In this document: piece after piece, positions 1 through 41,699 of the stretch | Layout of the letters: each line of letters starts with the position of its first letter | Numbering within the stretch: position 1 is the stretch's first letter | Origin: Nitrososphaerota archaeon | GTDB lineage: Archaea > Thermoproteota > Nitrososphaeria_A > Caldarchaeales > Wolframiiraptoraceae | NCBI GenBank assembly: GCA_021163925.1 | Contig: JAGGTD010000072.1 | Location: 1 to 41,699 of the forward strand | Reading direction: 5' to 3' | Length of the DNA: 41,699 nucleotides | Translations under genes and position numbers: made by a program | Notes under the pieces: generated by a model | Told to the model about the DNA's origin: nothing | Database searches by the model: none | Seen by the model: the letters and a program-made list of their open reading frames with translations, nothing else

Positions 1-1
1 A

Positions 2-931
2 TTAACCAAGAGATTCCCTAAACTCGGCCTCTCCGTCAAGGCCGCGATAAACTGCGGCCTCCTAGGGCTTCAAAGATATTTAGTGATGATTGAGCCCGCG
101 CTATCTCCGAAGTTTACGAGCAGACTGTTAAATGTCTTTGGAGAGTTCATGTACCTCACCTACTATACATACCTTACAAGGCAAAGGAAGTTCATGACCA
201 TATTCACACCACCGCCAAAATACTTTAACAGTCTCGTCAAGTTCTTAAATCGACTTAAATCTACAAACATCATAACTGATTTTGAAATAGATAAGCTATT
301 TTATATGAGGGCTCTTCCATTCAGAGTAGATTGTTTCGACTTTAGACAAGGTGTTTGGAAACAAGATTGGATAGGAAGAGATTCATCAATAATTCCAGAA
401 ATATATGAACTTCCGGCCGATAACCCGGATATTAGTAAAATTGATCTATTAATCCTGAAAGAACTTCGTAAAAACGTCTTCATTAAATACATTGATCTGG
501 CTAAGATCCTTAGATTGACTAGACAAACTGTCAGGAAACACTTCGAGAAGGCGGTAAGGGCGATCTACAGGTATGTGATATCTTGGGTTCCTCCATGGAA
601 CCCGGAGACCATCGCTACGCCGGTAATCACGATTTCTTATGATGTGGAGAAGGCGAGGCACGTTCTCATAAACATGCCATATAGCTTTACTGAAATGCGG
701 ACGGCCAACAGATACATAACATTCTCTCTCATTCCATCGATCGACTTTTACAGGACGATCAAGTACGTTAACACAAGGGCTATTATCAGCGATATAGACT
801 TTCCCGACATGGATAACACCCTAAGCTTCGGAATACATCCAAACCTCTATAACGATAGATCTGGCTGGCTCAACCCATTTGAGATTAGTGTCAAAAAAAT
901 ATTGGAGAAGGTTGGATGTCATGGTTATTGA
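2..931 (+). CDS. Helix-turn-helix regulator-like protein, 5' end cut by window edge
   Basis: The reading frame is open from the first base. The first internal start candidates (GTG at 83, ATG at 86) are preceded in frame by 27 uninterrupted codons with protein-like content (for example SVKAAINCGLLGLQRYLV), so I treat the gene as truncated on the left. A helix-turn-helix lies around the motif ILRLTRQTVRKHFEKAV, roughly 170 residues into the visible part and preceded by a leucine-rich helix. The upstream piece has the feel of an Lrp/AsnC-like two-domain archaeal regulator, with an N-terminal winged helix probably lost at the edge. No ligand-binding residues are recognisable. It ends 5 bp before the convergent small gene at 936-1076. 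Assignment as a DNA-binding regulator is inference from the HTH; the target is unknown. Confidence 0.7.
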   Translation, partial: LTKRFPKLGLSVKAAINCGLLGLQRYLVMIEPALSPKFTSRLLNVFGEFMYLTYYTYLTRQRKFMTIFTPPPKYFNSLVKFLNRLKSTNIITDFEIDKLFYMRALPFRVDCFDFRQGVWKQDWIGRDSSIIPEIYELPADNPDISKIDLLILKELRKNVFIKYIDLAKILRLTRQTVRKHFEKAVRAIYRYVISWVPPWNPETIATPVITISYDVEKARHVLINMPYSFTEMRTANRYITFSLIPSIDFYRTIKYVNTRAIISDIDFPDMDNTLSFGIHPNLYNDRSGWLNPFEISVKKILEKVGCHGY

Positions 932-935
932 CGAT

Positions 936-1076
936 CTAGAAAGGAAGCTTGTCGACGGGCTCTGTCTTCCCTATCCCCAGGGCTAGGCTTACTCCGATTA
1001 TGGCGGCTTGGATCAGCAATAGGATCAGCTGCTCCTTCGTCAACCCGATTCTTAGGGCTAGCTCTCCAACGCTCAT
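936..1076 (-). CDS. Small (46-residue) predicted membrane peptide
   Basis: An ATG at 1076 preceded by an AAGGG-like ribosome site (4-6 nt upstream) opens a 46-codon frame ending at TAG 936-938. The peptide begins MSVGELALRIGLTKEQLI and continues into one hydrophobic stretch (LILLLIQAAIIGVSLALGIG, residues about 17-36), then a short charged tail. One membrane-spanning helix with an amphipathic N-terminal helix is the simplest reading. It is convergent with the HTH gene, with 4 bp between the stops. No family recognised. The overlapping plus-strand frame at 949-1188 has lower-quality, Ser/Ile/Arg-rich content and no ribosome site, so the minus-strand frame is preferred. Small genes of this type are easily called by chance, hence the modest confidence. 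Confidence 0.4.
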   Translation of the reverse strand: MSVGELALRIGLTKEQLILLLIQAAIIGVSLALGIGKTEPVDKLPF

Positions 1077-1308
1077 ACCCTTAACAAGATCGATCAATTA
1101 TTTAACATTTTTACAAAGAATTTCGGAGAATTTTGATCGCATGCCTCGCTGTATATCTTGTATCACCAAAAGCTTTATTACGTGCTAGACCGCAAACCCT
1201 CCTCTAACCTCAGAAATTCATCGCAACTAGGAGGATGGAGAGGATTAGGTTTATCTCTAAGAGCGGTAGCTCTCCTAAATAATCCGTATTGAATTCGATG
1301 ATCGCTCA

Positions 1309-2358
1309 TTATTTGGTCCGACTATTCAGGCATAGATCTCTTAAAGGACACTCTCTGCATCTCGGTTTGATCGATCTGCAGAAGTCTCTTCCATGAAGAT
1401 AAACTAGTGTCTGAAACCATCCGCCAAGCTCTCCGAGATGCTTTAAGAGCTCATATCTAATACATTCACCCTCAATCGCTCTAGGGCAGGCTGGGATCCC
1501 CCATCTCTCAGCGGATTCAGGCTTACATAGAAATCTCCTACAAAAGCCCTTCTCAGGTCTCTTAAGACCTTTCAAGATCTCCATTCTATCGATAAATTTG
1601 ACTAGGTGGACATCGCATGGAATGCTCTCCAAGCTCGTAGTTGTTGCGAGGAGTATGGAGTCTGCGGTCTTCGGCCCAATCCCCTTGACCGACAGGAGGA
1701 TGAGCCTCGAGAGTTCGGGTGGAAGCGATAAAATGTATTCTGAGAGATCTTTCCCCGGTCTTCCAAACAGTTCAAGGATTTTTGGATGTATTCTGCTGGG
1801 CTCTTCTCGAAGTCGTAACAGGTCTTTAATAGACTCTATGAGCGTGGATAGCTGATAGCTCCTCGAAATCTTCTTGAGTTCAGGCTCCCTCGATAAGATC
1901 TCCTCAAATCCGTTTGAAAACCTTCTCCAGATCTCCCTACACCATCTCCTGACGATATCGTAGTTCACTCTCTTAGATAGGAGAATCGATATGAAGATCT
2001 GCTTAAAATCATGTGGCGCTATCGGGATCCTGACACCGGGGTAGATCGATGAGAGCCTATCACAGATCATCCTGAATCTCCTTGGGAGGGTTTTTAATCC
2101 ATCTTCAAATGGTGGATGCCAAAGCCCTGTTTCAAGCAGAGCCAACCTCTCTAATTCATCCTTCTCTAGGTTGGCGGTGCAGACCACTCTCACCTGTCTC
2201 CCAGCCTGCTCGAGCTTAAGTCTCCCGCCTAGATGTCCGGCTACCTTCACCCATACACCTTCTCTAGGGTTCTCATATAGGCTTGAGATGAAGGATGGCT
2301 TGAAAGTGTTTTGAATATTGTATTCTTCCGCGCTGAGGGTGAGTCTTATGAATTCCAC
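1309..2358 (-). CDS. HhH-GPD DNA glycosylase/AP lyase with C-terminal [4Fe-4S] cluster
   Basis: Base-excision repair enzyme of the endonuclease III/OGG superfamily. The helix-hairpin-helix is SVKGIGPKTADSILL, with Lys at the position of the Schiff-base lysine of bifunctional members. The catalytic Asp lies in PCDVHLVKF. The C-terminus has Cys-x6-Cys-x2-Cys-x5-Cys (CRSIKPRCRECPLRDLC), the endonuclease III iron-sulfur loop. About 100 N-terminal residues precede the glycosylase core and resemble the extra N-terminal domain of OGG1/AlkA-type enzymes, so 8-oxoguanine or alkyl-base specificity is possible; the substrate is not decidable here. I chose GTG at 2358 (349 aa) over the longer frame to 2508 because the longer version overlaps the signal peptide and promoter of the divergent gene and adds low-quality sequence. 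Confidence 0.85.
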   Translation of the reverse strand: MEFIRLTLSAEEYNIQNTFKPSFISSLYENPREGVWVKVAGHLGGRLKLEQAGRQVRVVCTANLEKDELERLALLETGLWHPPFEDGLKTLPRRFRMICDRLSSIYPGVRIPIAPHDFKQIFISILLSKRVNYDIVRRWCREIWRRFSNGFEEILSREPELKKISRSYQLSTLIESIKDLLRLREEPSRIHPKILELFGRPGKDLSEYILSLPPELSRLILLSVKGIGPKTADSILLATTTSLESIPCDVHLVKFIDRMEILKGLKRPEKGFCRRFLCKPESAERWGIPACPRAIEGECIRYELLKHLGELGGWFQTLVYLHGRDFCRSIKPRCRECPLRDLCLNSRTK

Positions 2359-2437
2359 ATCTATTAGAGTTGATGTAGTGGTTTGTAGCCTTTTCGTAGG
2401 GATCGCCTTATTAACGAGCTTAAATCGATATATCTTG

Positions 2438-3793
2438 ATGAGCGTTGGAAAGGGTCGGATAATCGGATTAACACTCCTAATCCTGCTGATGATGCTAAGC
2501 CCAGTCATGGCCCAAGGCTATTCCATGATAGAGGACGATGTCGAGGTGAGGTTCAATTATCCATCTGAGATAAAGATGGGCACATGCATAACGATAAGCT
2601 TCTGGATGAAGGCGAAGAATAACCTAACAGATCTAAGCGTCAGGCTCACCCTAACCTACCACGCAAACTCCTACACCCAAGTAATCTATGACAAGATAAT
2701 AGTCTCAGAGACCTCAGTGACAGAGGGCTGGACCACCTCAAAATCCATAAATGTATGCATTCCGAGGGAGGTTGCCCCAGAACCCCATCTACAGGCAGAT
2801 CTAGAGACCTCATATAAGGTGAATGGATCATCTAAGGTTTTAGAGCATGATTGGTATATGTCGATCGTGAGGAGCAAGACCTATGAAGAGCTTGAAGAAG
2901 AGCTTGAAGAGGCTCGAAGCAAGATAAATAATCTAAAGGATGAGATAGATGACTTAAAGGCCGAACTCGATGAGAAAGAGGAGGCTTTAGAGAGCCTTCA
3001 AGAGAAATATAGCAATCTTCGAGGCTGCTATCAGCAACTACAGAACAAGTACGATCAGCTGGAGAAATCCTATAAAGACTTAACGGGCCAGTACAGAGAG
3101 CTAGATCGGAGATATGATGATCTGAGGGATAAGCATCAGCAAACCCTCCTAGACTTGGAGAGGCTTAGGGCGAAATACGATCTTCTCACGAGAGACTATG
3201 GAAAGCTTGATGAAAACTATAGGAATCTCTTAAAGGATTACGAGAACACGCTGGCAGACCTGAAGACTTACAGGTCGATGTATCAAGATTTGAAGGCCAG
3301 ATACGGGGATCTAGAGAGCAGGTATCACGATGCATTAGCCGAGGGCGCAAGTCTAAGGCAGAAGGTCGCCGACTTAGAGATCAGATATGGGGATCTGAGC
3401 AAAACCTATCAATCCCTCCTAGGGGAGAATATATTGGCGAAGAACGTGATCTTCGCCCAAGCCGCCGCGGTGGCCGCAGGGGTCGGAATATACATACTTG
3501 TCTCTAGAAGATTTCTGCGCAGAGCCGGCGGCAAGCCTGAAGGCGCGAACTTAGACTCTAATGAGGGGAACTCGAAGAGGGTTCAGAAGATATTGTCGGG
3601 TAGGAGGGTCACCATACCGCGTGATATTGCCGAGATGCTGGGATTGAGGGAAGGAGATAAGGTTGAAATATGCTTAGGGAATGGCCGAATGATAATCAAG
3701 CCGGCTAGGGAAGAAGCATCTAGCGGAGAGAAGATAATCAAGGAAACTGAGTCGGAGAATTGGAGTCCACCAGGCCGTAAACCCTTAAGATGA
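2438..3793 (+). CDS. Membrane-anchored protein: secreted coiled coil, one TM helix, cytoplasmic AbrB domain
   Basis: A 451-residue protein from ATG 2438; a longer frame to 2318 would overlap the divergent glycosylase. Residues 1-25 are a signal peptide (hydrophobic LTLLILLMMLSPVMA, likely cleaved before QGYS). Residues about 30-148 form a beta-rich extracellular domain with two Cys (50, 107). Residues about 150-330 are one continuous coiled coil in exact heptads; from 191 to 324 Tyr occupies most 'a' positions and Leu most 'd' positions. Residues about 336-356 are a membrane helix followed by RRFLRR, placing the C-terminus inside. Residues about 381-423 (SGRRVTIPRDIAEMLGLREG) match the AbrB/MazE/SpoVT swapped-hairpin DNA-binding domain. 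The visible architecture suggests an envelope sensor tethering a DNA-binding domain to the membrane; that function is inference. The adjacent radical SAM gene starts 28 bp downstream and may be co-transcribed. Confidence 0.85.
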   Translation: MSVGKGRIIGLTLLILLMMLSPVMAQGYSMIEDDVEVRFNYPSEIKMGTCITISFWMKAKNNLTDLSVRLTLTYHANSYTQVIYDKIIVSETSVTEGWTTSKSINVCIPREVAPEPHLQADLETSYKVNGSSKVLEHDWYMSIVRSKTYEELEEELEEARSKINNLKDEIDDLKAELDEKEEALESLQEKYSNLRGCYQQLQNKYDQLEKSYKDLTGQYRELDRRYDDLRDKHQQTLLDLERLRAKYDLLTRDYGKLDENYRNLLKDYENTLADLKTYRSMYQDLKARYGDLESRYHDALAEGASLRQKVADLEIRYGDLSKTYQSLLGENILAKNVIFAQAAAVAAGVGIYILVSRRFLRRAGGKPEGANLDSNEGNSKRVQKILSGRRVTIPRDIAEMLGLREGDKVEICLGNGRMIIKPAREEASSGEKIIKETESENWSPPGRKPLR

Positions 3794-3821
3794 AGAATTC
3801 CTAAACTTAGTTGACAACATC

Positions 3822-4592
3822 ATGCCATATGACCCCGTAAAATCTCATCTCAAGATCGAGAAGCTCGTCGTCCGAGGAGAGGGTGAGGATCAGGAGAGGA
3901 AGTACTACAGGTTTAGGGTCGATAGATGGTATGGTGGGATAGTAACGGCGGATTGCGTTGGATGCGGCTTATCCTGTAAATTTTGCTGGGTTTCAGACAG
4001 GGTTAGATCTAGTCCCGCGAAGATCGGGAGATTTTATAGGGCTGAAGCCGTCGCCGAGAGGCTTAGATCATTGATGATGAAGAGGAGGTTGTGGAGGGCG
4101 AGGGTGAGTGGGGGTGAGCCGACTATTGGAAAGGATCATCTATTAAGTCTCTTGAAAACTCTCGATGGAGTCGTTAGAGAATTCATCCTAGAGACCAATG
4201 GAATACTGATTGGATGGGATGAAGATTATGCGAGGAAATTGGCCTCATACAAGTCTCTCCACGTCAGAGTCTCATTAAAGGGATGTAATGAGAAGGAGTT
4301 TGAGATGCTGACCGGAGCGGATCAGAGCGGCTTCAAGCTCCAGCTCCAAGCCTTAAAGAATCTCATAGATTATGGAGTGAGCTGCCATCCATCCGTCATG
4401 ACCTCCTTCTCGCCCAAGAGCAGCTTCATAGACCTCTTGAAGAGACTTAAGCAAATAGATCCGATTCTCGAGGAAGAGGTTGAGGTTGAAGAGCTGATAT
4501 TATATCCTCATGTTGTCAAGAGGCTGAAGAGGTATGGGCTGAAGTATTTCGTCGCGCATCCACCCAATAAGATTCCACCGGAGCAGATATAG
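3822..4592 (+). CDS. Radical SAM protein, function unassigned
   Basis: A 256-residue protein with the radical SAM cluster Cys-x3-Cys-x2-Cys at residues 48, 52 and 55 (CGLSCKFC) plus an extra Cys at 45. It is followed by a SAM-binding GGEP-like motif (VSGGEPTIG) and a strand ending LETNG, the usual layout of the first half of the TIM barrel. It should reductively cleave S-adenosylmethionine to a 5'-deoxyadenosyl radical; the substrate is not apparent. There is no SPASM or other cysteine-rich C-terminal domain, so no auxiliary cluster. It lies 28 bp after the AbrB membrane-protein gene on the same strand, and its stop abuts the stop of the convergent radical SAM gene with zero intervening bases. 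Pyruvate-formate-lyase-activase-like families are the nearest general match; no gene name is justified. Confidence 0.85.
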   Translation: MPYDPVKSHLKIEKLVVRGEGEDQERKYYRFRVDRWYGGIVTADCVGCGLSCKFCWVSDRVRSSPAKIGRFYRAEAVAERLRSLMMKRRLWRARVSGGEPTIGKDHLLSLLKTLDGVVREFILETNGILIGWDEDYARKLASYKSLHVRVSLKGCNEKEFEMLTGADQSGFKLQLQALKNLIDYGVSCHPSVMTSFSPKSSFIDLLKRLKQIDPILEEEVEVEELILYPHVVKRLKRYGLKYFVAHPPNKIPPEQI

Positions 4593-5579
4593 TTATTCAA
4601 CCTTAGAGACCAATGGACAGTATGGGTCGGGTGGATCCAAGGTCCCCTTGAATAGTAGGGATCGAGCATAACATCCACCCATACAAATATCCCTCAGCCT
4701 ACAGGATCTACATGGCTCTGGAAGCCTAGGGTTCATGACCCTCTTAACAAGCTCATCTGAATAGTACTCTCTTAAGGCATTGGTGAAGCCATCCCTAACA
4801 TTCGCGATCCTATAGTCCAGGGTGTCGCAGAGGAGTAGGTTTCCAGCTGGATCCACATCGATAACTTTATCCGTCCTGCATCCACCGGTAACATAGATGT
4901 ATGGCGAGTCTATGAGTAGCTCGGCTGGCATATAGCACCAGATAAGCCCATTATATCCAAGCTCGTTACAGGCTTCCTCAAGTAATTTAACCGATCGTAT
5001 AGTCTCCTCCCTAGAGGGGGCTACATCGTTCTCCTTAGCTCTACCAACGGGTAAGACAGGTATTATGCATGAGCTCTCCGCGCCAATTTTCTCGGCGAGC
5101 CTAACATAATCCTTCGTCTCCATATAGTTATACTTGCAGACCGCCATCACAGTTGAGAAGGAGACACCATATTCCTTAAGGAGCTTAATTCCCCTCATGA
5201 AACGTCCCCAATTCCCATGGCCTCTAATCCTCTCATAGGTCTCCGGCCTAGAACCATCCAAGCTCACATAGAGATAGACATCATATCTCCCAAGGAACTC
5301 CGCCAACTCTCGATTAAGACATGTTAAATTCGTCGACATATTGCAGCTCATCCCATGGTCTCCAATGGCCTTAATGATCTCTTTTAAATCCCTTCTCAGA
5401 AGGGGCTCCCCACCCGTCAACGCCACGTGCTCGACGCCGTAGTCTGAGATCTCCTCGATGAACCTTAAGGCATCGTCCAAGCTCATGGCCTCTAGTCCAC
5501 GAAATCTGCTCGCATAGCAGTGTATGCAGTTTAGGTTACACTTTCCGGTGACCAGCCAGATTATCATCTCGACCGCCAT
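4593..5579 (-). CDS. Radical SAM/SPASM-domain protein
   Basis: A 328-residue protein. The radical SAM motif Cys-x3-Cys-x2-Cys is at residues 14, 18 and 21 (CNLNCIHC), with the GGEPLLR motif about 40 residues later. The C-terminal third has a SPASM-type set of cysteines: an isolated GGC, a Cys after NLLLCDTL, then CRSC, DICMGGC and PYCP, which normally bind one or two auxiliary [4Fe-4S] clusters. This layout is shared by the AhbC/AhbD (alternative haem synthesis), NirJ and peptide-modifying (PqqE-like) families. Nothing nearby fixes which; I see no haem-pathway gene or obvious precursor peptide. The start is the first ATG after an in-frame stop; ATG at 5567 is an alternative only four residues inside. 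Convergent with the previous gene, stops touching. Confidence 0.85.
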   Translation of the reverse strand: MAVEMIIWLVTGKCNLNCIHCYASRFRGLEAMSLDDALRFIEEISDYGVEHVALTGGEPLLRRDLKEIIKAIGDHGMSCNMSTNLTCLNRELAEFLGRYDVYLYVSLDGSRPETYERIRGHGNWGRFMRGIKLLKEYGVSFSTVMAVCKYNYMETKDYVRLAEKIGAESSCIIPVLPVGRAKENDVAPSREETIRSVKLLEEACNELGYNGLIWCYMPAELLIDSPYIYVTGGCRTDKVIDVDPAGNLLLCDTLDYRIANVRDGFTNALREYYSDELVKRVMNPRLPEPCRSCRLRDICMGGCYARSLLFKGTLDPPDPYCPLVSKVE

Positions 5580-5607
5580 CTAACAGTTTGGCGATGAGGG
5601 GCATCTA

Positions 5608-5871
5608 TTAAAGATAAGACTGTGATCTAAGCGCCGTTTCACCTTTCATCACGCTTCCACAACGTCCCCTGGAGCTTTTAGGAGATCTCTCGCACTTCAT
5701 CAATAGGGTTACGATTTTATGGGCGCCAACACTTAATGTGATCTCTCCATCCACAGGCTTTAACCTCTCTAAACGGTCTTCGTTCAAGTTTGTCACCCAT
5801 ATCGTGACATGGGGTGTAAAGCTCTTTATCTTAGCCTCAACTTCTTTACCCCTCAATATTGTAGAATCGAG
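5608..5871 (-). pseudogene. Possible remnant of the C-terminus of an alpha-mannosidase-like glycoside hydrolase
   Basis: A frame of 88 codons, open only from an in-frame TAG at 5872-5874. It has no ATG; the only initiator is TTG at 5856. The segment VTIWVTNLNEDRL ... GEITLSVGAHKIVTLLMK resembles the closing beta-sandwich strands of family 38-type mannosidases, where a 'W.tN..E' strand and a terminal 'EIkTl.l' strand occur. The next 28 codons look like random readthrough. No catalytic part of such an enzyme exists upstream, so if the resemblance is real this is a decayed fragment. The alternative is a chance ORF. It lies 28 bp upstream of the SPASM gene. Confidence 0.25.
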
Positions 5872-5974
5872 CTATCAATCCATCCTCCCTCTCAGCCCTC
5901 TTTAATGCCGATAAGATTAAGCTCTCAGGAGCGATCAAGAGGAAACTGAACTCCGGTGATAAGTCGCGGGCAAA

Positions 5975-6145
5975 ATGAGCCGTGAGAAAAGAGACATAGT
6001 TCCTATATGGCTAAAACCAGATTACTTGGATGATGGATTGTGGGAAGAAGATAGATGGAAAGACGTTAGAGGGTTCTCCAGCATCGGCTGTAGCTCAGTG
6101 TTGTTATGCTTCCAAGAGTTTATCGACTCTATCTCTAATGGGTAG
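5975..6145 (+). CDS. Short hypothetical ORF (56 residues), convergent with primase-like gene
   Basis: ATG 5975 to TAG 6143-6145, beginning MSREKRDIVPIWLKPDYLD, acidic and Trp-rich in the first 33 residues. The ATG overlaps the TGA of an upstream start-less frame (about 5863-5978, containing NADKIKLSGAIKRKLN) in the ATGA arrangement typical of translationally coupled genes. That upstream frame has no ATG/GTG/TTG, so both may be pieces of one decayed gene pair. The last 42 bp overlap the 3' end of the minus-strand primase-like gene, where the peptide reads like antisense. No family recognised. The 524-bp stretch 5580-6103 holds only this ORF and the remnant at 5608-5871. Confidence 0.3.
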   Translation: MSREKRDIVPIWLKPDYLDDGLWEEDRWKDVRGFSSIGCSSVLLCFQEFIDSISNG

Positions 6146-7435
6146 ATAGATCCTCTTATAGAATTCTCCTTGACTCTCCAAGATCTCTCTGGGAAAGCTT
6201 TTAACGTATCTCACCGCGGCCTCCCAATATTTCTCAAATGCTTCTCCAAATCTGGCGGCAACTTGTCTATCGAAGTCTATCGGCCTCTGAGTCTGTCCAC
6301 CGATCATGAACCATCCATCTTTAGATTTGAAGGCGATCTCATCTCCAATATGCTCCTCGACGACTTCCCTTTCACGCCTCTCCATAATCTTCCCATGCGT
6401 TGTCCTAATCTTCCTCCCCCTGACCCCACGATGCTTTGCCCAAGCATAGAATATCGCCCTATTTAATCCGAAGGACTTGGCCTTCTCTAAATCTCCCTTA
6501 AGCACGTAGTATCTCGCAGCCTGCACGAGAGCCATGACCTGGAATCTACCAACGGATCTCAGCGGAGTCCTTCGACCTCGGCTTTCCCTCTGTTTAACCC
6601 CTATGCTAAGTCTATTCTCGTCCTTCACGGCTTCCAATGCTTTCTCGGCGAGCTCATCAGCCTCACCTTCAGAGAACCTATCCCAATCCCTCCAATATCT
6701 GAAGTTTCTTGGATCGGCCCACGATAGATCGAATTCATCCAGCTTCTCAGGATCTATGGTCACCGCGACTAGATCAAGCTCTCTATGGAGGCTTAAGGGT
6801 GCTGTGAAGACCCTCTGAACATCCATTATATTCTCTAGTTTCAACCTCCTCTCCGGATCCTCAGATCTCTCACAAAGTTTCATGAGGTCGTCCTTGGCCT
6901 CCCTCAGGATATATTCCACGACCGAGAAGGCGGTTCTCAGGGGATCAATCTCCCAGAACTTCCCGCTTATCGCCCTCTCATTCAGATGTAGATGTATACC
7001 TCTCCCAGACCATACCAGGTAGATTGATTTCTCAACCCCAAATCTTCTAAGCCTCTCCACCAAGATCTTCGCTGCTTCCTTAATCAGATCGATCTCGTTG
7101 AGTGAGCCATCTATATCCCAGCTCGGGGTGGAGTAGAGGATGTTATCCCGTTGGAGATCCTCCTTCCCTTCAAGCCTTCTGTAAATGTTTGCAGAGGCGT
7201 AGAAGGTTCTCGGAGCACTGTACCTAAACTTATTCAAGATCTTCTTAATGTCAACGGGGCTTGAGATCGTTAGAGGTCTCTCCCCATCCCAATACCTATG
7301 GAATATCCTCCTCCCCCTCCTAGAGAGGGATTCTAGGGCGACCCACCTACCCCTACAAAACTTCGCTATCTCGGTGGCCACATCCTCCCTCAGGTAATGC
7401 TTGAACGAGAACTCTATACTCGCCCTCTCACTCAC
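6104..7435 (-). CDS. Divergent archaeo-eukaryotic primase (PriS-like) family protein
   Basis: A 443-residue protein with the three AEP catalytic motifs in order. The metal-binding Asp-x-Asp is at 107/109 (SWDIDG), a Ser-Gly-Arg-Gly-x-His at 143-148 (WSGRGIHLHL), and the third Asp at 205 in MDVQRVFTAPLSLH, which parallels the 'D.KRLIRLP.SLHG' motif of archaeal PriS. Unlike canonical PriS there is no cysteine/histidine zinc knuckle between motifs I and II, and about 200 extra residues follow, Arg/Lys-rich with no domain I recognise. It may be a paralogue of the replicative primase with a repair or translesion role rather than the replicative subunit. Starts at GTG 7435, preceded by an AT-rich element. 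Confidence 0.75.
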   Translation of the reverse strand: MSERASIEFSFKHYLREDVATEIAKFCRGRWVALESLSRRGRRIFHRYWDGERPLTISSPVDIKKILNKFRYSAPRTFYASANIYRRLEGKEDLQRDNILYSTPSWDIDGSLNEIDLIKEAAKILVERLRRFGVEKSIYLVWSGRGIHLHLNERAISGKFWEIDPLRTAFSVVEYILREAKDDLMKLCERSEDPERRLKLENIMDVQRVFTAPLSLHRELDLVAVTIDPEKLDEFDLSWADPRNFRYWRDWDRFSEGEADELAEKALEAVKDENRLSIGVKQRESRGRRTPLRSVGRFQVMALVQAARYYVLKGDLEKAKSFGLNRAIFYAWAKHRGVRGRKIRTTHGKIMERREREVVEEHIGDEIAFKSKDGWFMIGGQTQRPIDFDRQVAARFGEAFEKYWEAAVRYVKSFPREILESQGEFYKRIYLPIRDRVDKLLEA

Positions 7436-7524
7436 GATTAAACCGCTTTACGACGAGGATTTAGATGGAATCCAGATGAACTTAAAGAATCATACTTTAG
7501 GAATCTCCGGCTCATATCCGAGGA

Positions 7525-8151
7525 TCATGCTCTAGGGATTTCGTCCTTACTCCTAGCTCTAAACAATGCATATATGAGCAAAGCTACTGCAGCTGCCACG
7601 ATGATCGGATCGATGTAGGCTGAGTAGTTTAAGATGGTCTTCCAATATGGGCCGAGCCTGAATCCGAGATAGGTTAAGGCGAAGTTCCAAGGTATAGATC
7701 CTATAATCGTCAAAACTATGAATTTTGGGATTTCGAGCTTGAATAAACCCGCTGGGAAGGATATTATCGTCCTGATGGCCGGCATCATCCTCCCAAAGAA
7801 TACGGCATAAGACCCATATCTCTCAAACAGAGTCTCGGCGTATTCGAACTCTTTCTCACTTACAAGAAAGTATCTTCCATATCTTATGATGAAAGGCCTC
7901 CCAACCCTCGCGCCGATTTGATAGAGGATTATTGAGCCGATCAGGTTTCCGATAGTTGATGCCGCCGTCGCTTCGATCAGGAAACGCCATGAGCCGTTGA
8001 GCCATGCTACATAGCCTGAGAAGGGCATCACTATCTCGCTTGGTATCGGTACTAGACAGCTCTCAGCGGCCATGGTCAAGAATATTCCAAGCAATCCAAA
8101 CTGCTCGATGAACCAGGTGACCGTATCCGTGAAGGCTATCAGTATGCTCAT
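7525..8151 (-). CDS. DedA-family membrane protein
   Basis: A 208-residue integral membrane protein with the DedA/SNARE-associated signature: an N-terminal hydrophobic segment (FGLLGIFLTMAAESCLVPIP), a Glu embedded in the membrane region followed by PSEIVMPFSGY, then FFGRMMPAIRTIISFPAG and GSIPWNFALTYLG. The family is linked to phospholipid flipping and membrane homeostasis; the transported species here is not evident. The ATG at 8151 is chosen because the first helix starts immediately after it. It is downstream of the XPF-like gene on the same strand, 32 bp after its stop, so co-transcription is likely. Confidence 0.9.
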   Translation of the reverse strand: MSILIAFTDTVTWFIEQFGLLGIFLTMAAESCLVPIPSEIVMPFSGYVAWLNGSWRFLIEATAASTIGNLIGSIILYQIGARVGRPFIIRYGRYFLVSEKEFEYAETLFERYGSYAVFFGRMMPAIRTIISFPAGLFKLEIPKFIVLTIIGSIPWNFALTYLGFRLGPYWKTILNYSAYIDPIIVAAAVALLIYALFRARSKDEIPRA

Positions 8152-8183
8152 TCCAAGGACGATTCGACAAGCACGTAATATAT

Positions 8184-8834
8184 CTATTCTTGAAACTCCG
8201 TATTTAAGACCTCGTAGATATCCCTCGCTATCTTCTCGCCTATCCCCTCAACCGATTGCAGTTCCTGTAGTGATGCGTTAGCCAATGCTTTAATCGTCTT
8301 GAATCGCCTGAGGAGGTTTATCGCCCTCACCCCGCTCACGTTGGGCAGACCCTCTACTACGAACCTTATCCTATCCGAGATCTTCTCCACCTTCTCCTTC
8401 ATCCTCAGTGGATGAGGCCTCTCCCTCCCAACCTTCTCAGCCCTCTTATCGAGTTGCTGGAGATAGATCATGAACCACCTCCTACTCGGCAGGATTATCG
8501 CCGGGACCCCCCAATCTAGGATGACGCTGTTCAAGGTTCCCAATACCTGGTTTGGAGACCATCTCGTGATCTTCTCGATCAAGCTTAGACTACCTTCAAT
8601 CACCAGAACCGGCTTGACATCCACACATCTCTTCAGCTTATCTAGCTCCCTCCACAGCCTCATCGACCTCACATCTGACACGAATCCAGTTGGAGTCTTC
8701 CTCTCGATCAAGACATCGCCGACGAGATAGTCTCCGGCTTCGAGGAAGCTGACTTCGGCCTCGACTCCAAGTCTCTTCAAGCCTTCGAGTATTCCCTTGG
8801 CCTGCTTAACCTCCCTCGAATCTATGACTATCAT
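8184..8834 (-). CDS. XPF/ERCC4-type structure-specific nuclease with tandem helix-hairpin-helix
   Basis: A 216-residue protein of the size of short (helicase-less) crenarchaeal XPF. The N-terminal ERCC4 nuclease fold starts MIVIDSRE and carries GD at 34-35 and the active-site ERK at 44-46 followed by D54 (ERKTPTGFVSD), the V/IERKx3D motif. A linker leads to a C-terminal (HhH)2 domain with LPNVSGVRAINLL and VEGIGEKIARDI. It would cut splayed-arm, flap or fork DNA as a homodimer, normally stimulated by PCNA. I do not see a clear PIP box at the C-terminus (ends LNTEFQE). DedA lies downstream on the same strand; the radical SAM gene at 8958 is divergent. Confidence 0.92.
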   Translation of the reverse strand: MIVIDSREVKQAKGILEGLKRLGVEAEVSFLEAGDYLVGDVLIERKTPTGFVSDVRSMRLWRELDKLKRCVDVKPVLVIEGSLSLIEKITRWSPNQVLGTLNSVILDWGVPAIILPSRRWFMIYLQQLDKRAEKVGRERPHPLRMKEKVEKISDRIRFVVEGLPNVSGVRAINLLRRFKTIKALANASLQELQSVEGIGEKIARDIYEVLNTEFQE

Positions 8835-8957
8835 CTTACAAGACTTCTCAGGATGGCTAAGTTAAAGGTATTCCCGAAACACTAGCTATAGTAAAATGAG
8901 ACGCATCTCGCCCTCTTCAAACCTTATCTATGGTCTCTTGGCCATAAGGGTTGGGGG

Positions 8958-9836
8958 ATGGGTTTCAAGGGTTATGTAATCAGGCCTTTCGATCCATGGA
9001 GGAGTAGGCTCTGCACATGTCCGCCGAAATACTCATTCGACCCATATACTGGGTGCGAGCATGGATGCCTATATTGCTATGCATCATCCTATATCAAGGA
9101 CTTCTACAGCTGTAGGCCTAAGAAGGATCTCTTGAGGAAGGTTCGGAGGGATTTGAGCAAGATCCCGGCGAATTCTCTCATCTCCATGTCGAATAGCTCA
9201 GATCCATACACGCCCATGGAGGCGAGGCTCAAGCTCACGAGGAGATGCTTAGAGGAGTTTGCAAAATATAGGATTAGACTTCTCGTGATAACGAAGGGAG
9301 CGTTGGTGTCGAGGGACATTGATCTACTCAAGCGATTGAGATGCGCTGTCACCATGACGATAACGACCATAGACAAGGATCTCTCTAGAAGGCTTGAGCC
9401 ACGCGCTCCCACGCCATCCACTAGGCTTAACGCTCTCTCAACGCTCTCAGCAAACGGCATTCCAGTTGGGATGAGATTGGATCCGATAATCCCATTCCTA
9501 AACGATGATCGGGTTGAGGAGCTCTTAAAGGAGGCCAAGAACGTGGGTGTTAGACATGTCGTTGCATCGACCTTTAAGCCCAGATATGATAGCTGGAGGA
9601 GGATGGTTGAGGAGTTTCCGGAGGAGATGAGGAAGCTTGAGAGGTTACTCAAGATGGGGGAGAGGATCGGGAGGAGCTGGTATCTCCCAAGAGAGTTCAG
9701 GTTCAAGCTCATGAAGGAGGTCGCCGAGACATGTAGGAGGCTCGGCCTAACATTCGCGTGTTGTAGGGAGGGGTTCCCACAGCTACACACGGCTAAGACT
9801 TGTGATGGAAGCCATCTAATAGAGGGCTTTGATTAG
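8958..9836 (+). CDS. Radical SAM protein of the SplB-like (COG1533) group
   Basis: A 292-residue protein. The cluster motif Cys-x3-Cys-x2-Cys is at residues 33, 37 and 40 (CEHGCLYC) after FDPYTG, a combination typical of the spore-photoproduct-lyase-related archaeal and bacterial group. Other family motifs include SNSSDPYTPME, LLVITKG and RLDPIIPF. Most archaeal members are uncharacterised, and true photoproduct lyase activity should not be assumed. Two further Cys (CTC at 19-21) precede the motif and several lie at the C-terminus (CRR, CCRE, CDG). The start is supported by a strong GGGGG ribosome site immediately upstream. The stop lies 2 bp from the convergent argF stop. Confidence 0.85.
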   Translation: MGFKGYVIRPFDPWRSRLCTCPPKYSFDPYTGCEHGCLYCYASSYIKDFYSCRPKKDLLRKVRRDLSKIPANSLISMSNSSDPYTPMEARLKLTRRCLEEFAKYRIRLLVITKGALVSRDIDLLKRLRCAVTMTITTIDKDLSRRLEPRAPTPSTRLNALSTLSANGIPVGMRLDPIIPFLNDDRVEELLKEAKNVGVRHVVASTFKPRYDSWRRMVEEFPEEMRKLERLLKMGERIGRSWYLPREFRFKLMKEVAETCRRLGLTFACCREGFPQLHTAKTCDGSHLIEGFD

Positions 9837-9838
9837 CC

Positions 9839-10774
9839 TCAGCTCCCCAATAGCATGAGGAGCAGGGCCTTCGATGTATGAAGCCTGTTCTCGGCTTGAT
9901 CCCAGACCGCAGACCTCTCTCCATCTATAACCTCAGCCGAGACCTCCTGCCCTCTATGAGCTGGAAGTGGGTGCATGAAGATCGCATCAGGCTTTGCATG
10001 TCTCATGAGGTCGGCGGTGACCTGATACCTCGGCAGGAATACCCTTAATCTCTCTTCGGCTTCCGCCTCCATCCCCATACTCACAAACGTGTCCGTCATG
10101 ACGACGTCCGCATCCGATACGGCTTCAACCGGATCCTCATAGAACTCTATTCTCGAACCGTTCTTCTCAGTTTCCCTTAACGCCTCGTCGACGAACTCCT
10201 TATTCGGCTCATATCCCCTTGGTGTTGCGACCGCCACATTCAATCCGAGCTTCGCCGCTCCAATTAGGAGTGAGTTGCAGACATTGTTTCCATCGCCGAC
10301 CCACGCGACCTTAACCCCCTTAAGCCTCCCAAATCTCTCCCAGATCGTTAGGAGATCGGCTAGGGTTTGGAGTGGGTGGTTTAGGTTTGAGAGCCCGTTG
10401 ACCACGGGTATCTCAGCCCATCTAGCTAGCTCAACCAAGGTCTCATACTCATAGACTCTAGCCATTATCAAGCTCACATACCTTGAGAGAACTCTGGCGG
10501 TGTCGGCCAAGCTCTCACCCCTCTTCAACTGCATCTCCATAGGCCTGAGGTAGATCGGGGTTCCCCCAAGCTCCGAGACGGCCATCTCGAAGGAGATCCT
10601 AGTCCTGGTCGAGGGCTTCTCGAAAATCATGGCCACACCCTTCCCATCCAACGCATCCCTAAACATCTTCCTAGACCCCTTGACCTTCTTGGCGAGTTTT
10701 AGGATCTCCAATATCTCATCACCGGAGAAGTCCCTTAAGGTGAGGAAATCTCTTCCCCTTAGGGCGGCGACCAT
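9839..10774 (-). CDS. argF: Ornithine carbamoyltransferase
   Basis: Transfers the carbamoyl group of carbamoyl phosphate to ornithine, giving citrulline for arginine synthesis. A 311-residue protein of normal length. The carbamoyl-phosphate loop Ser-Thr-Arg-Thr-Arg is at 55-59, HPLQTLADL follows near 130, and the ornithine loop DTFVSMG and the MHxLPAHRG motif are present. The usual Cys of HCLP is Pro here (FMHPLPAHRG), as in aspartate carbamoyltransferases, but the SMG loop argues for ornithine. It lies 30 bp downstream of hypF on the same strand at the end of the hydrogenase operon; HypF uses the same substrate. argG at 39187 serves the next step of the pathway. Confidence 0.9.
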   Translation of the reverse strand: MVAALRGRDFLTLRDFSGDEILEILKLAKKVKGSRKMFRDALDGKGVAMIFEKPSTRTRISFEMAVSELGGTPIYLRPMEMQLKRGESLADTARVLSRYVSLIMARVYEYETLVELARWAEIPVVNGLSNLNHPLQTLADLLTIWERFGRLKGVKVAWVGDGNNVCNSLLIGAAKLGLNVAVATPRGYEPNKEFVDEALRETEKNGSRIEFYEDPVEAVSDADVVMTDTFVSMGMEAEAEERLRVFLPRYQVTADLMRHAKPDAIFMHPLPAHRGQEVSAEVIDGERSAVWDQAENRLHTSKALLLMLLGS

Positions 10775-10804
10775 GCTTTATCGATGAAGATCGACCTAAA
10801 AATC

Positions 10805-13117
10805 TTAATCTGAGCCTTCCATCAATCCAGCCGCATAGACTTGGCCGACCGCTATTCCACCATCATTAGCCGGGATCTCCCGATTCACCAAGATTCTCAG
10901 ACCCGAGCCATCCGCCAATCCTTTCAGAATTATGTGGTTCACCGCCGCGCCACCCGACACGTAGAGTTCTCTAACCTCAAATTGCTTGGCAAGGTTAGAG
11001 GCCGCCTCTCCGAGGGCCTTGCCTAAAAGGTATTGAGCCATGTAGGCGAGTTCGCCTCTAGGCGAGTTGTCCAGCTCATCGAGCAAAGTTCTTAGGATCT
11101 CGCTCGTCAATATCTCGACGCCGCCTCCATTCTCGGCTAAGAAGTCATCGACGTCAAAGACTTTAGAGGTCTCCGTAGAATTCTCCTCCAAGCTTATCGC
11201 CGGCTCCCCCTCATAGGTTCTCTCAAAGCATATTCCGAGTAGGGCTGAGATGCTGTCGAGGAATCTCCCAGTGCTGGAGGTCTTCGGCCCCCTCCCCTCC
11301 CTAACGATCCTCAAACAAGCCTCAAGCTCCCTCAACCCATGTCTCATTTTTTCGAGGAAACCCATCCTCCTAAAGAACTGGATGACCTCACCCTCATCCA
11401 CGATCTTCAACATTATCGAGGCAAGCATTCTAAGGGGATACTTGGTCGCCAGATCTCCTCCCGGCATCACATGATACTCCAGTCTCCCCAATCTCCTAAA
11501 CTCGCCTCCATCCCAAGCGATTATCTCACCTCCCCAGATCGCTCCATCCAATCCATAGCCCACTCCATCCATGACTACGCCGACCGCGGGCTCCTCTGGG
11601 TCATGTTTTCTCTCAGCCATCACGGAGGCCATATGCGAGAAGTGGTGTTGGATGAGCTGGAGCTTGAACCCATTCTGCTCAGCGAGTCTCTCGGCGGCTA
11701 TCCTCGACGAGTATCTCGGATGGAGGTCTGCGACCACTCTAAGATCTTCTCCATCAAGCCCATAGCTTCTCATCAGATATCTTATCGAAGATTCATGGTC
11801 TCTGAGGACTAGCGGGTTATCCGTGTCTCCTGAGAACGGCGCCAACACCACCTTATCATCGAATCCTATGGCTCCAGCCGTTTGGAGCTCCGCTCCATAT
11901 GCGACCACCTTATCTCTGAGCTTGAATGGTAGGTTTAGGAGTTTTGGGGCCAGCCCCCTACCGCATCTAAGCACCATAAATCCTCCATAGCTTGGCCTGA
12001 TGACCGAGTCGTCCACCCTGTTAACGATCCTCCTATTATGGGTTAGGAAGTAATCCACTATCCCCATAAGCCTATGGATTTGAGAGTCATCGCTTATCAT
12101 CGGGTCTCCGAACGCGTTTCCGCTAGTCATTATGAGGAACTTATCCCTGGTCTCCATCAATAGGAGGTGGTGGAGGGGGGTGTAGGGGAGCATCACCCCA
12201 AGGGTCTTCAATCCGGGTGCGACGAGCCTAGATACTGGCGAATCGTCTCTTCTCGGCAAGATCATTATGGGCTTGATATAGCCTGTCATCAGCCTCTCAA
12301 CCTCCTCATCCTCGATCTCAACAAGCCTCTTAGCGATCTCTAGGTTTAGGGCCATGAGGGCGAACGGCTTCCTAGGCCTCCTCTTCCTCCTCCTAAGCTC
12401 CAAGACCACCTCATCTGAGCTCGCCAAACACGCTATATGGAATCCGCCTATACCCTTGACCGCGACTATCTTCCCAGAGTCGATGAACTCCGCAGCGACC
12501 TTCAACGGATCGTCCACCGCGACTTTCCTTAGTTTTCCATCGAGTAGGGTCAGCCTTGGCCCGCATCTTGGACAGCTTATTCCCTGAGCATGGTATCTCC
12601 GCTCATTCCATAGATCCTCATACTCTTTCCTGCATTCATCGCAGAGTGGGAAGTCTCTCATGGAGGTGTTCTCCCTATCATAGGGTGGACTATACATCAT
12701 AGAGTATCTCGGCCCACACCAAGCACAGCTATTGAATGGATACCTATACCACCTACTCTTAGGGTCGAGCACCTCCCTCATACACTCCGAGCAGACGGCC
12801 AGATCTTGGGGGATCTCGGAGGCGTATAGCCTCTCCCTACCACTCTTAAGTATCCTGAAATCCTTGAGATTTAACGGCTCAACCTCGACGACCTTAAGGC
12901 TTCTGATCTTGGCGGGTGGAGGCTTCCTCTCCCTCAACATTCTAATGAACTCGTTGATGGAGCCCTCATGATTCGACTCGACATGTATCTCGACCTCCCC
13001 TCCACCCAGATTCTTCACATAGCCGCATACCCTAGTGAGTTCCGCGATCCTCCTGATGAATGGCCTGAAGCCAACGCCCTGAACTACTCCGACTACGTAG
13101 ATTCTATATGCCTTCAT
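10805..13117 (-). CDS. hypF: HypF, carbamoyltransferase for [NiFe] hydrogenase cyanide ligands
   Basis: Converts carbamoyl phosphate to a carbamoyl adenylate and passes the group to the HypE C-terminal cysteine, the first step of CN ligand synthesis. A 770-residue protein, full length. In order: an acylphosphatase domain (VVGVVQGVGFRPFIRRI, about 1-90), two zinc-finger pairs (CSEC ... CAWC and CDEC ... CPRC, about 105-185), a YrdC-like domain (about 195-380) and a Kae1-like domain with QHHFSHMASVMAE and GVVMDGVGYG. It sits 59 bp after hydA, so it probably belongs to the hydrogenase operon. It would act on both hydrogenases in this window together with HypC, D and E. Confidence 0.97.
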   Translation of the reverse strand: MKAYRIYVVGVVQGVGFRPFIRRIAELTRVCGYVKNLGGGEVEIHVESNHEGSINEFIRMLRERKPPPAKIRSLKVVEVEPLNLKDFRILKSGRERLYASEIPQDLAVCSECMREVLDPKSRWYRYPFNSCAWCGPRYSMMYSPPYDRENTSMRDFPLCDECRKEYEDLWNERRYHAQGISCPRCGPRLTLLDGKLRKVAVDDPLKVAAEFIDSGKIVAVKGIGGFHIACLASSDEVVLELRRRKRRPRKPFALMALNLEIAKRLVEIEDEEVERLMTGYIKPIMILPRRDDSPVSRLVAPGLKTLGVMLPYTPLHHLLLMETRDKFLIMTSGNAFGDPMISDDSQIHRLMGIVDYFLTHNRRIVNRVDDSVIRPSYGGFMVLRCGRGLAPKLLNLPFKLRDKVVAYGAELQTAGAIGFDDKVVLAPFSGDTDNPLVLRDHESSIRYLMRSYGLDGEDLRVVADLHPRYSSRIAAERLAEQNGFKLQLIQHHFSHMASVMAERKHDPEEPAVGVVMDGVGYGLDGAIWGGEIIAWDGGEFRRLGRLEYHVMPGGDLATKYPLRMLASIMLKIVDEGEVIQFFRRMGFLEKMRHGLRELEACLRIVREGRGPKTSSTGRFLDSISALLGICFERTYEGEPAISLEENSTETSKVFDVDDFLAENGGGVEILTSEILRTLLDELDNSPRGELAYMAQYLLGKALGEAASNLAKQFEVRELYVSGGAAVNHIILKGLADGSGLRILVNREIPANDGGIAVGQVYAAGLMEGSD

Positions 13118-13176
13118 CCACGCCTACTACAGTTGACTTTGAGCGCCATAAGATATAGATTGGCAGTTTCCGAGAA

Positions 13177-14475
13177 CTATTCCTCGATTATCCTTAGCCG
13201 TATCATGTGGACGGAGCATGAGATACATGGATCATAGTTCCTTATCGTGGTCTCGACGAGCCTCTGAGCCTCCTCTCTAGGCTTCTTTAAGATCAGATCA
13301 CCTACCTTCAATATGTCCTCTTCCATGGCCGCATAGTTCTGAGCCGTCGGCGGAACTATATCCGCATAGAGAATCCTTCCACCATCATCTATCCGATATC
13401 GGTGGTAGAGCATCCCCCTAGGAGCCTCGACTATCGCTACGGCCTCCCCGGCCCTAACCTCAGCCTCCTCATAGGCTCTACTCGGCTCACGATACTCCTC
13501 GATCAGCCTGCCTATCTTGAGTATGGCGTGATAGGTTTCAGCGGCTCTGGCGATGATGCTTTGATAGGTGTTTCTTAGAGGGGGCTTAAATCCAAACTCC
13601 TCCAAGACATCCCTAACCTCCGGGCTTAGAAGCTCATAGTTTAGGTTGAATCTCGCCAGAGGGCCTGTTATATACGGCCTCCCATCCCTCAATCTATAAT
13701 GTAATGCGTTCGAGTATCTCTTCTGCTCGGCGATGATGCGTTCCTCAAACTCGTCTTCAGGAAACTCGTCTCCAAGATTATTCGCGACGACTCCTTCAAG
13801 TATCGGATATTCTTTCTCCCCCTTCAGCGACATGAAGACCATGTCATATCTTATCTCAGGTATCGGGAGCTGTAAGATGAATTCGAGAAGTCTTCTGCCG
13901 ATCCTCTTAACCTCATCGTAGTTCCCAAGTAGTTGCTCCAATTCCCGTTTCTTGATTATCCTGTGTAGCCCGCCGACCCTGAATCCGACCGGGTGGACAG
14001 GTCTTCCGCCTATTATCTCGATCACCTTATTACCCCAATCTCTGGCGGCGATTGCGTCCTTGAGGAACTGCGGATGCTCTTTAGCTATCTCGAAGACTGA
14101 GTGTTTTCCCAAGAAGTCTGGGGTGTGGAGGAATGCGAAGTGGAGGACGTGGCTCTCGATCCACTCTCCGTAAAACGCCATCTCCCTAAGCTTATTCGCA
14201 GCATCTGAAACCTTGATCCCAAGGATCTTCTCCATCGCCCTACTAGACGCCATAACATAGGCTAATGGGCAGATCCCGCAGATCCTCGCGGTTAGGTCCG
14301 GAGCTTCAAGATATGATCTACCCTTTAGGAATGCCTCGAAGAATCTCGGGGGCTCGAAGATATTCACCTCTACATAGTCTATCTTTCCATCCTTGACCTT
14401 GACCCAGACCCCTCCCTCGCCCTCAACCCTCGCGAGCTGCTTAACCCTTATCTCGAAATAATCTTTACCGCTCAT
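13177..14475 (-). CDS. hydA: Group 3b [NiFe] (sulf)hydrogenase large subunit (alpha)
   Basis: Carries the NiFe(CN)2CO active site. A 432-residue protein. Nickel ligands: Cys66 and Cys69 in ARICGICP, and Cys417 and Cys420 in DPCISCSVH. A nine-residue tail (MIRLRIIEE) after His423 is the peptide removed by the maturation protease once nickel is inserted. The R.EG motif (ARVEGEGG) near the N-terminus is typical. Length and neighbours match the alpha subunit of the Pyrococcus-type NAD(P)-dependent cytosolic hydrogenase. It overlaps the hydD 3' end by 11 bp. Confidence 0.96.
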   Translation of the reverse strand: MSGKDYFEIRVKQLARVEGEGGVWVKVKDGKIDYVEVNIFEPPRFFEAFLKGRSYLEAPDLTARICGICPLAYVMASSRAMEKILGIKVSDAANKLREMAFYGEWIESHVLHFAFLHTPDFLGKHSVFEIAKEHPQFLKDAIAARDWGNKVIEIIGGRPVHPVGFRVGGLHRIIKKRELEQLLGNYDEVKRIGRRLLEFILQLPIPEIRYDMVFMSLKGEKEYPILEGVVANNLGDEFPEDEFEERIIAEQKRYSNALHYRLRDGRPYITGPLARFNLNYELLSPEVRDVLEEFGFKPPLRNTYQSIIARAAETYHAILKIGRLIEEYREPSRAYEEAEVRAGEAVAIVEAPRGMLYHRYRIDDGGRILYADIVPPTAQNYAAMEEDILKVGDLILKKPREEAQRLVETTIRNYDPCISCSVHMIRLRIIEE

Positions 14476-15247
14476 AGCTCTCGAGAAACCTCCTAATCGG
14501 TTCAGACCAGCTCGTAACGTTGCGAATTCTTGAGGCCACCTCCTCTCGAGACAAGCCTAGATCCTCGAACCTCTTAGCTAGGGCGTCGGGCTTAGGATCT
14601 ATCGTCGGGCCGAAGCATCCATAACATCCCCTTCCATAGCTTGGGCAGAGGGCGCCGCATCCCTCCTTAATTATCGGCCCTAGGCATGGCTCACCCTTAG
14701 CGACCACTACGCATACATTCCCCTTCCGCTTACACTCTTGGCAGAGGCTCTCCTCTCGATGATAAGCCCTCCTCCCTATCAATATCTGCTTTAAGGTGCT
14801 TAGGAGTTGGAGCTTATTCGCCGGGCATCCGCTGATCGCGTAGTCGACCTTAATGAAATCTGATATGGGCCTAGACTTCTCAAGAGCCTCAACCCATTCA
14901 GGCTTCTCGTAAACGGTCTTCTTCACCTCCTCAAATTCCATCCAATTTCTGAGAGCCTGTATTCCGCCATAGGTTGCGCATGAGCCCACCGAGACCACAA
15001 TCTTCGAGTTCTCCCTAATGTTCTTGACAAGCTTCTCCTCATGTGGGGTCGAGACCGATCCCTCGATCAAGGCCACGTCATATGGGCCGGGCTTAGCATC
15101 GCTGCTCGCCTCCAAGAAGTACGCGATCTCAACTCTATCGAGTAACGCCAATAGCAGTTCGCCGAGGTCTATTATCTGTTGCTGGCATCCACTACAAGAT
15201 GTCAGCTTGAAGACCGCGAGCCTAATCTTACCATTTATCCCGCTCAT
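14465..15247 (-). CDS. hydD: Group 3b hydrogenase small subunit (delta)
   Basis: Electron-transfer small subunit with three iron-sulfur clusters between the NiFe site and the flavin branch. A 260-residue protein. The proximal-cluster motif is Cys18-x2-Cys21 (TSCSGCQQQ) with VGSCATYGG and SGCPANK downstream. Further cysteines in SLCQECKRKGNVC, EPCLGP, GCGALCPSYGRGCYGCFGP supply the medial and distal clusters. No twin-arginine signal, so cytosolic. The ATG at 15247 overlaps the hydG stop in the 4-nt ATGA arrangement, implying translational coupling. Confidence 0.95.
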   Translation of the reverse strand: MSGINGKIRLAVFKLTSCSGCQQQIIDLGELLLALLDRVEIAYFLEASSDAKPGPYDVALIEGSVSTPHEEKLVKNIRENSKIVVSVGSCATYGGIQALRNWMEFEEVKKTVYEKPEWVEALEKSRPISDFIKVDYAISGCPANKLQLLSTLKQILIGRRAYHREESLCQECKRKGNVCVVVAKGEPCLGPIIKEGCGALCPSYGRGCYGCFGPTIDPKPDALAKRFEDLGLSREEVASRIRNVTSWSEPIRRFLESYER

Positions 15248-16074
15248 ATCTGATCCACCCAGAAATACTTCTTAATCATCCAGTATGGGAAGACTGGGCC
15301 ATTCCGGCAGACGAAGTAGGGGCCGACTTGGCAGTGGCCGCATAAGCCGACCCCACACTTCATCCTCCTCTCAAGTGAGAGATATATCTGGTTTCCCTTG
15401 AAGCCCTGCTTCTCTAAAGCCTTCACCGTGAACCTCATCATTATCTCTGGGCCGCAGACCAGGGCGACGGCATTCCTCGGATCCACGCTCGCCTTGGGTA
15501 TTAGTTGAGTGACGACTCCGACATTTCCGGTCCACGTCTCATCGGCGCGATCGACGGTTAGGAGTAGCTCGGAGTTCGGGATCTTGCGATACTCGTCAAA
15601 CTCATATCTATAGAGTAGGAGGCTCGGATTTCTGGCTCCATAGAGGATCGATAATCTACCATAATCCCTCCTATTCCTCTCGACCTCCTTTATCACGGGT
15701 CGGAGCGGCGCGAGCCCTATCCCCCCTCCCACGATCAACACATCTTTGTCCTTTAGCTTCTCCATGGGCCAGCCCTTACCATACGGCCCCCTCAAACCTA
15801 TCAGATCTCCTCTCCCAAGCTTGAACAGATACTCTGTCAAGGTTCCTATAGATCTGACGGTTTGGATTATCACGCCATCAGATTCTATTCCACTAACCGA
15901 GACGGGAGCTTCGCCGACGCCTGGAATATAGATCTCGGTGAATTGACCTGGCTTTGGTTTCTCAAGCTTGGCTTTAGGCTTGAAGTAAAAAGTCTTAGTA
16001 TCTGGGGTCTCGGGTATTATGTTGATGATCTCGGCCGGTGTTGGGGTAAGCTTGCTCCTAACTATTTCCTGCAT
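15244..16074 (-). CDS. hydG: Hydrogenase flavin subunit (gamma), NAD(P)/FAD oxidoreductase
   Basis: A ferredoxin-NADP reductase-like module that exchanges electrons between the Fe-S chain and NAD(P)H. A 276-residue protein. The FAD-binding barrel comes first (PGQFTEIYIPGVGEAPVSVSG), then the nucleotide fold with IVGGGIGLAPLRPV and LVCGPEIMMRF. A [2Fe-2S] cluster is bound near the C-terminus by Cys-x4-Cys-x2-Cys-x9-Cys (MKCGVGLCGHCQVG ... VC). This matches the HydG/dihydroorotate dehydrogenase electron-transfer subunit family. ATG 16074 has a GGAGAG site directly upstream and lies within the hydB 3' end (13-bp overlap). Confidence 0.95.
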   Translation of the reverse strand: MQEIVRSKLTPTPAEIINIIPETPDTKTFYFKPKAKLEKPKPGQFTEIYIPGVGEAPVSVSGIESDGVIIQTVRSIGTLTEYLFKLGRGDLIGLRGPYGKGWPMEKLKDKDVLIVGGGIGLAPLRPVIKEVERNRRDYGRLSILYGARNPSLLLYRYEFDEYRKIPNSELLLTVDRADETWTGNVGVVTQLIPKASVDPRNAVALVCGPEIMMRFTVKALEKQGFKGNQIYLSLERRMKCGVGLCGHCQVGPYFVCRNGPVFPYWMIKKYFWVDQI

Positions 16075-17156
16075 CTCTCCTCCACCTCCTCAACAATCTT
16101 AGAAATAACTTCTCGAAGATCTATTCCAGCCGGACACCAGGTGATGCATCTACCGCATCCAACGCATCCAAATGATCCGAATTGCCTGAGCCAGTAGACG
16201 AACTTGTGGAGGATCGAGTGTCTATATCTAGCCCATAGATCTTTCCTGAAATGTCCTCCAGCGACTTGAGCATAGCTATAGCTGTGGCATCCATCCCAGA
16301 TCCTAATCCTCCTCGAAGATCCATCTAGCTCTGGTTCATCGATTATGTCGAAGCAGAAGCAGGTGGGGCAGACCATGTTACAGTTCGCGCATCCCAGGCA
16401 TCTCTCAGCAATCTCTCGATAAACTTTCGATTCGAGGTTTAGCTCCAAGATGTCTGGAAGGTTCTCCAACCTAAATCCTGCCTTAGCCCTTTCAGCCGCC
16501 TTCAAGATCGCCCGCCTAAAAGCACCCACTTGATCAGGTGTCGCGGGCTCTAGACTCAGCTCTCCTAGGATATCTGCTCCTAGATCGCTTCCAGGCTGGA
16601 ATAGGATTATGGAGTTATCAAGCCTGGTATACGCTATGTCAAATCCCGTTGAGGCGGCTGGTCCAGTTCCCATGGTTGCGCAGAAGCAGTTCTCCCCCGG
16701 CTCCACGCAGTTCTCAACCACGAGGAGCAGGTTTTCCCGCATCTTTAAGAAATACTCATCTCCAAGCTCTCCCTGAACTCTGTCCATGATCTTTATCGCC
16801 GCCAGGTCGCATGGCTTTATCCCGAAGAGCGCGGTCTTCTCAAACCTATAGCTCGGATACTCTATCTTCCAATCCTTTGTTACCCTGAAGATGGTCAATT
16901 CTGGAGGGTAGAGTAGTTGCTTGGGAGAGTCTAGTGGAGTTCTAAATCTTCCACCGTCCACCCGAATCCTGTAGTAGCCCGGCCTTTGAACGTCGCTGAC
17001 TCCGTATGGGATCTCCTCAAAGCTTTGAAGCTCGCCAAGCCTTACGACACCGTCTTCAAGTCTCGGCCCGACGATCCTATAATTTCTGTCTCTGATCTCT
17101 TGGAATAGCCTCTTGAGCTCTGAGAACCCGCCTGAATATAATGGGCCTGAGAACAA
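16062..17156 (-). CDS. hydB: Hydrogenase Fe-S subunit (beta)
   Basis: First gene of the hydBGDA operon, the same order as in Thermococcales. A 364-residue protein of the sulfhydrogenase beta/anaerobic sulfite reductase A family. Two [4Fe-4S] ferredoxin-like motifs lie near the C-terminus, CLGCANCNMVCPTCFCFD and CVGCGRCITWCPAGIDL. Earlier motifs are IKPCDLAAIKIMD and ENCFCATMGTG. It passes electrons between the flavin subunit and other carriers. The TTG at 17156 is the assigned start, with a TATA box centred about 32 bp upstream (17184-17193). The first few residues (MFSGPLYSGG) are weak, so a slightly later start is possible. Confidence 0.93.
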   Translation of the reverse strand: MFSGPLYSGGFSELKRLFQEIRDRNYRIVGPRLEDGVVRLGELQSFEEIPYGVSDVQRPGYYRIRVDGGRFRTPLDSPKQLLYPPELTIFRVTKDWKIEYPSYRFEKTALFGIKPCDLAAIKIMDRVQGELGDEYFLKMRENLLLVVENCVEPGENCFCATMGTGPAASTGFDIAYTRLDNSIILFQPGSDLGADILGELSLEPATPDQVGAFRRAILKAAERAKAGFRLENLPDILELNLESKVYREIAERCLGCANCNMVCPTCFCFDIIDEPELDGSSRRIRIWDGCHSYSYAQVAGGHFRKDLWARYRHSILHKFVYWLRQFGSFGCVGCGRCITWCPAGIDLREVISKIVEEVEERCRK

Positions 17157-17183
17157 GGTCTTATTGAGACTCAGGATTCATGC

Positions 17184-17193
17184 GATATTTAAG
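17184..17193 (-). promoter_or_regulatory. TATA box of the hydBGDA-hypF(-argF) operon
   Basis: Minus-strand CTTAAATATC is a good archaeal TATA element. Transcription would start near 17165, giving a leader of only about ten bases before the TTG of hydB. The 166-bp divergent gap to the protease gene contains no other clear element. The same AT-rich block may also serve the plus strand. Confidence 0.5.
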
Positions 17194-17322
17194 TTATTAG
17201 CATTTCACCGCGATCAAAATGTGTATCCATCATGCTCTCATTCAACAGCTTTAGAGGAGGCTGTGTAGAGAGGAGCTTAGAAGCTATTGCTGAGAGATTT
17301 GAGGCGGTAAAGGTTATAGGAT

Positions 17323-17838
17323 ATGGCCCATGAAGCTATCAATGGATTGGCGTGGAGAGACTCTTTGACGAGGATCATCGAGGATCTCCGAGGCGAAAAA
17401 CCGATAGCGATCATAGGGCTTGGAAACAAGCTTAGAAGGGATGATGGGGTCGGGGTGTATGTCGCATCAAAGCTCAAGAATCTCTTAAGAGACGTTAGCG
17501 GGGTCGAGGTGATCGTGGCTGAGGATAGGGTGGACTATGCGGCCAAGGAGTTGGAGAAGGTTAACCCTCGCCTCATAATCGTGATAGATGCCATGGAGTT
17601 TCATGGAGTCCCTGGAGAGATAAGGGTCGTGAGGCTTGAAGATGTTGAAGAGCCATATGCATACACCCATAGAATCCCGATGAAGACCATCTTCAAGCTT
17701 GTGGGAATCGAGGCCCCAACCTATGTGATTGGAATCCAAGTAGCTAGTAGGGATTTTGGAGAAGGGTTGAGTAGGGAGGTTGAGGTAGCTGGAGATGAGG
17801 TCATAAAATTCCTAGTGAAGATTTTAAGAGGTGGTTAG
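17323..17838 (+). CDS. Hydrogenase maturation endopeptidase (HycI/HyaD, peptidase M52 family)
   Basis: Cleaves the C-terminal tail of the hydrogenase large subunit after nickel insertion. A 171-residue protein. It has the family opening IIGLGNKLRRDDGVG, where the second Asp is a nickel-sensing ligand, the second ligand in VIDAMEF and the His in YTHRIP. The first about 28 residues (MAHEAINGLAWRDSLTR...) precede the usual family start. A TAG lies in frame two codons before the ATG, so no longer start is possible; an internal start cannot be excluded. It is the only protease seen for two hydrogenase large subunits. Its TAG overlaps the hypE stop (TTAG, 4 bp). Confidence 0.93.
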   Translation: MAHEAINGLAWRDSLTRIIEDLRGEKPIAIIGLGNKLRRDDGVGVYVASKLKNLLRDVSGVEVIVAEDRVDYAAKELEKVNPRLIIVIDAMEFHGVPGEIRVVRLEDVEEPYAYTHRIPMKTIFKLVGIEAPTYVIGIQVASRDFGEGLSREVEVAGDEVIKFLVKILRGG

Positions 17839-18908
17839 CAGATTCTCGGAACAGGATCTCCGATAGGCATAGGTAGATACCTTAATCCGCCTATCTCCGT
17901 CTTAACGACGACCCCATCGAACTCTTTCGTAAATTCTCCAACGATCTCAGCCCGCCTTCCAAGCGGATCTGATCTAAGGGCGTTTAAGACCTCCTCGGCC
18001 ATCTCCGCCGTGACCGCTAAGACGACCTTCCCCTCATTAGCGAGTTCAAGCGGATCTATCCCGAGGATGTCTGAAGCCGTTTGAACCTCGTCGCTCACCG
18101 GTATCTTCTCTTCATGGATGATGATCCCTATCCCCGTGGCCTCACTCCACTCATTTAGAAGCGAGGCAACCCCGCCTCTCGTCGGATCCTTCGCCGCCAC
18201 CACGCCACCCACCTCTAAAACCCTTGACATCAAGCCATTCAGCGGAGCTGCATCCGATTTTATCCCGGAGATCTCAAGCCCAAGCTCACCTCTAGCGGCC
18301 ATGATCGCTATCGCGTGCTCGCCTATTGGACCCGAGATTATTATCTTGTCTCCAGGTCTTATGTTTCTGAAATCGAGCCATCTCGACTTCAACGATCTCC
18401 CATTCCTTGAGACCAACTTCAAGTTTTCATCCAAGAATCTGCTCCGCTTCCCTATTCCAGCCGTGTTTATTATCAGTTCATCGAGCTTCCCCCTCTGAAT
18501 CACCTTCGTGTCCCCGGTTATGATCTCGACCCCGGCCTTCTCCGCGGCCTCATCCATGCTCTTGAGGATCTTATCGAGCTTGCTCATCGGGAACCCCTCC
18601 TCGATCACCAAGGCGCATGAGATCGCTAAGGGCTCAGACCCTATGACGGCTAAATCGTTCACCGTCCCAGAGACGCTTAGAGACCCTATATCCCCACCAG
18701 GGAAGAAGATCGGCTTAACAGTGTAGGAGTCCGTCGTGAATGCTATCTCTTCGATGACGGATGAATCTGCCAAGAGCTTTAGGGGGATCTCGACGAACTT
18801 CCTCCTAGACCTGAAGCTCGGTAGGATGTGCTCCTTGATGAACTTATGCATGTATGCTCCTCCACCGCCATGCAAGATTCCCACACGTTCTTCAAGATCC
18901 TTAGACAA
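17835..18908 (-). CDS. hypE: HypE, carbamoyl dehydratase for hydrogenase CN ligand
   Basis: ATP-dependent dehydration of the HypF-delivered carbamoyl group on the terminal cysteine gives the thiocyanate that supplies CN to iron. A 357-residue PurM-like protein. ILHGGGGAYMHKFI opens the fold; FPGGDIGSLSVSGTVNDLAVIG and DPTRGGVASLLNE are family motifs. The sequence ends in the diagnostic PRIC, providing the acceptor Cys. Start TTG 18908 has a GGTGAT ribosome site that overlaps the hypD stop, so hypD and hypE are probably coupled. Convergent with the protease gene. Confidence 0.97.
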   Translation of the reverse strand: MSKDLEERVGILHGGGGAYMHKFIKEHILPSFRSRRKFVEIPLKLLADSSVIEEIAFTTDSYTVKPIFFPGGDIGSLSVSGTVNDLAVIGSEPLAISCALVIEEGFPMSKLDKILKSMDEAAEKAGVEIITGDTKVIQRGKLDELIINTAGIGKRSRFLDENLKLVSRNGRSLKSRWLDFRNIRPGDKIIISGPIGEHAIAIMAARGELGLEISGIKSDAAPLNGLMSRVLEVGGVVAAKDPTRGGVASLLNEWSEATGIGIIIHEEKIPVSDEVQTASDILGIDPLELANEGKVVLAVTAEMAEEVLNALRSDPLGRRAEIVGEFTKEFDGVVVKTEIGGLRYLPMPIGDPVPRIC

Positions 18909-18914
18909 GCATCA

Positions 18915-20087
18915 TCACCCCTCAAACATTCTCTTAGCTCTTGGAGGTTGTGAGCCTATCTCACAGACCCCGCTCCTACATTTGATCCCAACGACCTTAT
19001 GCTGAGCCCAGATCCTACACGTTCCCTCGACCCCGACCATGGTCGGCCCTATCGGGGTGGCTGGGGTGCAGCTCTTCATGTATAACGGGCATTCAGGTGG
19101 ATCTATCAACCCTTTAATCACCTCAGCGCATCTCGCATTCGATGGGAAATGGTCTCCTTTACCGGATGCCAGTCCATAGATCTTCCTCGCATCGACCTTC
19201 GAGAACTTTTCCTTGAAGTTCATGGCGCTATCTGGGACTATCGCCACCCCCCTCCAGTATCCATCATCAAAGTCGAAGACCTCTCTGAGATTCTTCTGAG
19301 CATCTAGATTCCCATCCCATGTGACAGCTCTCCTATACTCGTTCTCCATCTTCGGGTTCCTATCCTTAATCTGCTTTAGGATCATGTAGATCGCTAGGAG
19401 GATGTCAAGAGGCTCGAACCCCGCGAAGACCATGGGCTTCCTAACCCTATCAAAGTATGGCTTATACGCCTTCATCCCACTTATCGTCGAGGCGTGGCCT
19501 GGGTTTATGAATGCGTCGATGGCGAGGTCCTCGGACTCCGCGAGCAATCCAACCGCTGGAGGAACATATCTGTGAGATGAGATTATCTTCAGGTTCTCTG
19601 GAAGCCCCTTTAAGACCGCGTAGGCCACGATTGGAGCCGTCGTCTCGAATCCAGCTCCGAGGAAGACATACTCTTGACTCGGATTCGATCTCGCGAGCTT
19701 AACCGCATCCATAAAGCTGTAAACCACCCCAACCCTACCTCCCTGAGCCCTACAATCCTCAAGCGAGACCATCCTCGACCCCTTAGCCCTAGACATATCC
19801 CCATAGGTCAAGACGTTAACCCCATCCAACGCGAGCTTAATCGCGGAGTCGATATCGGATGCGGGGGTTATGCAGACCGGGCATCCAGGCCCAGCTCGAA
19901 CCACGACATTCTCGGGTAGAAGTGCTCTGATGCCCCAATGGGTTATCGTCCATTCATGGGTTCCACAGACATGCATTATCTTAACCACTTCGAGGTCTTT
20001 AGCGATCTCACGGATCTTCTCTAGGATCTTCCTCGCTAGCCTCGGATTCCTATAATGGCGGAGAGCCTGTCTTAGATCCCAGCCCAT
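18915..20087 (-). CDS. hypD: HypD, Fe-S scaffold protein for Fe(CN)2CO assembly
   Basis: Partner of HypC that holds the iron during CN/CO ligand attachment. A 390-residue protein of slightly above usual length. Conserved motifs: MHVCGTHEWTI (redox Cys), GPGCPVCITP, YGDMSRAKGS, FLGAGFETTAP, INPGHASTISG, FAGFEPLDIL, and the C-terminal cysteines PPECPLYMKSCTPATPIGP and EGTCRIW that bind [4Fe-4S]. A GGGAG site lies directly before ATG 20087. An AT-rich block at 20114-20133, between hypC and hypD, could be an extra promoter. Confidence 0.97.
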   Translation of the reverse strand: MGWDLRQALRHYRNPRLARKILEKIREIAKDLEVVKIMHVCGTHEWTITHWGIRALLPENVVVRAGPGCPVCITPASDIDSAIKLALDGVNVLTYGDMSRAKGSRMVSLEDCRAQGGRVGVVYSFMDAVKLARSNPSQEYVFLGAGFETTAPIVAYAVLKGLPENLKIISSHRYVPPAVGLLAESEDLAIDAFINPGHASTISGMKAYKPYFDRVRKPMVFAGFEPLDILLAIYMILKQIKDRNPKMENEYRRAVTWDGNLDAQKNLREVFDFDDGYWRGVAIVPDSAMNFKEKFSKVDARKIYGLASGKGDHFPSNARCAEVIKGLIDPPECPLYMKSCTPATPIGPTMVGVEGTCRIWAQHKVVGIKCRSGVCEIGSQPPRAKRMFEG

Positions 20088-20141
20088 CTCCCTATAACAT
20101 GGGCTGACTCGGTCTTAAAATTGATTAATTTTTCGAGAAAG

Positions 20142-20369
20142 TTAACGGACCTCAGCTAGACCTAGGATCTGCGAGTAGAGTTCTAGGGTCTTTTTAGCTT
20201 CTTCCTCATCCAAGACTTTTATAGCGTATCCCGCGTGGACGAGGACGTAGTCTCCGGGCTTGGCGTCCACCATGGCTAAGACCACCTCTCTCCTAACACC
20301 ATTTCCGAAATCGACTACGCCAATCTCTCCACCAACCTCAACGACCTTGCCGGGAACCGCGTAACACAA
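20142..20369 (-). CDS. hypC: HypC, hydrogenase maturation chaperone
   Basis: A small OB-like chaperone that carries the Fe(CN)2CO unit with HypD and escorts the large subunit. Visible motifs: CYAVPGKVVEV, VDFGNGVRREV, PGDYVLVHAGYAIKVLDEEEA. The family begins Met-Cys with the Cys as iron ligand. The first ATG (20375) would give MRLCYAVPGKV with Cys at position 4, whereas TTG at 20369 gives MCYAVPGKV, the expected N-terminus; I chose TTG (75 aa). The TATA box at 20394-20403 would place the transcript start at the ATG, so the choice is not settled. First gene of hypCDE. Confidence 0.9.
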   Translation of the reverse strand: MCYAVPGKVVEVGGEIGVVDFGNGVRREVVLAMVDAKPGDYVLVHAGYAIKVLDEEEAKKTLELYSQILGLAEVR

Positions 20370-20393
20370 CCTCATTAAGACAAGCTTTTAGAG

Positions 20394-20403
20394 ATATTTT
20401 AAC
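20394..20403 (-). promoter_or_regulatory. TATA box of hypCDE
   Basis: Minus-strand GTTAAAATAT lies in the 36-bp gap between the nuoI stop and hypC. It is about 25 bp upstream of the hypC ATG at 20375, implying a leaderless transcript independent of the upstream nuoABCDHI block. Confidence 0.45.
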
Positions 20404-20411
20404 GTTAATCA

Positions 20412-20753
20412 TCACTTCCTCTCATAGACGTGAAGCATCTTCGACTTATCCGTATCCGATAGCTCGTATTCGGGGGTCATGGTTATGGCCTTGACCGGAC
20501 AGCTCTCAGCACACTGGCCACAGTAGATGCATCTCTCTAAATGATGTTTTATCGTCGCCTCCCTTCCTCTCCCTATCATCTCGACGGCTTTCACCGGGCA
20601 GACTCTCACACATGTCCCGCATCCAATACATTTCTTCATATCCCAGACAGGTCTTCCTCTAAATCCCTCCGCCGGCTCTCTCCTCTCAAATGGATACTTC
20701 TCGGTGACGGGTTTCTTGAAGATGTTTCTCAGGGCTTCTCTAGCGAAGGCCAT
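20412..20753 (-). CDS. nuoI: NuoI/HyfH-like 2x[4Fe-4S] ferredoxin subunit
   Basis: Peripheral ferredoxin subunit of the membrane hydrogenase complex. A 113-residue protein with two motifs: CIGCGTCVRVCPVKA and CIYCGQCAESCPVKA. It feeds electrons from an external donor (probably ferredoxin, as in group 4 hydrogenases) towards the NuoB-like cluster. No NADH module (NuoEFG) or FpoF is present in the window. Last gene of the minus-strand block, 6 bp after nuoH; hypC follows with its own promoter. Confidence 0.93.
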   Translation of the reverse strand: MAFAREALRNIFKKPVTEKYPFERREPAEGFRGRPVWDMKKCIGCGTCVRVCPVKAVEMIGRGREATIKHHLERCIYCGQCAESCPVKAITMTPEYELSDTDKSKMLHVYERK

Positions 20754-20759
20754 GGTTCA

Positions 20760-21719
20760 TCACCAGATTAGCTTGAGGATTATGAATTGGATCATGGCGG
20801 CTGGGATCACGTATTTCCACATCCCGCTTAAAACCTGATCTATCCTAAATCTGGCGAAGAGCGTCTTCAAGTATCCTATTAGGAGTAGGCATGCGAACAT
20901 CTTCGCCAAGAAGATTATGATGGGTGGAATGATCCAGACTTGCTGGGGTCCTCCCAGATATAGGTCTGCGAGGATCGTCGACGCCAATACTAGCTCAACA
21001 TCCCTTCCAAGCCTTACCAACGCGAGCCTCCTACCGGTGAACTCAACATTCCATCCAGCGACTATCTCGGTCTCGGCCTCAGGGATGTCGAATGGGAGTA
21101 GCTCAAGCTCGGCGAGTAGGCAGATTACGAGAACCCCGAATCCTATAGGCTGGGTCCAAAGCCCCCAAGCGTTGTTTTGAGCCTGCCATGTCGAGATCTT
21201 CGATATTGAGAGGCTTGAAGCCGGAATCGCTGGCCCGAATAATGCGAGTAGGAATGGTATCTCATAGCCTAGGAGCTGGGTTGCAGCCCTAACCCCTCCA
21301 ACCATGCTGAAGACGCTTCCGGATAGGAATCCGCCGAGGAAGACCATGATGGTTAGCGTCGTGAAGATGAAGGCCAAGAAGATAAGATCTCCCTCGAATG
21401 AGATCAATGCTCGATGCCCCGTCATCGGGAGGATGAAGAGTGCTGTCAATGGAAGTGTAAGACATAGGAGTGGCGTGAGTGTGAAGTAAGTTCTTTCAGC
21501 GAAGGCTGGAACTATATCCTCCTTCCCTAAGAGCTTTATGAAGTCGGCGAATGGTTGGAGGATTCCTCCGCTTCCAGTGTAAGTCGGCCCCATCCTATTC
21601 TGAATTCTGGCAACGAACTTTCTCAAGACCCATTCCGAGAAGAATGCGAGGCAGATTATGAATAGAAATCCGGGGAAGATTAAGAGCTGTAGGATGAAAC
21701 TCAACGCTTCCGATACCAT
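20760..21719 (-). CDS. nuoH: NuoH-like membrane subunit
   Basis: A 319-residue integral membrane protein, the anchor between the catalytic arm and the ion-translocating arm. Characteristic pieces: ARIQNRMGPTYTGSGGILQPFADFIKLLGKED after the first helix, and the charged loop ELLPFDIPEAETEIVAGWNVEFTGRRLALV, which holds the conserved acidic residues of the proton path. About eight membrane helices are apparent. ATG 21719 is inside the nuoD 3' end (19-bp overlap). Confidence 0.95.
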   Translation of the reverse strand: MVSEALSFILQLLIFPGFLFIICLAFFSEWVLRKFVARIQNRMGPTYTGSGGILQPFADFIKLLGKEDIVPAFAERTYFTLTPLLCLTLPLTALFILPMTGHRALISFEGDLIFLAFIFTTLTIMVFLGGFLSGSVFSMVGGVRAATQLLGYEIPFLLALFGPAIPASSLSISKISTWQAQNNAWGLWTQPIGFGVLVICLLAELELLPFDIPEAETEIVAGWNVEFTGRRLALVRLGRDVELVLASTILADLYLGGPQQVWIIPPIIIFLAKMFACLLLIGYLKTLFARFRIDQVLSGMWKYVIPAAMIQFIILKLIW

Positions 21720-22879
21720 TCTCTCCCATACCTCCTAAGCATGTCTAGGGTCCAGACCTTGGCCTCCCTCTTCTCCCTATCGATCACCAAGACTCTATCC
21801 ATGCAGGCGAAGCATGGGTCTATCCCGGCCAAGACTATTGGGACATCGGCTATATAGCCTCCGACGAGCATCTTGCAGAGGGATGGGATGTTTGCGAGGG
21901 TCGGCGTCCTAATCTTACATCTCTCAGGCTTATCGGTCCCATTGGATCTGATATAGTATAAGAGTTCGCCTCTAGGCGCCTCGACCCTTGAGAGGGCTTC
22001 GGCTGGAGGAATCCTAGGCTTCACCCTAACCCTTATCTCCCCACCCGGCATCCTCTTCAAGGCCTCCCTAATTATATGTATGGACTCCAAAACCTCCCTA
22101 CTCCTCACCATTATCCTAGCGAGGCAGTCGCATCCATCCTCGACTATAACGTTGAATGGTATCTCGTCATAGGCCGCATATGGATCGTCCGCCCTCACAT
22201 CTCTCTTGACGCCGCTTGCCCTAACGGTCGGCCCAACCGCCCCATACTTTATCGCATCGGATTTGCTCAGGATCCCGACGTTGACTGTCCGCTTTAGGAC
22301 GGTCTGCTCCTTCTGGATCATCTTCAGATACTCTTTCGCCCTATCTTCGAGTGTCTTCAATCCCTTCAATATCTTATGGATCTTCTCGTCGTTCAGATCC
22401 CTCCTAACACCCCCGATCGTATTCGTCGCATAATGCACCCTATTCCCTGAAACTATTTCAAGCAGGTCCATGACAATCTCCCTATCCCTCCAAACATACA
22501 TGAAGAGTGTGTCGAATCCAATCTCATGCGCGGCGATTCCCAGCCAGAGGAGGTGGCTGTGAATCCTCTCAAGCTCCGCCACCACGACTCGGATGAACCT
22601 ACTCCTCGGAGGAGGCTCTACTCCCAAGAGCTCCTCAACTCCCTGAACATAGCATGTTGTGTGGGCGTCTGAGCATATCCCGCAGACCCTCTCTGAGAGG
22701 TATAGGCCTTGCAGATAGGTTCTGTTCTCCATAGCCTTCTCGATTCCTCGATGAATATAGCCTATCCTAACCTTGACATCCACCACATACTCTCCCTCAG
22801 TCTCTAGGATGAATCTCTCAGGCTCCTTCAGGGCTGGATGCTGTGGGCCTATGATAACCTTGATCGTCGAGCCGCTCAC
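21701..22879 (-). CDS. nuoD: Group 4 [NiFe] hydrogenase large subunit, NuoD-like, with intact nickel site
   Basis: A 392-residue protein related to the 49-kDa subunit of complex I, but with all four nickel-binding cysteines: Cys66 and Cys69 in ERVCGICSDAH, Cys356 and Cys359 in DPCFACMDR. Quinone-reducing NuoD/FpoD lack these. A 30-residue tail after Arg362 (VLVIDREKREAKVW...) resembles the C-terminal peptide removed from HycE of formate hydrogenlyase, suggesting HycI-type processing. So the complex should evolve or consume H2. Starts at GTG 22879, overlapping the nuoC stop (GTGA). The nuo symbol is used for homology only. Confidence 0.95.
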   Translation of the reverse strand: MSGSTIKVIIGPQHPALKEPERFILETEGEYVVDVKVRIGYIHRGIEKAMENRTYLQGLYLSERVCGICSDAHTTCYVQGVEELLGVEPPPRSRFIRVVVAELERIHSHLLWLGIAAHEIGFDTLFMYVWRDREIVMDLLEIVSGNRVHYATNTIGGVRRDLNDEKIHKILKGLKTLEDRAKEYLKMIQKEQTVLKRTVNVGILSKSDAIKYGAVGPTVRASGVKRDVRADDPYAAYDEIPFNVIVEDGCDCLARIMVRSREVLESIHIIREALKRMPGGEIRVRVKPRIPPAEALSRVEAPRGELLYYIRSNGTDKPERCKIRTPTLANIPSLCKMLVGGYIADVPIVLAGIDPCFACMDRVLVIDREKREAKVWTLDMLRRYGREWYRKR

Positions 22880-23361
22880 CCTTTCTCACCACCCTTCTCA
22901 ATGAGCTCCCTTATCTCCTCTAAGGTCACATCCTTCCTCAATGGATAAACCCCCTTAGGCCAATTATCTGGGAGGAGTAAAGGTGATAGATCTGGGTTGC
23001 CCTCAAACACGACTCCCAAGAGGTCGTGAACCTCCCGCTCATAGATCCCGGCGGATGGATAGAGATCTACGATCGTCGTGATCCTAGGATTCTCCTTGGG
23101 AATCTTGGTCTTTATCGAGAGCTCTATCGCATTCTGGTAGGCTATGTGATAGATGAGTTCCAGCTCCTCTCCCAAATCTCTCCCAGTTATGGTTGAGATG
23201 TGATCGAATCCAAGCTCATCCTTAGCATATCGTAAAATCTCCTTTAGATTCTTCATATCTGTCTCGGCGAATATCCTCCTCGACCTCTTAATGGTCATGT
23301 CCTTAACCTTGTTCCCGAACTTCTCCTTAATCTTCTCTAAGATCTCCTCCTCCTTACTCAT
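22876..23361 (-). CDS. nuoC: NuoC-like 30-kDa subunit
   Basis: A 161-residue protein from ATG 23361 (MSKEEEILEKIKEKFG). A longer frame to 23385 adds only MRRWRRRR inside nuoB, and GGAGG lies directly upstream of the chosen ATG. The family signature is in AGIYEREVHDLLGVVFEGNPDLSPLLLPDNW followed by YPLRKD. It contacts the large subunit and has no cofactor. Overlaps nuoB by 8 bp and nuoD by 4 bp. Confidence 0.93.
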   Translation of the reverse strand: MSKEEEILEKIKEKFGNKVKDMTIKRSRRIFAETDMKNLKEILRYAKDELGFDHISTITGRDLGEELELIYHIAYQNAIELSIKTKIPKENPRITTIVDLYPSAGIYEREVHDLLGVVFEGNPDLSPLLLPDNWPKGVYPLRKDVTLEEIRELIEKGGEKG

Positions 23362-23803
23362 CCTCCTCCGCCTCCATCTTCTCAAGGAGCTTCACAAACC
23401 CTTGAATTATGGCCTCAGGCCTAGGAGGGCATCCGGGAACATATACGTCGACTGGGAAGAGCTTATCAACTCCGCCGACCACGTTATAGCAGTCCCAGAA
23501 TGGCGCCCCACTCACGGCGCAAGTCCCTATAGCTATCACATATTTCGGCTCGGGCATCTGCTCATATATTCTGAGAAGCCTATCCCTCGTCTGATTCGTC
23601 ACAGGTCCTGTAACGGCTAAGATGTCCGCATGTCTGGGACTCCCCTTCAATAGAATCCCAAATCGCTCAACATCATATTTCGGGGTTAGGGCGGCTAGAA
23701 GCTCTATATCACATCCATTACATCCTCCCGTATTGAAGTGGATTATCCAAGGCGACCTCCTCCTCGCCCATCTCAAGAGCCCTAATCTGGCCGTGGGGAT
23801 CAC
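23354..23803 (-). CDS. nuoB: NuoB/hydrogenase small-subunit-like [4Fe-4S] protein
   Basis: A 149-residue protein holding the cluster next to the NiFe site. Cluster ligands: Cys28-x2-Cys31 (TGGCNGCDIE), the Cys of GTCAVSG and the Cys of PGCPPRPEAI. The C-x2-C spacing is the hydrogenase (Mbh/Ech/Hyc) form rather than the adjacent CC of true complex I, agreeing with the intact nickel site of the large subunit. Starts at GTG 23803, whose bases overlap the nuoA stop (GTGA). Confidence 0.95.
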   Translation of the reverse strand: MIPTARLGLLRWARRRSPWIIHFNTGGCNGCDIELLAALTPKYDVERFGILLKGSPRHADILAVTGPVTNQTRDRLLRIYEQMPEPKYVIAIGTCAVSGAPFWDCYNVVGGVDKLFPVDVYVPGCPPRPEAIIQGFVKLLEKMEAEEDE

Positions 23804-24123
23804 CTCTTAATCACGAAGATCACGGATATGAGGGTTATTAAAGCATAGGTTATCACGTGAACCGGTGAAACCTTAGAGGAGACTACGAGCATGAAGGCGA
23901 CCACGTCAAATATGAGAAAGTAGACCGCATAGATGAGGAATCTCTCAAGATTGACCCTGAGCTCCCCCTCATATGGCAGATCCTCTCCACAACTATATGG
24001 TGAGAGCTTACCCTCACTCTTCCCACCCTTAGCCGAATACCTCCCTCCCAGCCAGTAGATCAGTATGGTTAGAAGCAGTGCGATAACAAAAACTATGAAG
24101 AGGAGTAGAGCCTCATGCTGCAT
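23800..24123 (-). CDS. nuoA: NuoA-like membrane subunit
   Basis: A 107-residue protein with three hydrophobic helices and the characteristic loop YSCGEDLPYEGELRVNLERFLIYAVYFLIFDV of NuoA/FpoA. NuoA is a feature of complex I and Fpo, and not normally part of the compact group 4 hydrogenases (Ech, Mbh, Hyc), so its presence at the head of this hydrogenase block is notable. Starts at ATG 24123. I see no clear TATA for the block in the 132-bp divergent gap, although weak AT-rich bits exist. Confidence 0.93.
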   Translation of the reverse strand: MQHEALLLFIVFVIALLLTILIYWLGGRYSAKGGKSEGKLSPYSCGEDLPYEGELRVNLERFLIYAVYFLIFDVVAFMLVVSSKVSPVHVITYALITLISVIFVIKR

Positions 24124-24255
24124 CCAGGGATCGCCAAAGATGCTTATGGCGGCGTCCTAATCAACCTTATGCCCGAGAATATCCTGCCTGAGCTACTCCC
24201 TAGAAGCACGAGCCATTAAAGTAAGTTTATCTTGGAGTATATCTAATGTTTCTTG

Positions 24256-25047
24256 ATGGCGCCGATCATCTGCATCGTCAGTTTACGCAGATCTAGGGGA
24301 AAGACTAGTTTAATCGAGTACTTGATTAAGGAGCTTAAGCGAAGCGGGATGAAGGTTGCGACGATAAAGCATACCAGCGAGCCGTTTGACGTGGAGGGGA
24401 AAGACACTTGGAGGCATGCCGAGGCTGGGGCCCTTGAGGTGGCCTGCGTCACGCCGAGAGAACTCATCACCATCAAAAGGGGAGATTACTCACTTGAGGA
24501 TGGAGTTCAAGCACTCCACGTAGAGCCCGACATAATTCTAGTCGAGGGCTTCAAGAGATCTGATAAGCCGAAGATCTTATGCGCCGACAGCGTCGAGGAG
24601 GTGGAGGAAGCCCTACGATCCATCTCGAATATCGTTGCCGTAAGCGGCTCGGTGACCGAGAAGACTGATCAAGTTAAGATTTTGAAAAAGAAGTTTCCTC
24701 AAGTGAAGTTTATGAGACGCGAGGAGATCGTGAAATTTCTAAGAGATTTAGTTGTCAAGGACTGGCTTAAGAAGCTCCCGGGGCTAAATTGCGGCCATTG
24801 CAAGTATGGTTCCTGCGCCGAGATGGCTAGAGCTTTAATTGAGGGCAGAGCCTCCTTAGATGAGTGCGTCGTCATCTCAACGTCGATATCAAGGGTAGCT
24901 GTCGATGATAGGATGATCCCCTTAAGTAGGTGGCCTCAGATTATGCTGAAGGAAATAATTTTGGGATTCATCAGATCCCTAAAGCTGAGGGAAATCAGGC
25001 TGGAAAAGGCTAGTAAGGTTACGATAGAGATAGATCTAAAAGGTTAA
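24256..25047 (+). CDS. MobB-like P-loop protein fused to a [4Fe-4S] domain
   Basis: A 263-residue protein. The N-terminal part resembles MobB (molybdopterin-guanine dinucleotide synthesis helper GTPase): a P-loop at 9-17 (SLRRSRGKTSL), KVATIKHT, EPFDVEGKDTWRHAEAGA and ILVEGFKRSDKPKI. The first Gly of the Walker A motif is Ser here. The C-terminal part has Cys179-x2-Cys182-x4-Cys187-x16-Cys204 (NCGHCKYGSCAEM ... DEC), the Fes-type [4Fe-4S] domain. It sits between the two divergent halves of the hydrogenase; no other molybdopterin gene is here. A role in metal-cofactor insertion into the complex, or in a Mo/W enzyme elsewhere, is inference. ATG 24256 preferred over TTG 24253. Confidence 0.85.
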   Translation: MAPIICIVSLRRSRGKTSLIEYLIKELKRSGMKVATIKHTSEPFDVEGKDTWRHAEAGALEVACVTPRELITIKRGDYSLEDGVQALHVEPDIILVEGFKRSDKPKILCADSVEEVEEALRSISNIVAVSGSVTEKTDQVKILKKKFPQVKFMRREEIVKFLRDLVVKDWLKKLPGLNCGHCKYGSCAEMARALIEGRASLDECVVISTSISRVAVDDRMIPLSRWPQIMLKEIILGFIRSLKLREIRLEKASKVTIEIDLKG

Positions 25048-25112
25048 AATGCTTTGGCTCAAAACGGATCTTCTCGAGGCTTAAAATCGAGTAGCTTGGC
25101 GATCGGTATAAC

Positions 25113-25130
25113 GCGAAAGGCTTTTTAAAA
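25113..25130 (+). promoter_or_regulatory. BRE/TATA promoter of the nuoJJ'K-antiporter operon
   Basis: CGAAAGG (25114-25120) followed by CTTTTTAAAA (25121-25130) fits a BRE plus TATA. The start would be near 25150, leaving a leader of about 25-30 bases with a GGGTGA ribosome site (25169-25174) before the first subunit. This shows the plus-strand block is transcribed separately from the MobB-like gene that ends at 25047. Confidence 0.5.
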
Positions 25131-25174
25131 ACCTTAAAAATAATTGTTTAACGATTTAAAAGTCGATAGGGTGA

Positions 25175-25435
25175 ATGTATATGCTCGCCGATGTCGCTCA
25201 ATTTGCTCTGATTGCATCGACGATAGCTTTCGCTCTTTTATCAATCGAGGTAAAGAATCTATTCCATGCCGTGATCTTCTTCGCCTTAATGTGCATCTCG
25301 ATTGGAGCCATATTCTGGATGCTTAACGCTCCCTACCTAGCCGTCTTCCAGCTAGCAATCTACGCCGGGGCGGTCGTCGCATTACTCCTAGCCACGGTTA
25401 TCTTAACGGTTGGGAAGGAGCGTGAGATGAAGTGA
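25175..25435 (+). CDS. nuoJ: NuoJ N-terminal half
   Basis: An 86-residue membrane protein with three hydrophobic helices; FALIASTIAFALLSIEVKNLFHAVIFFALMCISIGAIFWMLNAPYLAVFQLAIYAGAVV is the core NuoJ region containing the pi-bulge helix region (YAGAVVALLLATV). It stops after GKEREMK and the second half follows as a separate ORF overlapping by 4 bp (GTGA). ATG 25181 is an alternative start with better ribosome-site spacing. Confidence 0.9.
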   Translation: MYMLADVAQFALIASTIAFALLSIEVKNLFHAVIFFALMCISIGAIFWMLNAPYLAVFQLAIYAGAVVALLLATVILTVGKEREMK

Positions 25436-25695
25436 GGGTTGATTATCTCCAAGTTATCGGCGTAATCTTCGCCGTGGCCGCGGTAGTGGCCGCCTTAACA
25501 GTCATAGCTGAGCGGGGCTTCCCGCTCTTCAAGTATGCAGAGTCCAGAGCATTGATCAATGTTGGGGAGGATGTTGGCGAGAGGTCTGGAATATTCCTCT
25601 GGAAGAATCGATCCCTCGACCTCATAATTCAAGCATTTGTGTTACTTGCATCCGCGATTGGATGTGTTGCGTTATTTAGAGCTGAGAGGTGGTGA
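25432..25695 (+). CDS. nuoJ: NuoJ C-terminal half (separate subunit)
   Basis: An 87-residue protein with two hydrophobic segments (VIGVIFAVAAVVAALTVIA and LIIQAFVLLASAIGCVALFRAE) and a loop, matching the last helices of NuoJ. GTG 25432 overlaps the previous stop (GTGA), so this is a coupled split gene rather than a sequencing frameshift; the two ORFs each have normal ends. Split NuoJ-like subunits also occur in Fpo-type and Mrp-related archaeal complexes. Confidence 0.85.
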   Translation: MRVDYLQVIGVIFAVAAVVAALTVIAERGFPLFKYAESRALINVGEDVGERSGIFLWKNRSLDLIIQAFVLLASAIGCVALFRAERW

Positions 25696-25702
25696 AGGAG
25701 AG

Positions 25703-26017
25703 ATGCCCAGCTTCTCAGCCTATCTCGCGTGCGCGATAATACTCTATATCATAGGATTATATTGTCTGGTGACGAAGAGGAACCTGATTAGATTGGTTAT
25801 GGGGGTGGAGATCCTTATCAATGCCGCTCACATAAACTTCATAGCCTTTTCAGCGTATTGGGTTCCGGGATTCATAGATCCATTGGCGAGATCAATAGTC
25901 ATCGTATCGATAGGCTTGGCAGGGTGCTTCGGGGCGGTTTTACTGTCCTTCACAGTCTACGCATATAGGCATTACGGGACTTTAGATGTTAGGAGGATGA
26001 GAGAGTTAAGGGGATGA
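25703..26017 (+). CDS. nuoK: NuoK/MrpC-like membrane subunit
   Basis: A 104-residue protein with three helices; the membrane-embedded Glu is in VMGVEILINAAHINFIAF. The chosen ATG (25703) has GGTGAAGGAG upstream; the longer frame to 25637 is an overlap artefact in nuoJ. Follows nuoJ' by 7 bp and precedes the first antiporter gene by 3 bp. Confidence 0.93.
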   Translation: MPSFSAYLACAIILYIIGLYCLVTKRNLIRLVMGVEILINAAHINFIAFSAYWVPGFIDPLARSIVIVSIGLAGCFGAVLLSFTVYAYRHYGTLDVRRMRELRG

Positions 26018-26020
26018 GGC

Positions 26021-27484
26021 ATGTTCACCCCAATAATAGATTCTCTATTCATCTTCTCGATAATCACGCCGATAATAGGATTCTTTACCCCAAAGAAGAG
26101 TTCATGCTTGATCTGCGGAGCCGTATCAGCCGGAGGCTACATCATATCCATGGCCTATCTCCTACACATACTCCCGCAAATCCTTACCAGCCCCATAAGA
26201 ATTCCGATGGAGACATCTGCGGTCAGCACAAGCATCGTGATAGATGTTCCGGGATCTTTGATGAGCCTCTTAGCATTGGCCTTGGGTTTGTTCGCGACCA
26301 TATACTCGATGAGGTTCATGGAGAGGGATTCTGGGACACCGCTATACTACTCCCTCCTCATGGCCATGGTAACGGGAATCGTTGGAGCATCATATTCAGG
26401 AGACCTATTCACCCTATTCATCTTCTGGGAGCTTATGTGCATAACCTCATACGTCTTGGTCGGATTCAGGAGAAATGTGAAGGAGTCCGTTGAGGCCGCG
26501 ATAAAATACATGTTGATGAGCGGGGTTGGATCGGCGACGATACTATTTGGAATGTCTCTCCTCTACGGCCTGACGGGAACCTTAAACCTACCTCGAATAG
26601 CATTATCACTGAAGGCGGGAGGTGAGCCGTGGCTCTACGCCTCTCTAGGAATGCTGATAACGGGGTTCGGGATAAAGGCTGCGATAGTCCCATTACATGT
26701 ATGGGTCCCGGACGCTTACGCCGCCGCTCCATCCCCGATCTCCGCAATAATAGCTGGAGCTTCAACCGAACTCGCCGTCTTCGTGATATGTAAGCTCCTA
26801 TTCTTCATCTTCCCAGTCATTAAGGTTAGCTGGATGGAGTTCTTCTCGGTGTTCGCGGTTTTGAACATGGTGCTTGGAAATATCGTCGGGCTACTTCAAA
26901 ACGATGTGAAACGGATGCTCGCATATTCAAGCGTGGCCCACATAGGATACATCTTCATAGGGATAGCGGCGGGAACAAAGCTGGGCTTAACGGCGTCCCT
27001 ACTCCACATGTTCAATCATGGATTAATGAAGGCGTTAGCATTTCTATGTATGGGCGCGATAATATACAGAATAGGATCGAGGAATCTTGAAGATATGGCT
27101 GGGATCGGGCGGAGGATGCCGATAACGTCGACAGCCTTCACGATAGCCGTCCTAGGCTTGATTGGTATGCCTCCGCTAAACGGGTTCATAAGCAAGCTTC
27201 TACTATTCATGTCATGCCTAGACTCCGGAATGCTTTGGCTCGGAATACTCTTAATAATCTTTAGCGCGGTCTCAACCGGATACTATATCAGGATACTTAA
27301 GGCTCTGATCGCCGCACCTCGAGATGAGAGATTGAGTGATGTGAAAGAGGCGCCGATCCTAATCTTGATACCGATATGTTGCTTAGCATTCTTGATGATC
27401 TTGTTGGGGATCTGGCCCGATCCAATCTTAAGGTTTGCCGAGGAGTCCTCCTCATGGCTTATGGAGGTTGGGAGATATGCTTGA
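26021..27484 (+). CDS. Antiporter-like membrane subunit (NuoN/MrpD type)
   Basis: A 487-residue protein with about 14 membrane helices. Conserved features: Glu in the FWELMCITSYVL helix, Lys in GIKAAIVPLHVWVPDAY, the Lys of NDVKRMLAYSSVAHIGYI and the His/Lys of MFNHGLMKALAFLCMGA. The APSPISAIIAGASTELAVF stretch has Glu rather than the Lys of NuoM, and looks MrpD/MbhH- or NuoN-like. It forms one of three ion-translocating units. Preceded by a GGGGATGAGG ribosome site. Confidence 0.9.
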   Translation: MFTPIIDSLFIFSIITPIIGFFTPKKSSCLICGAVSAGGYIISMAYLLHILPQILTSPIRIPMETSAVSTSIVIDVPGSLMSLLALALGLFATIYSMRFMERDSGTPLYYSLLMAMVTGIVGASYSGDLFTLFIFWELMCITSYVLVGFRRNVKESVEAAIKYMLMSGVGSATILFGMSLLYGLTGTLNLPRIALSLKAGGEPWLYASLGMLITGFGIKAAIVPLHVWVPDAYAAAPSPISAIIAGASTELAVFVICKLLFFIFPVIKVSWMEFFSVFAVLNMVLGNIVGLLQNDVKRMLAYSSVAHIGYIFIGIAAGTKLGLTASLLHMFNHGLMKALAFLCMGAIIYRIGSRNLEDMAGIGRRMPITSTAFTIAVLGLIGMPPLNGFISKLLLFMSCLDSGMLWLGILLIIFSAVSTGYYIRILKALIAAPRDERLSDVKEAPILILIPICCLAFLMILLGIWPDPILRFAEESSSWLMEVGRYA

Positions 27485-29498
27485 GGCTTTGAGAATGTTT
27501 TATGCTCCTTGGATATGCTGGATCTCACCCTTCATAGGATCAATCCTATCCCTATTCATCGGAGGGGAGGAGGATGTCAAGCTCAAGGGAACCATAGCAT
27601 CGATATTCACCGGAGTCTCATGGATCATGGCCCTGCTCATGCTCCCAGACATCTTTAAGCCTAGATTGAGGGATATCTGGGTTGGATGGATAACTCTTCC
27701 CTATGGGGAGCCTGTTAAAGCCGGAGTCCTCCTGGACCCCCTGAGCATAATCCTCGCAAACATAGTCTCCTTCATAAGCCTCCTAGTCCTAATCTACTCG
27801 ATAAAGTATATGGAGGGCGAGTATGGGCAGGCGAGATACTGGTGTCTAATGTCTCTCTTCGTCGGCGGAATGCTCCTCCTAGTCTTGGCGGACAACTTCA
27901 TCCTCTTCTTCATAGGCTGGAAGATAGTTGGATTCTGCAGCTACGCCCTGATAGGCCACTACTATAGAGATGAGAAGAAGTATTGGATTGGGGGTCCGCC
28001 GCCACATCCGTTCGAGAAGCCGTCGACATGCGGTCTCAAGGCCTTAATCGTAACGACCTTCGGAGATGTCGCGATGCTCGCCGGAATCCTGATAATCTAC
28101 CTATACGCTGGAACCTTCAACTTCCAGACCCTATTCTCGACGACTAATATCTGGATGGCTAAGATGGCGGCGAACCCTGGAATAATCACCCTAACGACAA
28201 TCCTGCTCCTAGGCGGGCCAATAGCGAAATCGGCTCAGTTCCCCCTCCACGTCTGGCTTCCAGAGGCCATGGCGGGACCAGCCCCAGTCTCAGCGTTGAT
28301 CCACGCCGCCACAATGGTTAAAGCAGGAGTATACATAGTTGCCAGACTTTTCCCGATATTCTTCAATGGATACTGGGTCAACGGCTTCTCTGAGGCATTC
28401 AACTTCTTCCCAATCATAGCGGTCTTGGGAGCTTTGACAGCCTTCATCACGGCGACGGACGCCATGGTCTCCCTAGAGCTGAAGAAGATCCTAGCATACT
28501 CAACCATGAGTCAGATAGGGTATATGATGCTGGCCTTAGGAGCGGCTGGAATGAGCATCAACGCAACGATAACCGGATACGTTGGAGGATTATATCATCT
28601 ATTGAGCCACGCACTGTTTAAGGCAGCACTATTCCTGTGCGCGGGACTGGTGATACATGTAACCGGGTCGATCTATATTCACGAGAAAGGCTTGAGTAGA
28701 AAGTATCTGCCGATGACTTGGATCTTCATGTGGTTCTCCGCATTATCCCTCGCCGGCGTTCCACCGTTCTCCGGATTCTGGAGCAAAGATGAGATCCTGA
28801 CAGCGTGCATAAATGCTGGACAATATGGATTGTTCTTAGCCGCCCTCTTAACGGCTGGGATAACGTGCTTCTACTCGATAAGGATGATGGGATACATCTT
28901 CTACTCAAGATCCGGTGAAGTCGAGGAAGTCCATGGAGAGCCGAAGCTCATGTGGATTCCATTCGGAATATTGTCGTCGCTGACGTTGATCCTCGGGCTG
29001 ATGGGATATTGGCTTGAGGGAGTTCTCCACGACATCTTTAATGAATATTTCACAAACGTTTTGAGAATCCCCTTAACTGCCTTGGCTCACACATCCACAT
29101 CTCTCACTCAACTGATAGTCCCCTCATCATCGATAATCATGCTCCTGATATCCGGAGTCCCAGCATATACCTTCTACATAAGCCATAAGGCGGACTCGTG
29201 GAAGATCGTGAACGCGAACACGACTTTAAGAGTGCTTCATAAGATTCTCTGGAATAGATGGTATATCGATAAATTCTATCGGATGACTTTCGTGAGGGGG
29301 CTTCACCTATCAAGGCCAATCGTTCAAAGATATGTCGAGGATTCAATAGACTTCTCCCTCAATATAGGCGTCCCCAAGCTCTTCGCGGCCATGTATAACG
29401 GGCTTAGGAGGATTCAGACGGGCGTGGCATCCATAAACATACTTTATATCTTAATATTCCTCACATCGATGGTGATAGTAATTTTGGCGGTGATCTGA
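27477..29498 (+). CDS. nuoL: NuoL-like antiporter subunit
   Basis: A 673-residue protein starting at ATG 27477 (MLEALRMFYAPWICWISPF), overlapping the previous stop by 8 bp; the longer frame to 27435 lies inside the previous gene. NuoL features: VGWKIVGFCSYALIGH, ARYWCLMSLFVGGMLLLV, GPIAKSAQFPLHVWLPEAMAGPAPVSALIHAATMVKAGVYIV, and LAYSTMSQIGYMM with GLYHLLSHALFKAALFLCAG. The C-terminal about 150 residues include a likely lateral helix and final anchor, as in complex I. It would form the distal ion pump. Confidence 0.95.
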   Translation: MLEALRMFYAPWICWISPFIGSILSLFIGGEEDVKLKGTIASIFTGVSWIMALLMLPDIFKPRLRDIWVGWITLPYGEPVKAGVLLDPLSIILANIVSFISLLVLIYSIKYMEGEYGQARYWCLMSLFVGGMLLLVLADNFILFFIGWKIVGFCSYALIGHYYRDEKKYWIGGPPPHPFEKPSTCGLKALIVTTFGDVAMLAGILIIYLYAGTFNFQTLFSTTNIWMAKMAANPGIITLTTILLLGGPIAKSAQFPLHVWLPEAMAGPAPVSALIHAATMVKAGVYIVARLFPIFFNGYWVNGFSEAFNFFPIIAVLGALTAFITATDAMVSLELKKILAYSTMSQIGYMMLALGAAGMSINATITGYVGGLYHLLSHALFKAALFLCAGLVIHVTGSIYIHEKGLSRKYLPMTWIFMWFSALSLAGVPPFSGFWSKDEILTACINAGQYGLFLAALLTAGITCFYSIRMMGYIFYSRSGEVEEVHGEPKLMWIPFGILSSLTLILGLMGYWLEGVLHDIFNEYFTNVLRIPLTALAHTSTSLTQLIVPSSSIIMLLISGVPAYTFYISHKADSWKIVNANTTLRVLHKILWNRWYIDKFYRMTFVRGLHLSRPIVQRYVEDSIDFSLNIGVPKLFAAMYNGLRRIQTGVASINILYILIFLTSMVIVILAVI

Positions 29499-29499
29499 A

Positions 29500-30996
29500 G
29501 TGCTCGTTCCAAACCCTCTCCTCCAATCAATACTTATACCCCTGATCGCCGCAATAGTGATAGCGATAATTGGTAAGAGGGTTAAGGAAGTTGCGGGCTG
29601 GATTTCATGCGCTTCCATAGTCTACTCAACTATAATGCTGATATTGGTTGTGGTAAAGATTTGGATCGACCAAAACCCGATTTACGAAGAATATGCATGG
29701 AGTGAGCTCGCCAAGCTTAAGTTCGGTCTGTTAGCCGATGGGCTAAGTCTACCGGTAGCTTTAATCGCAAATCTTATCTGCACCGCGTGCGCCGCATACT
29801 CAATCCCATATATGAGACATAGAATAGAGTCAATCTATGGAGGTGACGATTGGGGGCTTTACAGACTCTACTTCGCGCTTTACACGCTCTTCGTGGTAGG
29901 CTTTATAGGCATATCCCTATCCACAAACCTAGTCGAACTATATCTCTTCATCGAACTTGTCCTCATACCATCCTACTTCCTATTAGATCTATTTGGATAC
30001 AGTGATAGGCATAGAGTTGCAATCATGTGCTTCATATGGAGCCATATAGGCGCCGCGCTCTTCTTGATAGGTGTCGTGCTGGCATATGTGAAGACGGGAA
30101 GCTTCGAGGTTTCAACCCTCTCATCCCTAACAGGGACCTACGCATTCCTGGTATGCTTCTTCATACTCATCGGCTGGCTGGTTAAGACGGCGGTATTCGG
30201 ATTCCATGTATGGGCTCCATGGGTCTACGCAGAGTTCCCGACATGTGCCGCGCCGGTCGTGGCTATAACCGCCGGATTAGGTAGCTATGTGATGGTTAGG
30301 CTTCTCATCCAGCACATGATCGAGACCTTCAGGATCTTCAGCATACCGTTAATGGTTTGGGCCGTCATAACCATGATTTATGGAGCATTTCTAACCCTCG
30401 CTCAAGACGATGTAAAACGATTATGCGCATGCTCAAGCATTAGTCAAAATGCTTACTCGCTACTGGGTATCGCAAGTTGCGCAACCCTGGGAGTAGCTGG
30501 CGGGATATTTTACTCTATAAACCACTTAATTGGGAAGTGCATACTCTTCTCCGTGGCTGGAATATTGGTTCATCAGACAGGACTGAGAGATATGAGGAGG
30601 ATGGGCGGTCTCGCGAGCAGGATGCCCTTGACGGCCGCGCTCTTCGTGATCGGCGCCATGACACTCTCGGCGATACCTCCGTTGAGCGGATTTCAGGCTG
30701 AATGGATAATGTTCGTCGGGATATTCAGGCAGGGATTCCACGGCTCAACAACAGGTCTCGTAATAGCCTTGATAGGGATCTTCGCAACGTTCCTTACGCT
30801 GATCTACACGTTCTGGCCCGTTAAGAGGATATTCTTCGGCCCATTGCCGAATGAGTTGAGGAACATCGGGAGAGCTCCATATATAATGACTATACCCCTA
30901 CTAATCTTGGCTATAATCTCCCTAATGCTTGGGATCTATCCAGACATCTTAATGAGATTCCTGAACTCGGCGATAAGCGCATCACAGAGCTATTGA
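29500..30996 (+). CDS. nuoM: NuoM-like antiporter subunit
   Basis: A 498-residue protein with about 14 membrane helices. Motifs: NLVELYLFIELVLIPSYFLL (embedded Glu), GWLVKTAVFGFHVWAPWVYAEFPTCAAPVV, DDVKRLCACSSISQNAYSLLG and INHLIGKCILFSVAGIL. These place it with NuoM/FpoM. GTG 29500 begins one base after the nuoL TGA. Last gene of the block; its stop abuts the convergent nikR stop (30996/30997). No terminator hairpin is visible. Confidence 0.92.
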   Translation: MLVPNPLLQSILIPLIAAIVIAIIGKRVKEVAGWISCASIVYSTIMLILVVVKIWIDQNPIYEEYAWSELAKLKFGLLADGLSLPVALIANLICTACAAYSIPYMRHRIESIYGGDDWGLYRLYFALYTLFVVGFIGISLSTNLVELYLFIELVLIPSYFLLDLFGYSDRHRVAIMCFIWSHIGAALFLIGVVLAYVKTGSFEVSTLSSLTGTYAFLVCFFILIGWLVKTAVFGFHVWAPWVYAEFPTCAAPVVAITAGLGSYVMVRLLIQHMIETFRIFSIPLMVWAVITMIYGAFLTLAQDDVKRLCACSSISQNAYSLLGIASCATLGVAGGIFYSINHLIGKCILFSVAGILVHQTGLRDMRRMGGLASRMPLTAALFVIGAMTLSAIPPLSGFQAEWIMFVGIFRQGFHGSTTGLVIALIGIFATFLTLIYTFWPVKRIFFGPLPNELRNIGRAPYIMTIPLLILAIISLMLGIYPDILMRFLNSAISASQSY

Positions 30997-31407
30997 TCAA
31001 CATGTTGGGATCAGTAGATGGTTTAGTTGCTTGAGTCTGCCGACTCGTCTAAGCTCCTTGATCAGCTCCCTCACCTTAGACGCCCTCCCCCTAACCACGA
31101 TTATCTGGAGGCATGAGTCCTCGCTTAGATGTATATGCATCATCGATGGGATTATGTCTAGAAATTCATGTTGAATATCTATCAGCTTTTCATCCAACCC
31201 ACGTTCCTCATGCGAGTAGTGGATTAATATCGCCCCAGCAACCTCTTGGTTTTCCGGAAGCCTCCAAGCGTTTAGGGATATGAAGGTTCTCATCGCCTCC
31301 TGGATCCCCCTAGATCTCGACCCCAGATTCAGCTCCTCAACTATCTCATCGAATGATTTTAGAAGTTCCTCTGGAAATGATACCCCGGCTCTAATTATCT
31401 TCCCCAT
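30997..31407 (-). CDS. nikR: NikR-type nickel-responsive regulator
   Basis: A 136-residue protein from ATG 31407. N-terminal ribbon-helix-helix: IIRAGVSFPEELLKSFDEI ... GSRSRGIQEAMRTFI. C-terminal nickel domain: His80 (DIQHEF), His91 and His93 (MHIH) and Cys99 (SEDSC), with the same spacing (11, 2, 6) as His76, His87, His89 and Cys95 of E. coli NikR. It should repress or control the nickel importer and perhaps the hydrogenases when nickel is ample. Last gene of the metal-import operon; autoregulation is inference. The frame to 31449 would start within the FmdE-like gene. Confidence 0.93.
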   Translation of the reverse strand: MGKIIRAGVSFPEELLKSFDEIVEELNLGSRSRGIQEAMRTFISLNAWRLPENQEVAGAILIHYSHEERGLDEKLIDIQHEFLDIIPSMMHIHLSEDSCLQIIVVRGRASKVRELIKELRRVGRLKQLNHLLIPTC

Positions 31408-31432
31408 CGGGAGAGTAATGGTGTCGGCTGGT

Positions 31433-31867
31433 TTAATGTCTTTCCACAAACAGCTTTTCCAGCGGCAGCTTTAAGAGCTTTAACGCCTCCCCCTCCATAT
31501 CCTCGGCGTTCAACGCCTCCTCTAAGATCTCATCCCTAACTATTAGAGTCAATTCTCCGCGCTCATGGATGAATCTAACTCTTATTCCATCGCCCTCCAA
31601 GACCTCTATATTGCCCTTCCCCAGCGTGCACCCGGTTGAGAACTGAACCCCGTCTAGAAAGCATGTATAGGGTATGGCTCTTTTAAGGGTTACTATTGCC
31701 TTGAGCTTGAAGGGATTATGCCCAAACAGTTCCACGGCTCTTAGCCCCGCCCTTAGGCCGAGAACTAGGAATGGGCCGAGGTGTCCATGAAACCTTATCG
31801 CCCAGCTCAGCATCTCATCCCCTATCCTCGGAGGATCTCCCTTAGCTTCCAACCTCAATCCCCTCAC
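31433..31867 (-). CDS. FmdE-family protein
   Basis: A 144-residue protein of the FmdE (PF02663-like) family, first known from formylmethanofuran dehydrogenase operons. Motifs: FHGHLGPFLVLGLRAG and CFLDGVQFSTGCTLGKGNI. It lacks the C-terminal zinc ribbon of longer members. Biochemical role is unclear for the family; metal handling has been proposed. It sits between the permease gene and nikR. GTG 31867 is the longest start; TTG 31858 and ATG 31813 are alternatives. Confidence 0.8.
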   Translation of the reverse strand: MRGLRLEAKGDPPRIGDEMLSWAIRFHGHLGPFLVLGLRAGLRAVELFGHNPFKLKAIVTLKRAIPYTCFLDGVQFSTGCTLGKGNIEVLEGDGIRVRFIHERGELTLIVRDEILEEALNAEDMEGEALKLLKLPLEKLFVERH

Positions 31868-32681
31868 CCTCGATAACCCTACTCCTAATTATCGACGATG
31901 CTATCGATGTGGCCGCGAATATCGTGGCAGCCCCTATGACGATGCATGACCCGACGGGTAGGTTGAGGATGAAGCTCATCAAGATCCCGATAGTTGATGA
32001 GAGCCCACCTATGATGGATGACGTGAGGATCATCCCCCTTAAGCTTCTCGATATTTGGATCGACGTGGCGGATGGGATGAAGAGGAGGGAGAATACGAGG
32101 AATCCGCCTGTGATCTTCAGGGTGAAGACCACTATCATTCCCGCCAAGATTAACAGCGTGTATGTGTAAAATTTGACGTTCACTCCCTCGGCCTCGGCGA
32201 GCCTCGGATCGAAGAGTATCGATGAGATTCTACCCCAGAATATCTGGAGAACCATGACGTAGATTATCGAGATCGTTATCAAAATTATCAGATAGGTTGG
32301 GGTTATCGCCAAGATGCTTCCCCAGAGGATTCCGCCGACCTTCTCGCTTGAGAGGGTTGGGCCGGGTGACATTATTAGGAAGATGAAGGTTAGGGCGTTA
32401 TAGATGGAGAATAGGGTCATGGAAGCCGTGTCGAGCGATATTCTCAGGATGTCTGAGAGTGGGCCTAAGATTATCGCCGTGAAGACCGCGAACAACATCC
32501 CAGTGATTAGATAATTCCATCCTAGGAGTAGCGATAAAGCTGAACCCGCTAGAGCTGCATGGGCCATGGTGAAGGCTATGGTGCTCAGCCTCATCCTCCC
32601 ACAAATCGTTCCAGTACATCCGCATAGAGATCCGGCGATGAAGCCCGCTATGATGGAGTTTAGGAGCAGGGTTGAGATCAA
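31842..32681 (-). CDS. Metal ABC importer permease (ZnuB/TroC family)
   Basis: A 279-residue integral membrane protein with about eight helices and the ABC-3 family pattern: IAGFIAGSLCGCTGTICGRMRLSTIAFTMAHAALAGSALSLLLG and FDPRLAEAEGVNVKFYTYTLLILAGM, then KITGGFLVFSLLFIPSATS. The family moves Zn, Mn or Fe; nickel is suggested by nikR in the same operon. Four-base ATGA overlap with the ATPase gene. The short acidic tail ends EGEGIEVGS. Confidence 0.92.
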   Translation of the reverse strand: MISTLLLNSIIAGFIAGSLCGCTGTICGRMRLSTIAFTMAHAALAGSALSLLLGWNYLITGMLFAVFTAIILGPLSDILRISLDTASMTLFSIYNALTFIFLIMSPGPTLSSEKVGGILWGSILAITPTYLIILITISIIYVMVLQIFWGRISSILFDPRLAEAEGVNVKFYTYTLLILAGMIVVFTLKITGGFLVFSLLFIPSATSIQISRSLRGMILTSSIIGGLSSTIGILMSFILNLPVGSCIVIGAATIFAATSIASSIIRSRVIEGEGIEVGS

Positions 32682-33400
32682 GCCTCCGCCACCTCGACTA
32701 TCCTCCCCGACTCCATCCTAACCACTAGGTCGCATATAGTTGGCTTAAACGTCAGGTCGTGGCTGACCATGATCACCGTGCATCCACTCTCCACGAGATC
32801 CGGTAGGAGGTTTTCAGAGATCGATCTCCGAGACTCTCTATCGAGTGAGCTGAACGGCTCATCGAGCAAGAGTAGCCTCGGCCTCCTAACCAACGCTCTA
32901 GCAAGCATCACTCTCTGCTGTTGTCCCCCGCTCAGCTTTCCAACGGGCCTCTCAGCGAACTCCAGCATTCCGACGAGCTCTAAGGCCTCATAGACTCTTC
33001 TCCAATCCTCTTCCCCGAGCCTCCCGAGATCCCTGTTCGAGGCTATCCCCATGGCCACGACATCCTTAACCAGGAAAGGCTCATCCGAGTCCTTCATGAA
33101 ATCCTGTGGTAGATAGCTGCACATCTTTCTGACGAGCTGCGCCCTCTTAGCCATATCATGCCCGAAGACCTTAACCCTTCCACGCCTCGGCTTCAGAAGT
33201 CCTAGAATCGTCTCAAGCAGCGTCGTCTTTCCAGCACCATTAGGCCCGACGACCAATGAGAGAGTATTCACGGGAATCTTCAAGTTAATGTCCGTTATCG
33301 CTGGCCTCTTCTCACCATAATAATATGTCGAGACATCTATGAGTTCGACCGCATATGCCTCACGTTGCTCAAGCTTAAGGAACTGCCCTTCGCGGTTCAA
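32678..33400 (-). CDS. Metal ABC importer ATPase (ZnuC/TroB family)
   Basis: A 240-residue ATP-binding subunit. Walker A at 52-59 (GPNGAGKT), Q-loop in YLPQDF, signature LSGGQQQRVMLARAL, Walker B LLLLDEPFSSLD, switch His in MVSHD. Linked by 4-bp overlaps to the binding-protein gene and the permease gene. Confidence 0.95.
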   Translation of the reverse strand: MNREGQFLKLEQREAYAVELIDVSTYYYGEKRPAITDINLKIPVNTLSLVVGPNGAGKTTLLETILGLLKPRRGRVKVFGHDMAKRAQLVRKMCSYLPQDFMKDSDEPFLVKDVVAMGIASNRDLGRLGEEDWRRVYEALELVGMLEFAERPVGKLSGGQQQRVMLARALVRRPRLLLLDEPFSSLDRESRRSISENLLPDLVESGCTVIMVSHDLTFKPTICDLVVRMESGRIVEVAEA

Positions 33401-34353
33401 TGCTTAACTCTCCCTCTAAGGGTGTAGGCTAGGAGTATTGCCTCGACCACGGCTACGGCTATTAGACAGTAGCTGAGAACCTTGTATAGGTTTAACTCGC
33501 CCTCCAGCTTGCTCGTGACAGACCTCACCCGATATAGTTCGGCTCCCTTGATCAATCTCTCCGCATTCCTCTCCAACACATCCGTCAACGTCTTCAGGTC
33601 TGGATCGGTCCACGGGAAGTTTGTCAAGACTATATGATTAGCGCCTATCTCGCTTGCGAGGGATTCCCCAAACTTGATCCCGCTCTGGAGGTTGCTTATC
33701 ACGAGCATAACCTTTTCCCTCTTTCCTGTCTCGACGAGCTTCTCCACATCCGCGGATGAGAGCTTCTCTGGGGGGCCGAAGTCCGCGACGACATCGAATC
33801 CAAGCCATTTCACGAATCCCTCAACCCACTTCATCGCGATCACCTTGACCTTTGAGACCTCGGTTCTTTCAGCCTCAGACTTGAGCTTCTCGGCGAGAGA
33901 GTCTATCTTCGGCAAAACCTCATTTAATTTATCTGAAACATCTATTCCAAGCTCATCCCTAAGTACGGATGCAACCTTCTCGTAATATGATTTGATTCCA
34001 TCAGGCGTGTTCCATGGCCCAGAGACCTTGACGAGCTTGGCCTTAGATCCAGATGCCTCATACAGGTCTTTAACCCATGGCTCGAATCCATGATAGAGTA
34101 TGAGGCTTGCCTTCGAGAACGTGTAGACATCGCTGGGCTTGATATCGTGGTGGGCTGGGCAAATGGCTGGGCTCGTGATCACATAGAGATCAACCCTATC
34201 CCCCGCGAGATCCTTAACCACGCTCCCGATCACGGAGGTTGTCGCGACTACCACGGGCTTCTCCTCAGCCAATACAGATCCGATCATCGAGGCCAATAGT
34301 AGGATAGTTAGAAGGGCTGGGAGTAGCTTCTTGAGCCTGTAAAGTGACACCAT
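33397..34353 (-). CDS. Metal-binding protein of ABC importer (ZnuA/TroA family), membrane-anchored
   Basis: First gene of the operon. A 318-residue protein. Signal peptide LLPALLTILLLASMIGSVLAEE; family opening VVATTSVIGSVVKDLAGD. Metal-site candidates: His in CPAHHDIKPSD and His in YHGFEPW. Where ZnuA has a third His (HDAF.YF-like), this protein aligns as Met (AMKWVEGFVKWLG), so the metal site differs from zinc-binding members. A C-terminal helix (VLSYCLIAVAVVEAILLAYTL) anchors it to the outer face of the membrane, as is common in archaea. Nickel as substrate is inference from nikR. Confidence 0.85.
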   Translation of the reverse strand: MVSLYRLKKLLPALLTILLLASMIGSVLAEEKPVVVATTSVIGSVVKDLAGDRVDLYVITSPAICPAHHDIKPSDVYTFSKASLILYHGFEPWVKDLYEASGSKAKLVKVSGPWNTPDGIKSYYEKVASVLRDELGIDVSDKLNEVLPKIDSLAEKLKSEAERTEVSKVKVIAMKWVEGFVKWLGFDVVADFGPPEKLSSADVEKLVETGKREKVMLVISNLQSGIKFGESLASEIGANHIVLTNFPWTDPDLKTLTDVLERNAERLIKGAELYRVRSVTSKLEGELNLYKVLSYCLIAVAVVEAILLAYTLRGRVKH

Positions 34354-34375
34354 GGCAACCTAAATGTAACACCAG

Positions 34376-34386
34376 AAATATTTAAG
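34376..34386 (-). promoter_or_regulatory. TATA box of the metal-import/nikR operon
   Basis: Minus-strand CTTAAATATTT lies about 28 bp upstream of the ATG at 34353. The segment between TATA and ATG is where a NikR operator would be expected, but I see no clear long palindrome. Confidence 0.45.
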
Positions 34387-34415
34387 CATAAAGAACTCTT
34401 TTGGCTCAGAAACGT

Positions 34416-35258
34416 TTAAGTCTCGGATTTAGAACTTGCGATGAACTTCTCAAGCTTCTCCTCAATGGAGGGTATGTCGCTCTTATAGGTTAGGTCTAGG
34501 ACTCCCGCCTCGACGGGTATCACCTTGACCGGCACGATCCTCTCATCCACTAGAAGTTGGATCGCGGATGTGATCTCATACTCCCCTCGGATGGGATGCG
34601 GCTCTATCCTCTCACATGCTTGGAAGATGTGAGGCGTGAATCTCCAGAGATTCATGTTCACCAAGATCCCATATCTCGTCCTATATCTCTCGGGATTAGG
34701 CGGCTTCTCAACTATCCTGACCAAGTTCAGCTCCTCATCGACCTCCATCACCGCGAATGACCTTATCCTCTCAGCGCTGAAATTCCCTTTAGCTATCAGA
34801 TGATTCATCTCAAATCCTATCCCATAGCAGATCTCATCGACCTGCTCCTTGAGGATCTTGATGGCGTCAACCTGATACAGGTTATCCCCATTCATGACCA
34901 TGAACGAATCATCTCCCACGAACCCTCTCGCAGCATAGACGGCATCGGCGGTTCCAAGGGGCTTCTCTTGGATCGCGAATTGAATGGATATGTCATCTAG
35001 GCTTTCGTCAAGCTCCTCATAGTATCTCCTCATCTCCAGATGCTCCGGCCCTATCACGAGGCATATCTCCTTAACCCCGACACTTCTCAGAGAGTTTATC
35101 GTGTAATCGAGTAAGGGTTTTCCACGAATCGGTATGAAGGCCTTCCACCCCCTCTCAGCAAACCTCATAACATCGGGTCTCAGCCTCAAGTTCTTGGAAG
35201 GTCTCTGCATCCTAGTCCCCAAGCCTCTAGCCAAGATAACAGCCTTCTCAACTCCCAT
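34416..35258 (-). CDS. Sugar-phosphate nucleotidyltransferase
   Basis: A 280-residue protein. Rossmann-like nucleotidyltransferase with AVILARGLGTRM (nucleotide-binding loop), a conserved Lys in KAFIPIRGKPLLDYTI, EKPLGTADAVYAA and MNGDNLY (metal Asp). It probably makes an NDP-sugar for glycan or polar lipid synthesis; dTDP-, UDP- or GDP-specificity cannot be told. No sugar-pathway neighbours in the window. Its promoter region is shared with the divergent geranylgeranyl reductase-like gene. Confidence 0.88.
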   Translation of the reverse strand: MGVEKAVILARGLGTRMQRPSKNLRLRPDVMRFAERGWKAFIPIRGKPLLDYTINSLRSVGVKEICLVIGPEHLEMRRYYEELDESLDDISIQFAIQEKPLGTADAVYAARGFVGDDSFMVMNGDNLYQVDAIKILKEQVDEICYGIGFEMNHLIAKGNFSAERIRSFAVMEVDEELNLVRIVEKPPNPERYRTRYGILVNMNLWRFTPHIFQACERIEPHPIRGEYEITSAIQLLVDERIVPVKVIPVEAGVLDLTYKSDIPSIEEKLEKFIASSKSET

Positions 35259-35280
35259 CTCGACGAGTCAAAACCGATAC

Positions 35281-35298
35281 AGGCTTTTAAACATATAT
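35281..35298. promoter_or_regulatory. Shared AT-rich promoter between divergent genes
   Basis: The block CTTTTAAACATATAT sits about 26 bp from the reductase ATG (35324). Read on the other strand, GTTTAAAAG lies about 26-30 bp from the nucleotidyltransferase ATG (35258). One TATA-like element could serve both directions. Confidence 0.35.
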
Positions 35299-35323
35299 AC
35301 GAATCCCTGGAAAAGACTTAGCC

Positions 35324-36466
35324 ATGGATTTCGACGCGATAGTGATTGGAGCGGGGCCAGCAGGCTCCTCAGCCGCGAGGGAGATAGCGTCAGCCGGATT
35401 CAAGGTTGGATTATTTGAGGAACATGAAGCGGTTGGGCTCCCCCAGCACTGCACTGGGATGCTGACCGTCAGGGGCTGCCAATTGCTGGAGGTTGAGGTC
35501 CCCGACCACGTTATTCAAGCAAGACCTCAAGCTGTGAAGATATCCTACAGGAATTCGTGCTTCAAGCTTCCCTTTAAGATCTATGTCGTGGATAGGAGTA
35601 GGTTTGACAGGTATTTGGCTGAGAGGGCGGTCGAGGCGGGGGCGATCCTAAAGACAGCCTCTAGGGTTAAGGGAATTAGGAGAAAAGAGGGTGGATGGAT
35701 AGTCTCGGTCTCGGGTGGAGGCGAATATAGATCCAAGCTCGTCATAGGAGCTGAGGGATTTAAGGTCTTAAGCGTTGAGTGGGTAGGCTTGAAGAGGGCG
35801 AGAGATGATGCTGTCTGCCTACAATATGAGATCGAGGTCCCGCATCCAATCGATCAGGAAGTCATAGAAGTCATCTTCGGATCCGATGTAGCTCCTGGAG
35901 GATATGCTTGGATGGTCCCAATAGGTGAAAGAATGCTGAGGGTGGGGCTCGGGGTTAGGAGATCTAGGGCTTCGCCAAGATATTATCTTGAAAAACTGCT
36001 GAAAGAGAGGTTTCGGGAGTATAGGATCGTTCGGAAAATGGCTGGAATCGTGTCGGTTGGAGGGCCGATGACCCCGAGCTATACGGACGGATATATGGCC
36101 GTTGGAGAGGCCGCTGGACAAGTGAATCCATTGTTTGGGATGGGATGTCTATCATCTATCGCATGTGGGAGAATCGCTGGAAAGGTCGCGGCAAAGGCTT
36201 TGAAGGAGGGCGATACATCAGCCAATCAGTTAAGGGAATATGAGGAGAAGTGGTGGAACCTTGTAGGAAAAGATTACATGCTCGCCATGGAGATCAGGAA
36301 TCTACTCGAATCCGAGAAGGGCCAGAAGATCGTCAAATGCGTCGCGGCAGAGTATCGCTCAGGCTCAGGAATTGGGAAAACGGTTCTAAAGGTGCTTAGG
36401 ATGGACCCATCTCTATTGAAGTATGCTTTGAGCTGGTCGAGGATCAAGAGGTTGCCATACTATTAG
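35324..36466 (+). CDS. Geranylgeranyl reductase-family FAD enzyme
   Basis: A 380-residue flavoprotein that likely saturates isoprenoid double bonds of archaeal membrane lipids (or related isoprenoids). FAD-binding GxGxxG in VIGAGPAGSSAAREIA, then GLPQHCTGMLTVRG, a family motif with Cys, VVDRSRFDRYL, VIGAEG, and the second FAD motif GEAAGQVNPLFGMGCLSSI. Its TAG overlaps the TAA of the convergent methyltransferase gene (TTAG, 36463-36466). Confidence 0.9.
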   Translation: MDFDAIVIGAGPAGSSAAREIASAGFKVGLFEEHEAVGLPQHCTGMLTVRGCQLLEVEVPDHVIQARPQAVKISYRNSCFKLPFKIYVVDRSRFDRYLAERAVEAGAILKTASRVKGIRRKEGGWIVSVSGGGEYRSKLVIGAEGFKVLSVEWVGLKRARDDAVCLQYEIEVPHPIDQEVIEVIFGSDVAPGGYAWMVPIGERMLRVGLGVRRSRASPRYYLEKLLKERFREYRIVRKMAGIVSVGGPMTPSYTDGYMAVGEAAGQVNPLFGMGCLSSIACGRIAGKVAAKALKEGDTSANQLREYEEKWWNLVGKDYMLAMEIRNLLESEKGQKIVKCVAAEYRSGSGIGKTVLKVLRMDPSLLKYALSWSRIKRLPYY

Positions 36467-36984
36467 TCGATCTCATAGAGGTAGATTAGGTGATTCCTCC
36501 CAGTCTTCTCAGATCTAACGATATAGACTTCATCGGGCTCTAGTCCTGGTATCCTGTAATCATGAGAGACTATCCTCGCACCTCTTTTCAGGTTGAGGAG
36601 CCTCGGCTTCAAGACCTTAAGGGTTTCGGGGAGTAAATATAGGGTGACAATGTCGGCATCCGATAGATCGAATTGATGTAGGTCCGCTTTAACGATCTCA
36701 GCGTTCTTAAGCCCAAGCCTTTGAATCCTCCTCCTAGAATGATCTATCAGCACATCATCTATCTCAACTCCGAGAGACCTACACCCATAATCTCTGGCCG
36801 CCGAGATCACCATCCTTCCATCGCCGGATCCGAGGTCTATTAGAAGCTCATCAGGCTTCGGGTCGGCTATCGAGAGCATCTTCTTGACCACGTCATGTGG
36901 AGAGGGAACGAAGGGTATCTTCTTCCTCAACCCCTCTCCCCCTCCAAATAGGTAGGGATCAGCCCTAAGCATATACCTTTCCAT
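36463..36984 (-). CDS. Class I SAM-dependent methyltransferase
   Basis: A 173-residue protein. Motif I LIDLGSGDGRMVISAARDYG, followed by GVEIDDVLI (acidic loop) and IVKADLHQFDL, with VPFVPSPHDVVKKML upstream. This N-terminal motif and small size resemble crenarchaeal protein lysine methyltransferases (aKMT4-like), but the substrate is not settled by sequence. A possible TATA at 37030-37040 (minus strand TAATTTAAAAA) lies upstream. Convergent with the reductase gene. Confidence 0.85.
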   Translation of the reverse strand: MERYMLRADPYLFGGGEGLRKKIPFVPSPHDVVKKMLSIADPKPDELLIDLGSGDGRMVISAARDYGCRSLGVEIDDVLIDHSRRRIQRLGLKNAEIVKADLHQFDLSDADIVTLYLLPETLKVLKPRLLNLKRGARIVSHDYRIPGLEPDEVYIVRSEKTGRNHLIYLYEID

Positions 36985-37103
36985 CTCCCAAGATGCTCAT
37001 GCAGAAAATTCCATGCTCCTCGAATGTTTGTTTTTAAATTACCTTCGCACGGAGGATTTTGAGCATAAACTTTTAATCCACCGAACTCGTAGGAAATGAT
37101 GCC

Positions 37104-37589
37104 ATGTCGCTTCTGGATGTCATCTTTAAGCGTAGGAGCATACGCAGATATAAGAGGCAGCCCATTCCAGAAGATGTCTTGAAGAATATTCTGGAGGCGG
37201 GGAGGCTAGCCCCATCCGCGAACAATCTCCAGCCATGGCACTTCATAGTCGTAACGGATCAAAAGCTCAAGGAGGGTCTGATAAGGGGGACTTGGAATAG
37301 GTTCATCAAGGATGCTCCCGTCGTCATCGTTGGATGCGGGGATAAGAGGGATGAGTGGTCTACGGTGGATGTCGCGATAGCCTTGGAGAACATGGTCATA
37401 GCGGCGGCGGCTCAAGGGGTTGGATCGTGCTGGATAGGAGACTTCGATGAAGGAAAGGTAAGAAAATTACTGAACATACCGAATCATCTAAAGGTTGTCG
37501 CCATGATCACCCTAGGTTATCCAGACGAAGAACCTGAGATGCCGAGCAAGAAGAGGCTTGAGGAGATAGTGCACTATAATGGATTCTAG
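37104..37589 (+). CDS. Nitroreductase-family flavoprotein
   Basis: A 161-residue FMN-dependent NAD(P)H oxidoreductase-type protein. FMN loop RRSIRRYKRQPI; APSANNLQPWHFIVV; the domain end with GVGSCWIGDF and ITLGYPDEEP. The natural substrate is unknown; family members reduce nitro compounds, quinones or flavins. An AT-rich TATA candidate at 37064-37077 precedes it. Its TAG overlaps the stop of the convergent amidotransferase gene (CTAG). Confidence 0.92.
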   Translation: MSLLDVIFKRRSIRRYKRQPIPEDVLKNILEAGRLAPSANNLQPWHFIVVTDQKLKEGLIRGTWNRFIKDAPVVIVGCGDKRDEWSTVDVAIALENMVIAAAAQGVGSCWIGDFDEGKVRKLLNIPNHLKVVAMITLGYPDEEPEMPSKKRLEEIVHYNGF

Positions 37590-38395
37590 CCTAGAACATG
37601 CTCAACATCATACTTGACCTTCTCCCCGTCGATCCAAGCAGTTAATAGATCTCCATTTCTCAAGTTCATCCAGCCCTCATCCCTCCAGAGTTTTTCAGAG
37701 GCTACGATGAGCACATCTCCCCGATCTAGAAATGTTAGGGTATAGTATGGCGAATCCTTGTAGCATACAGATTTTAGGTTACTTCCCTCAAGATACCTAT
37801 TGTAGGCGTAAAGCTTCTCCCCATCCGAGAATATCGCATTTAGGCTCGTGAAAGGATTCCCATCCTTATAGGAGGACTCTATAACCTTCGAGAAGATCTC
37901 TTCAATCCACTTCAACGCCCTATATACATCTCCTTCCAGATCCCATCCCCTCATTAGGAGTGCGAAGTAAACCTCACTGTCATTGTTTCCCATGATTATA
38001 GACCTATATTCTCCCAAGAACTCCGTCACCTCATCCACCGCCCTGATCATCCCGTTATGCGCAAACAATCTGTTATGGTATTTGAAGGGCTGGGAGTTCT
38101 CAATCCCTATCAACTTATCCCTAGGCAAGCCCCTCGGGTTACTCGCCTTCCTAACATGGGCTATTATGATCTTCGATGAGATCGAGGCGGCGACCCTCCT
38201 ATAGAGATCGGGTTCGGAGTAGACGGGCTTCTCGCTCCTAAACAACCTTGCAGAACCATCTAAATAATAGCCTATTCCCCATCCATCCCCCTGCCTCCCA
38301 AGCTCAGCTTGCCTTAGAAGCGAGCACTCAGCGTCAATTAGATGCTTGAGGGGGGTGACGGAGTTAACGCCGATTATCCCAAGCATCCTGCACAT
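37586..38395 (-). CDS. Class II glutamine amidotransferase-like protein
   Basis: A 269-residue Ntn-type protein. Starting at ATG 38395 gives MCRMLGIIG, putting the catalytic Cys at position 2 as required; the ATG at 38401 would bury it at position 4. Motifs: GWGIGYYLDG, IIAHVRKAS, ENSQPFKYHNRLFAHNGMI and NNDSEVYFALL. It resembles stand-alone GATase2 (YafJ/EgtC-like) proteins; the product of the ammonia transfer is not known. TATA at 38419-38431. Confidence 0.88.
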   Translation of the reverse strand: MCRMLGIIGVNSVTPLKHLIDAECSLLRQAELGRQGDGWGIGYYLDGSARLFRSEKPVYSEPDLYRRVAASISSKIIIAHVRKASNPRGLPRDKLIGIENSQPFKYHNRLFAHNGMIRAVDEVTEFLGEYRSIIMGNNDSEVYFALLMRGWDLEGDVYRALKWIEEIFSKVIESSYKDGNPFTSLNAIFSDGEKLYAYNRYLEGSNLKSVCYKDSPYYTLTFLDRGDVLIVASEKLWRDEGWMNLRNGDLLTAWIDGEKVKYDVEHVLG

Positions 38396-38418
38396 ATCCA
38401 TCCCGGATAAAGCATGAG

Positions 38419-38431
38419 ATTTAATTAATTT
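38419..38431 (-). promoter_or_regulatory. TATA box of the amidotransferase gene
   Basis: Minus-strand AATTAATTAAATC lies 24-36 bp upstream of the two alternative ATGs (38401, 38395), implying a leaderless or nearly leaderless transcript. Confidence 0.4.
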
Positions 38432-38461
38432 TGCAGAGAGCCCCGCTTTAGAGCCATTTTC

Positions 38462-38854
38462 TCATGGAAGGGAGATCTCAAGATATTCAGCACTCTTAGA
38501 ATATCTTCTGAAGATCTCCGCGATCCTCCTTGCTCCTGCTAGGAGCATTTCATACAATTCGTCGGCGTCGAGTCCAACGTACCTACATTTCTCTCTATCC
38601 AAGGAGTATGGGGCTCTAACCCAGATCATCAGGAGGTCACTTACCCTAGCAACCCTGAGGTGTGGGAGGCCTATCACAGCCGCCTCGTGGGAGGGGGTTA
38701 GGGCGAACCCCTCAACCCTACTCTCAGGATTTAGTCCAACCGATCTCGCAGCATCCAATACCTCCTTCAACAAGCTCTCAATCTCCTCGCCGCTTATCTT
38801 CAAGGTTATGTGAATCCTCGCCAACCTATCCCTCAAGTCCTCAACACTACTCAC
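38462..38854 (-). CDS. Hypothetical protein, 130 residues
   Basis: Begins GTG 38854 (MSSVEDLRDRLARIHITLK) with a TATA-like ATTTAAAGC at 38876-38884. Mixed alpha/beta, no membrane segment, no cysteine cluster (one Cys). Features: an amphipathic N-terminal helix, a strand LMIWVRAP, RYVGLDADELYEMLLAGARRIAEIF. Codon use and hydrophobic pattern look like a real soluble protein. No family recognised. It lies 66 bp upstream of the amidotransferase gene on the same strand. Confidence 0.75.
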   Translation of the reverse strand: MSSVEDLRDRLARIHITLKISGEEIESLLKEVLDAARSVGLNPESRVEGFALTPSHEAAVIGLPHLRVARVSDLLMIWVRAPYSLDREKCRYVGLDADELYEMLLAGARRIAEIFRRYSKSAEYLEISLP

Positions 38855-39186
38855 GAGTAGAGATCTATTAGCTAAGCTTTAAATCATAGCCTCCCATACG
38901 AGTTCTCGACAGCTATGACCACCTGATCCATTTTAATCTAAGATCCCAACGATTCTGTTTTGCAGCAGATATCTCATGGGTCTGGTTGCGATATCTTCTC
39001 TTAAGAGCCCTTCCTGCCCCCTTGAGGGGCCGCTTAAAGAAGTTGTAGGCGCGATTTCCAACCTCTCATTAAGCTTTGATTGGCCACCAGCGTGAAAAAT
39101 TCGAGGGACTCGACCGAAGGTGTTTATCGGAGTTTCCAGCCCCGCCTTTACTTGCAAAATATTTATTTGAGACGGAAAAGCTCGTA
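38855..39186. other. Divergent intergenic region (332 bp) with a small GC hairpin
   Basis: No convincing ORF on either strand; a minus-strand frame at 38933-39238 reads out of argG and has random-looking content. It holds the promoter of the hypothetical gene (about 38876-38884) and of argG. A GC-rich inverted repeat GCCCC / GGGGC (39016-39020 and 39026-39030, 5-base loop) is enclosed by TTAAG / CTTAA (39001-39005, 39033-39037). It could be a small RNA structure or a regulatory element; no known RNA family matched by eye. Confidence 0.35.
39155..39167 (+). promoter_or_regulatory. TATA box of argG
   Basis: CAAAATATTTATTT lies about 26 bp upstream of ATG 39187, a standard archaeal position for leaderless transcription. 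Confidence 0.45.
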
Positions 39187-40374
39187 ATGGGATTGTCGAA
39201 GAAGGTCGTCCTAGCTTACTCCGGAGGGCTTGACTCAACCCTTATAGCCATACTTCTGAGGGAGCGATACGGCTTCGAGGACATTGTTGGAGTCTTGGTT
39301 GATGTTGGGCAGGGAGATGAGGAGATAAGGCTCGCCATGGAGAGGGCGGAGAAGCTTGGGATAGATCTCAGGTTTATCGATGCGAAAGAGGAGTTCGTTA
39401 AGGAGTATGTTCATAAATGCATTAAGGCTAATGGAAGCTATGAAGGATATCCGGTCGGAACCTCGATGAGCAGGATCTTGATAGGACTTAAGACCGCGGA
39501 GATCGCTCTCAGGGAGGGGATTGACGCTGTAGCTCATGGAGCGACTGGAAAAGGGAATGATCAGTTCAGGTTGGAGGCCGCCTTCAAGTACGCAGGGCCG
39601 CATCTAAGGATAATCGCTCCCGTTAGGGAACTCAACCTCACCAGAACCCAAGAGCAGAAGATGCTTAGAGAATACGGGATCGAGGTTAAGAGGGCTAGGG
39701 GGAGGATTGGCGGCGACGTTAACCTCTGGTCGCATTCGATAGGAAGTGGGCAATTCGAAGACTTGAAGACTCCATGCCCGGAGGAGGAGTACTATTGGGT
39801 TAAGCCCTTGAGAGAAGCGCCGGATGAGCCCAAAGAATTGACGATAAGATTCGAGAAGGGTGTCCCAGTCGAGGTTGATGGGACGAGGGATCCGGTGGAG
39901 ATGATCATGAAACTCAACTTGATTGCAGGGGAGTATGGGGTCGGTAAGATAGACATCCTTGAAGATGGGATCATAGGCTTCAAGTCTAGGGAGATCTACG
40001 AGGCTCCGGCGGCCACGATCCTCCTAGCCGTGCATAAGGATCTCGAGCAACTAACCCTGACGAAGGAGCAGCTTAGGTTGAAGCGGGATCTTGATAGGCT
40101 TTGGGCCGACATGGTCTATCACGGTCTTTGGCTCCATCCGTTAAGAAGAGACCTGGATGCATTCATAGACTCAACCCAGAAATGGGTTAATGGAGAAGTG
40201 ACGATAAGACTTCAAAAAGGATTCTTCGAGATAATTGAGAGAAAGTCTGAGGACGCGTTATTCGCACCGGAGATAAGAAGCTTGAAGGCGGCTGGATTCG
40301 ATCAGAGAGACTCGACCGGAGCCGTCAGAATATTCACCCTACCATTCCAGCTATACAGGAGAAAGGGGCGATAA
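39187..40374 (+). CDS. argG: Argininosuccinate synthase
   Basis: Joins citrulline and aspartate with ATP to give argininosuccinate. A 395-residue protein from ATG 39187; the longer frame to 39076 is upstream non-coding. P-loop-like pyrophosphatase motif LAYSGGLDST at 9-18, then GVLVDVGQGDEE, HGATGKGNDQFRLE, IAPVRELNLTR and NLWSHSIGSGQFED. Together with argF in this window it covers ornithine to argininosuccinate; argH is not seen. Confidence 0.96.
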   Translation: MGLSKKVVLAYSGGLDSTLIAILLRERYGFEDIVGVLVDVGQGDEEIRLAMERAEKLGIDLRFIDAKEEFVKEYVHKCIKANGSYEGYPVGTSMSRILIGLKTAEIALREGIDAVAHGATGKGNDQFRLEAAFKYAGPHLRIIAPVRELNLTRTQEQKMLREYGIEVKRARGRIGGDVNLWSHSIGSGQFEDLKTPCPEEEYYWVKPLREAPDEPKELTIRFEKGVPVEVDGTRDPVEMIMKLNLIAGEYGVGKIDILEDGIIGFKSREIYEAPAATILLAVHKDLEQLTLTKEQLRLKRDLDRLWADMVYHGLWLHPLRRDLDAFIDSTQKWVNGEVTIRLQKGFFEIIERKSEDALFAPEIRSLKAAGFDQRDSTGAVRIFTLPFQLYRRKGR

Positions 40375-40386
40375 GAGAAAGCATAG

Positions 40387-40569
40387 CTTCACATCGATCT
40401 GTATGGCGTTAAGGTAGGTCCTGTAGTTAGGAGAGCCCTAGAAGAAGAGGTTAGGAGGCGGGCATTACTTAAGATCGAGGAGAGAGCCAAGGTGCTCAGC
40501 AGAAAGCTGCAACATATATCCGACGAAGAGGTTGCTAGGCTCATAAGAGAGGATAGGGAAGGGAGGTAA
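40387..40569 (+). pseudogene. VapB-type antitoxin lacking its N-terminus
   Basis: A 60-codon frame opened by a TAG at 40384-40386, with no ATG, GTG or TTG before codon 35; the only near-cognate start is CTG at 40399. It reads VVRRALEEEVRRRALLKIE ... SDEEVARLIREDREGR, matching the C-terminal, toxin-binding half of archaeal VapB antitoxins. The N-terminal DNA-binding strand (about 20-25 residues) is missing, and the remaining part starts 12 bases after the argG stop, as if a deletion joined them. It ends 2 bases before the VapC start. It may be dead, or translated from an unusual start. Confidence 0.65.
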
Positions 40570-40571
40570 CC

Positions 40572-40982
40572 TTGTACATCTTCGACGCAAGCGCTATCGT
40601 GAACCTAATTAAGAGAGGGTTAACAAGCCCGCTCACTGATGGTCTAACACTAGACCTAGCTATCTACGAATGCCTCAACGTTGTATGGAAGGAGTATAAA
40701 CTGTTGAAGAAGCTGGATGAGGAAACGGCATCATCGTTCATAAAAATCATAAGTGATGCACTATCCATTATCAGGATGGATTCGATTAAGGGTTCTGAAA
40801 ACGAGGTAATCGATTTGGCTTGCAAAGAGGGTCTAACGATATACGATGCCTCCTATCTCCATACTTCTATGAGGATGCAGGCCACACTCATAACCGATGA
40901 TCGAAAACTAAAGGAGAAGGGCTCCAAGTATGTGAAAGTGCTCAGCACGGAGCAGCTAATCAGAGTCGGTGGACGCAAGTAA
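40572..40982 (+). CDS. VapC-type PIN-domain toxin
   Basis: A 136-residue PIN-domain ribonuclease. Conserved acidic residues: Asp5 (IFDASAIVNL), Glu33 (IYECLNVVWKEY), Asp92 (IYDASYLH) and Asp109/110 (LITDDRKL). It probably cuts RNA, often tRNA or rRNA in the family. Start TTG 40572 follows GGGAGG at 40561-40566. All catalytic positions are intact even though the adjacent antitoxin has lost its N-terminus. Confidence 0.9.
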   Translation: MYIFDASAIVNLIKRGLTSPLTDGLTLDLAIYECLNVVWKEYKLLKKLDEETASSFIKIISDALSIIRMDSIKGSENEVIDLACKEGLTIYDASYLHTSMRMQATLITDDRKLKEKGSKYVKVLSTEQLIRVGGRK

Positions 40983-41150
40983 CCAAGACATTGGAGTATT
41001 TACAACTGAGTGTCTCCTATTTAGGCTGGGACACCATTAAGGCCCTAAACCGCAGAAGGATCAGAGCCATGCTTAGGATAATCTGCTTCAGGCTTCATTC
41101 GCCACCACTTTTACGCCCAGTTTTCAAGCTTCTCAGAGCCTTCGTCAAGC

Positions 41151-41174
41151 GTCACTAAAGCTAACTTTAGTGAC
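41151..41174. repeat. Perfect inverted repeat, 10-bp arms with 4-base loop
   Basis: GTCACTAAAG (41151-41160), loop CTAA, CTTTAGTGAC (41165-41174). The arms are exact complements. It is not followed by a T-run, so an intrinsic terminator is unlikely. An operator, an RNA hairpin or the end of a lost mobile element are possible. Confidence 0.7.
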
Positions 41175-41263
41175 CGACCTTGGCCGAGGCAGCTATGAGT
41201 AAATCCACATCCCAGATCATTTCACCCTCTCCCTCAGAAACTCGATTAAGGTTTATCATGCAT

Positions 41264-41279
41264 ATGCTTCGCGAAGCAT
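41264..41279. repeat. Perfect 16-bp palindrome
   Basis: ATGCTTCGCGAAGCAT is fully self-complementary with no loop, the shape of a dimeric repressor site. It lies 122 bp upstream of the DUF167 gene, 77 bp before its AT-rich promoter element. Confidence 0.65.
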
Positions 41280-41400
41280 TTCTCGCCGAAATCCGTAATC
41301 AACGAACTCGTATCCAAACGCGGAAAATACCCCTAAAAAGGCGTCTTCTTTAACGTTAAACTATAAACGTGGCCTGCGCAAGCATCTTCTCCGAAGGATT

Positions 41401-41699
41401 ATGGAACTCGATAAAAGGGTGATAGAAAAGGTAGTCTTCGAGACCGGGAAAGGGGTCGCATTCAAGGTATACGTCACGCCTAGAGCCCCGGAAACCAAAC
41501 TCGTCTACAAGGATGGCGAGCTTCTCTTCTACAGCGAGAAGGATCCGAAGCGGCACGCCGTGAACAGGGATCTGATAAGGTTCCTCGGGAAGATATTCGG
41601 CGACGTCTCGATAGTTAGGGGAGAGCTGGATAGGCTCAAGCTGATAGAGGTCAGGGGCTTATCGAGGGAGGAAGTTGTCAGCAGGCTTCTCAAAGCGGT
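41401..41699 (+). CDS. DUF167 (YggU/UPF0235)-family protein, 3' end cut by window edge
   Basis: ATG 41401 opens a frame with 99 full codons before the window ends. The segment VAFKVYVTPRAPETKLVY ... KRHAVNRDLIRFLGKIF followed by VSIVRGELDRLKLIEVRGLS matches the small DUF167 fold ('N..L..fL...' helix and 'vrG..sr.K...i.G' strand). Function unknown in the family. An AT-rich promoter element lies about 35-45 bp upstream. The minus-strand frame over the same bases (41356-41556) is a shadow. Confidence 0.8.
   Translation, partial: MELDKRVIEKVVFETGKGVAFKVYVTPRAPETKLVYKDGELLFYSEKDPKRHAVNRDLIRFLGKIFGDVSIVRGELDRLKLIEVRGLSREEVVSRLLKA

Follow-up and report, generated by a model that had tools for sequence, protein, structure and literature searches.

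S-layer anchors are regarded as purely external. The described protein closest in plan to the one reported here is SlaB, the heavily glycosylated stalk that carries the S-layer of the Sulfolobales (PMC6911244), in which a signal peptide, beta-sandwich, coiled coil and C-terminal membrane helix follow one another in that order (PMC6911244; PMC10903991; PMC5744192). When slaB is silenced in Sulfolobus, division is impaired and the cells are large and hold more than two chromosomes; the authors of that work suggest that SlaB might be in contact with the division machinery (PMC6805947). Tetrabrachion of Staphylothermus marinus is likewise a surface coiled-coil stalk with beta-rich outer arms; it differs from our protein in being far larger, in the right-handed undecad coiled coil of its reported stalk fragment, and in that an AbrB domain is unreported (PMC5744192).

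AbrB-type hairpins are known from soluble proteins, among them bacterial AbrB, SpoVT and MazE. Sso7c4 is an archaeal AbrB-type protein that binds DNA, and its residues R11, Q14 and R22 correspond to D11, R15 and R23 of AbrB (PMC5222340). Archaeal fusions of the AbrB-PhoU type also place AbrB within a long polypeptide, and three such ORFs (PhoU-type by reading) occur in the genome studied here; their AbrB part is N-terminal, without signal peptide or membrane helix, whereas that of the stalk protein described below is C-terminal.

Results

Gene and domain layout

The window analysed is a 41,699-nucleotide stretch of DNA from a Nitrososphaerota archaeon (contig JAGGTD010000072.1), whose genome assembly measures 1.1 Mb and is 81% complete. 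Positions 2438–3793 of the + strand, on which all the parts listed here lie, hold an ORF of 451 amino acids plus stop with an ATG start. An upstream TTG start at 2318 was rejected in favour of the ATG at 2438 because the signal peptides of the homologues start at that same place. On the opposite strand, an HhH/endonuclease-III-like ORF (1309–2508, −) has a first ATG that overlaps the start of the stalk gene by 71 bases, and its true start is probably internal. Elsewhere in the window, an ORF of 443 amino acids (6104–7435, −) contains SWDID and GRGIHLHL, motifs that by eye resemble those of the small subunit of archaeal DNA primase; Pfam gave no significant match for it.

Two segments of the protein are hydrophobic, the N terminus and residues about 337–353. 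The former belongs to a signal peptide (residues 1–25; 2438–2512) with predicted cleavage after A25; 28 of the 31 homologues have an alanine at −1. An extracellular beta-sandwich (residues 26–146; 2513–2875), delimited by conservation, AlphaFold2 and Foldseek, is followed by a coiled-coil rod (residues 147–330; 2876–3427) and by a predicted membrane helix (residues about 331–358; 3428–3511), assigned from hydrophobicity, model and charge, with a basic cytoplasmic edge, SRRFLRR. All 31 homologues have three to six Lys/Arg in the first 12 residues after this helix and none or one before it, and the C terminus is therefore predicted to lie inside the cell. There, a disordered linker (residues 359–380; 3512–3577), Pro-rich and longer in many homologues, leads to an AbrB/MazE/SpoVT hairpin (residues 381–426; 3578–3715) with SGRRVTIP at 387–394, and an unconserved tail (residues 427–451; 3716–3790) completes the chain.

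The presence of all these elements in one polypeptide, as the preliminary description had read it, proved to be real, and the same order recurs in 31 Caldarchaeales genomes. That recurrence rules out an assembly-error fusion of a stalk with an AbrB gene. A phage origin was also considered and rejected, no match having been found.

The cytoplasmic AbrB hairpin

The C-terminal domain was recognised by two curated profiles, PF04014 at residues 390–426 (Pfam profile search; E=4.7e-10, 39.7 bits against a cut-off of 24.7) and TIGR01439 (33.1 bits against 28.3). The C-terminal model has a helix at 331–361, the disordered linker, a helix at 395–401 and a hairpin at 409–414/417–422 with local pLDDT of about 80; confidence is low outside helix and hairpin, and the monomer model leaves the first strand of the beta-alpha-beta-beta AbrB fold unassigned. 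Foldseek of this model returned AbrB, MazE and SpoVT as best matches, the first being 1yfb (AbrB-N; probability 1.00, rmsd 1.9 Å over 48 columns, E 0.0099), the modest E-values reflecting the shortness of the domain. An AbrB fold for residues 381–423, as first suggested for them, thus holds in so far as the monomer model predicts the hairpin and the top Foldseek matches are AbrB and MazE. Profile scores over curated cut-offs, conservation and fold together led us to reject a chance hairpin.

We mapped the DNA face of AbrB onto the stalk protein by counting from the conserved proline, after PMC5222340. R390 occupies the place of AbrB R15 and is invariant (31/31 homologues), the arginine beside it, R389, is invariant in the same 31, so that the loop arginine is doubled, and position 384 is basic in every one. 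By contrast, the places of Sso7c4 R22/AbrB R23 and of AbrB R24 are taken by A398 (P+4) and E399 (P+5), positions that are basic in none of the 31; AbrB D11/Sso7c4 R11 corresponds to S387 and AbrB R8 to Q383. As judged from the alignment, the AbrB DNA face keeps a reinforced loop half and lacks its helix half. On these grounds this end of the protein may bind DNA, which should not be presumed.

The outer beta-sandwich and the rod

The AlphaFold2 model of the extracellular domain (pLDDT 92.5, pTM 0.83) is a single beta-sandwich. Its cysteines C50 and C107 are invariant among the homologues and could form a disulfide. Foldseek matched this domain to generic arrestin-like/Ig-like sandwiches only, and a sequence search of the PDB with it gave nothing useful.

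The rod is highly regular. Leucines 166, 250, 292 and 306 are invariant and leucines 201, 215, 222, 229, 257, 264, 285 and 320 near-invariant, and the conserved leucines from 166 to 320 all fall in a single heptad register, free of any phase shift. One heptad core position is Leu in 79% of cases and the other is most commonly Tyr (44%), and the power at a 3.5-residue period is 30.3, against a maximum of 7.9 in 2000 shuffles. The distance from Y149 to E330 is 174, 181 or 188 in 31/31 homologues and thus changes by whole heptads (−7/0/+7), as expected of a structural rod, for which 0.15 nm per residue would give a length of some 27 nm. Matches of this region to Pfam/NCBIfam models of SMC, Rad50, EzrA and ZapB were set aside as generic coiled-coil resemblance.

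Conservation, distribution and loss

Mean pairwise identity is highest in AbrB (0.50), the most conserved region overall, followed by the beta domain (0.39), rod (0.35), linker (0.27) and tail (0.16). The dN/dS of AbrB lies between 0.00 and 0.17 in nine pairs, and the domain order is maintained by natural selection. Caution is due for the window itself, since in its own genus pair AbrB evolves faster than the outer domain and rod, the dN of AbrB being 0.129 (beta domain, 0.023) and its dN/dS 0.15. The linker from membrane to AbrB, disordered in the model, spans 27 to 68 residues across the homologues. Calditenuaceae homologues (L060, L063–L065, L068–L069) show a tail dS of 0–0.11 with normal dN in pairs such as L064/L065 and L060/L065; this near-zero synonymous change probably stems from overlap with a convergent malate-dehydrogenase-like gene.

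A search for the same domain order in related archaea had been proposed, and it found the order well kept. Membrane helix and AbrB are retained, in single copy, in 31/44 species genomes of the Caldarchaeales (Aigarchaeota), to which the genera Wolframiiraptor, Geocrenenecus, Benthortus and Calditenuis among the relatives belong, and the outer domain occurs in 38/44, again once in each. No membrane-plus-AbrB match was found outside the Caldarchaeales in 349 Thermoproteota genomes, the matches there consisting of the AbrB end only or extending backward only across stop codons. A scan of 84,980 genomes for [IV][LI]SGRR[IV]T[IL]P picked out 33 stretches, of which 24 encode relatives, with names compatible with Caldarchaeales or less specifically archaeal.

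Proteins of other families that are related through the outer domain lack AbrB; they pair the sandwich with a coiled coil, usually add a membrane helix, and in several cases end in polyproline. Such proteins (L100–L112) make up a wider Thermoproteota family, mostly with a membrane helix and often with a polyproline end; those members tested had no specific Pfam or NCBIfam assignment and are candidates for unrecognised surface stalks.

A tree built without the AbrB columns places AbrB bearers in every main branch of the Caldarchaeales, AbrB being absent from one clade (genus g8) and from 3/5 members of genus g4. Downstream of the stalk gene in the seven genomes without the AbrB end we found no separate, frameshifted or remnant AbrB, which agrees with clean loss. 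On the simplest reading, with which the tree is compatible, AbrB was gained at or before the base of the Caldarchaeales on an older stalk and lost at least twice. No neighbouring gene is conserved across the order, and the families share no operon clues.

Discussion

The likeness to SlaB extends over signal peptide, beta-sandwich, coiled coil and single C-terminal membrane helix, all in the same order. SlaB has two or three beta-sandwiches, whereas the Caldarchaeales stalk has one; SlaB ends directly after its membrane helix (...RKIS), whereas the Caldarchaeales protein goes on with a linker and AbrB. The slaB gene stands beside slaA, whereas the stalk gene has no S-layer neighbour and none common across the order, and the heavy glycosylation of SlaB (PMC6911244) compares with only 0–4 N-glycosylation sequons in the outer part of the stalk. 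NF040788, the SlaB model (cut-off 700 bits), had no match over its cut-off in the Caldarchaeales, although this is a Metallosphaera-type model and S. acidocaldarius SlaB also falls below it. The beta-domain profile did not match SlaB convincingly; its best domain E was about 0.015, to L124/L126, and the matched part there likewise adjoins the coiled coil. Because domain number, neighbouring gene and curated model all fail, and the outer-domain homology is uncertain, we speak of a protein that works in a SlaB-like manner and not of SlaB itself. A separate SlaB in the same genome was also considered and rejected, the sole profile match (C1:22472) being an ABC-transporter binding protein with a coiled-coil tail. 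This SlaB-profile match (L135:7273–8769; G000:C1) is of siderophore/cobalamin type, lies in a transporter operon and has a coiled coil and a membrane helix at its C-terminal end.

The AbrB end compares with Sso7c4 and with bacterial AbrB, SpoVT and MazE in hairpin fold and in the loop arginine at the place of AbrB R15; it differs from these soluble proteins in standing behind a membrane helix and in lacking the helix arginines. Both halves of the protein, surface stalk and AbrB hairpin, are thus of known kinds, and we found no description of their combination in an open-access library of 5.39 million papers. Within that scope, the earlier statement that no described system of the same layout was known agrees with what we found.

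These comparisons enable us to propose a model in which a SlaB-like surface stalk has acquired a cytoplasmic AbrB clamp that grips an anionic partner, a reading that we prefer while rating its chances as evenly balanced. Sequence and models support a protein that is exported, with one beta-sandwich atop a rod of roughly 27 nm, crosses the membrane once and ends inside the cell, its AbrB hairpin hanging in the cytoplasm on the disordered linker. Rods may associate and the beta-sandwich may hold the coat or another surface partner, while AbrB hairpins of two chains could swap to form a basic pad (384, 389, 390) just beneath the membrane. Such a pad might grip an anionic cytoplasmic partner, be it DNA, protein or membrane, and the whole would act as an envelope tether rather than a ligand-driven transcription factor. 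A flexible linker of 27–68 residues suits a tether; against the model count the differences from SlaB set out above, the faster change of AbrB in the window's own genus pair, and the relatives lacking AbrB, which show that it is dispensable for the stalk. It is also conceivable, though rather doubtful, that the tether runs across the membrane from the surface coat directly to the chromosome, the stalks positioning AbrB pads on DNA and so coupling coat assembly with nucleoid position or segregation. This would be in line with the DNA-content defect on SlaB silencing in Sulfolobus (PMC6805947), a phenotype that makes a link between coat and interior plausible and is no evidence on the Caldarchaeales protein.

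The preliminary description placed a membrane-tethered AbrB domain behind an outer rod, and this stands as predicted layout and topology. Its further proposal, that a surface contact is coupled to chromosome position or gene control, does not fare as well: two genera lose AbrB yet keep the stalk, the linker is disordered and of variable length, which makes it an unlikely path for a conformational signal, and the helix arginines are missing in all 31 homologues. Reading the protein as a contact sensor also overlooks the closest analogue, the Sulfolobales SlaB, whose extracellular parts are arranged in the same order. An alternative would be a membrane-bound one-component regulator following ToxR/CadC logic with the chain reversed, in which outer domain and rod sense the state of surface or coat, an AbrB dimer binds promoters and the signal passes by clustering. 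The AbrB fold with its invariant basic loop, the strong purifying selection on AbrB and the DNA binding of archaeal AbrB proteins such as Sso7c4 (PMC5222340) all speak for a regulator. We nevertheless consider it unlikely, given P+4/P+5 positions that are never basic, a disordered and variable linker, the lack of an evident target or conserved neighbour, and the loss of AbrB while the stalk stays.

The absent DNA-binding helix residues that count against a regulator favour a role in which the hairpin makes no nucleic acid contact and serves only for dimerisation or protein docking, for instance by joining stalks in pairs beneath the membrane or by holding a protein of division or secretion. 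MazE, an antitoxin of AbrB fold that ranks with the nearest relatives of solved structure, has a toxin protein as its partner, and the impaired division on SlaB silencing in Sulfolobus (PMC6805947) would fit as well; yet three fully conserved basic positions exceed what dimerisation needs, and we hold this role to be improbable too. Regulated proteolysis, by which a membrane protease would release the AbrB tail as a soluble regulator, might be suggested by the lone membrane helix and the long disordered linker behind it, but no linked protease was seen among conserved neighbours and this route seems very unlikely indeed. The clamp or tether is placed before both the regulator and the docking module because a cable passes no conformational signal and allows capture of a nearby partner.

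By joining stalk and AbrB, the protein could connect the coat of the cell with its chromosome or with some other partner in the interior. One polypeptide running from the cell surface to an internal fold of nucleic-acid type is relevant to the communication of the archaeal coat with cell division and chromosome. With AbrB kept across most of the Caldarchaeales and lost in some genera, the order offers natural comparisons with and without a domain that is short and testable.
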